A stretch of DNA of 64,000 nucleotides from Vitis vinifera (Eukaryota; Streptophyta; Magnoliopsida; Vitales; Vitaceae). A program made the translations under genes and the position numbers. The notes under the pieces are model-generated. The model was not told the origin of the DNA. It was given only the letters and a program-made list of their open reading frames with translations, and searched no databases. This document shows, in pieces, positions 1-64,000 of the stretch. The stretch covers positions 28,056,001 through 28,120,000 of the forward strand of contig NC_081818.1 of the NCBI RefSeq assembly GCF_030704535.1, read 5' to 3'. The first letter of the stretch is position 1; the number at the start of each line of letters is the position of its first letter.

Positions 1-917
1 AGGAGAGAAAGGAAGAAATAAAAGAAAGAAAGCAAGCAGCACTACCTTATGCTCTCTTACTTTATGACCTTCATCTTTATCATCATGTACATGTACATAT
101 TCACTCAACATATCCCAAAAGCATTGTTCCTTCTCAGGTGCCTTTCTCCTTTTTTATGGCTTTTCATAGCCGCCCCCCCTCCCTCCCTCCCATTGGTCGC
201 TCTCTCTCTCTCTCTCTTCAAACCTTCCTTCTCATCCCACCTTTCTCTAAAGCTAAACCAGCATGACCCCAAAAAAGAAGTAATCTCCAATCCATTTCCA
301 GTCAAAAGATACCCCCATTTAGTCTCTCACCTTAGGCATGAAGGAAATCAAATAACAATACAACTCCGTGTTCTAAATATCCATGTATATATGATCTCTT
401 TTAGAACCTCTTGTGGACATATTTGACAATTGCACTTTATAGTTACCTTTCTACTTAAGAGTCTAATCATACAAATACTAAAACCCTCTTTTTCTAACTC
501 CTCTTTGCTTTTGAATTGACATTAATTTTTAATCCATCCTTGTTTTCTTAGGCTTATATTAATTGTTTCTACATGACAAACCCACCCAGCCAAATTTTAT
601 TGCAGCTCTCTCAGACTCATGCATAGATCTAGCAAATGTTTTAGAATTCATGTTCATATGAGATTCTCTTATGGCACCATGTCAACCATTGAATTCAATA
701 AATGCCCACTTGAATTATACTTCAATTTATTCTTGTTTCTTAAAGGCTAAGTCTTGGATCACCCATCTCATGATCCTCTAGTACCACATCAGGTAGACAA
801 TTTGTATAAACCACACATTCTAATATAGAATATTCATAATCCTATTGGCTTTCCATTTAGATCTAAATCTTGAGATGCTGATTGTCTCATAACAATCAAC
901 ATTAGATAAATTCAGGG

Positions 918-1043
918 TATCATAAATGGTAGGATTTAACCTCAAGACTATGTGTCATTTATTGATATTACACTTCTCACTATCATAAATGGTAGGATTT
1001 AACCTCGAGACTATATGTCATTTACTGATATTACACTTCCCTC
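918..1043. repeat. Two-unit 63-bp tandem duplication
   Basis: The unit beginning TATCATAAATGGTAGGATTT at 918 is repeated at 981 with a handful of substitutions (for example CTCAAGACTATGTGT against CTCGAGACTATATGT). It lies in non-coding DNA and has no evident function. Confidence 0.85.
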
Positions 1044-1277
1044 TGTTAGCTTTAACTGATTGGACTATCCTGAGGGGCAGTGATTAGAGTTATAAGCATA
1101 TGAAAAACAAAAAAAATATTGTGATTGTTTCCTTAGATTCCCATTTCTCATGTAAAAAATGATGGTAGATGAGGGAAATGGAAATTATTTTCCTTGAGAT
1201 TCTTGGGTGTTGTTATCTTTTGGGGAGGAGTGAAAACCCATTCTCTTCTTTGTTGGAAATTATTATTTAATTTCTTC

Positions 1278-1320
1278 ATATATATATATATATATATATA
1301 TTTATTTATTTATTTATTTT
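1278..1320. repeat. TA / TTTA microsatellite
   Basis: An alternating TA tract of about 22 bases passes directly into repeated TTTA units, a simple compound microsatellite in intergenic DNA. Confidence 0.9.
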
Positions 1321-3523
1321 AATGGGTGATGATAGATATTCCCACATTATAAGTCATTGGTGGCCAACTGGCCAACACATGGGAAGTGGTTATATGTATC
1401 ACAATCCTTTTCAATTTTTATTTTTTATTTTTCTGGTATCAAATTCTGTTAAATGAAGCTAAATTTTTATCACCGGCCTTTATAATTCAGTGGTATGAGA
1501 TCTTGATTTAAAATATTGTGATCAGACGGACAAAAAAAGGTTGATGAATATATCTTAATTGTGATCATGTGGACAAGAAAAGTTTGACACAGAAATCCTA
1601 GTGCATGAAACAGTACCAATTTTTTTTTTTTATAAAGTAATTAATTAATTTTTCTTTAAATTCTTTATAGAGTGTAAGATAGTTGACTATATTTTTAAAT
1701 GGTCTTTTTTTTGTCCAAAAAAAAAAAAAAAAATCTTTCCCTGCCTCGTGCTTTTCTTTATCCTTTTTCCCCACTACAAAAAAGAAAAGATTTGATTCTT
1801 TGGGTCCCATTGCTACGTGGTTCTCCTGTAAGTGCAGTTTCCAGAGGCACGGAACACCATATGATATATATGATTAAAAATAAATAAATCACCTGTAACG
1901 TGTCTTCCTAATATTTGTTGCAATCTCCTATAACCTCAAGCATAACTTCTTTTGAATTTCAGATCAATATGTGAAAATGGAAAATTTTAAAATGAGAGAA
2001 AATATATATATTTTTATTATAATACATATTTGTATAATTATTTTTTAAAACAATTTTTAAAAAATAAATGAAAACAACTAAAAATGTTGTGTGAAAATAC
2101 TTTATTTTTTTATTTTTGAGAACAAAAAAATAGAAAACAAATTTTTGATTGTCAAACATGTTTTTCAATTTTTCTTGTGTTCTTGAAAATAGAAAATTGT
2201 TTTGAAAAACAATAGTCAAACATGTCTTAGATGTTTGATAGATTTTAGAAAACATTTTTAAAAATTTGAAAATCTGTTTTAAAAAAAATAATTATAAATG
2301 ATTCTTCTAAAAACACATTAAAATACTTCGAATAAAAACGCTATCAAATACATTATTAACTTATATTATTCTTTGAGAGTAATTTTGAAAAAAATCATTT
2401 ATAAAGTGATTGTTTAGAAATTATTAAATAAAAATAAAAAGTGCTTCCAACATTGCTAAAATCTCTAATTATTGTTAAAACTAAATAAATAATAATTTGT
2501 TTTATTATTATGGGAAATGAGCTTTACATATTGAGGTGTGAATGGATGACAATAGCATAATACTGTTCACATACAGCATTGGAGGACTATTATGTAATTT
2601 CCCCTTTTTTTTTTTCTTTAAAAAGAAAGATACGATGTGTTCAAACTTGAGAGCTCTCTTTCAAAATTTTAATAATGCCAGCACAAAGTTTGATAGGTTG
2701 ACTTTCAGAACACCACAATTAGTTGTAATAATTCAATTTCAATTATTTTTTTAAAATTTTTAATTTTTGGAAAAGGGTGACAGGTGTTTTTAGCTTTTAA
2801 AATAATGAGGAATGCCATCTTTTTCAAAATTAAAATTTTGATAATATAAAGCACTAGTGTACGAATAGCCTTGACGTGGAAAAAAAAATCACCCAACATG
2901 CTAACCACCGAACCACACAAGCAAAAAATAAGTGAATAAATAATAAAATTATATATTTTGATAGCTTGTAGTAATGGTGGGTGAGAATTATGAAATGGGT
3001 GAAAAACGTTGGTAGTGGTGGCTACTTGGAGGACCACTCTGGTTCCCCATATTGGGCACGTGACTGCATCACATTGATACCAAAATAGTAGCTTAATCTT
3101 GACTAGAACTAGGCGGCCACGTGGTCTATTGTGTTTGCTTCCTCCATATCCCCACCCCACTACGTTGTGGACTTATCCATGCATGGTGAAAGTAAAATTT
3201 TAAGACATGGAATCAAAGATATCATTCCAATAGTTGATGTCGTCCGACTTTGATACAAAGTTACGTGGTTAGAGATGATAATGAGAAAATGAAAACGGAG
3301 AAACCGTTAACCACATAACGCCATCCGACAGTGAGCCGACCGGAAAGCATGGGTTCGACTTAAAGATTGTGGCACGGACTCCGATTCTCATAATCCAGCG
3401 GTTCGAATCGCATCTCCCATCCGTCACCCGCGGCGCAAGTTAGTCATTCGCCTCCCCTTGACTGAAATTACAAAAAAAACCCACCTCCAGGGCTTTTCCG
3501 CCATTTCGCCCTCTGAGCAGGCC

Positions 3524-3529
3524 TATAAA
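3524..3529 (+). promoter_or_regulatory. TATA box of the HD-Zip I gene
   Basis: TATAAA within GCCTATAAAACG sits in the GC-richer region about 475 bases before the main start codon. A start site about 30 bases on (near 3555) would give a leader of about 450 bases holding the upstream ORF at 3786. The position fits a plant core promoter; no transcript confirms it. Confidence 0.6.
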
Positions 3530-3785
3530 ACGCAACGCTCTCACCTCGCTCAACTTTAGCTGCGAGGTACACCTTTGCAGAGACACTGAGCCTGAGAGCC
3601 TGAGCGCGCCCCGACCGACGCTGCCGCCGGAGAATCACCGCCGATCATCAGAATTCAGGATTATACGAACTCTGATGAAGGTGTGACTTCCTCTTCCCTG
3701 AACCAAATTTCTGAATTTGTCTTGTGTGTGTTTTCGTTTGACTCACTCACCGAAATTCTCATCGGAGCTGGGTAAGATTGTTCCT

Positions 3786-3875
3786 ATGATGGGATTTTGC
3801 ATCTGTCCGTTGGAGACACCGGCACGGCTGCTGTGGAGCACTAGCTTCTTTCGCCACAAGCTCATGATCTTCTGA
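3786..3875 (+). CDS. Upstream ORF (29 aa) in the HB1 leader, probable conserved-peptide uORF
   Basis: This short ORF opens with two ATG codons (MMGFC...), ends with ...FFRHKLMIF and a TGA, and lies 125 bases before the main ATG at 4001. Arabidopsis ATHB1 mRNA is known to carry a conserved-peptide uORF (CPuORF33) that represses translation of the main frame. Its position in the orthologous leader and its Trp/Phe-rich, basic C-terminus make this the likely counterpart. A tiny ATG-AAG-GTG-TGA ORF precedes it at 3675-3686. The role in translation control is inferred from the Arabidopsis work; I could not align the peptides. Confidence 0.65.
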   Translation: MMGFCICPLETPARLLWSTSFFRHKLMIF

Positions 3876-4000
3876 GTGCCGGAGTAATATATACTATACA
3901 TATACAGAAACCGAAGTTTACTGTTAAGGCTTCGCCGGAAATTGTAATATCGACGGCGGTGAAATCGCCTGAGATCTAGCTGAGTATACCAGAATCTGAG

Positions 4001-5909
4001 ATGGATTCCTGCCGTCTTTTCTTTGATCCTTCCTCTGGCCACGGGAACATGCTCTTCCTCGGGAACGGTGATTCTCTTTTTCGAGGTCAACTTTCTTTTC
4101 TTCCCATTATACCCTTGGTATTTCTCGTTTATTGTTTCCTTCTGTTTGGTTCCCGTGAAATCCGATGAAAACGATCTCATATACCGTGTTCTGTGTTTTG
4201 TTTTAGATTTCTTGAATTTTTATTTGTTTGATTTCCTATATTTTCTCCACAACCAAACGGAATTGTAATTTACGTAGCAAGTTTATTTCATTTTATTTTA
4301 TTTTTAGTTTTCTGCAATGATTTTGTGCTATCGGTTGACACAGGACCAAGATCAATTATGAACATCGAGGAAACCTCGAAAAAGAGGCCATTTTTCACCT
4401 CGCCAGAAGACATGTTCGATGAGGAATATTACGACGAACAGATGCCGGAGAAGAAACGTCGCCTCACTCCTGAACAGGTGTGCGTAAATTGCTGAGATTC
4501 GATACGTATCTAGAAATATGCCATATTAATCTCAATCTTATAAGCATCGAATTCCCTCGACTTCTTTTTCATTACAGTAATTATTACATAAGATAAGAAT
4601 TTTGGGATGTGATTTATGGGTTTTTTTTACTATTGAAATTTGATGAAAAGAAATTAGAATTTTGAATCTTCTTTTCGTTGATATATTTCGGCAAGCAATT
4701 GGGAGTTGGAATCTCATTAAAGAATGATTTGAGGAGTGATGTATCTAATACTGGCTTGTAACTTTTTGTGGGTAATTGATTAAGGTACATCTGCTGGAGA
4801 AGAGCTTTGAGGCGGAGAACAAACTGGAGCCGGAGCGCAAGACCCAGTTGGCCAAGAAGCTGGGATTGCAGCCCAGGCAGGTGGCGGTCTGGTTCCAGAA
4901 TCGCCGAGCACGGTGGAAGACTAAGCAGTTGGAGAGGGACTATGATCTCCTCAAATCTTCTTATGATTCCCTTGTGTCTGAATATGACTCCATCCTCAAG
5001 GAGAAGGAGAAGCTCAAATCTGAGGTATACTAATCTGCATAATTCATTTTCACTTATCGAATTTGTAGAGATCCGGTGATTAGATCTTCAAAATTATTGT
5101 AACAATCGTCCACAATCCGTGATCAATTAGAAAGCATTGTAATTATCATCCATAATCTTTGATAAATTAGAGAAGGATTTGTTTCTTTTTCCTAGGCTAT
5201 GTAGTTTCATTCTGGGTACAAACTCAAGCTTAATCTGCGAGAGATATTGGCAGCCTGTAGGTGATTGGGACCTGCTTTGTATGAGCTTGCACCCATTAGA
5301 TTCTTGATATAAGCACAAAGAAAATTTTGATTGATTCTTTTTATATACTGATAGTTGGAAAGAACAGCATCTGTTCTAAACCAAAGACAGTTTCAAGTAG
5401 CAATAGAGGAATATACCTTTGTAGTTTCCTCAAAATATTCTTGGTGTAGGGTGTTTGGGCAAAACTTTTGTGCATCGAGTATTTGTTCCTTTTGTTGTGT
5501 GGACCACGCAGTGTGAATGTCATATGATAATATGGTTGCTCTGCAGGTTGTTTCCTTAACTGAGAAGCTGCAAGCTAAAGAGGTGACTGGAACACCAACA
5601 TTAACTGTTCAGAAAGTTGAACCACTTCAGGCAGATGCAGCCGACGTGCCACCTGTCCCATGCAGCGTAAAGGTTGAGGACCGCCTGAGTTCTGGAAGTG
5701 GCGCAAGTGCAGTGGTCGATGAAGATGGTCCACAGCTCCTGGACAGTGGTGACTCCTACTTCCAAAATGCTGAATACCCTGGATGCTTGGGTGTCCAATC
5801 GGAAGAGGATGATGGGAGTGATGATGGGCAGAGTTATTTCTCTGATGCCCTTGTGTTGCCCGAGCACCATCACGAGGAGGGAGAGGCTTTGTTGTGGGTT
5901 TGGCCTTAA
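4001..5909 (+). CDS. HB1: HD-Zip class I transcription factor, ATHB1/HAT5 orthologue
   Basis: Four coding exons: 4001-4085, 4344-4477, 4785-5024 and 5547-5909, all with GT-AG junctions and consistent phase, giving 273 aa (Arabidopsis ATHB1 is about the same length). The N-terminus ([16 protein letters not shown]) and the acidic stretch before KKRRLTPEQ are typical of this subgroup. The homeodomain spans about residues 67-123, split by intron 2, with recognition helix [14 protein letters not shown] leucine zipper follows at once ([15 protein letters not shown], through exon 3 into exon 4). The C-terminus is acidic and ends in an aromatic WVWP-type tail, the presumed activation end. HD-Zip I proteins bind CAAT(A/T)ATTG pseudopalindromes as dimers in the nucleus; ATHB1 acts in leaf and hypocotyl growth. 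The gene converges with the MBD9-type gene. Translation is probably limited by the leader uORF. Confidence 0.95.
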
Positions 5910-6106
5910 AATGTCATCAAACTCGTGTTAGTGATTGTTCTTAAGATGGGTGTTTTATTTCTCTTTGCTGTAGTTGCTTAGAAGAAGAAACAAAACTACT
6001 ACCTAATGGAGATGAAATAACAAAAAAAAAAAAGAAAAAAGTTGGGGAAGAAAAACAAAAAAAGGTGACCTTTAGGTCAGTAATGGATTTAAAGGCTAAG
6101 GTGATG

Positions 6107-6112
6107 AATAAA
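6107..6112 (+). terminator. Candidate polyadenylation signal of HB1
   Basis: AATAAA lies about 200 bases after the HB1 stop codon, in T-rich DNA. It is the best near-consensus signal in the likely 3' UTR; the cleavage site is not known. Confidence 0.45.
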
Positions 6113-6114
6113 AT

Positions 6115-8587
6115 TATGTGTTTTGGTCAATTGGTCATTGGGATGTACTTCAATCTTCCTTGTGTTCTATTATATTTTAGCTTTTTCCAATTGTCCAATC
6201 GTTGTACTGGAATCCGGGCAAGACCCGATCAAAGCTCTATGACATGCTCTTTCTAGAATAATAAAATTTTATTTTAAACTAATACCTGAAGAGGAACCCC
6301 CACTATCAATCCAACTATACTTAATTGTGTATGCTTCTCGGATGAAGAGGAACATAGAATCCGAAAATTAACCTGGCACTGATGAAAAAAATATATATGA
6401 AAATTTCATCACTTAGATGGTAGTATATAAGTAGATATTAAATAACTTAAATCAAATTAGTGTTTGAGCATTGATATACTACTCCAGTGGAACCCATGAA
6501 GTGGTTGTCGCTTTGATACAGCTAGCTTCCATACAGCCAATCTTATGATATAGCCATTAAGCTTCAGCCCCGTGACTAACCCTATCTTGATTGGAGAGGA
6601 TAAAAGCATATCCAATGGTCTCTGACCCATTCTATTTTCCATCCATTTTATTTTGTTTTCTAATCTCTTAATATATATAAATATATAAAAGAGACCCACT
6701 TGTCAGAAAAAAATATTCCTAAAGAAACGGTCATTAGCAATAACTTTACGTTTGAAGCAGCCTTATTTTTCTATTCCGGACTCAAGTATTGCCTTTGGGC
6801 TCACAAATACTGGAATTAAATATAGTTTATCATCAAACCCATTTGTTTAATGAGATGGTCACTTGGTGGAGATCAATCAAAGCATGCGAAGAGAACTTAC
6901 CTTTGCTCCTGATGTTGAGATGTGGATTCTCTATTGTCGAGTAACATCACCATCACCATCCAAACCTCAACAAATACCATCATCTGAACATTGATAAACG
7001 CAATTCTCGGATCATTTCAACCACCCTGACGAAAATATAAGAAAGAGTCTTCAAACATGCTCTTCCACATTATAAAAATCCAAATAAATATATTCATAGT
7101 CACACACATATATAGATAAAAAAGAGGAGTTATGATGATTAAGAATCCGAGGAGATGTGCTACATTTCTAATCAAAAGAGGACACCCATTTTTGATTTAA
7201 TAACAATGCTAGGTTTGACTTGTAAGTGGATTCTAATTGCTATGCTCATGCAAGAGGACGGGGTACTCACAATTGCGTAGTTGCAAGGTATACAGAAAGG
7301 AAGCAGAGATGAGGTGGCTGGTGGGGGTAGAAGTAAGCAGCCAATGAAGAGGCCTCCAAGTGAGGACATCACGAGCCACTTCCAACTTGCAATAACTTCT
7401 CATTAGAATCTGTTCTTCCCCACTATGCTCTCCCTTTCTACTTTGTCCTATCCTTTCATCCGCCTCTGTAGTATATACCCCATCTTGACCATTATTATTC
7501 TCCATCCATCTGTGCACCCAGAGACTTCTTTGGTACCTAGAAAAATGCAGGGCAAGAAAAAAAAGATAAAAAAGAACTCACATTGAGGCAGATGATGAAG
7601 TTGAAATGGTCGACCCACTTCTGGGGCCTTTATCCCTTGCTGTCGAAAACAAATCTTTTATCTTAAAGAAATACTTACAATAAGATTTATGGATCCATCG
7701 TACAAACATTATCAGCAGCCAGTTAAAAAGGAAGAAATGACATAGCAGTAAAAAAATACCCGGCCACCAAATGATTTGTAAACACCTGTTCCTTTTTAAT
7801 ATGCGCCTTTCCAAAAGGCAATCATTCTCTTTGTCAAGCTATGTTCCTAGGAGGAGAAAAGCCCAATGAATTGAGCTCTTAGCTGGAATGGTTCCTCTGT
7901 TCAATCGTGCGTCTATCTTCGACTGCCATACATGGATGCTAATCACAAAGGCCAAAGATAAACGGAGAGGAAAAGAAAACATTAATTTCATTCTTTAAAG
8001 TTTAAGGCGAACATCTGAAAAGCAAGGACAAGAAAGAACTACGTATAAAGAATGAAATATTGCCTACACCTGCTCGGGTAAGTCCTGTTTTTTTTTTTTT
8101 TCAATTTTTTTTTTTGTTTTTTTTGTTTTTTTTTTGTTTTTGGTTTGTACAATGATGTGTAATTTATATGGTGTTGACATCTTGCTCTTTGTGAGAAAAT
8201 GTATGTCCATCTTTCCCTTTCCAAGCAAGAGATCCAAAAGCTGCAGCAGAAATCAGTCCAAAATTGGATGCATTCTGATAACCATTCTGTCTTTGTTTCC
8301 AGCCTTCCATGCAAATCATTGGCAGACTTTGTTTCTCAATCCAGCATCCAGGTTAGCATGTCAGCCTTGTTCACTTTATGTACATACACACACACAAGGA
8401 GGCGGCGGCAGCAGCAACATCCTTGGACTTCCAACTTAGTCTTTGATACCCATATGATCCAATACAAACTGCAATGTGGTTACACGATCATCTTATATTT
8501 TTACAACATATGCCTGCTACCTCTCCCACTGCCACCAGGATAAATTGTCTGGATTGAATATCCCGCGAAAGAAAGAGAATCTGAAGA
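6115..8587. other. Convergent intergenic region between HB1 and the MBD9-type gene
   Basis: No recognisable gene. Minus-strand open stretches at 6457-6699, 7233-7517 and 7578-7814 lack known motifs and good start contexts; they could be 3' UTR or decayed sequence. A poly-T-rich tract at 8088-8145 (A-rich on the minus strand) lies about 450 bases beyond the MBD9 stop, so the MBD9 3' UTR may end near there. A short CA-type run sits near 8385-8396. Confidence 0.5.
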
Positions 8588-11500
8588 TCAACCTTCTGAT
8601 TCTTTCCTCCTCTTGTTTTGTTTTCTGCCCAGCTTTGACTTTTCCATGGTATCCAAATTGGGCACTGGCTTCGGATCAGGTTTGCTGCTGGGCTTGGGAC
8701 TGTCAGTCAGATCCAAATTGGATGAGATCTTCTCATAAGCAATGGCAGCATCCAGAGAGTATATGCGCAGGGCAAGGGAAGAAACGGTAGAAGTCTTGGC
8801 AGCAGCAGAGAGTGATGACCAATACCACCATCCATTCATCAAGTACTCGGTCTTAATCATGTCCTCGAGCATGATTGTTGCTTGAACCATCTGAAAGAAC
8901 ACAAAATTTTATTTGCAGAAGTCACCAAATCCATGGAGGACATTTTATGACAGTAGTGAAGCTAAACTTCAAAAGAAATTAACTCTTCCCTACTGTTCCA
9001 TGGTACACATTTATCAAAAGAAGTTGATAACTCAGTCTGTAGAACATCGAGCAAACACAGAGAAACGGAATGAATGATTCAACAATACTCCTAGAAATAA
9101 GGTTCATAGATGCAATTAAGAACCACTTCCACAGCATTCATAAGTCTCATACAGAAGAATAGGATACCTATATGGTGACTTAATTTTAAGTAATATGCAT
9201 AATCTTCAAGAGACTAATCCAGATGTGCAAAATCCATTATAACATAAGAAGAAAAACAATGTTCTTATGAACAACTTCTACAAAACTTGTAAATACTACT
9301 TTGAAAATGCAGCTCTCCAGTGGACTGTGGATGGAGATTATTTACTTCTATTTAGGAGGAAAAAAGAAAAAAGGCAAAAGACAAAAGAACTGCTGTTCGA
9401 GGCAGCATCTACCATGGATGGGTTTTATGCCTGACTTTTGAATTTGTGTGGGACTATCCTTATGATAATCTCTATGGAGCATAGTTTTAAAAGGCGCAAG
9501 GCGCATCTAAGACGCAAAAGTATACTATAGCTTAGGCACAAGGTACAAGGCACAACACAAAGTGCGCGCCTGAGTGAAGTGAAACCTGATCTAGTATGCA
9601 TATCAATTTTTTAAAATATGATCCAAAACCCGATCCAGTCAATAAAAAATTTAAGATTTCAAACATTTAAAAGAAACATTCAACAAAAAAAGTAATAAAA
9701 TCATATAAATTTTAATATACAATTAGAAATTTCAAGAATAAAAGTGTTTAAAAATAAAAAGTAAAGTAGACAAGGCATGCCGCTTCAACGAAACGCATGT
9801 CTTGGCAAGCAAGGTGCTATAGCTAGGGAGTAGTTGCGCCTTGAGCCTAGGCGTGCTTTAAGCACACGTTGAGCCTAGGCGTGCCTTAAGCACATGTTGA
9901 GCCTAGGTGTGCTCTAAGCGCGCCTTTTAAAACTATGCTATGGAGACAAAGGACATAACCACAAGCAATTGCAGAAAACCATTCTGGCAGACAATAATTC
10001 AGCCTAATGAAACATCTAGAGGGAAACAGATGACAAAAATGAATGACGGATTCACTGACCAACAAAAGTCTTAATGAAAAAAAAGGTTATTCAAAAGGTG
10101 TTATTATTATATATTTAATATCACTGAACTCAACTTAATTCAGAAGAATAGGGCTTTTCTATACCAGGTTAACTTTGTCCAAATGGTACTAATTAATTCC
10201 AAGGATTCAAGCCAAAAAATCAAATCCATCATAACACAATCTTGTAGCAAGAATAGAAATTGGCAAGCACGACAGGTTAAAAAAATGAAAACAGTTGTAA
10301 ATCCATTTCAATTGATGGTTGATCTTGCAGACCACCCAAAACATATTAGACAGTGGGTCTGACCCACCATGCTCACTTATCTTATGTTATAAAGCTTTCA
10401 GGTTCTTCTACCTTTGAATTGAAACAAAAGCAATCTTATGCTATTATACTATTTCAATAGCCTCAGAAATAAATCAGGTATTTTAAAAAGGCCACAGTCC
10501 AGATGGACTAAAACAGAATACCATAAACATTGGAGCTGAGATCACTGCTAATTTGAGAGATGCAAAAAAAATGCCTTTCAACAGTGCCTACTGAGGCACT
10601 AACTACCCACATAAAGAACCAAGGAAATAAATCTAACCTCAAAGATTGTCTCTGCAGATTTAACAAAAGCACGCCATGCCAATCTCTTTTCTAAGTCAGC
10701 CCTTGATGGTTTCAGAGCCTCTTCAGGGAGTGCAGCATCCATATCAAGTAAGTTGATCTTGAGTTGCCTCAAAATCTGGTAAACTTTGCCAACTAATGGT
10801 CTTAGTGAAGACTGAGGGATTACACAACAGCGACCAACCTCCATTTCTGGACCATTATTATTTAAAGAGTACTTTTTATCTTTTTGCTCCAAAGCTGATT
10901 TGTCAGTTCTAGATGCTGCACTGGTTTCATTTGCAGCAGAATCTCTGGAAGAATTATCAGAAAAGCTTCCACTGCCTCCAGCAGGAATCCTGTTCCCCTG
11001 TGCAAGCATCATATCTCCAGTGGCTTTAAGTTCACCACTAGGAACTAACAATAGTGTAGCATCACTGATATAAGGAGGTCTACTTGAGACAAATGATGGA
11101 ACCCCTTTGGAACCAATAAGACCTATTTCCTGCACCAATTCCTTGTTAGAGTTTTTGGTGACAAACTTGGAACAGATCTCTTCAAAATCATATGGGCACA
11201 CTAATCCTTCATTTTGAAATTTAATCAATCTCGACCTGGGCTGAGAACAGCCACCTTTTGGTATTTCAACCATGTCAATGTCACCAGTGCTCTCCTCCCG
11301 GGAGATTTTGGATTTCATAGTCCCCTTACCTTTTAAATGACTGCTATTTTCCTTGCTCTTCTCAGAGGTTGGTGGACCTGACCTGCAACTGCCATCATTA
11401 TGCTCCTCAAGTTGAATATCAGTGAAGAAAGTTCTGTGACAAGAGGGGCAATGATGCCTTGAAGACCAAATAGGTTCCAAGCATTCACATCTATACATTT

Positions 11501-14500
11501 TGCTTTCATTAGTTACTTTTGACCTCAGGTCCCACTTCTTCGAGCTGTCAGCAATTTCTGGCTCAAACCAAGGGCCATATTTCTTCCCCAGCAAAATGCC
11601 TGCCTTGGTAAGAAGACCATCAGAAAATGCATTTTCGCTATTTGGGAACCTTGACAAAGTTGTTTGTGAATCAACCTGATCAGGGTCCCCAGTCAGTTTC
11701 CAGTCCCGAAATCTTAGTTTATGCAAGTGCAAAATGGACTCTTTGAGTTCTTTTTCCCTAGGGTCAGCATCTTTTAACCATCCAATAAGTGCATCAATTT
11801 CTTCACCAGATTGATAAGAAACCCATTGAGAACAAATGGAAATAGAAGCATTTGGCCTATATAGAAATGGACAGGAAGCGTTTGAGCCCCCCAAAGTTGA
11901 GAGAATATCCATGCTGAGGGAAGTAGAATTCTTCTGAACTGAACTGTCCCCTGGGTTTTTGAGATATCTCATTTTTTCTTTCTTCTGAAGTGCCATACTT
12001 CCATCAACAAGCACCCAAGGATGCCAACCAGGCTTGGCTAAGATCCAATACAATCGACCAGCAGAATCACTACCCAAAAACTCCCGTCGCACAGATAACT
12101 TCAGAAGCTGTGACTCTATACTAGCCATTGAGTCCTGTAGATCTGAAATATCATTCTTGATGGAGTTCAGCTCAGAATCATGCTCAGCTACATGGACAAT
12201 CCTTATGTCAGAAGGGTGATGAAGTCCTTGCAGATCATTCTTCTCCATATTTTCACACATGTTGACCTGTAAATTAAATTCTGTACCCAAGCCATCCATT
12301 TCTTGCTGCAAAGGATTTTGTAAATGCAGTTCATTTGGTCTACAAGAGCTACCGTTTCCTTGGTAGACCATGTGGGGGAAATGATCAACAGATACTTGAG
12401 TCTCATCTACAACAGCATGGACCTCTTTTAATTGACCTTCATTATCAATAGGCTTCAAAGTGCAATTTCCCTCTGAACAATTGCTAGATGGGTGTTTGTC
12501 CAGACCGTTGGGCCTGATTCCCTCACTACCACCCTCCACTTGTAGCTGGTCATTAGATAAGATACCAAAATCTTTAGGTCTGTCACTCAAGGTATGCGGT
12601 TTTGCAATACATTTACCATTATTTGTTAGTGCACTAGAAAGCCCTCCTTCTGTACCCACTTCTCCAGCCACATAAATCATACCAGAGTCAACTTTTGGAG
12701 CTCTTGCAGCCAGGTTTTCTTCTTTGAGCTTTAGGTTTTTCCATTCCACAGAAATGGAACGCAATTTCTGCTGTAACTCAGCCGATGATTCAGCACACTG
12801 CTCAAGGTGTTGACGTATAAGAGCTGTGTTCAGCAACTCATCACATAGAAATTTAAACAGAAAGGTCCTCTGCATTGAGAATAAAAGGAAACTTTGTTAA
12901 GCAACCATAATAAATGGAAACACAATACAAGCACAGAAAATTCAACAAAAGAACATCAAAACCTATACAAGGTTTCAATTTTGAGAAGGTTTTTTCTTTT
13001 TCTTCTTCTTTTCGCATCTTGTTGTTATTGGTATTATTGTTGCATACAAATTATGATGACATTAATATTAAGCCCTAATCCAACTGAGAATTGAAACACA
13101 TGTTGCTCTACCATACCATCAGCCAAAAGAAAGTTTCTGATTTTTCTTTTTTCTTTTCACATCTTGTAGCTATTGGTATTATTGTTGCATACAAATTATG
13201 ACGACATTAATATTAAGCCTTAATCCAACTAACTGAGAATTGAAACACATGTTGCTCTACCATAGCATCAGCCAAAAACACTTCTGAGTGAACTCATCAA
13301 ATAAGAAAGAGCTTGAATTTGATACATCAAATTCCAAGTTTCAATAAATTCTTGTATGATACCACCAGATGATTAAAGACTATTCTGGCATATATCAGAT
13401 TTTTGAACTCACTTATGCCTGCTGATACATCAAATTCCGAGTGTCAATAAATTCTTGGAAAAATTATGTTGGATTCTACCCATTTCCACTAGATTTCACC
13501 TGACCTGGTTTTTTGCTGAAAAATCAGCAATATTTAGCTGATTTTCTGCAGAAATTGCTTAAAGGCCCCCTCTCCCCATAAATTTCATTCAGGGATGTCC
13601 AAAATCCCAAAATTTTGGCTGACATTTCATTGCTTTTATTGACTTTTTCAACCTTGCTCAGAGGTTATGCAGTAATGGATAAAGCATAAACTCAGTAATA
13701 CATCACATAAGGCATTAAGCAAAGCCCAAGGTTGGATTAAAAAGTTCATTTAATTCAGCAATCTGAATACACCCTGGAAGAGCACAACCTGAAGGCAAAG
13801 ATTGAAGCTTCAGAAGATAAGAGAGCAAAGAAGGGGCAGTATCTTCCATCCAAGATGGGAGAATAAAACTTCCAATTGTTTGTGCTAAACATGCACCTTT
13901 CGAACCCTTTGTTCTTTTGCTATTAAAAATGTATGGTGAGACCTACAGGGTAATGCTGTCAACCAGAATGCTGGCTGCTGTGGTGAAATCCTACATGAAA
14001 CACATACACGTGCACAAACACAAAGGTAGTATTTCCACATCCTCATTCCATTACACAACATAAACTTGAAACCTATTGATTGTCCATATGAACATTGTGC
14101 TCTGCTTGTGTATCATTGACATCTATTTTCTGTGTACACATGTGCATTGTCATATAGGAAGGCATGATAAAAAGTATAAGTGGAAGTGTGACAATGAAGC
14201 ATCACCATTCTAGAGTGAAGATGCAATCATTTTTTTCTCCTTTTACAACATGAAAATAGAAGCTTCCTTGGGTGGTAAAGAAAAGAAAAGGCTAGGGTAG
14301 AACCATTAAGGCACATTGAAAACGGGGGGATGCACAGAACACCTTCCCTCCCTTAGCAAGAGCCCAACCAATCAACAAAATTGATAAAAGGCAAGTTACG
14401 GTCCATGTATATATCATACACATGCCAAAGGTACCTCTTCTCACCAGAAGACAATACCATATAACAATAATTGACAAAACTACAAAACTAGCAAAATGCA

Positions 14501-17500
14501 AACAGTGAAACAAAGTTCAACCAAGTTATCTACATAGCAAGAGTTTAATAAGCACATCCAAACCAAAGAGAAGAGGACGGATTGCAGGTCATGGAAACAA
14601 AATCATGAATCAAGGTGACAGCAAATTCAATTTATATGCTAGATTATGATATAGGATGAACAACACACAACCAACATTATTGCCAAAGTTGCAGAGTGAC
14701 TAGGGCAACCCTATCAACATTGAATTCTCATCAACATGTGACATCAGTGGGAACAATACCATAAACAGCATACTAGAATAATATGAAAACCAATTCTGTA
14801 ATAATAATCAATGTGCAGAAAATCCAGAGTCAACATGGCATCAACAGAACAATTTTGGTTGCGATCAGACAGCTACCAAAATTAACACCAAGACTAGAAA
14901 GAGCACAAAGGCAAACCTGGTCTACACTGAGCTCCCAATACTCTTTTTCTTCCATTGCAGCAGCTAGATGTGCAAGTGACTCCAAATAAGCATGAGTAAA
15001 GTCTCCCTGACAATTTTTACCTTGGCGCTGCGCAATGACATGAGTATGTTCCGAAACATCAACCATACTTATACCAGCAACGCAGGAAGGACAGTACCAG
15101 TTTCCTTCAGGAATTCTTGCAAGTGGAGGATTCAAGCAATAAGTATGATACTCTGCATCACACATATCACACAACAGAACACTGTCATCATCTTTATCGA
15201 TGCCACATACTTTGCAGACCCCCTCATCCCAAGGGGCTTTGGGAATTTCACTAGCAGAAACAAGAAAATCATCTATTTCCTTCTCTGTTTCTGCACTTAA
15301 GCATTCTGATTTAGCATACTCCGTAAACTTTTGGACAAGGGGGAGAACCTGCATGAAAAAGACTATTTAATTTCTCAATCCAAAACAAAATGAGAAATGT
15401 CAACATGAATAGGTGAGAGACAGCATTTTCAGTCACATATTACACCACAGATTTAGTAGAGATTAGAGTAATAGCCAGTTCTCAACAGAATACTTTCTAC
15501 TACAAATTAATAATAAATCATATAATATTTCCAGACTGCTATCTTGTCAAGCAAAGACATTGATAGCACTGTTCTTGATGACCCAGCATACTACACTGGA
15601 CAAATGAAATCTGGAAGGACTGACTAAATTGAATCACATGTTGAATATTGATCTGAGAATCCTAAATGAGCACATCAGATTATTGAACCTGCAAAAAGAT
15701 AGGCAGGTGGGAAGCAGCAAGATCACACATATGTCTTCAAGGAGATATTCTACAATGGTCAATAATGTAAATAGCTCCTCATTCATGCATTACATATATT
15801 TACTGTTCCAACTTAGGATGATAAAATTAGAATATTCCCAATTCCCCAGGAAATGGCATGGCCTGTTTCATAGTGTTGCAAAATCACATGCATTGTCTGC
15901 CAGAAAATAACAGTTCATCAATCTAGATAGCTAAGCTGATGATCTTTTCTAATGTTTCATAACCACACAGTGGCAACAGAACCTAATGGTCAATCAATCA
16001 TATGACAAAATAGTGAGAATACAACTGGAAAATGGTTATATCTTTGACCTTGCTCTTCTTGTTACAGAAGCATATTTCAGAATGGCATGATTTTGAAACC
16101 CCTTCAGCCTGATGAGTCATCTTGATAGCACACATTTTCATTAAGGTACTAGTGTTACCCAAATCCTAAGATTAACAAAATAAAGAACATGTGCAAACAT
16201 GAATACAACATCTTTTTTTTTTTTTTTGATAGATGACATGAATACAACATCTTTAATTACAATAGAAACCCATTAAAAAAAAAGAAAAAAAAAAGAAAAA
16301 AAAAAAGAAAAAAGAAAAAAAAAAGCTTTCTTTAATTACAAGAGAAAAGACATCCTATCACTCAATTGGTTACACTTGTAGAAAATAGCATATGAAAATA
16401 TAGAAAGTTATTGGAAGCAGGAGTAGATTATTCACCCAAAATATAAAGTACAATTTCACTTATAAATGTAAACAAGGAAGTCCACCCCCACACCATCCAC
16501 AACCACTGACATGAAGTGAAAAATAAAGCAACATTGGTTCAATGATTCAATCAGAAAAATGAAGCAATATACCAACTTGGAAAAGCAGAATTGTTTGTGT
16601 ATGTGTACATCATTGCATAACCACTAACATGGAGATAAAAATAAAGCAACCCTCTTTCAATCTGAGCAGTAAAGCAATGCACCAACTTGGAAAACCAGCA
16701 TGGCATGTGTGCGTTGGTGTTGGTGTGGGTGTGTGTGTATAAGTGAGTGAGAGAGATAGAGTGTGTGCATCAGAGAGAGAGAGAGAGAGAGGTGGGAATA
16801 GCTACAAACCTCCTTTTCAAACATTGATTCGAAATTTTGGGATAATGTCCTAGCCAGCTCAACTGAATCAGGCTGATCCGCATAAGCAGTGTGTATATTA
16901 TTCCATAACTGTCATGTGAAAAACACAGTTAGCATACTTTACAGGTGCATTGATCCATGCTAAGAACTACAATGATCGTGATCATCAATCTCAAAACACA
17001 TATGAGATGTCAGTTGTAGGATATTGAGGGGGTGGGGCAAGATGGAGAGGGGGCGAAGAAAGTAATGTAATAGATGGGACAATAAGAAATTACATTGTAG
17101 TTTATTTAAAAATTACAAATTTGGAGCTCAAAGTATTATGAAGTAGATTGGACAAATTGATAAACAAAATCTGAATATGGAAGAGAAATAATGCAATTTC
17201 AGAACTTTTTTAGAGTTGAGAACTTTTTTTTTTATAGACAAAGAAGACCATTAGATTAAAAACACGCCAGAAAACAGGGGGCGCTCCCTATGTTTAGAGT
17301 TGAGAACTTGTTAGCAACATGTACATTTTGGAACCAGTGGACTAGATATACTGTCTTAAACTCATGGGGCAGCCTCAGAAAACTTAATGAACAATAAGCC
17401 AAGAAACTCTACAAGCAGTTATTATTCTTTCACTTCCTAATGTAAATGAGAAAAGCTTAATCTCAAGTAGCCAGACATGGTCTTAGTTTTTGATGACTTC

Positions 17501-20500
17501 ATCAACTTTAACATTTATGAAGGAACAAAAGCTTTCAGATGATAACTGACAAAACTTAAGAGTCCTGCAATGTGTCTGCAAGTTCTATGGAATGTACAAA
17601 TGGCCTTCTCTGGATTATTAGGGGCTTAGCAGTATCGGAAAAGATTTTCTTGCATCCTTCAGATTATATATTACTGTCTGTCAACTCTCAAAATTTTAGA
17701 GCCTAAAATTTCCCAGTAATCTAAATATTCTAGTTAATGGAAATTGAAATGGTGAAAACCGAATAAACACACTGATGAGAAATCAAATATCCTACCCTCT
17801 CCTGGAAAGAAATATGGGAATCCTCCTATGTTCATCAATATCCAGAACATAAAATATATATTACCAATCTTTTGTTCATAAATTTGATCAGATTGTTTAA
17901 TGAAGAAGTTTGCTCAGAGTCTCGCATAACAATATCCAAGTTGCCATTCCAAAACATGCTTACTTTTTTTTTGTAGATAATCAACAAAATATATTAGAAA
18001 AGGCTAAAAAGCCGCATGTATACAGGGGGTATACACCAAAGCCCAAAACAAAGAGCTGAAAGAAAAGAGGGGATAAACCTCGCCCACCCTCAAGTGGCCG
18101 CAAGCCACTCCAAAAAGCCTACTTTGATTTGTACAATGAAAATGGTATGTCATAATGCATGTAAGAAGCTCACTGATCAACCAGAAAAGAGATGAAATGA
18201 AGACATCTTCCAGGGTTAAAAGAATAGACAACCATGATTTTAGCTAGCCCTTGCCCAATCAAACCAAATCATGATATATATATATAAACTGACCTCTCGG
18301 ACATCCTCAAGAAAAGTTTCCCATGATCCACCATAAGCCCCAACTGCCAATCTCAAATCAATCGTTCTAAAGTCCAAAGGCCGTGACACCATGGCTGGTG
18401 TTCCAAGAAGTCCCTCATCGTCATTATCGATAGAGTTAATGAGTTTGCTTCCCAACAGAGTGCAGAAAACTTTGGCATCATCTGCTGCAGCACCACGACG
18501 TAATGTAATTCGGCATTGTTTCATGATAATGTCAGGAATAGAGATGACACGTTTCCTCTTTCTCTCCTTATCAGGTTTGCTTTTTAGACCTTCATCATGC
18601 ACAATTCCTAGCACTGAAAGAACGGCTTTCTGTTTTCAATCAACATAAGAGAGATACTGATATCAGGCTTGCATGTAGAGTCATGTCTCAAAACAAGAAT
18701 GAAAACCAAGTTTGGAAAATTACATTTTGATAGCTGAATTACAATACAAATGCAAACAAATCCAAGGGATGACTCTAAGCTCAGAGATTAAATAAGAAAG
18801 GTTCCCCAACTGGGTGTTGGCTGTTTAGTGAAAATAGAAGACAAGATACACAGAAAGCAAGTCATCAAGTAATAACAGACAAAGCAAATTCTTCTAACAT
18901 GTTGGTTTGCATTACAAAGATTTGTACAAAATTTTGAATGCTTAGTGTGTTGCCCTTCAGGTGAGAAACAGAAGATAAGTCGTGGAAAGTAAGGCATCAA
19001 GCAAAGACAGTACAAAGCAACTTCAGCTAACATGTTGATTTGCATTTTCAGTAACATGGTATGCATGCTGTAATTAAACAGGCTGGATAGAACCATTTAT
19101 TGAATTATCAAGAGATCCCCAATATGTACCACTAGGATGATGGAACTGTTTCTTTCTTTCTTTAGCAATAGCAAGAATTTGTCCCTTCCCCAATAAAAAA
19201 AATGGAATCTCTAATTTTTTTTGTACAATGAAAACAATATCTACAATATCCCCAATATGTAGGCCCTTTATCTTTGTTTAACTTTGTGGATTGGTTGGGT
19301 TCTTGTTGAGGGCCGGTGAGTGCTTGTGTTTTTGTTGCTTGTGTTTTTGTTGCTTGTTTTAGGTGTCTCTTGTATACTCCTTGTATGCTCCGGGTTGCCT
19401 TTCAAGCTCCCTTTCTCTAATATATCTTTGTGCTTTTGCCTATCAAAAAAAATATCTTGAATTTATTTTTTTTTATTTTTTATTTTTTATTTTTTTTATT
19501 TTGCTTAAAAGCAAACAATGTTAAAGTGCATGAATTTTAAAATGACAGCAATTATGTCCACAGAAAAATGTGCCTGATAAATCAGTCAGCCCACGTACAA
19601 AGACAAAATTGCCTAACTAAAGAGCATACACTTTCCTTGTTTCAATACCATAAAGGAATTCCACAAGAATTTTACAAAAGAAATTAAGTAGAGGGAAATA
19701 GCACCTTTGTAGGTCCTGATGCATTGCCCTTGTAAACCTCCTTACTGATTGAATGCGCCAATATTTTCTTTGCCCATTCTGGTGGATCCTTCTCCAACGC
19801 CTCATAAATACACTTTCTAATTCTGGTTCCCACATTCGTAGGTAGTTTCCTAACAGGTTCCAGAACCTGTGCCCACTCTGGGATATTGCCATCATTCACC
19901 ACAATCCTGTCATGGTCACCAGTAGCATCAGATCCTTTCTCTTCTATAGTAAGAATGTCATCTTCTCTGTTCAAAGAACCAAAAATCTGTTTTCTGGCCT
20001 CTGCAAACAACTGAGAATGAAAAACATATAAAAAAAAATTCCCACATTAGTAGACATACTTAGCAGAGAAAACAGGGAAAGCAGAATAAATATTGAGATT
20101 AACTTAGGACTGGGAAACAACAGAAAAAAACAAAAAGATTTTGTAATTTAACCCTGATCAAGAGACAGATGAAATTACAGGAATATGAATCAGTGCATGC
20201 ACAATTAAAAAAAAATAGAACACAGTGAAAGGGCAGATTTTTTGCAACCAAGAATCATCCAGAAAGACACTTGCAGTCACAAAATCTACAAATCAAATGG
20301 ACCAAACTAGATGCATTTACTGTGACACTTGCAGACACCGTGAGACACAAATTACAGCCCAGAACATATTCAACATGTCCATAGATCGGCCAAAATGACG
20401 CATAAAAAAATGCTAAACATGCTAGTGACCAAATTGCATAGGTCCCCATCATTGACCTGGCGTAGCAAAGATATGCTTGGGACTTGGAAGTCCATGGACC

Positions 20501-23500
20501 TTGGCAATTCATGCTCTAACAATCAAATCAGTCCCTCAGAATGTGTAGACATTTTTTTATGGTGAAAACAAAATATAAACAGCAAATAAAAAGGAATACA
20601 ATCTCAATTAAGTCATAAGGCCATAAAAAACCTAAGAAGATTACTATCAAAGCCCTGTCAGATCTGGAACACGAGGCAGACTAGAGTTGAAGTGTCAAAC
20701 CTGATTCTAATATGTAGCCTAGTGGAATTTTCCAAGTATTTTTATTATTATTGTTATTATTATTATTATTATTATTTTAAATCAGCAATCATATTAAAAC
20801 ATCTTAGAAAGAACTAAATGTGGAAATTATGTGCAATATGCTGTAGTCACATTAGCCACATGCCATGATACCAACACAAACATATACAGCCTAACAGTAA
20901 CACAGACATCTAATGTTGTGGAAAGACAAAAAATCCACAATCTCTTGTTATAAAGACACAAAGTTAGTTTTACATTAGATCTAGTAGCCTACCAAGGCCA
21001 ATATCAATTTCAATTCAAACTTTTGAGTGTGAAGAGGAGAAAAGAAAATGCACCAACAAAGATAGATTCCATGGTTTCAATTCATAAAATTTCAAGAGGG
21101 GAATAAAAAAGAAAAAAGAAATCTCTCAATCAAATCATTATTGACAGTTTCAATCAAGTTAAGGAAAATACAAGATGAAACTAGTACACTTGTAAAACTT
21201 TTGCGAGGGAAAACTACACTACTTTCCTGATGCTTCTGAAACTAAATTAACCACTCATTAGTTCAATGGTTCTATCACAAACCCCCCTTCTATTATCCAA
21301 TGACACAAAACTTTGAAGTTTAAAAGGGATTGTTACTTGATTTGTTAACTAAGAAAAAACCTTCTGCACCTCTATTTTGAACTAATGTAAACACTCAAAA
21401 GGGTCAGGGTGAAAGAGTCATATTGAAACAAAAATTCAGCATAGTCAGCATCTTTCATAACTGGATTTGACAGGCAGGGCCTGTGATAGAAATGCTGTAT
21501 TTAAGGAACAGAGCAATTTCATGAAACCCAGGGGGGCTCTGTGACGGTGAAAAACCTCAAAAGAGGTAAGTATGATTGTCCAACTTGTAAAAAGTGCACT
21601 CTTCACTCTTATAGAGCCAAAACTTGCAGGCTCACTTGACATTTCTTTCCTGCAACTTCAAGCACATCAAGCCATCGAAATTTAAAAACTAGAATTTTAA
21701 GACATGTGCTGACAACAAGGTAAAGGTTGAGGCCATGTTCCATGAATATAAACAAAGTTCAAGTACGAATATTGTATGTGGAGAAAATATTTTTTGACTA
21801 ATACAATAAATCAAGGCAGAAAAAAGGACTCAGAATTCATCTTACAAGTGCATCTGCTTGCATTCCTGCAACTCCGGTAAGTGAGTCACAAAGCACCCCA
21901 CCATCACCTTGTAAGCAGCGAAACACTTTGCCACTTTCACGAATGGTAATCTCAGCAGAGTCAAGGTTACCATCCATGGATAAGACACATAATATATATC
22001 TCCGAGCTAATTCTGGCCAAGTCAATTCATTAATAGGGAGCATATTGAGCTTGGTTTTTTTTGTGGGAATTGCATTATCTGCATCTTTCTTCCTTCCCCG
22101 TCTTGATTTTGATTCTCCAGAATCAAAATTTGGATCTACAAGGGCAGCAACCTTGAACTGAAGTTCACTTACTAGAACTTTTAGCAGCGAGTTGTGCGCT
22201 TTTGTCAGAGTTACACCAGAGCATCTGCTGTAAGTAACAGATGCTAGCTTAGCTTGGGCTGCTTCCTTTTTTTGCCCTGTTTCCATTTGTATGAATGCAT
22301 GGGGATTGCCTGTAGAAACTTCTGGACCAGAGTCAGTGCTTGAGGATGGGATGTGTCCACTTGCACCACTAGGTCTAGTTGGAGTTATGTCTCGATTTTC
22401 CTGGGTTTCTGTTCCAAATTTCTCTAGAAGATTTAAGTCATCAGACCATGGGCAAATAAGTTCCTCTTCAAGTTCCTCAATTGAAAATGGCTCTTTTAAA
22501 CCCAAGATTTCATAAAAACGCCATAGTGACTCCCATACCTGCATAAATAGAACAGAAAAAGGATGAGATTTCATATTCTAGTTATTACAATTCAGATGAT
22601 TGCTATAGCCGACCCAAAAATAAAATAAAATAAAATCCAAAGTACAGCTATAGTGTCAATCAACTGAATACTCTCAAGTAGAATTCACATACCTGAATAA
22701 CATCACCAACAAGATCAGGAGGAAGCCTTGAACCCAAAGGATTTCCAGGAGGAGGACAAAAATCATCCATTAGAGGATCACCAACCGTATATTTTCTAGC
22801 TCTTTTGGATCCTCCAAATAAACAATCTAATGCTTCCTCTCCCTTACTTTGTACTCCATTCTCTGTTTCAGCCAGTAAGAGACCATTTCCAACTGTTAAT
22901 AATGTAGAATGGTAGCTTCTATTGTTCAGCAACTTATACTGTGAACAGGCACAGACACCAGGAAGCTGTTCTAGCATCTCTTGCACAAATTCCACATCTA
23001 AACCAAACCTATCTTGATCTAGCCACTTTGCCAGTACTTCACATTGAGTCTGAAGTTCATTCTCACCCTGAATTACAGATGGCATGCACACAGAGCCTGG
23101 TGAACTGCAAAATTTATCTAAGGAAGTATAACTCCCTTTGCTACTTTCGTCCATGATATCCCAGGGCAGTGTGCTTGCTCCAAGTTTAACATGCTCACAG
23201 AAGAACCTGAGGCTGCCAGTTCGTTTATAGGTTTCACAGCAAGCATCAATGAATTTTTGAGACACCAAATTCCATACTGAAGATGATGAACGCCCTTGCA
23301 ATGAAAACTCACCAATTTCATCTTTCAATCTAGAATGATCAGATAAAAATTCGCCAGAACTCTCATGAAGAGAATTATCCTCCAGAAGCAAGCTGTTCAA
23401 TGTCTGAACACAACAAGATCCATTAGAACTACTCCTTATACAGGATAAAATGTCATTTTCCATTGGTGGGGAAGGGTCTGCAAGAAGTGTCTGTAAACTG

Positions 23501-24925
23501 CCATCCTCGTCATAGTCCATACTCAAAGAAATCATATCATTGCTTTTTTCTTTATCTTGACCGTTAGATTGGCCAAGGTTGGGCCTACAGAGCACAGTTG
23601 ACCCATTTGGAAGGGGAATTGCAGAGCATGCACACCTCTTGACCTTGAAAATAGGTCCAGAATCACCACCATCAGAGACATCACACATAAAAAGAGACCC
23701 AGTAAGCTTATCATGCCAACAGGATTTATAGCCTACAGGCCAGAGCTGATTAACATCATGATATGAGGGTCTCACATCAACCTCCCCCAGAGAAAGAACA
23801 AAGAAATCTTCAAACTGAACAGGAAGTCCATTCTGAAAAGAAAATTTGCAAACATCAGTATGAGCAGCTGTAAGAACATACAACACTTACAATAAAAACA
23901 TAACATAAGTGGCTCAAATATCATCATGTCAACCAAAAAAGGGGCAACATAGGAATGAAAAGGCACAACAAGGACCAAGTGACACAGGATTGAGTATAGA
24001 CAACATGTACACTTACATTATGTTGCTGCAAGCCAGTGCCACCATTTTCTTCTGGCGCAGCTTCAGTTACTTTTACACTATTCCCAAGATTACTAGCACA
24101 AAGTTCCATACTTTGAACATCAGATGAGATATCCTTACAAAAATCAGTTAGCAAAGCGTCTTTATTTTCAGCAGAGCTATTGGCAATTGAAAGCCTTGTT
24201 GACTTTCTTCTTTTGGATAAATGCGATCTTTTCTTCAGTGAAGCAGACCCATCACTTCTTATTTCAGTATCCACAGAATTGCAATTAGACGTTAACCCAA
24301 GATAAACGGCAACTTCAGACATTGACTCAAATATCCTTCCATCTGGAGCACAGAAAACTGGACATAGTTCACCAGCCCTCACAGATTGTTTTAGTTCCAC
24401 ACGCCAACCTTCCTCCAATACTCCATGTCTTTCCGAAATGAACTCTTTAAGGGCCTGAAGTAACATCTCGCTTGGTTCCTGTGGTGGTAATCTACAAGCT
24501 GTATTATTACTACTCCTAAGCCTTCCTAGAGGAAACCCTGAATCTACCTCCTCAAAACTTCTATTAGTATGATGCAATATATCTTCAAGACCCAATTTGA
24601 CAGCATGTGTCAAAATCCCAGAAGCTTTTGGAAAACCAAATCCATTCCCCGCACACCGAAAGTTCGAATATGTCTCTGGGGCACCAAATGAATTGCCACC
24701 AAAAGAATTATCACCCGGAGAGTGCTTTCTAAAAACCAAATAAATGTAACCAGTAACTATTTATGATAACTTGGATGTCAAGAAGTGTATTAATAATTCA
24801 AAAAATTAAATGAAGTGAAGCAAAAATTTTAAAATATAAAATAAAAAAGTAGAATGAAAGGTAAAATTTAAACATGAGAAATCAAAATAAGCTACAGCTT
24901 AAGTGCTTAACCTTATAACGCATCT

Positions 24926-24983
<58 letters not shown>

Positions 24984-27900
24984 TAAAAAAAGGTCCTAGA
25001 ATCATAAAATTGTAGCTCACTTGAATATTGAAATGAATGATAGCCTAAATTATTGTTATTATTATTATTGTTATAGTTATTATTTTTTGCACTTTAATAC
25101 ATTCTCTTACTTATCAAAAAAAATTATTATTGTTATTATTATCATATAATCTCCAAATATCTCAACCAGACTTCAATATTTTGATCACATCATGAAGAAG
25201 AAGGTTTCTAAATCTTTAAGAGACCCTCAGAGAATTCACCTAAGGTGATTGTATCATAGTCACAATTTCTGGATTAGGGAATTATTCAAAAACAACATGG
25301 TTCAGGATTTGGGACTTGCTTAAGAATTGCAGGAATAATTCCTAGAATAATAAAAATGCAAACAAGAAGGTTTAGAAAATAAGAAAGAAGTGCAATCACT
25401 TCATAATTCAGAATATTTGGGAAACTCTAAAAATAAATAAGAAAAGATAATGCAGGGATAACTGAAATACTGAATCGTGTTTGGTTTGTTTACAAAGAAC
25501 TTATGGAAATTCAGGAACATTTCAATAAACTTGCTAGAATACTACGAATTAGCTACAGTAAGACAGGGAATGTGAGGCTAGAGAGAAGAGGAGGTGCGTC
25601 TATCATTCCCAAGAAGGATGCAATTCTCAAGAGGTTGGAATTTCTAGTTCTGCAGGTACTCTGGAAGGAATAGTAGAGTGTCTAAATTCCATTTCAAATG
25701 TTCAATCAAGGTTCAGTGTAAATGTTCCAAGATGGCTAACACCTTTCAGATTTCTGCTGGTGACTGAGGTCCATCAGGCAGACATTTCTTTATTCGATAC
25801 ATGATCCTTGGAGTAGTATGCTCAGGCTACAGAGAAAGCCTTTTGCAATTTCTGTGGAGGTTTTATGAATTATGATGTGGGATTCTATGGGAATCATTTA
25901 GGTGTTGGGTGAAGGCAAAGAAGAAAGGAGAAATGTGGGAATTCGTTACCATATGTTTTAAGATAAGCTTTTGAGATTCAGTCCAATTTAGAATCAGTGT
26001 GAAAATCATAAGAGATAGAGCTGGAAGCATGAAGTTTGAACAATATTCTAGTGAAAAAAATCAACAGGACCTTGTGAACAGAGGAGAATCCTCACAAAGA
26101 ACTCTGACAAGTATGTGATAGTATAGCTTCAAGAGGGAAGATGATACACATGGATCCACACATGATATCAGTTGTCAAACTTTTCCACGCTTCAATGCAT
26201 GAATCGTGCATTACCCTTGAGGCCTGGCTCAAGTGATAAAAAGGTTGGGGAGGGCTTGTGAGGTTCTAGGTTCAAGTCTCCATGAGAACAAAAAATTACC
26301 TATAAAAAAAAAAAAAAGGGAATCGTGCATTAGATTGAGAGGATAACATTAAGATTGTGTTTGACAATGCATCTATTTGAAGTGAGTTTAGTGAAAGTGT
26401 TTTCTCTAAAATCCTTTTTCGGAGAATCACCAATTAAGTGCTTCCTCAAAAAACGCTACAAGTGATTTTTAAACTTTTTAAAAGTGTTTTCTAAATTTTG
26501 CCAAACACTTTTTTTTTTTCCAAAAATACTTTTTATGCTAGAAGTGCTTTTTAAAAGCACTAACAAATGGACTCTAAATCATTTAGCACCAAGCCATGAG
26601 ACATGGCATTAAGAGAGAAATACCCAGGGAGGCTTTTTAAAGCTTAGCGTAAGCACAGTTTTTTCATATATTGAGGTAAGATGTTAGTGTAGGAGGAATG
26701 GTTATGTTTATACTGTTTCAAAGAAAGGGAATGTCCAGAACTTAAGAAATCAAAAGTTGTAAAAAAGGGGGGAATTGATTAAGATAGGAAAAAAATGCTC
26801 CAGTAATCAAACCAGAGTAGACTATGCTCTTTTCAGGTGAACTCAAAATCATCATAGTTGTTAAAAACTTGTAATAAATGATACAATACAACAATATGAT
26901 ATTTTTTTATGGAAATTGATACATATTGTAATCTATATCTCACCTTAAGTGTATCTTATGATACATATACGATACCCTATACGATATGTGATACAACAAT
27001 AGGATACATACACCTTCAATTATTTTTGATAATTTTTAGGAAAATTCAAATTCAAACTTTTTTTTTCTTAAAAGAATTATTATACTAATTGTATAAAATT
27101 TACAAAAAATATCAAAAATTGATCATAAAAATGAGAAAAATAAAATAATCCTATATGAAAAATTACATTCTTATTGTTAAAAAGCCATATTGAAAGTTAA
27201 ATAAATTTATTCTTACAATGAATATTGAAGAATTTTTATTTGAATGTTGACATTGAAAATGATGGTGACACATAAAGGCATATATATCAACACCACATAA
27301 GTACATATGCCTAGTTAAAATTGTAAAAGTTTATTTTGCAGATTTTATGATGAACTGATACATTATACACATATTTTGTTAAATTGAATTTTTCAAAACT
27401 CCAATATTTTCATATGGTATGAAATAGTTGGAAGCTTTAAATCCTACCATCTTTTATGAAATTGATTATATATTACCATATGATTTAATAACTATGAGTG
27501 CCATAGGTAAGCATTCATATTAATGCTAGACAAGACTATTTTTAGTTACCAAAAGAATCCGATTGTGGGACCTTCATTGAATTTTGGTCAACACTATTTT
27601 TAATGATTGGGTAAGAATGTAGTTCCTACTGCACTACTTGCAAATAGTATGTCTATATATTTTTTTAGCAGGTTGCAATCCTTTTTTTACCTTTACTGTT
27701 AAGTTTCTGGCTTCCATATTTATCTTTCATCAAATTAAGTTCAAGAAACACACTCACAATATTTAGATGTTAAGATCATCCTCGCCACAAAAATGGCATT
27801 GCCTACTGTGGAAATAGTGGTAGTGTAAGCTTGTTTTTTAGATGAATTTCAGCAACTAAAGAACCATTAATAAGGACTAGAAGATACTAATATCGCTGCA

Positions 27901-28902
27901 CAACTTGTGCAACTAATTCCTCATCATTTATATTAAATAAACCTTCAAAAAAATTAAACCAGCTAATGCTTTCAGAAGGTGTATGGGGAAGCCAACGTGC
28001 ATGTGAGCTTCTCGCCAAAATTTAATCACAAACCCGGCATAACTAGTGGAAAAGCAACTATGATAATTATCAGGATTTCGTTGGATTGGCTATACCATAA
28101 ACTAAGGTTCAAGAATCCTATCAGAATTTAAACAGGACATTCACCTACTAACAAAGCAGAAACTATATTTAACACAATGTAACATAAAATATATATATAT
28201 ATATATATATGGATTGACACAACACACACACATATATATATGAAGCAATCAAAATTAGCACTACTGAACAGTATATGAATGTGGATATTAACGTGTATCT
28301 AGTGATTTGGCTCACAATACGATTAATGAGAACTGCACTGAACACGTTGATTTCTTTTTGAGGAATGAAAAGTAAACCATAACTTCAACTGCTCAGAATC
28401 ATGAAAAACCAATGACGTACAGAACCTCCTACCTCGAATCCGGCAACTCCTCACCTTCCCCTTCACTCGGCGGTGAAGCGTTGATATCCAAAAGCCGCCT
28501 CTTCGAGCCCAAGGGCCATCGCTTACTCCCAACTCCACTCCTCACACACTCGCCGCACACCCATTCTTCCAGCATCCCCGCCTGTCGGCCTGGCATTCCG
28601 ACGCAGACGAGGTGGAAGCCGCGCTCACACCCGTCGCAGACCAAAACCTGTGCTCCAACCTCCGGCGCACCACACACAGCGCACACCGACCCCCACCCCT
28701 CCCCTGGCAGCCCCGCCGCAGCTCCAGCCGCCGGTGACAGCTCTCCGTGGAAGCTCCGCACGACGGCGTACGCGTCAGGCACGTCGTGCGAGGCCTCGAC
28801 GAAGGACGAGGAAGGGATCTCATTGAGATCGATACCTAGTACGGAGCGGGTCTCGGACTTCGAATCTCGGTACTCGCCGCTCGAATCGCCGAGTCCCATC
28901 AT
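8588..28902 (-). CDS. MBD9: MBD9-type methyl-CpG-binding / PHD / bromodomain chromatin protein
   Basis: Ten exons on the minus strand: 28433-28902, 24017-24728, 22693-23832, 21846-22538, 19705-20010, 18294-18629, 16810-16908, 14917-15348, 10638-12869, 8588-8890. All junctions are GT-AG and in phase; the product is 2240 aa, close to Arabidopsis MBD9 (about 2176). Domains in order: DLNEIP motif (25-30); PHD 1 (C74 to C119, Cys4-His-Cys3); MBD (about 256-292, HGVLEEGWRVEL); FYR-like region (about 395-465); DDT/WHIM segments (about 764-805, 886-990) with a basic KSRRGRKKD patch; bromodomain (about 1140-1260, RPLDFRTIDLRL); PHD 2 (1297-1341); a WHIM3-like stretch (about 1659-1686); a Cys/His cluster (1857-1891); and a basic C-terminus. 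Arabidopsis MBD9 is nuclear, works with the SWR1/H2A.Z machinery and histone acetylation, and restrains flowering and branching. The start at 28902 is the first of two adjacent ATGs preceding the conserved LGIDLNEIP. Confidence 0.93.
9480..9937. mobile_element. hAT-type MITE in MBD9 intron 9
   Basis: Perfect 18-bp terminal inverted repeats (CATAGTTTTAAAAGGCGC) bound 458 bp and are flanked by a perfect 8-bp direct repeat CTATGGAG at 9472-9479 and 9938-9945, the target-site size of hAT transposons. No transposase is encoded, so it is non-autonomous. The right part contains three 28-bp units (see the separate repeat entry). Confidence 0.9.
9841..9923. repeat. Three 28-bp units inside the hAT MITE
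   Basis: Units beginning TTGAGCCTAGGCGTGC start at 9841, 9869 and 9897 and differ by a few bases. Each contains a GCxTTAAGC-like near-palindrome. Subterminal repeats of this kind are often transposase binding sites in hAT elements; that role is inference. Confidence 0.8.
12990..13277. repeat. About 145-bp tandem duplication in MBD9 intron 8
   Basis: The stretch from the T-rich CTTTTCGCATCTTG through GCATCAGCCAAAA-type sequence occurs twice, for example ATTGGTATTATTGTTGCATA near 13027 and 13172. The copies differ by scattered substitutions and a 4-base insertion, so the duplication is not very recent. No coding content. Confidence 0.8.
16216..16236 (-). mobile_element. Ultra-short 5'-truncated L1-type tail with 18-bp target duplication
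   Basis: CATGAATACAACATCTTT occurs at 16198-16215 and again at 16237-16254. Between them lie only 21 bases: a T run followed by GATAGATGA. Read on the minus strand this is TCATCTATC followed by poly-A, matching the 3' ends of plant L1 elements (CTTATC- or CTATC-poly-A). It sits in MBD9 intron 7 in the gene's sense orientation. Confidence 0.75.
16267..16324. repeat. A-rich AAAAG-type low-complexity tract
   Basis: About 58 bases of A runs interrupted by single G bases, within MBD9 intron 7; simple repeat. Confidence 0.85.
16490..16710. repeat. Diverged local duplication (about 118-125 bp) in MBD9 intron 7
   Basis: Ordered matching blocks recur: AACCACTGACATG / AACCACTAACATGG, AAATAAAGCAAC, and CACCAACTTGGAAAA (or TACCAACTTGGAAAA), first at about 16500-16580 and again at about 16619-16700. 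The pattern indicates an old tandem duplication. Confidence 0.65.
16772..16791. repeat. GA dinucleotide microsatellite
   Basis: A run of about ten GA units near the acceptor-distal end of MBD9 intron 7, next to the exon 7 donor at 16809. Confidence 0.85.
17226..17292 (-). mobile_element. Truncated L1-type retroposon with 17-bp target duplication
   Basis: TTTAGAGTTGAGAACTT is found at 17209-17225 and 17293-17309, flanking 67 bases that on the minus strand read CATAGGGAGCGCCCC...TTTGTCTAT followed by poly-A. A poly-A tail plus long exact target duplication indicates target-primed reverse transcription of a 5'-truncated element. It lies in MBD9 intron 6. Confidence 0.8.
17967..18116 (-). mobile_element. 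L1-type LINE 3' end in MBD9 intron 6
   Basis: On the minus strand this 150-bp segment resembles the 3' UTR of plant L1 LINEs, with GGGCTTTGGTGTATACCCCC and CATGCGGCTTTTTAGCC followed by poly-A. Flanks GCTTACTTT (17958-17966) and GCCTACTTT (18117-18125) look like a 9-bp target duplication with one mismatch. No ORF remains. Confidence 0.7.
18820..19060. repeat. Diverged local duplication in MBD9 intron 5
   Basis: Two similar stretches about 140 bp apart share the order AGAAGA-AAG-CATCAAG-CAAAGCAA-CTAACATGTTG-TTTGCATT (about 18825-18912 and 18967-19048). The copies have many substitutions, so this is an old duplication. Confidence 0.6.
19243..19450 (+). mobile_element. L1-type LINE 3' end in MBD9 intron 5, antisense to the gene
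   Basis: The segment ends ...CTCTTGTATACTCCTTGTATG...GTGCTTTTGCCTATC followed by poly-A, the usual 3' end of plant L1 elements. A short AATATCT repeat (19236-19242 and 19451-19457) may be the target duplication. Only the 3' UTR is present. Confidence 0.65.
20742..20777. repeat. ATT trinucleotide microsatellite
   Basis: About twelve ATT units with one G interruption, in MBD9 intron 4. Confidence 0.9.
24930..24978. repeat. AT dinucleotide microsatellite
   Basis: Alternating TA tract of nearly 50 bases in MBD9 intron 1, close to the exon 2 acceptor. Confidence 0.9.
25075..25122 (+). mobile_element. Short L1-type tail in MBD9 intron 1
   Basis: Forty-eight bases ending CATTCTCTTACTTATC and poly-A, typical of a plant L1 3' end. 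ATTATTATTGTTAT flanks it at 25061-25074 and 25123-25136. The flank is low-complexity, which weakens the target-duplication evidence, but the tail itself is characteristic. Confidence 0.55.
26214..26319 (+). mobile_element. tRNA-derived SINE with 13-bp target duplication, MBD9 intron 1
   Basis: The 106-bp body has a box A-like segment (GGCCTGGCTCAAGTGATAAA), a box B-like segment (GGTTCAAGTCTCC) about 45 bases later, a short tail and a poly-A tract. It is flanked by a perfect 13-bp repeat GAATCGTGCATTA at 26201-26213 and 26320-26332. Internal RNA polymerase III promoter boxes, poly-A and target duplication together define a SINE. It is antisense to MBD9. Confidence 0.9.
26340..28180. other. Remaining MBD9 intron 1 sequence, repeat-like
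   Basis: No exon is recognised. The part near 26345-26580 has the GTGTTTGACAA ... GTGCTTTTTAAAAGCAC composition common in plant MITE-like repeats. The part at about 26860-27020 is rich in GATACA/TATCATA words, resembling a dispersed repeat. Clear ends and target duplications were not found for either. Confidence 0.4.
28188..28210. repeat. AT dinucleotide microsatellite
   Basis: About 23 bases of alternating AT in MBD9 intron 1, with a further short TATATATA run at 28231-28240. Confidence 0.85.
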
Positions 28903-30200
28903 CCGCGCCGCGATTCGGAGTCCAATTCTACCGTTCTCCGATGCATCTTTTAGGGCTCCGATAAAGAAACCTTGAAATGTGTGGATCGAAAGGGCGCTGG
29001 GGTTTTGAGTCTGGTTCCCAGCAAACCGACTCGCTCGACCAAAAAAATAGAAAGAGAAATGCAAAAGAGGGAAAAAGAAAAAAACAAAAGAAACGAAAAC
29101 CGAATTGTGACGAAACCGGACCCAATCGAAACCCCAAACTCCCTAAGCCCCTCGACTTCCTAATGGCCACGCCTCTGAACCCCGACTCCCCCCTCACCAT
29201 CCAATGGTCACTATCCACCTACATATCGTGGTAAGGCATGGCAATACGTTACAAATTTTCCATCCACCGAAATGGAAAAAAATATGGGTTGGATTTATAA
29301 CCAAATGGAGGTTTATTTAAATAGGCATCACGGACGGATTCATAACGTACCAAAGGGCAAAGACAGGTAAATGCAATGATGAAGTGTTTCCATTGTGTGT
29401 GTTGCTTGGAAGCATGCATCATGATGTGTGAGGTCTAACTACAACAAGGCTATCATTTAACCCTAATATTATACCACCATTGCCTCTATGTTATGGTCCT
29501 CGTTTAGGAAAAATGCCAAAAGTTGACCCATTATGATTATTTCTCAAAAGGAAAAGGATATATACCTACTTAAACTTCCATCGCCTCTGTTTAAATCCCT
29601 CTTCTTTGACCCCTCCTTGATAGATGATCATTCTAAACCCATCATGCAATTGCCTATGCCTATATCTACATCATTTTTGGGCCAGGCTTGGGCTTCAGTC
29701 TGTCGGCTGGGCCTGGGACCCGATTTGACAGGACTTGAACCCTAACACTATACTGAAAGATGGAGTATGAAAAATTAAATTAAATTAATTTTAATTTGAG
29801 TAGCAATATTGACAAATATTGTTGACCATCGGATGAACAAATGGTAGTCATCCAACGGACGAGAATTATGAAATCTTGGTTTTTGTTGATTTTTTAAATT
29901 AATTGAGTAGTCTCTATGAAATGATAAAGCATCATTTCAAAATCTCACTTTCTAGAGTTGAACAGTCGGTTCAAAATCTAGGTTTCAAAGAATCAAACGC
30001 AAGAGCCAAGAACAGTGGCCGAAAAAGGCAGCTGGTGGTGGTTTCGAAATTAAGTCCATTACGAGGGGTATTCTTCCACCGAAGCTCTCGAATTTATTTC
30101 ATAGGCCTCACACCTCTCCGCGGGGTCACATGCGAACATCCCGTGCCTGCCGGCCAAGGTCAGGTCATCAAAGCGACGTCGTATTGACCGCTGGACTAGT
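28903..30200. promoter_or_regulatory. Divergent intergenic region between MBD9 and the TOG/HEAT gene
   Basis: Roughly 1.3 kb separates the MBD9 start codon (minus strand) from the probable leader of the plus-strand TOG/HEAT gene. The MBD9-proximal side is GC-rich and purine-rich; the TOG side ends in CT-rich sequence (30228-30262) typical of plant leaders. No clear TATA box was assigned on either side. No other coding sequence is convincing. Confidence 0.55.
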
Positions 30201-31768
30201 CGGTTACATACAATACACACACTCTCGTTCTCTCTCTCTCTCAACATTCTCTCCCTGGATTCTGCGCTCTCTAGAGAGAGGGGGGAGTTTTCAGCCGATC
30301 ACTTGCTCTTCGCTCTTCTCCGGTAATCTCCCTAATCCTTTCTCTCGATGTTGTATATAATTTGTTTGAATAGCTGATTACTGTTTGAGTTTTATATTTG
30401 AATTCGAATCTGTGGAAAGAGTGTGTTAATCGGATTGGTGTTTGTAGTTCAAATTGTGGGATTGTGATCTGCTAGTGCAGTTTGGGGCAAGATCTCGCTG
30501 TTGTGTGAGTTTCACATTCTACATCTGTGTTTGTTGTGTGTTTGGAGCTGTAGATCTTTGCCGTGTTCTGTTTTATTGAGTTCGTCTAGTGTTTTTGGTG
30601 TCATTTGTTTTTTTATTTTGGTTTAGATTAGTGTTTGGTTGGTGCTCATTGTGATTGCTCGGGGCAGTGGAAAAGAGAAGACGGAATGCTTAGTGTTGTT
30701 GGCTTTGGAGGGAATTGGGGTTGGGTTTTGAATTAGGTTTTTAGGGAGAAGGGGAAATGGAGTGGAATGGTTGCTGCTGCTGGGAAAATGGGGGAAAAGC
30801 GAAGGCAATAGGACTTTGGGTTGTGAGGTTTTGGGTGTTGGCTTTGGGAAGATGACCTGCTATGGCTGGCTAGGTGGAATAGTTGTATTGAATTCCAAGG
30901 AATTGGGGCTCTTAGTTTCTTAGGTTCCAAGTGAGAATAATCTGAGATTTGGATTTTATTTAGTTACTTTTCATTGGCAGTGAAATGGAGCATTAGCAGA
31001 GAGGGTGTTTTATGATAAGATCTGAGAAGGGAGTACGGATGAGGAAAGAGAAGCTAAAGAAAGTCTTGGATGAAGTTAAAATTTAGCCATAGGAAGATGT
31101 ATACATTGGACAATGTACAAGAGAGTTTGGAAATTGCTTAGAAAACTGAAGAGTTAGAATAAGAGGGAACCAGAGATACAAACCATGTTATATGCACTAA
31201 TGTGGAGGATAATTCAAAGAGTGTTGATAGAAGGGTGGAAAACTTACAGAGAGATCAGAGATACACTGCCAGTTTCTAAACTTCAAATGCACGAAATTTT
31301 CCTCTCATTCTTTGTTGAAGTCTGAATAACATCGTTTTTAATGTTAAGAAAAGGAAATCTTTTCATTCCTTGTTAGAGTCTGAATAACATCGTTTTTAAT
31401 GGTGAGAAAAGGATAGGCTCTTGATTGTTATGGTGTTTTAGTATAGTTATCATGTCTGTCAGAGTAAGCAGCTTGGATGGAGATCAATAATAAAGTTTGG
31501 GTATCCATGCTCTGAGTTGCTGCTCTAACTTCTTGCTCTTAGTTCAGGGTCAGCTATAAACGTTTCTCTCAAAAGGGAAAAGAAGGTCACATAAGTTAGT
31601 GATGAGAAGGCAAGAAAAAAAATCAAATTATGATCTTCCTTTGCCATTCCAAAAACATATGTGGCATGCTTCCCTCCTGTGTATCTTTTTACCTACAGAT
31701 TGATAGGTTTAACTGTCTGCTCACTTACTTTGTCTTTATTTCAGACTTATAAACACTGCACTACAGTG
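30201..31768 (+). other. 5' leader and leader intron of the TOG/HEAT gene
   Basis: A CT-rich leader segment (about 30225-30320) ends at a plausible donor CTCCG|GTAATCT near 30321. A long T-rich intron follows and ends at TTATTTCAG (acceptor AG at 31743-31744), leaving about 24 leader bases before the ATG at 31769. Long first introns in the leader often boost plant expression; here that is only inferred. Confidence 0.5.
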
Positions 31769-34700
31769 ATGTCGGGGAAAGCTCTCAGAGATCTCAATAT
31801 GCTACCTGGATTGGAAAGGAAGAATGAAAACTCCAGTAAAGGAAGTCTTACCAAGCCTTGTGTTGAGAACTCTAATGAAAATTCTGAAGAATGGAAGAGG
31901 AAAAACTCTTCCTCTTTGGTTTCAACACCAAATAATGGTGATGAAACCATAAAACCTGAGGTAGAGATAGCAAATACAGAAGTAGAATATATTGAATCTG
32001 AGAACTTGAACGATTTGGATGATGTGGATATGAGTCTAAAGGTATGACACTTTCTCATGATGCTTACACTAAACTTCTGAAGTATGTTAGATCGTTTATT
32101 TCTGTTGATATTTTCATAGATACTCCAGTATTTTTAGGTCAACTGTTTGTATGATGCTTGCATTTCTTACTTCTTTCTTAGACACTCCTAGATGGACTAG
32201 ACTCTAAAGACTGGGTTTTGGTGTGTGAAGCACTCAACAATGTACGCAGATTATCCATTTTTCACAAGGAAGCAATGCTCAATATGCTGTAAGTCTTAAA
32301 TTCTTATATGATAAATATGATTTAAAGAACTGAGGGATTTCAAATTTCTTCGTTTTTTTTTTTACTAATTTAGTGTTTGATAGTTTTTATCTATTTGACG
32401 ACCCATTCATCGCCGCAATGTTTTATGTACAGAGAGAATGTGATCCCACTTATTGTGAAGTCCCTGAAGAATCCAAGAAGCGCTGTTTGTAAAACTGCAA
32501 TTATGACATCTGCAGACATCTTCAGTGCCTATAGTGATCATATAATTGATTCACTGGACCCTCTGGTAACTTTTTTTTTTTGTTTTTTTTCTTTTATATT
32601 GAACCATGACTTCTAGTTAACCTCTTTGTGCATAAGTGTTCGTGTGTGCCTCTGTTTTTCTTTTTTTCTTTTTCTCTTTGCAAAGGTATCTTGCCTTAAC
32701 ATTTGAACTGATTTTTCTTTTTTTATTTTCCCAATGTGATCAAATGTTGCGGGTTCAGCTTGTACAGCTCCTTCTCAAGTCTTCGCAGGATAAAAGATTT
32801 GTATGTGAGGCAGCTGAGAGAGCTTTAATAGCAATGACAACTTGGATTTCCCCTATAACTTTGTTACCAAAGTTGCAACCCTATCTCAAGAACAAGAATC
32901 CTCGAATACGAGCAAAGGCATCAATGTGCTTTTGTCGAAGTGTTCCAAGACTGGTAAGAAATAGACTTTAGATATACTCCTTTGCTATGATTAGTGATTT
33001 TCTTTTTACTGTGACATTCAATACAAAATAATCCAAATGAGCACAATAAATAACAACACATAAATATTGAGAAACTTGTAATACTTGTACTCACAGCAAA
33101 AATCCCCAATTGAAACACTGTTAAGCATTAAATACAAAACAATCCTGAGATATCATAATCTCAGTGAAACCCTAATTTACCAAAATAGAACTCAAAAATT
33201 ATCTACAGATCACACAACATATCAAAGTACAAGATTATATCATTGATTCGTAATCAATCACCAAAATTGGAACTTTAGGATTTCTTACAAAAGAAAACAG
33301 AACAACCCAGATCCCAAAATCCTAGCTTTGCCATTTTGCATATGAAATTAAAAAGGCAACAGAATTGAGAAAAGATTACCTTCAAATTGGTGACATTGAT
33401 GGTCGTCATGGTGAAGATGGGCGTCGGCATGGTGACTGAATCTCCCTCTCTTTCTCTTCTCTGTGTGTGAATTGTGAATTTGAAACCCTAGCCTGAAAAT
33501 ATAGAGAGAAGGTTTGGGCTTGTCCATCGCATGTCTAGGACGTGTCTGAATTTAAAAGAAATATTTTTTGAAGCTCTAGGACGTGTTCAACATGTACTAG
33601 CATGTATGACGCTTGTCTAATTGTGTCTGAGGCCTGTCCATTTTTGCCACGATAGTGAGACTTGCATGGTGCATGTATGGGATGTGTTTGTGTTTAAAAG
33701 AAATTTTTTAATATTCCATATTGCGTCCAGCATGTATCCAATTGTGTCATCTCTGGCATGTGCTCTGATGTTGTTGCTATAGTCCCTTCAGAAGGTGTTT
33801 ATGCTTCATGGGTATTACCTTACCTTATACTACTTGTCTGTTTAATTTGGTGAACTTGGGAATTTTATGTTGGATACCAATGTTTTTTTTTTAAAAAAAA
33901 AAAAATTAAGTTTTGGCCTGAACATCCCTTCAATGGTCAACTAATTTAAATTATCCTTGCATGGTCATTTTATCCCCTTTTTAGTGATTGGCTTACATCC
34001 AATTAACTTTATTATTATTTCTGTTATTTATTTTAAGTTTTATTTTAAATATCCATTTTTGGCAGCTGATATAAAGTATCCTTATGCTGTTTATCAATAG
34101 GCTTATACTTTCAATTTACTCTGTTATTATTACCCCTGTGATAGTCAAGAAACTTTTTCCAGTAAAGACATTTTTTGATCTATCTTGTTGTAGTCTATTG
34201 GCCCCTTTTTTCATATGAACTGTCAGGTTATTTGCTGTTTTTTATCTGCCTTTTTAATCTTTGTGAGCTTAATGAGAAAATTGCTCTGAAATAGAAACCC
34301 AGGAAAAAAAATTTCAGCCAAAAAACTAAGGGTTAAACATTTTCAGCATTGGATGCAAGCACTTAACAGTGGGCCTGGTTTTTCAGGGTTCGTGTATCTT
34401 TTACCAGGATGATAACAACTCAAATTATAGTGACTTATAATTATGAGTACTGGTATATAGTGACTTATAAACCACGAATTAAACTGATCCTGCTATGCAA
34501 GGAAAACCCAAGAAAAATTTCCATCCAAAAAACCCAGGATGCATCATTTTCAGCATTAGGTACTGACACTTTAGGGTGGTTTTAAATCATTTCAATATAT
34601 TAGTTGTTTACCAAGGTTTTTGGATATTTTTTATAATGATAACACCAACAACAATGATGATTCTTCTTTTACTTGTAGTATTATGATTATAATACTATTA

Positions 34701-35133
34701 TGCAGATTGAACAACTTTTGGGATGAGATTGCAGTGTAAACCGTCAATTGTACTTATTAGTTGTATCTTTTATTTTCACTTGGTGGTAATTATCAATTTA
34801 TGTTCATAATACTTTTGTTACATGTGTTTATTTTGTGTCAATCAACAGGGAGTTGAAGGAGTAAAAGCATATGGGATTGACAAATTGATCCAAATAGCTG
34901 CGGCTCAGCTGAGCGACCAGCTTCCTGAGTCTAGGGAGGCTGCTCGGACCCTCCTTCTGGAGCTGCAAAATGTATATGAAAAGTCTCACGAGCATGCACC
35001 AAATACAGTTTCTGAGCAACAGGAGATGGGTTCCTGGGAGCACTTTTGTCAATCAAAGCTCTCTCCTCTAAGTGCACAAGCTGTACTTCGTGTTACCAAT
35101 ATTGCTCGGGAAGATCTTGTATTGGGTTCCTGA
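31769..35133 (+). CDS. TOG/HEAT-repeat (ARM-like superfamily) protein, At3g01450-type
   Basis: Five coding exons: 31769-32041, 32182-32288, 32433-32565, 32759-32953, 34849-35133, all GT-AG and in phase, giving 330 aa. The first 91 residues are acidic and low complexity (MSGKALRDLNMLPGLER...). The rest is helical repeats: GLDSKDWVLVCEALNNVRRL, SLKNPRSAVCKTAIMTSADI, LLLKSSQDKRFVCEAAERAL and NPRIRAKASMCFCRSV are successive HEAT/TOG-type helices, as in the N-terminal region of CLASP and TOGARAM-like proteins. TOG modules bind tubulin, so a microtubule role is plausible but not shown for this small plant family. The gene diverges from MBD9, as in Arabidopsis. Intron 4 (1.9 kb) is unusually long and contains foreign-looking sequence. 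Confidence 0.9.
33010..33800 (-). other. First-exon-like fragment antisense in TOG/HEAT intron 4
   Basis: Read on the minus strand, about 33500 down to 33380 gives GGCTAGGGTTTC, a GA-rich leader, an ATG at 33431 opening a 17-codon frame (MPTPIFTMTTINVTNLK) and a donor-like AAG|GTAATC. This layout matches a leader plus first coding exon of an unidentified plant gene. The adjoining 33530-33780 repeats GTGTCTGA/GCATGT-type words seen in dispersed plant repeats. No second exon or element ends were found. Confidence 0.4.
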
Positions 35134-37430
35134 CAAGAGATATATACGGCATGCATGAGCTTTAGTGTGTACTTGTCTATTTTTTTACCAACATATATGA
35201 GCTTCAGTGACTACCATCTCCTTTTACCCTTTTATCTTGCATTGGATTGAGCCATTACATTTTCCTTGTAAATAATGTGAAACAATGAGATGCTTGGAAG
35301 TGCGGTTGAAGCATGTAGTTGAGCTGAAAATCATATAATATTTTTTCTCATATGGTTTACTGGTAGTAACCATTTTGCAAATGATCGATGTGCTGATGTT
35401 AGCTTTCATTCATTTCCAATTTGATCTCCAAACTTGAGCTATTACCCACTCCGTTTCTATCCTTGCAAAGGGTAGAAACACCAGGACCAAATCTATGGAA
35501 TGCCTAGAATCTAATGGAATTATAAAACGTTCTTGGTGAACACAAATGGAAACAAACCAAATTCAGACATGGAATTCCCTGTTCAAGATGGAACAACAAC
35601 TCGCTCCTCTTCTTTCCTGTTGTGATTCTTTAGCCAGTTTTATTTGCAGCCAGGTCCTCCTTTCTTGACTTCATTGATAGTATGGGGCTGTCGTGTTTTT
35701 GTTTAGACTTTGCCCTTCTTTTTAGGAGGCAATTCTCCTATGTTGTTAGTGTACTTTGGTTTTGACATTCCCATCCAAAAACCTGTTTCAAGAAGAGAGA
35801 CTGATGCCAGAACTTTTTGTTTAGCTTGCTCGTGTTCACAAGTGAATCTCATAGTAACTGTGACAGAAAATCTGCCACCAGAAACTCTTGGTTTTACTGA
35901 GCTATTGAACAAAAACAAACTCATGATAGGGTGCTCCCACCACGGTTAACCTTGTAGATGCAATCAGGCAAAGAATTTTATTAAAATAAGCTTTGATTCA
36001 TACACACTACATTATGGTGGGGAAGTTGTGGGTGGGATTCAGAAAGCTTAATTCCAGCTTGCACATCTTAATCATAAATTAATATCTCATCTACCTCTTC
36101 TCTCTATATTATTTCTGTATTGCCAGCTAATTTGGAGTGATTAGGGACTTTAATGTTGGCTGTTGGCTGATGGATACCTTTCCTGAAAGTCACCATGTTA
36201 GAAGAATCTATAGCATGGGGCATTGATTGCCTTGTCACAACTCATATAACTGGCTCCTAAATTACTTTAGATCATGTGGCCAAGATGTTTGGAGCTTCTT
36301 TAGGCTGGTCTCATGTGTGAGTCAGCTGAAAATTATCCTAATATAGTGATTCTAGGCTGAAATATTCGTTCCTCTGCTGAGCCTACTTAACAAATGGTGT
36401 AAATGAATCACATGACCAGTGACCATGACTGGAGACTATGGTGGATGTGGCCCTGTGGGTCTTCTTTATCCTCACCTGGGCATGAACTAGAATCACATTA
36501 AATGAACATGGATTCCGGTAGATGTCCCTGTAACTCCCACAAGAACAGACCATCTCATCCACCCAAACCAACACTCTCATCTAACCAGAGCCCTTCTCAC
36601 ACACACAAGAACACAAAGGCTGCCCACATTCACCATCCTCATGACTCCTGCTACAAGTTAATGTCATGGAGACTTATCTTGTGAGTGGGATTGGTTAAGG
36701 TTTTGGTCAAATACCATGAGTCATCATCATCCTAGCATCATAGGCACAACATTTGTTTAAGGTTTAAGCCACACAAACTGCCAATTATAGTCCATTTACC
36801 ATAATTAGATTCCGGGAAAAGGATAATCTAGTGAGGGTCATATCAAGAAGGAAGGCACATGACCTTGATGTTTTATTCAAATCCAGGACAGCACATGGGT
36901 CTGTTGTCGCAGGCATCCCAGAACTCTGCAAATTGGGTTTCCATACTTTGTCGTTAGGTGTCTCAAATTGATATTGATCCCCCATGAATGATCAGTACAG
37001 AGTAAAAAAAAATCAAATAATGACCAGTCATTTGATTATTGACTAATTTTCAAGTAAGCTACACAAAGGTAGAATTCATGGGATGCTTTTTTAACCAACA
37101 GCAGAGAGTAGACCGCATAGTTGCCGTCTCTGCCTCATGTGTCAGAGACAGGACACTGAAGCTACTAAACCAACCACTCTCTACCTTCCCCTACAAAGGG
37201 AGAAAGGGGGATAAAGAAGAAAAAGAGGAAGAAGATAAAGGGAAAAAGTTTGAGCAATCAATCTTCATCTGATTTTTTGTCTCTACCTATAAGATTTAGT
37301 TTTTTTCCCACCCACTCCATCTTATAGATTAACCCTATCCCACCACTAAACATTAAATATTCCATTTAACCCCAACGTCAGTCCTACTTTACTGGTCATC
37401 TACTTATGCTATCATGAATTTCTTGGCCAT
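35134..37430. other. Intergenic DNA between the TOG/HEAT and RING-H2 genes
   Basis: The first few hundred bases are the likely TOG/HEAT 3' UTR. A 79-codon plus-strand open frame at 35710-35949 has no recognisable domain. From about 36380 to 37270 the sequence is ordinary single-copy-looking spacer; nothing further is supported. Confidence 0.5.
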
Positions 37431-37438
37431 TATAAAAC
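37431..37438 (+). promoter_or_regulatory. TATA box of the RING-H2 gene
   Basis: TATAAAAC lies about 330 bases before the RING-H2 start codon. A start site near 37465 would give a leader of about 300 bases carrying a short upstream ORF (37476-37544) unless it is spliced out. Confidence 0.5.
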
Positions 37439-37761
37439 ATAACCACCCACCCTCTAGCAATTAACATTCCACCAAATGTCTCTGAACCTGCAAAGCAAAT
37501 GTAAGTTTCTCAATCTTTTTGATTTCTCAGCTTTAAGATTTTGATTTTTCTTCTTCAAGTATGTTGCTTGAGTGAGAATTCTATAGCTGGCTATGATATT
37601 GGCTTTTTATGAAGTCAGGTGGGAAAACGATTTCTAGGAATCTGGAGAAAAGATTCACTGATATAAATCGGGTTTTTGTTTCGAAAGTGTCTGTGGAAAG
37701 AACTCTGTATAAGATGGGGTTTTTGGGATGAGAATTAAGAGATCTATAGAGAAAGATTGTA

Positions 37762-38370
37762 ATGAGTACTGATGTTGTGGGTGCTGCAACACAGATTATT
37801 GTAATGGCAATTGTCATATCTTTGATATTGTTATTTCTGGGAATTGGGGTTTTGGTCATAATTCATGTTTGTATTGTTGGGAGAGCCTTTAGAGGAGGGT
37901 TTGGGAACGGTAGGATGGTTGAGAGGGGGAATCCTAGAAGCACAAGCATGTCCCTTGATGACCTAGACAAGCTTCCTTGCTTTCATTTCCAAGCCAAAGA
38001 GAAGGGCAGTAGTAGCCCTGTGGATTGTGCTGTTTGCTTGGATAACTTCAAGATGGGAGATAAGTGCAGATTGCTACCCCTATGCAACCACAGCTTCCAT
38101 GCCCAATGTGTGGATTCATGGCTTCTCAAAACACCCATATGCCCAATTTGCAGAACAAGCGCTGATTTTAGGAAGGGGTCCCTAGTTTCAGGGGAAGAAA
38201 GTAGCCATTTCAGTGACACTGGAAATGAATTGAGAGAGAGCCAAACAACAGAAAGAGGCCATATGGGTGATGCTGGGATTGATTCAAGAGACAACCCAGG
38301 AGCTGTATCTGGAATTCATTTGAGTTCCAATCACTCACCCAATAATCCTGCAGCAGAACTAGCTGCATGA
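37762..38370 (+). CDS. ATL-type RING-H2 E3 ubiquitin ligase
   Basis: Intronless 202-aa frame. A single hydrophobic membrane segment spans about residues 11-40 (IIVMAIVISLILLFLGIGVL). A basic stretch follows, then a linker containing MSLDDLDKLPCFHF in place of the usual GLD motif, then a canonical RING-H2: C89, C92, C108, H110, H113, C116, C127, C130, with Trp120 and Pro128 as in E2-binding RING fingers. The C-terminal 70 residues are Ser/Asn-rich and probably disordered. ATL proteins are membrane-anchored ubiquitin ligases in defence and hormone responses and are typically intronless, as here. The exact subfamily is not determined. The weakly conserved GLD region is a mild oddity. Confidence 0.9.
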   Translation: MSTDVVGAATQIIVMAIVISLILLFLGIGVLVIIHVCIVGRAFRGGFGNGRMVERGNPRSTSMSLDDLDKLPCFHFQAKEKGSSSPVDCAVCLDNFKMGDKCRLLPLCNHSFHAQCVDSWLLKTPICPICRTSADFRKGSLVSGEESSHFSDTGNELRESQTTERGHMGDAGIDSRDNPGAVSGIHLSSNHSPNNPAAELAA

Positions 38371-40217
38371 GATTGCTTAAGCCCTACTTAATTCTCAAGT
38401 TTGTATATATGATTCATATGATTTTTCTTACATACAATAGAAGTTTTCCCATCCTTCTGCTTATTTGGTAGATTTGCCTGTTTGGTCTTTTCTCCACCAA
38501 TTTCTTCCCCAGTTGTTTCGTGATCTACTCGCTTGTAGCTTAATTAACCACAGCTTATCCATGAAGTTGTTTGAAACAACCATGAAATATGAAGGTATTG
38601 CATGACAGTTTATACCTAAAACAGTTTGATTTTATCTCACTACAAAGATGTTCAAAATTGGTATAGAGATTACTGTTAGACCTCTCATATGAAAACCAGT
38701 CTGTGTCCTATGAAGGTATGGTTAAGTCTTTCATAGCATTCTACATTATCACAGCACAGCCCCGCAACCTGTACCGAGACATGTGATGTCTGCCTCAGCC
38801 CAAGCCAACACAAGTGTTGCGTGCTACTGCCCATGCAACGAAGCATGTCGAATATACATATTAAGCTCAAATCCTATGAGATTAAGTCTTTAAAAACATT
38901 GATAATTTAATAATTTAAAAATAATTTTGATTATTTATAATTATTTTTGGTTGTTTTATTTGTTTTTAAAAGTTGTTTTAAAAATAATTGTATAAATATA
39001 TAAAAGTTGAAAATAAATAATTATGGATAAAAATTGTTTTTAATAAATATTTAAAAATACAAAAAATATACTAAAAACATTTTCTTGAATAAATTTTAAT
39101 TATTTTATGAAATATAAGAGAATTATTTTTTAAAATATTTCCAAATAGAGTCCAAATTTTCTACCATTGAAAATTACATATTGCAAAGAAAAATGTATGA
39201 TATAAAATGATTTTATTTAGTAAATTTAAAAGACAAATTATTAGATTTTGAAAGTGAGAGGGGAAAAGTGTTGAAAGCCCTCATGATAGGGAAAGTAGAC
39301 TAGACTCCATATAAATGAAAGATAAAATAAAATAACAATCAAGAGAGAAAAGGACATCATTTCCAATACTTCCTATAAAACATTTGACTTGTGATAGATT
39401 TCCAAATTTATAATTATTTTTATAACTAAAAAAATGAATAGATATAAAAATAAAATAATTATTAATTATAATTCACTTAATTTTTATTTATTTATTTATG
39501 CATTCTTAATCAATGATGAAACCAAAAAAAAGAAAAAAAAAATTTGATATTGCCCATCAACTTTTTCTTTTCCATCTTAAAATTTAATATTCAATAAAAT
39601 CTTTTCTTAGTAAAAAAAAAAGTATATGAAATATAGAAAAAGAATTTGTCAATTTATTTTTTAAAAACAAATATTAAAAAAAATAAAAATTTTGAATGAA
39701 TTTTTTACAACACAAAATCAAAAATTAAAATCAGTTTAGGAATGTTTTCGAAAACAACTATAAGAAAATGTTTTTTGAGAATAATTTTAAAATCGTTTCA
39801 TGTTGTTTCCAAAAACATAATACAAAAACAATATTATATTTGAAAATTAAGAACTCATTTGAGGTGCAATCCAAAAATAGTTTGTTCATGTTAAAAGCAG
39901 AAAATAATTTAAAAAAATTCGTAGGATTTTTTTTTTTTTTTTTTTTAGAATTTGTTTTCTTCAATAATTTACATTAAAATTTTCGTCAATTTTAAAAATT
40001 ATATACATGAATCTTTGAATAATTTATCATCATTTTTAAAACAAATTAGTGGTGGGTTCACTTCTTGAATGTGAGGGGACGTAGGGTCTGTAGGTATTGG
40101 AGATTCGACTCACCAGCAATATTGTGGTCGGCAAGGTGGACAGAAGTTCGCCGGAAAATCAAGAAAGCGAATATCTCTCCGTTTATCCATTTTTTTTCTC
40201 TCTCTGCTATTCTACCA
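38371..40217. other. AT-rich spacer with repeat-like sequence
   Basis: After the RING-H2 3' UTR the DNA becomes very AT-rich (38880-40030). Runs of the type TTTTGAAAACAATTTTT resemble those at 1950-2300 and 47000-47300, suggesting a dispersed non-coding repeat family. No coding sequence or clear element ends were found. Confidence 0.5.
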
Positions 40218-40225
40218 TACATAAG

Positions 40226-41642
40226 TAGGAATGGCAATTTCGCGGGTTTCCCGGGTCACCCGCCCCGACCCGCCCCTATTGGGACGGGTATAGGAACATG
40301 GCAATCGGGGATGGGCCGGGTTCAGGATTTTTTTTAAAACCCGAATCGGGTTCGGGGCGGGGTCGGGTGTAGTTATAATTTGCCCCGCCCCGAATATGAA
40401 ATTACTACTTTACCCCCCACTTATAAATATTAGCTTCCTCTCCTCATTTTAGGTCTTCTTCTCTCAGTTCTTGTTCCTGTCGACGCTAGGGTTTTTCCTC
40501 CCACTCAATGGAGAAATCCATCAGATAATCCATTCCAGTTTTTTGTTGATTTTTTGGTTGAATGATGCCTTGATTTGGTGTTGTATTTCGTTTCTAATTC
40601 GGGAATGAGATACGAGATTTAGGATTTTTCCATTTCCAGTTTCAGATTATTGAAGGATTTTTTTTTTCTATTAGTTTTCGGGCTGCTATTTAGGGTTTTG
40701 AATCCGTTTCTTGCGAATCTTAATAGGGGCTAAGCAGATCTTATCGTCAAAGCCACTGATTCCTTTAAATCAATCAAACGCTTCAATCTTCCGGACACAC
40801 ACACGCTCTCTGTTTGGATCTGTTTCTTTCTCTCTCAAAGAAATGGCTCTGAGGTCTCTGGATAATGCTCTCCCGACAACACTGGAAAGGCCCAAAAAGC
40901 AAGCGAAAGTTGCAGTTTCAATTCAGAAACAGTCTGATTTTGGTGTGAATGATGAGAACAAAGCTCCATTACCACCAACTGCAGATGCCACCATTGACTA
41001 CATCTCTTTTGAGAATCTTAAAGTCATGCCTGACCCAGAAACCCAGATAACTGTAAGTCTCCCTCTCTCAGTGGCTCCTCTGGAGGGAAAATTTACTTGT
41101 GATTTGAGTTAATTGTGTGTATTTCGTTTGGAAATGAAGGGTTTGACTGAGGGATTGGATTCCAAGGATTGGGCCAAGGTGTGTGAATCTCTTAACGACG
41201 CTAGGCGGTTTGCGTTGTATCATTCCGCTCTGATGGCACCGATCTTGTAAGGGAATTTCTAATTTTGAAATGTTTTTCGGAAAATGAAGATGGGGGTCGG
41301 CTGATGTTTGTGGTGTTTGCAAAGAAAAAGTGTTGTTGGTGCTGGTGAAGGCCATGAAGAACCCTAGAAGTGCTCTGTCCAAGACCTTTATCATGGCTTC
41401 AACTGATATCTTCAATACTTTTGGTGATAAGTTGCTTCCGCCCCACCCCGCCCCGCCCCGACAACACATACCCGGGTCGGGACGGGCCGGGGATGGGATT
41501 TAATTTTAACTCTATAACGGGGATGGGAATGCCCCGCCCCGCCCCGCCCCGGGTTTGGGACGGGTTTGGGAAATAACTAAATATTTTGGGACGAGAATGG
41601 GATAGGGGTGACCCGTCCCAAACCCGCCCGTTGCCATTCCTA
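40226..41642 (+). mobile_element. hAT-type element carrying a captured gene fragment (Pack-TIR)
   Basis: Twelve-base inverted repeats TAGGAATGGCAA (40226) and TTGCCATTCCTA (ending 41642) bound 1417 bp. The flanks TACATAAG (40218-40225) and TACGTAAG (41643-41650) are an 8-bp target duplication with one mismatch, as expected for hAT elements. Subterminal regions (about 40240-40395 and 41437-41630) are packed with GGGGCGGG/CCCGCCCC words. Between them is the promoter, leader and first three exons of a TOG/HEAT-family gene. There is no transposase. Gene-fragment capture by hAT elements is known but less common than Pack-MULEs. Confidence 0.85.
40843..41436 (+). pseudogene. Captured 5' portion of a TOG/HEAT-repeat gene
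   Basis: Exon 1 (40843-41052) begins MALRSLDNALPTTLERPKKQ; exon 2 (41140-41246) encodes GLTEGLDSKDWAKVCESLND; exon 3 (from about 41325) encodes VLLVLVKAMKNPRSALSKTF and stops at GDKLL, where transposon GC-rich sequence begins. Exon phases match exons 1-3 of the complete gene at 31769, but the N-terminus differs, so the source is a paralogue elsewhere. The exon 3 acceptor reads TTGCAAAG; comparison with the expected phase suggests an AG-to-AA change at 41322. Everything after the third exon is missing, so no complete protein can be made. Confidence 0.85.
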
Positions 41643-41650
41643 TACGTAAG

Positions 41651-42330
41651 AGGAACAATTTTTCCATATTTTCTTGAGAACCAAACAAAGGCAAACATTG
41701 TAATGCCATTTTTTAGCCTAAAGTTTCCATTTCTAAGAAATTTAAGCAAGTCAAGAACAAATAAAAATCGTGAAAAAAATATTGTAACATTGAAAACCCT
41801 TAAAAACATTTTTATAGGTTATTTTGATGCACTAGGGTTCAAATTCATGTCACTCATTTTTAAAGTGCTTAATTTTCATCCATAAGTTGTTAAAATTGAA
41901 TGTATTCATGTAGGATAAAAATACTTTTGAAGAAAAATTCAAGCTTAAAATGGTCAAAAATACTTTTAAAAAGGTTTTTCAAAATTGAAACGAAGGATAT
42001 AGATGGTTATTCCTCGGGTCTTAAAAATTAAGACTTGAAAATTCTTAAAATCTCACAAACTTTAGGGACATGTTAATCACCCAAGTCAACCCTCGACCAC
42101 CTAGGTCAATTGGTTGAGAGTATATTTTTCCAACTACAACTTGTTCTTTATGCACCACCAATGATGGGCATATTGATAGACTATTGAGGTGAATCAATTG
42201 AGGTAAATTATTCTTGATTACAAGTTTAGCTTTTTAACTTGTATATAAGGCCTCGTTTGAGCATTTGTGAAAGAGAAAGACTTATGTTTTAACTATTCAT
42301 TATTCAAAGTGGCTTTCAATATCTTGTTTG
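41651..42330. other. AT-rich spacer, possibly transposon-derived
   Basis: No coding sequence. The stretch near 42060-42200 (CACCTAGGTCAATTGGTTGAG...) resembles retrotransposon long-terminal-repeat text but has no assignable boundaries. Confidence 0.35.
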
Positions 42331-42869
42331 AGTGCATTTGAGCTAAATTTGCATACCTGTGGACTCTGCATTTTGGCTCATGCGTTTCCCACTAGATGGC
42401 GAACTCAATTTTTATTTTGAAAAATGATTTTATTGATTAGGAAAAATGACTTGGAGTCGCCACTTATTTTCGTTTTATTTTTAAAAGGGTAAACAAAAGA
42501 AGAAAGAAAACTCTTAGTGCGACTCCTGGTTTTGGAAAAGGTGATCTACGAAAAATCGGATCGGGCTCGGGGGTCTGGTTAATTATCGGGAAGGTACGAT
42601 GAAGACTGTAGCACCCTTCTAAGTCCCTAAAGTCGGGTCTCTACTAATAAAATGAAGTTGACGTGGCAATTGATGAGTAAGTCAATGAACATCCTGAATG
42701 ATCATGCACACATAAGAATCGAAACATGCATAGACAACGATTAGAGGGAAAATGGGTACATACCTGGGCAATAAGCCACCATGCGCTATCAATAGAGAGG
42801 GTTAGTACACTATATAGAGCACAAAACATATCACATGCATCATTAAACAGGGATTAAAATTGTTCAAAG

Positions 42870-44990
42870 GAAAACTGGATTTTTGAAATTCATTTGAGAA
42901 TCGGAATCTTAGAGATTATTTGATAATTGGATTCTTAGAAATTAAATGTAAGAATGAGAACTTTTAGAAATTAAATTTGAAAGAAAAACAGGATTTTGAA
43001 GAATTATTTGAAAGTTCGGGATTTTTAAGAAAAATTAAGTTACAAAAATTGGGATTATGAGAGTTAAATTTTGAAAGGGATCAGAATCGTAAGTTATTTG
43101 AGAAGTAGAAATTATGAAAGTTGATGTATAAAAATTGGAGGTCTTGGAAATCATTCGAAGGTAGAATTTATAGAAATAATGAATAAGATGATAGTGATAA
43201 TGATAATAATAAGTAGCGGGATAAATACGGGAATTGGAGCATGGGAAACTGAAAATTAAGTTCGGAGATAGGACAATTGGAATTTCAAATAGCTAAATTT
43301 AGACATCGGAATTTTGCAGAATTAGACCTTAATGATTGAGATTTTTGAGAGAAATAAATAGGTAAGTATGAAGTAATGTTACTAATTAATCAAAACGATA
43401 TTTGAATGGATGAATAGTGAATAGTGGGATTTTGAGAATTAGGTTTGAAAGTCGGACCTCTGAATAATTGAACTCTAATTATTGAAATTTTTAGAAGAAA
43501 GAAATAAGTAAACGTGGAATTTATGATAACGATAACAAAGATGATATTTAAATGAATAAAAGTGAATGGTGGAATTTTTTTAGTCTAAAAGTTAAATTTG
43601 GAAATCCGGTTTTGAAGAGTTGAACTTTAATGATTGAAATAAATAAATAAACAAATATGGAATAATGATATTTATTAACAAAAATAATGTTTGAATGAAT
43701 AAAATAGTGGAATTTTTCTAATTGAAACTTTGAATTAGGGTGTTGGATTTTTAAAGGATTAGGCTTCAAATAAATAGGTAAGTATGAGATTATAATACTA
43801 ATTAACAAGAATAATATTTAGGCGAATAAAGATGGATAGTAGAATTTTTGGGATTGAAGTTTTAATTAAGGCATGGGGTTTTCGGAAGATTGGACTTTGA
43901 ATAGATATGGAAATAATGATTCTAATTGATGAGGGTAAAATTTAGACGAACTGTAGAATTTTTAGGGTTGAAAAATTGAGTTAAAACAAGAGATTTTTGC
44001 AGAACTAGGTTTTAAATAAATAGATGAATACGAGATAATAATCCTAATTGATGAAAATAAGATCTAAACGAATTACTGAGAAACTAAATTAAGATATGGG
44101 ATTTTTGAAGGATTAGATTTTAAATAACTAAATAAACATGACATAATAATTCGATTTATGAAAATATGATTTAAACAAGTATTTGAAGAATTAAATTAAA
44201 AACATGGGATTTTTGAAGGGTTAGGCTAGATAAATAAATGAATGTATAAGATAACAATTCCCTTTGATGGACATAAGATTTAAACGAGTATTTGAAGAAT
44301 TAAATTACGGTATGAGATTTTTTTAATGGATCAGAATTCGAACAACTAATAATACGGGGTGACGATTCAATTTATGAAAATAAGATTTAAACAAGTACTT
44401 GAAGAATTAAATTAAAGCATGAGATTTTTGAAGGATTGGTGTAGATAAATAAATGAATATATAGGATAATAATTCTAGTTGATAAATATGAGATTTTAAA
44501 AAAAAGGTATTTGAAAAATTAAATTAAAACACGTGACTTTTTTTTGATAGATTGGACTTTGAATAAATAATAAATATGGGATAATGATTTGATTTATGAA
44601 AACATGATTTAAACAAGAATTAAATTAAAACTAAGGATTTTTGAAGGATTGGATATCAAAGTAGTAAATAAATATGGGATACTAACTCTAATGGATTATA
44701 ATGAGATTTGAACTAATTATTGAAAAATTTAATTAAGACACATGATTTCTTTGAAAGCTTTAGACTTTAAATAGCTAGATAATATATGGTAATAATTCTT
44801 GTTTGATGAAAATGAGATTTAAATAGATTATGGGAAGATTAGATTAGGATATGGGGTTTTTCAAGGATTGGAATTTAGATAAAAATATAATTAACCAATA
44901 ATAAATCGTCTTTTAAGTATGAATTAACTAAATTGGTAGAAATAAGGTAACAAATAAAAGGGAATGATTTGATTAATTAATTATGGATAT
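42870..44990. repeat. Degenerate ~107-bp tandem repeat array
   Basis: A motif of the form TTGAAGAATTAAATTAAAACATG-GATTTTTGAAGGATT recurs near 44184, 44293, 44399, 44509, 44616, 44721 and 44831, spacings of 105-110 bp. Earlier, more diverged units extend back to about 42870, perhaps 19 in all. Units carry many substitutions and small indels. It is non-coding and AT-rich. Confidence 0.75.
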
Positions 44991-45177
44991 TAAAGGTTTT
45001 TTTTTCTTTTTTAAAAAAAGAATTATTTAGGAATGAAGCGGCTAAATGGGCTATCCTGGAATGGGTATGGGCCATGAACAAGCCCATATTGGATACTATG
45101 GGCAAACCGAAGGGGCTAAATGGATCACAAGCTTGGGCTTGGCTCTAAAAACAAGCCCAAGTCCAATGCTAGCATGG

Positions 45178-45735
45178 GCAGGTCCAGAGACTCATCTCCC
45201 TCACCAACTCGCCCCGCATGGCTGCAACTCCCCTCACCCTCTCTCCGCGTCGGCGGCGGCTGACTCCAACACGCCGGGATAAAGCTAGCAGCTGGTGCGC
45301 GCCGCTGTCTCGGCACGTCCACTTGCTCCACCGGCTGAAGATCGAGCTTCCCTTCTTCATGGTGGCCATGTCCATGTCGCCGACGCAAGCAGACGACAGC
45401 TGGGTGAACTCCCTCTGGATTGCTCCCCCTCCGGCAGCGACGTCGCCAGGGTCGGGTACGACACAGGCGAGATCGAAGGTGCGTCTTGCGGGCGTGCCGC
45501 ATGCCTTCCCGTGCCTACATCAAGTGGCTCTCCATGCTGCCCCAGTTGGACTCGGGCTGCCTCGACCGCCGTGGGGGCAATGGCTGCGGCGACGGTGCTT
45601 AGGATTGGCACCGATCCGGAGCTCCTAGCTGATTTGGTTCTTATGATGATGAAGACGATGAATAAAGAGATCAAAGGGACCTCAGAAAGTGGAGCTCTGG
45701 TGATGCAATGGCGTCGGGCGTGAGAGAGGAGGAGC
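45178..45735. other. GC-rich island in AT-rich transposon debris
   Basis: Long overlapping open frames occur on both strands (for example 45218-45628 plus, 45357-45803 minus), as expected from GC-rich sequence poor in stop codons. None shows a recognisable domain or a consistent splice structure. It may be a captured gene fragment or promoter/leader from an unknown GC-rich gene; I do not assign a function. Confidence 0.4.
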
Positions 45736-47033
45736 TCCAATGCTGCCATTGATCCAGCTGACCGAGCGAGCCTGAGAAGATGGGTATGAAAGGTAGCGGC
45801 CATGCATGACTATGCATGGCCATGCGAGGGTGAGAGGAATGGGTGCAACGGACGCGGAAGGAAACTAGGATAGCAGAGGTAGCGGGTATGGTATGGGTTC
45901 AATGCAGCCATGTCCAGCTATGCAGGGGTGGAGAGACATTGGAAGTCCTCAATGCCATGATCAAACATCAAACCCAGGTGAGGATCCAACCTCTTGCAGG
46001 GGGAAAAAAATCAACAAAGTTGCAGGAAGCAAAAACAGAGCAAGCATTTTTTTTTGCTCTTGGATACCCACAGAAAATCACAAAATAAGATTAACAGAGG
46101 ACCTTACCTGAATATTCCACTGCGTCACCTTCCTCTCTCTCGTCTGAATCTCCCCTGCGCCCTCTCTCCTTTTTTCCTCTTTCTCCCCTTCCTCCCCTTA
46201 GCCATCTTTCCTTTCCCGCCTTTTTCTTTTCTACAGCCCTCACCCACTCTCTGCTCCTTTTCTAATCTGGCCGCCCCCATCAGCTTAATTCCCGGGGTGG
46301 TCAGAAGGGTCATCATGATAGAAAAAAATCCACCCCAAAAACTCCTCCCCGGGAGGGGGTTTACAATACCTTATTGTATCATCCTCAATTCTAGTTTTCA
46401 TTTGTATCATCTCGAGCTTAAGTTTGTATTGGAATATTGTATGATCAATTTTGTTCAATTATAACCATGTGAGAGTGTTCAAGAGTGAGGAGTTTCTTAA
46501 GGAAAATTGTAAGAAGGTCTCACAAAATCGAGAATCCAAGTATAAAGGATTAAAACTTAGTTGAAGCCTTGCAAGCCAATAGAACCCTTGACTTGTGTTT
46601 GGAGCTTGAGCAAAGTGGTCATTGGCCAAGACTACACTGAACCACTACAAATTGAATTGCATTTTCTGTTCCTTTCTCTTTACTTATTTTCCTCGATTTA
46701 ATTGTTTTGTTGCTCATTATTGTCACCTCCATTTATTTAAGCAAAAATTGTTAAAATTGACCCTCACTCGATTCAACCCCTCATCTCCTTCTTAGGCGAT
46801 TAACCTAGGTCAGATTAGTTTGACTTCATATAAATAAACTAGATATGAAAGAATTGGAGTTTAAACCATACAAAAATCATGGTGTAATGAAAGAATAATG
46901 CTAGCTCAAATATTAGGACTACTAAAATCTTACTAGTTTTGGAAAAACAATACACTTGCATTAAGAAGCCCATTTGAGTCATCAACAATGAGTTTTCTAA
47001 CTAACGGAGTTTTAAGTGAGAACAAGACAAGGT

Positions 47034-48496
47034 AGTGTTTTCTCCATATTTTTTTTCCTTTAAAGAATGTTGAAAACAAAAGAAAACAACTTTTAAGATA
47101 TTCTTTACAAGTATACTTTTTTAGAAACTTTTCAAAAACTTGTTTTAAGAACAATTAACAACAAAACGATATTTTCATATCTATTCATTTTCATAGATAT
47201 AATTTGTTTGTTCTTAGAAACAAAAAAATTGTTCTTAAAAAAAAATCTCAAACATAACCTAAGAAAATGGAAACAAAAAAACATATGAAACATACAACGA
47301 TTGAGGTGGTTGGCATAAAGCCTATATTCACGGGTGAAAATGAAGAATCCACAAAGGAGATTATAATCCTAAAGCCTTCAAATCCCTAGTCTCAATATTA
47401 TACTAACAAAAAAAAAAGAACTCTCTTTTAATAAAAAAATTTTCTTATATTTTTATTAATTATTATATTAGGTAGGAAATTAATTACATTATTATCAAAA
47501 ATACCTACTCCTAAAGGAAATCTTAATCAAAATTTCTTATGATATTTGTACTAATTATTATATTAGGTAGGAAATTAATTACATAATTATCAAAAATACC
47601 TACTCCTAAAGGAAATCTTCCTCCCCACATACATATGTAGCGGTGTATTCCATCATTTTCATGGTAAATAGTACTCCAATATTTTACTAAACCAAGAATA
47701 AAAATATCGGTAATCACGGATATATCGCTATTTCGATTTTACGAATATATCGGATATATCGGGGGATATTTTGAAAAAAAATATCGGTAGACTTAAAATT
47801 ATTAAAAACTTATGAAAATGTAAGGAAAACCTCATAATAATATAATTAGAAGTATAATAGACATTTTAAAGTTATTTTATTGAAAATTTTGATATATGTA
47901 TAACATGATTTATCATATTTGATAATAATATCGTATGCATCGATAAAAATATGAATTTTATAAGTGTATATTTATTATTAAATTACATCTACTATTATGA
48001 TATTTGATTATCATATGTCTAATTTTAAAATATATATTAATATTAAAATTATGATCCATTTAATTCAATTGTATTAAACAATATAAAATAAATTACGATA
48101 TATATATATATAATTTTTTAATATTTAATTAATTATTAATGATATTAAAAACATTATGAAGAAAATTATATAATTTTTATATTTTTGGTAATCAATTAAA
48201 AGAAAATTTTGCATTTAATTATAAAATAATTATAATTAATTTACTCTTTAAAATATTCTTTTAATATTTTCTTTATATAATGAATTTAAATATATATAAA
48301 TTTAGTGCACAATATATAACAAGGGCAAGTTTGCCTGGATGGTAAGCGGAGTATACCCCAAACCTTTTGGTTTGGGGTTCGATATTTCGACATTTTCCTC
48401 CTTGAAATTTTCTCCATTCATACTGATTATGAATATACATATTGGTCTTAATTACTATAAGTTCTCACAAAATTTATGCGGGTTTGGAACAAAATA
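47034..48496. repeat. Duplicated block, copy 1 (interrupted by a ~0.7-kb insert)
   Basis: The block runs from TAGTGTTTTCTCCATATTTT to GCGGGTTTGGAACAAAATAT and matches 49902-53166 in direct orientation over about 750 bp once insertions are removed. Inside it, a ~113-bp unit containing TTAGGTAGGAAATTAATTAC is itself repeated (about 47450 and 47560). Copy 1 alone carries extra DNA between about 47690 and 48400. Confidence 0.8.
47690..48400. mobile_element. Insert specific to copy 1, with tRNA-like end
   Basis: This AT-rich DNA is absent from the second copy of the block. It starts with repeated ATATCGG words and ends with GCCTGGATGGTAAGCGG ... GGTTTGGGGTTCGATATTTC. That end resembles box A and box B of an internal RNA polymerase III promoter, as in tRNA-derived SINEs, though box B departs from consensus. 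No clear target duplication was found, so the class is uncertain. Confidence 0.4.
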
Positions 48497-49901
48497 TGTA
48501 TAGGATTTTAAGAGAGTTTAGGTTTGGGATTTTAGGAGATTGGTGACGGAGATACGGTTGCCAACGGAAGAGATGAGGAGAGTGTTGTTCGAAACGATGA
48601 CATTTCCACCTCTGTACGAAGCTCCCAAGAGGTTTTGAAACTTGAAATTCATGATTTTTGGCAAAAGAGGTCACCAGCAGTAGCAATGGCGCATTTTGTG
48701 AGTCAAACCCTTGTAAAACCCAAAGGTCCTTGTTTGGCTGCAAATCCGTGCTAGTCCCAACTTTGGCTCGGATAGGAAATAATCCTGAAAATAGCTCGCC
48801 CTAGTCACGTTTCTTCCAAATTTTGAAGGCCTTGGTTTAAGAATCTAAGATGCATTAAGATGAAATAATTTGAAGTTATTAAATTGATTTGAGATTGAAG
48901 ATGGTAACCGTGGCAATCCAATCTAAAGAAAATGAAAAACAATAATTACGGCTCCAAAAAAGGGAAAAAAATAAAGAGACATTGGAGATTCCTAGTTTAG
49001 TAGTTAAGGATAGAAGGGTGTTTAATTTGAGATTGTTTTAAAAAATAGTAGTTTTTGAAAACAATTTTTAAGAACAGTTTTTTATTATTTTCAAATAAAT
49101 TTTTTTTTATTGTTATTATTCTTCACGAAGGTAAAAGTTAAAAAAAATATATTATTTATTTTTTCAATATTATTCATTATTTCAATTGTTGATAATAACA
49201 CTCTCAAATAAAGTTTTAAAACACCTTAATTGTTTTTAAATAATTACATATTTATAAAACAAATTCTTAATAATTGTTTTCTATCCAAAATTTGTCCAAG
49301 ACACTTTTTGTTCTAAAGTGATATTCAACTACAAGTAGTTTTTTTGCAACATTTGATAAAAAAATTCATGTAACATTTCCAAGACCAAATCGTAAATGAA
49401 TTTTTTCAAGTATTTAATTAACTTGTCATTTTTAGCTTTTTACTATTATCATAAATGTAATGTTTAGATATTAGCATAAAATGTGATGTTTTGGATATTT
49501 GAAAATATGTACTTGAATTGTTATGGTTTTTCTTTAATTTGATTTAGGTTTTATCAATCTATTATTTTTCAGATTATTAAGTTTAAATATTTTATTTTAA
49601 TTATATAAAAAATAAATATATTAATTATATTTTGTAAGAATGATAATAATAAATTATTTATTATAACAATTTTATTATTTTGAAATTTTTAGAAATACGT
49701 TAAATTATATTTTTTTAATATATTAAAATATTAAGATATTGGTTTTTAGTATATAAAAAACAAACAGTTTAATACTTAATAGAAATAAAATATTAAAAAA
49801 ACAAATAACTTAATACTTAATACTTAATACTATTAAATACTATTTAGTATTAAGTTAAATATAAGTTCTATTTAGAATTAAGCCAAAAAAACAAACGTCA
49901 C
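48497..49901. other. Spacer between the duplicated blocks
   Basis: 48500-48770 is moderately GC-rich, with an 89-codon minus-strand open frame without a recognised domain, possibly a gene remnant. 48990-49900 is extremely AT-rich with runs such as TTAATACTTAATAC. Nothing further is supported. Confidence 0.4.
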
Positions 49902-50398
49902 CCTAGTGTTTTCTCCATATTTTTTTTCTTAAAAGAATGTCGAAAACAAAAGAAAACAACTTTTAAGATATTCTTTACAAGTATACTTTTTTAGAAATTT
50001 TTCAAAAACTTGTTTTAAGAACAATTAACAACAAAACGATATTTTCATATCTATTCATTTTCATATATATAATTTGTTTGTTCTTGGAAACAAAAAACTG
50101 TTGTTAAAAAAATTTCTCATACATAACCTAAGAAAATGGAAACAAAAAAACATATGAAACATACAATGATTTAGGTGGTTCGCATAAAGCCTATATTCAC
50201 GGTGAGAATGAAGAATCCACCAAGGAGATTATTATTATACCAAAAAAAAAAAAAAACTCTCTTTTAATCAAAATTTCTTCTTATATTTTTATTAATTATT
50301 ATATTAGGTAGGAAATTAATTACATAATTATCAAAAATACCAACTCCTAAAGGAAATCTTAATCAAAATTTCTTATGATATTTGTACTAATTATTATA

Positions 50399-52320
50399 GG
50401 GAGAATTGTGTTTTGGGCCCTGGGCCCAAAAATTAACATTTGGTCCTCCAACCCATATTTAAGTCCAAGGATATGAGATAGTAATTGACAAAAATACACA
50501 CTTGACTCATTTTTGTCTTTATTCTACTACTTGCCACTCTCTTTCTTATTTAACCATTTTTTTATTTTTCATTTTTTTAAAACTCTTTTATAAATAATTG
50601 AAAATTTACATTATTTTTTATTTTTAAATTATAAATAAACAAAAATTATATTAATGATTTAAAGACTATTTTAGAAAATACTTTTTAAAAAAATATTAAT
50701 TTAAATAAATAAAAATTATCTTTTATATTTATTTTTATCATTTACATTTTAGAAGTAAATAATTTAATGATTAAAATACCATTTAAAATAAATATATTCA
50801 CTATTTTATTTTTTTTTATACTAAAAAGTATTTTAAAGTTTTTTTTTACTATTATAAAATAAAAAGTTCAATTTTTTTTTTAATCTTCTTCCTTCCTTAT
50901 TTTAACAACTTTTTTGAACATGACTTTTAGTAATAAGTTATATGAAATGCTACAAATTTGTTTATTAAGGATTTTTTTTTAATGATTTGAATTAATTAAA
51001 AATTTATTAAAATAAGAAAAAGAAAAATAAAGAAAGGGGATGGATTGAGAGTTTTTATTTTAAGTACTCGATTAAAACGAGGATGGATGGAGAGTTTTTA
51101 TTTTAAGTACTCAATTAAAATGTTTTCATATGACCTAATTTTAGAAGTGAATTATATCAATACATAGTAGAGATTGATTTTTTTTTTATATATATAAAAG
51201 GGTTGAAAGGTATATTTACTTGTTTTAGATGAAAACAAGTAACTAAAAATTATATAAATTATATTTGAGTTTGGTTTTAAAATATTTTTCTAGTTTTTAT
51301 TTTTATTTTCTATATTGTCTCTTTTTGAAAATACGTTTAAGTTATGACAAATATGAAATTTATGTCATTGTACAAGGGTATTATACTAATTATACAAGGG
51401 AAATATGCTAAGTGTACAAGGGTGTACAAGGCTCCTAATAGGTTTTGTACGATTTTTAAACAACTTGAATTTGATATTAAGACGATTATTGATAGTTTTT
51501 TTTTTTCTTTTTTTTACCAAACTATTTCATTAAGACATTCCCTACAAAAATTAACACATAAAAAATAAAATTTTGAGTTATTTGAGTTATTGTACAAGGT
51601 ATTACATTAACTGTACAAGACAAATTTACTAATTGTATAAGGGTGTACAAGACTACTTTTTGTTAAGGATTTCAAGTGATTTTGAAAAATTTTCCTATTT
51701 TTTTCCACTCAAAGATTTTTCCCCCACTCAAATTCTCTCACTCAAGAATTGTTTCGAATTTTATTTTAAAATTTCATCATAAAAAATTTGTAATTGCATA
51801 TTTTGTTTTTGTAGTTTTAACAATGTTATTTCTTTTCACTATATATATATTTTTTTGTGAAATTTTATCCAAATGAATCTATATTTAAAATTATAATCAT
51901 ATTTATCAAAATTTTTACTAAGATTATCTTTAATTTTTTTAATATATTTATACTCATTTATTTAAAAAATGAAAAACTAATTTTTTTTTTTTTTTTTTTG
52001 TAAACATGTTCTATTACCTTTCAAGTAAAAAATTAGATAAGTTTCAAAGTCAATAAATAAAAAAATTAAATACCACTTTCAATAATTTTTAGATAGAATT
52101 TTATATAATATATTTTATTTGAAACTTAATTTTTAAAGTTTAACTAAAAAATTGTATTGACAATTTTCTTGTTGTAGGTCAAAATACTTTGCATTAGTCT
52201 ATCTAGATAAGAAAAATTATTAATATAATATTAGAACTTCATATCTTAATTATTTTTTTTCAACAAATTTATCTTTTTAAAAATTTTAAAATAAAAACAT
52301 TAAAAATTAAAAAGCTAAAA

Positions 52321-52400
<80 letters not shown>

Positions 52401-52932
52401 AAGTGGAGTGATAGTTAATTTTAAAATTTTTTTAAATATGGTTAATGTAGAAAATATAAAAAATAATTCAAAATAAGAGAAAAATATATATGAAAGGGTA
52501 ATATAAATTTAAAATAAAAAATGAAAATTAAACTAAAAGATAAAAAATATTTGGATGAAAAATCCCAAAATTTTTATCATTGCTTTTAATAAGAGCAAAA
52601 AGATTCAATATCTTTAAAAATGAAAAATAAAAAAAATTATTATTTTTTATTTGACATAAAATAGAAATATATATTGGAATAAAAAAGAAAAAAAAAGTTA
52701 GAAATGAGTAATATTTAATAGGGAATAGAAAAGGAAAAAAAACACAAAAAAAAAATAAAATTCATACTCACTTGTAGGCATATAAAGGATAAGGGTATTT
52801 TAGGAATTAATGAAAGATAATATCCTTCATCTTAATTTTCATACTTTATTTGGATCTTGAGCTTAAATATGGGTGGTTGACGGACCAAATGTTAATTTTT
52901 GGGCCCAGTTGCTCCCAAAACACAATTCTCTC
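50399..52932. mobile_element. MULE-like non-autonomous DNA transposon
   Basis: The left end GGGAGAATTGTGTTTTGGG and the reverse complement of the right end (GAGAGAATTGTGTTTTGGG) match, and similarity continues through GGGCCCAAAAATTAACATTTGGTCC, giving inverted repeats of about 50 bases. A perfect 9-bp direct repeat ATTATTATA lies at 50390-50398 and 52933-52941, and copy 1 of the block shows the empty site. A 9-bp duplication with long inverted repeats points to the Mutator superfamily. The 2534-bp interior is AT-rich, has two units of a TGTACAAGG-rich repeat (51345-51660) and a long AT tract, and encodes no transposase. Confidence 0.88.
52322..52398. repeat. Long AT dinucleotide tract inside the MULE-like element
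   Basis: About 76 bases of uninterrupted AT. The related element at 61262 has a tract of about 20 bases at the matching position (about 61458). Confidence 0.9.
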
Positions 52933-53467
52933 ATTATTATATCAGGTAGGAAATTAATTACATAATTATCAAAAATATCTGCTCCTAAAGGAAATCTTCC
53001 TCCCCACGTACATCTGTAGCGGTGGATTCCATCATTTTCATGGTGAATAGTACTCCAATATTTTACAAGACTCCTGGAAATTTTCTCCATTCATATTATG
53101 AATATACATATTGGTCTTAATTACTATAAGTTCTCACAAAATTTATGCGGGTTTGGGACAAAATATCATAATTCCTTCTCCTCCAGGCTCCATGTACCAC
53201 ATCTTGCAATAATTACAATTGATCTTCAACAGTATACAGATACAAATATTGAAAATCTCTGAAAACTGAAGTTCATACATGGCAGAAAGTGGTGGGGACA
53301 AGGTGTATTGTTGTCCTGATCAGGACAGCTTCTGGTGCAAATTAAAACCAGCAGGACAACCGGCAACGCCCTATTAATAAGTGGTGATACGAACGAGGAG
53401 AGGGTAGATAGGGTGGGAGGGTGTGAGAATCAAGCTCAAGAAGATGGACAAGGTAAGGGAGATGGTC

Positions 53468-54880
53468 ATGGACTCTGCTTCTTCTTCACGCCCTCATATG
53501 GTATTGTTTCCCTTCATGTCCAAAGGCCACACCATCCCTATTCTCCACCTCGCTTCCCTCCTTCTCCACCGTCGCGTCGCTGTCACCATCTTCACCACGC
53601 CGGCTAACCGTCCCTTCATCTCTCAGTATCTCGCTGGCTCCGAAGCCTCCATCGTTGAACTTCCCTTCCCGGAACAAGTTGCAGGAGTACCCGCCGGCGT
53701 GGAGAGCACCGATAAGCTGCCGTCAATGTCCCTCTTTCCCCCATTTGCTCAAGCCACAAAGCTTCTCCAACCCCACTTCGAACGTGAGCTGGAGAATCTC
53801 CAACCAGTCACCTGCATGATATCGGATGGATTCCTTGGATGGACTCAGTATTCCGCTTCGAAATTCGGTATTCCGCGGTTGGTGTTCTATGGTTTTAGCA
53901 GCTACGCCATGACTCTGTCCAGATTTGTGTCCGTGAATGGTCTCCTCATCGGACCTGAACCAGATGACGAGCCATTCACCGTGCCCGAATTTCCATGGAT
54001 CAGGCTCACCAAAAACGACTTCGAGCCATATTTACGAGAGACAAGTGGTGCGCAAACCGACTTCTTGATGGAAATGACCAAATCAACATCGGAAAGCAAT
54101 GGTCTGGTCATCAACAGCTTCCATGAGATTGATTCTGTATTCTTGGATTACTGGAATCGGGAGTTCAAAGATCCAAAAGGCTGGTGCATTGGACCACTGT
54201 GCTTGGTTGAGCCACCCATGGTCGAACTCCAACCCCATGAAAAGCCGGCATGGGTGCAGTGGCTAGACTTAAAGCTAGCCCAGGGAAACCCAGTTCTGTA
54301 CGTGGCATTCGGGTCCCAAGCAGACATCTCAGCAGAACAACTCCAAGAGATAGCAACCGGGTTGGAAGAATCAAAGGCAAACTTTTTATGGGTAAAGAGA
54401 CAAAAAGAGTCCGAGATCGGGGATGGATTTGAAGAGAGAGTGAAGGACAGAGGAATCGTAGTGAAAGAGTGGGTCGACCAGAGGCAGATTCTGAATCACA
54501 GATCGGTACAAGGGTTTCTGAGTCACTGCGGGTGGAACTCGGTGCTGGAGAGCATATGCGCGGCAGTGCCGATCCTGGCATGGCCGATGATGGCGGAGCA
54601 GCACCTGAACGCGAGGAATGTGGTGGAGGAGATGAAGGTGGGTCTGAGAGTAGAAACCACAGATGGGTCGGTGAGAGGGTTTGTGAAGAAAGAAGGATTA
54701 GAGAAAATGGTGAAAGAGCTGATGGAAGGAGAAATGGGAAAACAAGTGAGGGAGAAGGTGAAGGAGGTTGCAGAGACTGCGAAGACCGCCATGAAAGAGG
54801 GTGGGTCGTCGTGGCAAACGCTAAACCTGCTTATTGATGAAACGTGCAACAAAACCAGTGCTGAAAACGTCGTCGTTTGA
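53468..54880 (+). CDS. UGT90A1-like UDP-glycosyltransferase (copy 1)
   Basis: Single-exon family-1 glycosyltransferase of 470 aa. I place the start at 53468 (MDSASSSRPHMVLF), matching copy 2; in-frame ATGs at 53423 and 53444 would add up to 15 residues. The N-terminal domain has the catalytic His21 in MSKGHTIP and its partner Asp120 in ISDGF. The C-terminal PSPG box, binding the UDP-sugar, spans about 335-378 (WVDQRQIL to WPMMAEQ), 44 residues with HCGWNSVLES. The final Gln378 is the residue usually linked to UDP-glucose preference. The text closely resembles Arabidopsis UGT90A1. It glycosylates small acceptors in the cytosol; the acceptor is unknown. One oddity is Gly in DGFLGWT where copy 2 and UGT90A1 have Trp. 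Confidence 0.93.
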   Translation: MDSASSSRPHMVLFPFMSKGHTIPILHLASLLLHRRVAVTIFTTPANRPFISQYLAGSEASIVELPFPEQVAGVPAGVESTDKLPSMSLFPPFAQATKLLQPHFERELENLQPVTCMISDGFLGWTQYSASKFGIPRLVFYGFSSYAMTLSRFVSVNGLLIGPEPDDEPFTVPEFPWIRLTKNDFEPYLRETSGAQTDFLMEMTKSTSESNGLVINSFHEIDSVFLDYWNREFKDPKGWCIGPLCLVEPPMVELQPHEKPAWVQWLDLKLAQGNPVLYVAFGSQADISAEQLQEIATGLEESKANFLWVKRQKESEIGDGFEERVKDRGIVVKEWVDQRQILNHRSVQGFLSHCGWNSVLESICAAVPILAWPMMAEQHLNARNVVEEMKVGLRVETTDGSVRGFVKKEGLEKMVKELMEGEMGKQVREKVKEVAETAKTAMKEGGSSWQTLNLLIDETCNKTSAENVVV

Positions 54881-55290
54881 ACATCTCGCTTTTGGAAGTT
54901 GGTGTTTGTGCGAGTCTCGTGACCAGTTTCTTTCTTGTATTTGTTATCAAGATAAATATATCATAAATTCATAAATTATTATAAATACAAAAAAAAATTG
55001 AAAGAAAATATTTCTGAACCTTTTTAAAAATTAATATAAATATGATATAACAATAAAAATGCATGTTGATATTGATATCGAGATTGATATCAGACTAGAG
55101 TTATAGAATCATGTATGGGTAATGAATAAAATATTCTTTGAATTTATTTTTATCCATATTTGATTAAATATATATGTTAAGATAAATAATAAGATAGCCA
55201 ATCGTATACCATCTCGAATTAAATACGATGTAAAATATATCGACAAATTGAATATATTATGCTATATTCATGTTTTGTTTGTAAAAATAA

Positions 55291-55312
55291 AATATATATA
55301 TATATATATATA
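55291..55312. repeat. AT dinucleotide microsatellite
   Basis: About 22 bases of alternating AT downstream of UGT copy 1. Confidence 0.85.
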
Positions 55313-56280
55313 TCCATTTGATTTTTTCACTTTGATCACAATTTTGAAAGATGACAATACTTTTTTTTTTTTCTCTCATCTTGTCCCAAAAGTCTTCTCA
55401 AGGAAGTCACTCTTCTTTATATGTGAAATTAAAGAATTAAATTTTAGAATTCCTCAAAATTTAATCGTTTGATTAAATGAATTTAGTTCATTGATTTTAA
55501 CAATCAATTTTCTTTATTAAGGAAATTTACAAGCAAGAGAATATTTATTTATTTTTTATTCTCTTTTGACTTCAATTGAAATATTTGTTTTCTTTAAAAA
55601 TCTGTTAACAAGAAAATGTTTATTATTATTTTTAATTTAATTAAAAAATTTATTTGAAATACTAAATTTGGTAGTCTTCCAAATTCTGCCATGCATTACC
55701 TTTTTAAGGTATGTCACGTATCAAATTTGTGTTGGAACTATCACTTGTCAATCCTAAATTTTGTGGAATTGGAAAGCCTTGAGAAGCCACATGTTTTGAA
55801 AGACTAATTTAGTGATAATTTATTTCATTAAAAGTTTTGTTGTGTACAGTATCATTAGAATACTTTTTTTTTTTTTTATGTTTTTTTCTTTTTCATACAA
55901 AAAGTTTATTTATTTTTAATTAAAATTTTTTGTTTAAAAAAAATATTAAAAAATCGATAAGATAAATAAATTTATTATCCATAGGATATTATAAGGTTAC
56001 GAAGATATTAAAAAGTTTGAAAACCATAGGTATTGACAATCAATGGTGGTAGCCACTTACTAGGTGATGTGAAGTAGGGCATAAGCAACTAAGAGTGCAT
56101 TTGGCAGTTATTCTTAGAAGTGTTTCTAGATTTTATAACATTTGAAAATAGTTATTTTTCAAATATTAAAAATGTTAGAAACATTTTCTAGAATTATTGT
56201 TAAACACATTATAAATCCCCTATGGCTTTTCACTACTCTATTATAACTAAAGCCCACATTGTTTTTTTGTGTCCTACTTA

Positions 56281-56996
56281 TAGGTGTCTAATGGGTCAGG
56301 CCGCCCATTTTGACCTGTGGCCCGATACGCCAAAAGGTCAGGTTGAGCTAGCACTGCCTGATTACAATAGTGGGTTGGGTTAGAACAACCCAAAAGAGTG
56401 AGTTGTGCTAGGCCTAAGGAGACAACCCATTATGCCATTGTGTCGGGCCCATAATGCCATCGTATCGGTCCATCGTGCCGACTCATCATGTCCACCCATT
56501 TGGCTCTTTCAAATATCATTTTTTACTTTTTCCTTTCCTATTTATTTCATGTCAAATGTAATTCTCACTTCTTTTTTTCACCTTAATAAAATAATTATTT
56601 TTTATATTTCATTCCCTTTTATATTCTATTATTTTAAATTATTGTTATTTTGATAAATAAAAAAAAACCAAATTCAAATATGATTTTTTTAAAACAAAAA
56701 ATTAACCTTTCGAACAAATTTTATAATTACAAATTGGATAAATATAAATATAAAAAATAAAAAGTGTAATTATTAAATATGTTTAAAATAATAAAAATAA
56801 ATTAAAAATTTTAACAAAGTGAGTGATCTATAGGCTATAGGTTGCCTACATTGCCTAACTGGCAGGATTGGCACGACACGATTGGCTTACAGACTTATGG
56901 GTCATATCAGACCATTTATTTGGTTTGCTTGGATTGACTCGATCCAATACGATTTTTAAGTGGGCCATGTTGGTCGGATGTCCATTTGACACTTTT
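56281..56996. mobile_element. Probable hAT-like element between the UGT genes
   Basis: The left end TAGGTGTCTAATGGGTCAGGCC and the right end GGTCGGATGTCCATTTGACACTTTT are imperfect inverted copies resembling plant hAT termini of the TAGGGGTGTCAAATGGG kind. The GC-rich ends contrast with an AT-rich centre (56520-56820). I could not identify a convincing 8-bp target duplication, so the ends are approximate. Confidence 0.5.
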
Positions 56997-58356
56997 GAAT
57001 CCTATTGCTTTGCTATTCTACTTAGGTAGAAAATAGAAATGAATTGTATTCTTAGTAAAAAAAAAAAGACTCCAATGAATTGTATTCTTAGTAAAAAAAA
57101 AGACTCCGGCATAAACTTCTCGAAACAAAAAAAAATTAATTTGGTTTTTCTTATTTCAACTGAAATTTGAACTAAAAATAAATAAGATGTTAATATTGTG
57201 ACATATACCGACATCACAATTCGACCATCATTTGATCAATAAATTGTGACTTAATAGCTTTTCTGATTTTAAAAACAAATTCAACTCTCAAGAACAAGCA
57301 CAAGTTGATGAACTTATTAGACAAGTTGAGAATTCAAACAACCACCTAAGATTCAGACTATCTACGAAACAATTTAAAAATAACACGTTGATATTACTTT
57401 TCCTTCATTTTCATAACTATGACTCTTATTAGGTTCCATCTATAATGAAGCAACTCAAGATTAAACTAAGACAAATCTATAATTGATGCCTGAAGAGTGT
57501 ATATATGGAAATGAATACGATTATGTCCAAAAGATATTCTATTGTTTCTTCCACTACCCATTCCCTCCTTTTTATTTCACTTGCCCTGAAACCCACCGGC
57601 CCCACTTAAAAGTTAAAACTTTCCTACGGACAATTCCGTTTGGATTTAGTTGGGTTCAAAAATTAAGTTTTGGTTCATATAAATTCACTATTTAAACCTA
57701 AGACTTAGACAAAGTATGAAAATTGAGAAAAATGATATGAATTTTTTATCTTTCCAAAAATGACCTTTATTGACTATGAAAAAAAAAACAGAGTAAAAAA
57801 ACAATAATTTAAATTTTATTCATTTTGTAAACCTCAATAAAATTTAATTTAATTTAATGATTTAAAAAAATACACTCTTTTAAAAAAAATAAAAATAAAT
57901 TATTAATATTATTATTTAAAAATCAAACATCTTGAAAAATATATATATTTAAAATTATGTATGTAAAAAATAACTAAAAATATGTCAAAATTATTTTTTA
58001 AAAATGATGTATTTTTAGAATTTTTTTTTTAAAATAGTTTTCTAAAAATAATAAATTTTCAGAATAATTATTAAAAAAATTTTAAAATTAAAAATTTTGT
58101 AAAATATTATGATAAAAAATACTTATAATAGTTTTAAAAGATATATCATTGTCTTCACATTTTATTTTATATCGTGTAAAATTTATTTTAATCAATTATA
58201 CAACTTTTATGGGGTAAAATGTGGCGGTGCAAAACACAATTGTCTCTTTCCTAAACCGCCTACCCTGACACCCACATCCCTCCTCTTCAAAACTTTATCT
58301 CCTTTTGTTAAGTGGTGCAAAATAACTCGTACGAAAAGATCAGAGCAGCTAGCTGA

Positions 58357-58390
58357 AGAAGAAGGAGAAGGAGAAGAAGGAGAAGAAGGT
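58357..58390 (+). repeat. GAA/GGA-rich tract in the UGT copy 2 leader
   Basis: A purine tract of repeated GAAGAAGGA-type units lies just before the start codon of copy 2 and is absent before copy 1. It is probably a 5' UTR microsatellite. Confidence 0.7.
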
Positions 58391-58405
58391 CACCAACTCA
58401 TCATC

Positions 58406-59824
58406 ATGGACTATTCTTCATCCACTTCTTATCGTCCTCATATGATACTGTTTCCCTTCATGTCCAAAGGCCACACCATCCCCATGCTCCACCTCGCTTC
58501 CCTCCTCCTCCACCGCCGCATCCCTGTCACCTTCTTCACCACTCCAGCAAACCGTCCCTTCATCTCTCAGTATCTCGCTGGCTCCGAAGCCTCCATCGTT
58601 GAACTTCCCTTCCCGGAACAAGTTGCAGGAGTGCCCGCCGGCGTGGAGAGCACCGATAAGCTGCCGTCAATGTCCCTCTTTCTCCCATTTGCTCAAGCCA
58701 CAAAGCTTCTCCAACCCCACTTCGAACGTGAGCTGGAGAATCTCCAACCAGTCACCTGCATGATATCGGATGGATTCCTTTGGTGGACTCAGTATTCCGC
58801 TTTGAAATTCGGTATTCCGCGGTTGGTGTTCTATTGTATTAGCAGCTATGCCATGACTCTGTCCAGACTTGTGTATGTGAATGGTCTCCTCATCGGACCT
58901 GAATCAGATGACGAGCCATTCTCCGTGCCCGAATTTCCATGGATCAGGCTCACCAAAAACGACTTCGAGCCATCTTTCGGAGAGACAAGTGGTGCGCAAA
59001 CCGACTTCTTCATGGAAACGGCTAAATCAACATCGGAAAGCAGTGGTCTGGTCATCAACAGCTTCTGTGAGATTGATTCTGTATTCTTGGATTACTGGAA
59101 TCGGAAGTTCAAAGATCCAAAAGGCTGGTGCATTGGACCACTGTGCTTGGTTGAGCCACCCAGGGTCGAACTCCAACCCCATGAAAAGCCCGCATGGGTG
59201 GAGTGGCTAGACTTAAAGCTAGCCCAGGGAAACCCAGTTCTGTACGTGGCATTCGGGTCCCAAGCAGACATCTCAGCAGAACAACTCCAAGAGATGGCAA
59301 CCGGGTTGGAAGAATCAAAGGCAAACTTTTTATGGGTAAAGAGACAAAAAGAGTCCAAGATCGGAGATGGATTTGAAGAGAGAGTGAAGGACAGAGGAAT
59401 CGTAGTGAAAGAGTGGGTCGACCAGAGGCAGATTCTGAGTCACAGATCGGTACAAGGGTTTCTGAGTCACTGCGGGTGGAACTCGGTGCTGGAGAGCATA
59501 TGCGCGGCAGTGCCGATACTGGCATGGCCGATGATGGCGGAGCAGCACCTGAACGCGAGGAATGTGGTGGAGGAGATGAAGGTGGGTCTGAGAGTAGAAA
59601 CCACAGATGGGTCGGTGAGAGGGTTTGTGAAGAAAGAAGGGTTAGAGAAAATGGTGAAAGAGTTGATGGAAGGAGATATGGGAAAACAAGTGAGGAAGAA
59701 GGTGAAGGAGGTTGCAGAGGCGGCGAAGACAGCCATGGAAGAGGGCGGGTCATCGTGGCAAACGCTAAACGTTCTTATCGGTGAGACGTGCAAGAAAACC
59801 AGTGTTGGAAACGACGTCGTTTGA
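58406..59824 (+). CDS. UGT90A1-like UDP-glycosyltransferase (copy 2)
   Basis: Single-exon, 472 aa, about 92% identical to copy 1 by direct comparison. The start at 58406 (CATCATCATGGAC context, MDYSSSTSYRPH) aligns with copy 1. The frame stays open upstream to an ATG at 58109, but that 99-residue extension is low complexity and absent from the family. Catalytic His23 (MSKGHTIP), Asp122 (ISDGF) and the PSPG box at 337-380 ending in Gln380 are intact. Differences from copy 1 cluster in the acceptor-binding half (DGFLWWT against DGFLGWT; changes about 124-215), while the stretch from the PSPG box to about residue 430 is almost identical. This fits recent duplication with acceptor-pocket change or partial gene conversion. 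Confidence 0.93.
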   Translation: MDYSSSTSYRPHMILFPFMSKGHTIPMLHLASLLLHRRIPVTFFTTPANRPFISQYLAGSEASIVELPFPEQVAGVPAGVESTDKLPSMSLFLPFAQATKLLQPHFERELENLQPVTCMISDGFLWWTQYSALKFGIPRLVFYCISSYAMTLSRLVYVNGLLIGPESDDEPFSVPEFPWIRLTKNDFEPSFGETSGAQTDFFMETAKSTSESSGLVINSFCEIDSVFLDYWNRKFKDPKGWCIGPLCLVEPPRVELQPHEKPAWVEWLDLKLAQGNPVLYVAFGSQADISAEQLQEMATGLEESKANFLWVKRQKESKIGDGFEERVKDRGIVVKEWVDQRQILSHRSVQGFLSHCGWNSVLESICAAVPILAWPMMAEQHLNARNVVEEMKVGLRVETTDGSVRGFVKKEGLEKMVKELMEGDMGKQVRKKVKEVAEAAKTAMEEGGSSWQTLNVLIGETCKKTSVGNDVV

Positions 59825-60342
59825 ATATCTCGCATCTGCTTGCTCAGGCATCGTTGGTTTTGACCGTTTTGGTCTTCCTCCTTGTGAGGGTTGTGACCGG
59901 TTTCTTTCATTGCGCATGCTGGTATTTGATATCAAGATAATTATCTCATAAATTCATAAAATGTCTATGCTTCAATTTTATGAAAATATTAAAATATAAA
60001 AAAAAATGAAATAAAATATTTCTCTAATAATTTTATATGAAACATTGATAATTATATATTCAATTGATTTATTTTTAAATTAATATAAATATGATATAAA
60101 AATATAAGATAATAAAAATTGTATGTTGATATTGATATTTATATGACCATATATAGGTAATGAATAAACTATTTTAATTTTTTTTTATCCCATATTTAAA
60201 ATTCTATATTATATTTTTAGAAGGGAATGATCAAATATCTTGTATTTTCTTTAATGATATTAATATCCTTAAATTACGAGTATTTAAATTTAAGTATCGA
60301 ACATAATACAAATATTTGGAAAATGTTAAGATGTCATAATAG

Positions 60343-60346
<4 letters not shown>

Positions 60347-60381
<35 letters not shown>
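60347..60381. repeat. AT dinucleotide microsatellite
   Basis: Alternating TA run of about 35 bases in spacer DNA. Confidence 0.9.
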
Positions 60382-60385
<4 letters not shown>

Positions 60386-60796
60386 AAGATTTATAAAAAT
60401 GAAAAAGAAAAAAGATTTAAGTGGTTAAATAAGGTTATAAATGAATGATACCAAGGTACAAGTAAGGTTTGAAATGTTAAAATATAAACGATTTAAATTA
60501 CAAGTAAAGTTTGAAATGTTGGGATATTTTCAGAGAGATCAAACCTTGAATTTGTGATGAATGACCTTTCCCATTGAACCAAATTATCACTTATGGATAA
60601 CATTCATATGCAATTATATATATTATAACTTTTTTATATAAATTAATTAAAATAAAATCAAATATAAATTTAAAAATAAAATTATCAATATTTTTAAATA
60701 AAAAATATTTGTTTAAATATCATCTTTATCTTTTTTCCTTCCATATATTCAAACTAAATATATTATTATTTTAATATTTATGTGTTATTAAATTCA

Positions 60797-60800
<4 letters not shown>

Positions 60801-60857
<57 letters not shown>
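60801..60857. repeat. AT dinucleotide microsatellite
   Basis: Alternating TA run of about 57 bases in spacer DNA. Confidence 0.9.
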
Positions 60858-60860
<3 letters not shown>

Positions 60861-61261
60861 CAATTTTTATCCTACCAATATTTTTATCAATATTTCTTAA
60901 TATATCTAAAAAATCTAATTATCAACATATTTATAAAAATCAATATTTTTATGTTAGATATAAGATATAAATAATTTGTCAATATTTTTTATATATTTAT
61001 AAAACCTAATTATCAATATATACATAAAAATCGATATTTTTATCTCACAAGGAATAAATAAAGAGGATGACAACAATAGCACCAAAACAATACTGTGCGT
61101 GCAATTATTAGAATTCGAATTTGGCCACGATATAAGAAAACAAAAGAAGAGAGATAATGGGGAACTTTTGGAAAACTTTTTCCTTCTATATGTTTGACCA
61201 AAGCCAAACTTCGCAATCTAAGAGTTGTCATTCAACCATTCCAACAAAGTGGACGAAAATA

Positions 61262-64000
61262 GGGAGAATTGTGTTTTGAGATAAGATCAGCCTCAAAATT
61301 GACTAAAGATACTTATATAATGTAAAGCTCAAGATACAAATACAGTGTAAAACTTACATTACCTTTTTATTTATATATTTTTTTTATTTTTAATTATTTT
61401 TTATTTTTCACATTAACCATATTTAAAAAAATTAAAATTTTGACTATGACTTCACTCTTATATATATATATATATGATTTTAAATTTTTAATGTTTTTAT
61501 TTTAAAATTTTTGAAAAGATAAATTTATTGAAAAAAATAACTAAGATATGAAGTTTTAATATTATATTAATAATTTTTCTTATCTACATAAATTAATGCA
61601 AAGTATTTTGACTCATAGCAAGAAATTGTCAGTATAAATTTTTAGTGAAACTTTAGAAATTAAATTTCAAATAAAATGTGTTGTATAAAATTTTATCTAA
61701 AAATTGTTGAAAGTGGTATTTAACTTTTTTTATGGACTTTTGAACTTATTCAATTTTTTACTTGAAATGTAATAGAACATGTTAACAAAAAAAATTATTC
61801 ATTTTTTAAATAAAATGAGTATAAATATATTAAAAGAATTAAAGATAATTTTAATAAAAAATTTGATAAATATGATTATAATTTTAAATATAGATTCATT
61901 TGGATAAAATTTCACAAAAAAGAAAAATGTGGAAAGAAAGAACATTGCTAAAACTATAAAAACAAAAAATGCAATTACAAAATTTTGATGATGAAATTTA
62001 AAAATAAAATTCGAAAAAATTCTCGAATGAGAGAATTTGAATGGGGAAAAATCCTTAAGTGGAAAAAAATTGAAAGTTTTTCAAAATCACTTTAAACCCT
62101 TAACAAAAAGTAGTCTTGTACGTCCTTGCCAATTAGTAAATTTGTCTTGTATATCTAGTGTAATACCTTTGTACGATAACTCAAATTTCATATATTGTCT
62201 CATGAATATCTAACAATAGATTGGTTAACCATGTTTGCATTAGTTTGATTTAAAAGAAAACAAAAAATTGTTGTATAATTTTGTTCTACAATCATCATAA
62301 GTGAGGTACCTATTCAAATGACTATATATAAGTTAGATAAAGTGTATAAGATGAATGTATATTTAACCAATGTGTGTAAGGAATGTCATCTATCCTCAGT
62401 CAGGGGAAATAAACAAACAAATTTTTCAAAATCACTTAAAATCTTTCACAAATGATAGTCTTGTACACTCTTATACAGTAAGTATATTTGTAATGTACAC
62501 TTAGTGTAAATATCTTATATAGTCACCCAAATTCCATATACCTTCTACTCAATGTGTGCCATAGGTAGGTTAACAATGTTTCCATTGGTTAGGTTAAAAA
62601 AAGTAGTGGAAGATGGAAAATCAAAATTTTCCCTCAAACATCATTAGTGAAATAAGTATTAGAATCGTCATATGTAAGTTAAATAAAGTGTATAAGATGA
62701 GTGTGTGATAGAGGCATGTGTGTCTTGAGAGTGTATAATCCTTAGATGACAAGACAAAAAAAGAGTTATCCAAAATCAATTGAAATCCTTCACAAATTAT
62801 AGCCTTGTACACCCCTTATACAGTTAAAACATTTGTCTTGTACAATTAGTATAATACTATTGTACAATGGTATAAATTTCACCTACATGCATACATTATG
62901 TGTGCACATATAATGTGTGAACTATGTTTCCAATGATTTGATTTAGAAAATGATATAAAATGTAAAAACAAAATTTTTCCTCAAACATCATTATTGGGGT
63001 AAGTATTTAAATTCTCATATGTCACTTAAATAAAATACATGAAATGAAAGAATTTGTGGTAGGAGAGTGTACAATCCTTAGATGACAATAATAAAAAAAA
63101 AGTTGTTCAAAATGTATAGTCTTGTATACCCCTTGTAAAATTAGTATATTTTCCTTATATAATTAGTGTAATAGTCTTATAAAATGGTATAAATTTCATA
63201 TATATGCGTAAATTATGTCTACATGAGTGTGTAAACTATGTTCCTAATGGTTTGATATTTAAAATAATTAAAACAAATAAAACATTATTTTATTTTATTT
63301 TTAATGCAAAATTTAATTAAAAATTAAACAAAGAAATTACTTAAAAACTATTATTTAAGCTAAATTTATTTATTTATTTCCTTTTATTTTTGGAAATAAA
63401 GAAAAAAAAAATATTTAGTCATAAGAAATATAAATATAAGATAGGTTAGAAAATACCATATTTATTTATTTATTTATTTCATTTTATTTTTGGAATTAAA
63501 GAAAAAATAATAAAAAAATTATTTAACCGTAAAAAATATTAATATAAGATATATTAGAAAATAGAAATAACATCAAATTTATTTACTTATTTCATTTTAT
63601 TTATTTAAATTAGAAAGTAATTTATTTTAATAGATCAAAACGTGCATAATTAATCTATTACTTTGTTAATTATGAATATATTAAAATTTTCTATTATACA
63701 AAAAATAGAGAAAATAAAATTAAAAAAAGTAATAAATATATATCCTTTAGTTATTTAATTATTTTTCATGTAAAAGACGGTAAAAAAAAAACACACAATT
63801 GACTAATTCCTTTATTTAATTGTAAACATATTATATTTTTTTAATTAAAATAATTAATGAAAAAAATAAAAATGGACAATCAAAATTTAATTCTTTTTAT
63901 TATTTTCATATTAAAAATTAGTATTAAACAAGGTTTTCAATTTTTATTTTTAAAAATAGTTTTCATTTTTTAATTAATTTTTTTTTAGAAAAAAATATAA
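61262..64000. mobile_element. Second MULE-like element, inverted relative, cut by the window end
   Basis: It begins GGGAGAATTGTGTTTTGAG, nearly the terminus of the element at 50399-52932. GCTCAAGATACAAATA matches that element's right end read in reverse. From about 61460 to 62160 it is a clear reverse-complement relative of about 51580-52330, including the AT tract and the GTACAAG-rich repeats. Its far terminus and target duplication are not in the window, so full length is unknown. It is at least 2.7 kb, longer than the first copy mainly because its internal repeat is expanded. No transposase is seen. Confidence 0.75.
62100..63280. repeat. About 340-bp tandem repeat, four units
   Basis: Units start with AGTCTTGTA or AGCCTTGTA at about 62110, 62457, 62801 and 63118, spacings of about 347, 344 and 317. 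Each runs through TACACTTAGTGTAA/CAATTAGTATAA, CAAATTTCATAT and AACCATGTTTGCA/AACTATGTTTCCAA-type text. The related element at 50399 has two shorter units. They are non-coding, and GTACAAG / CTTGTAC words recur as small inverted motifs. Confidence 0.75.

Follow-up and report, generated by a model that had tools for sequence, protein, structure and literature searches.

The window analysed here is a stretch of 64,000 nucleotides from Vitis vinifera (C14:28056001-28120000). Located on its plus strand at 40226-41642 is an element of 1,417 bp, and alignment accounted for its entire length by the ends of a hAT transposon and a captured gene fragment, the cargo, enclosed between them. The same window holds a TOG gene at 31769-35133. 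The features of the element and its immediate flanks are listed below by position in the window.

40218..40225, no strand: left target-site duplication, TACATAAG, 7/8 bases identical to the right copy
40226..40237, plus strand: left terminal inverted repeat, TAGGAATGGCAA, 12 bp, identical in 8/8 chimeras
40226..40751, plus strand: the hAT's own 5' end with GC-rich subterminal repeats, promoter-like region and leader
40422..40429, plus strand: TATA-like box TATAAATA within the transposon's own 5' region, function putative
40747..40751, plus strand: left capture junction, 5-bp microhomology TCAAA, in which hAT relative and donor gene agree
40752..40842, plus strand: captured pre-ATG donor sequence (5' UTR or proximal upstream), 91 bp
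40843..41052, plus strand: captured exon 1, starting at the ATG
41053..41139, plus strand: captured intron 1, GT..AG retained
41140..41246, plus strand: captured exon 2
41247..41322, plus strand: captured intron 2, acceptor AG changed to AA in the window copy only (1/8)
41323..41437, plus strand: captured part of exon 3, 115 bp (donor exon 148 bp)
41438..41443, plus strand: right capture junction, 6-bp microhomology CAGCCC, reading CCGCCC in the window copy
41444..41642, plus strand: the hAT's own GC-rich 3' end, common to L017, L018 and L019
41631..41642, minus strand: right terminal inverted repeat, TTGCCATTCCTA on the plus strand, 12 bp
41643..41650, no strand: right target-site duplication, TACGTAAG

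A sequence-only reading of this DNA had described a non-autonomous hAT element, and this identification was borne out by the termini, the target duplications and the existence of siblings with the same ends. The 12-base inverted termini (TAGGAATGGCAA/TTGCCATTCCTA) were present at 40226 and 41642, the flanks TACATAAG/TACGTAAG matched at seven of eight bases as expected for the 8-bp duplication with one mismatch that it had reported, and the GC-rich subterminal repeats formed runs visible by eye. TAGGAATGGCAA was found at both ends of all eight chimeric copies, while the right terminus of the relatives L020, L021 and L022 carried one mismatch. Duplications of 8 bp were perfect in all seven sibling chimeras and likewise in each of the five relatives L018-L022. 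In addition to 8-bp target duplications and short inverted repeats shared family-wide, the hAT superfamily is represented here by a relative encoding a transposase with a dimerisation domain. The window copy itself is devoid of transposase sequence, as had been stated, since only hAT ends and cargo lie within it; no transposase match was detected in the seven siblings either.

When the 495.6-Mb genome (21 contigs) was searched with the cargo only, nine of nine scored candidates matched, corresponding to eight elements and a single donor locus on another contig (C5:3216014-3216719), in which exons and introns are both represented and to which the cargo is 97% identical. The donor gene that the earlier reading had expected the genome to contain was thereby located, and the cargo, being genomic gene sequence with its donor elsewhere in the genome, shows the hallmark of Pack-type elements. 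The donor comprises five exons that encode 297 residues when joined at the splice sites, and its product matched CLASP_N at residues 106-269 (39.8 bits, cut-off 27) without any PDB sequence match at E 0.01. Only about 40752-41437 (~0.69 kb) was captured: 91 bp preceding the ATG, exons 1 and 2 with both introns, and an incomplete exon 3. The cargo had been correctly recognized as a TOG/HEAT-type 5' gene fragment, as it contains the start codon, exons and introns of a CLASP_N/TOG gene. Its description as the first three exons was accurate for two whole exons, two introns and the start codon, but exon 3 is cut after 115 of 148 bp. In total the fragment codes for 144 of the 297 donor residues, and its share of the CLASP_N match is limited to the beginning. 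The majority sequence of the cargo and the donor exons were distinguished by four changes, all of them silent, which is expected for a donor under constraint.

Another genome search, in which 40 of 456 candidates were scored, likewise recovered siblings with the same termini and cargo, of the kind that a search with these termini had been proposed to look for. The eight chimeras are scattered over five contigs (two each on C14, C6 and C1, one each on C8 and C17). Their target duplications are perfect in the siblings and differ from each other in all seven, which identifies these copies as transpositions and not as segmental duplications. The left junction as well as the donor-side right breakpoint was identical in 8/8 chimeras, even though L014 had lost part of the hAT side beside the right junction. 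These shared breakpoints show that there was one capture event, which was followed by amplification to at least eight sites. All eight chimeras differed from the donor at five sites; at three others the window copy retained the donor base while the seven siblings shared another base, and for this reason the window copy probably belongs to the earliest branch (support 0.89).

Relatives free of TOG cargo were found to share the hAT 5' end up to 40751 (L017 and L025-L028) or 40711 (L018). Long stretches of hAT transposase were present in L018, L025 and L028. The 9,410-bp relative L018 (C7:3611470-3620879) has a perfect target duplication, shares both of its ends with the window copy and encodes a transposase in two open stretches with hAT RNase-H and dimerisation domains (PF05699, 5.8e-32; PF14372, 5.1e-32), while its zf-BED match remained under the cut-off (19.7 versus 20.6 bits). 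L025 also codes for hAT RNase-H and dimerisation domains, and the transposase stretch of L028 contains three stops. Inspection by eye suggests that the leader of these relatives terminates in a splice donor, the motif of which is altered in L028, and that the transposase ATG follows only after a long intron. If this interpretation of leader and intron holds, the capture brought the gene fragment into the former intron 1, downstream of the transposase promoter.

Both junctions of the chimera are marked by microhomology. Among 200,000 random breakpoints drawn for each side, using one hAT relative per side, a microhomology of at least 5 bp as on the left occurred in 0.72% and one of at least 6 bp as on the right in 0.13%. 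The sequence CAGCCC at the right junction is shared by the donor, L017 and six of the eight chimeras; as part of a GC-rich repeat tract, this match could to some extent be due to chance. We favour template-switching repair as the probable source of the cargo on the grounds of these 5- and 6-bp microhomologies and because, at the level of alignments over 60 bases, the 9.9 kb surrounding the donor locus contained no hAT match except the cargo itself. According to this model, a break in a longer, transposase-bearing hAT member would have been repaired by copying some 0.69 kb of 5' sequence from an unlinked CLASP_N/TOG gene, with template switches at the microhomologies, so that the cargo would replace everything between the apparent transposase intron 1 and the 3' subterminal repeats. 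L018 is not the direct parent, since the match to its 5' end stops at 40711. The resulting chimera kept both hAT ends, which suggests that full-length relatives mobilised it in trans; its dispersal to no fewer than eight sites implies mobility as such. Transcription, if any, would begin at the promoter of the hAT itself and continue into the gene fragment. The cargo is not visibly held by selection and is decaying in the manner usual for methylated transposons. Taken as a whole, we consider it very likely that the element is a Pack-type non-autonomous hAT with this combination of a repair-copied, unlinked TOG 5' end, mobilisation in trans, a hAT promoter and decaying cargo.

The main competing route to the same structure is the fusion of two hAT insertions flanking the donor 5' end, followed by mobilisation of the compound element. 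Fusion of neighbouring insertions is the model favoured for Pack-TYPE elements, and in maize such hAT elements form clustered local insertions (PMC8903248). Excision could have erased the flanking insertions from the surroundings of the donor, whose 9.9 kb contain no further hAT match over 60 bases, but the location of both microhomology-bearing junctions well inside the element fits better with repair, and we rate fusion as unlikely.

The chimera displays signs of decay in several of its copies. A net 95 bp of the leader, including the putative splice donor, is deleted in the window copy; this segment is present in five of the seven siblings, and the remaining two exhibit a larger deletion in the region. 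The fragment had been described as in-frame, which applies to the captured codons, but not to the window copy as it would be spliced: with AA instead of AG at the intron-2 acceptor, use of the next AG leads to a stop after 119 residues and retention of intron 2 to a stop after 106. A three-exon product from this copy is therefore unlikely. With the donor splice pattern applied, four of the eight chimeras (L009, L012, L013 and L015) were open with canonical splice sites, and in the other four the frame was broken by early stops (L010 and L011), a 16-bp insertion with frameshift (L014) or the loss of the acceptor (window copy). The 51 distinct coding changes were divided into 28 missense, 19 silent and four stops, against 31.6, 17.5 and 1.9 expected without selection. 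This small test, in which L014 was scored in the frame of the donor, revealed neither an excess of silent changes nor detectable purifying selection on the cargo across the eight copies. C>T or G>A accounted for 67 of 85 substitution cells, which are counts of sequences rather than independent events and have no control region as baseline; 29 of these fell on 62 CHG sites, 16 on 28 CG sites and 22 on 211 CHH sites. The highest density of such changes at CG and CHG is usual for methylated transposons, and the pattern suggests that the cargo is or was methylated.

Judged by the four open frames, some of the copies may be expressed. The chimera could even have been recruited, either with transcripts or small RNAs that regulate the donor or with a truncated protein that interferes with TOG proteins, and such a role could coexist with the origin by repair proposed above. 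The TATA-like box and the start codon were kept in 8/8 copies and half of the frames are open, which speaks for recruitment. On the other hand, selection left no detectable trace, the remaining half of the copies acquired early stops, a frameshift or a splice-site loss, the encoded portion contains less than the complete CLASP_N match, and in the window copy four short upstream ATGs precede the gene's ATG downstream of an assumed start near 40450. Recruitment thus appears improbable.

The proposal that the transposon had captured the promoter and leader of the TOG gene along with its first three exons, and that the fragment would consequently be under the control of its own promoter, is highly improbable in the light of the alignments. 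Donor homology begins only at 40747-40752, about 350 bp further right than the assumed cargo start of 40400, and neither the TATA-like box nor the leader occurs in the aligned donor stretch. The same box and leader occur in hAT relatives without TOG cargo (the box for example in L028), and these features can be assigned to the 5' end of the hAT itself. For the sequence before 40747 the own-promoter reading was refuted, as this region is hAT and not donor. The 91 captured bases directly upstream of the donor ATG might nevertheless include part of the donor's 5' UTR or core promoter. By alignment, the overall structure is that of a transposon 5' region joined to a gene fragment.

The TOG gene at 31769-35133 had been assigned to the same family as the cargo and regarded as distinct from its source, and both statements agree with our comparisons. 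Between this gene and the donor protein 128 of 296 aligned residues were identical (43%), compared to 97% DNA identity between the cargo and the C5 gene. The window gene was consequently rejected as donor and represents, by these values, a paralogue of it. Its position about 5 kb from the element is most simply a coincidence, given that copies of the element are scattered over five contigs. That the element region could instead be a normal gene, or a pseudogene derived by duplication of this nearby paralogue, is next to impossible considering its far closer match to C5, the inverted repeats and target duplications that bound it, and its seven dispersed siblings.

Gene capture was not limited to the TOG fragment, and the wider family captures repeatedly. 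At least three captured gene pieces are present in L018. One is kinesin-motor sequence, identical to C19 at 809/811 positions; a second, of glutamine-amidotransferase type (GATase_2), is 98.5% identical to C16 and recurs on C12 beside the right end of this family; a third is eS12-like, with 95.8% identity to C11. There is a 3-bp overlap between the kinesin and GATase_2 pieces; for these two only, the donor side was decided by eye from flanking open frames. With two mismatches in 811 bp to its likely C19 donor, the kinesin piece suggests a recent capture that could be traceable across cultivars. A more far-reaching interpretation, decidedly unlikely in its entirety, would be that of a recently or still active gene-shuffling family that tolerates cargo at two places, intron 1 of the transposase gene and its 3' side. 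Pieces of unlinked genes would be joined there repeatedly by template switching, some of them, like the TOG fragment, behind the transposase promoter, and some of the chimeras could be expressed, with effects on the genes they came from via small RNAs or truncated proteins.

Exons and introns of genes have been reported within grapevine hATs, above all Hatvine-6 (Benjak et al. 2008, PMC2528002). In Hatvine-6 the transposase and termini are common to the members, the rest being unique or present in few copies and often genic (PMC2528002), and the family members fetched here similarly shared transposase and inverted repeats around a variable captured interior. The tabulated inverted repeat (13 bp) and target duplication (9 bp) of Hatvine-6 differ from the 12 and 8 bp of the element described here (PMC2528002), which may reflect a difference in how the ends were drawn. 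Hatvine-10 is tabulated with 5.5 kb, an 11-bp inverted repeat and an 8-bp target duplication (PMC2528002), and the family could possibly also be this one, both having been compared by tabulated description. HEAT, microtubule, TOG domain, CLASP or TORTIFOLIA are absent from the main text of PMC2528002. A literature search for a TOG domain, CLASP or TORTIFOLIA fragment in a grapevine transposon yielded none among the matches listed, although the element may have been catalogued before. The process as such is known, grapevine hAT transduplication having been published in 2008, and the element is an apparently new, unusually well resolved example of it.

Comparable captures were described for other hosts. 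Maize Pack-hATs are hAT elements with captured coding DNA as well (PMC8903248); besides the difference in host, the junctions of the grapevine element are more indicative of template switching than of neighbouring-insertion fusion. The maize elements Ds2 and Ds-l4 also combine hAT ends, an 8-bp target duplication and an intron-containing fragment from another chromosome; in contrast to these, the hAT 5' region is retained here upstream of a sense-direction fragment and one capture is present in eight copies (PMC3260210). Animal Pack-TIRs exhibit breakpoint microhomology, were explained by a gap-filling model and include a multicopy hAT case in frog, whereas the element studied here resides in a plant and had most of its interior replaced (PMC8277862). 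For comparison, the median gap in single-copy animal cases was 4.6% of element size (PMC8277862).

With transposase-bearing relatives, the donor, both junctions, a probable early-branching copy and seven siblings, one genome holds the components from which this capture can be traced, and such traced cases help to decide how cut-and-paste transposons gain host DNA. Gene capture by plant transposons is reportedly also the subject of a 2026 review (PMC13317346).

Several additional observations were made among the members of the family. In L027 (4000-5300) and further members, a coiled-coil piece matching C5:5759734-5760705 at 98% identity adjoins a second piece that matches C2:1430997-1431344 at 97%, the two overlapping by 11 bp. 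This cargo, apparently from two sources, is located on the strand opposite to the transposase, and its 395-residue coiled-coil product in L027 gave only a sub-threshold Pfam match. LTR-retrotransposon pieces (gag_pre-integrs and SH3_retrovirus) were detected in the interior of L026 (3859-4979). At L031, for which no right end was found, zinc-knuckle gene pieces that may belong to the element lie at 876-2548, in the same orientation as and downstream of a transposase. L017 (C10:2301902-2307746) has both family ends, but the 8 bases flanking them differ and form no target duplication; an aberrant insertion or recombination of two elements may account for this. Over 2.2 kb, L017 is 97% identical to a site on C14. 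At C15:2158129-2158399 two matches to the GATase_2 cargo were observed side by side without an intron-sized gap, which looks like an intronless copy.
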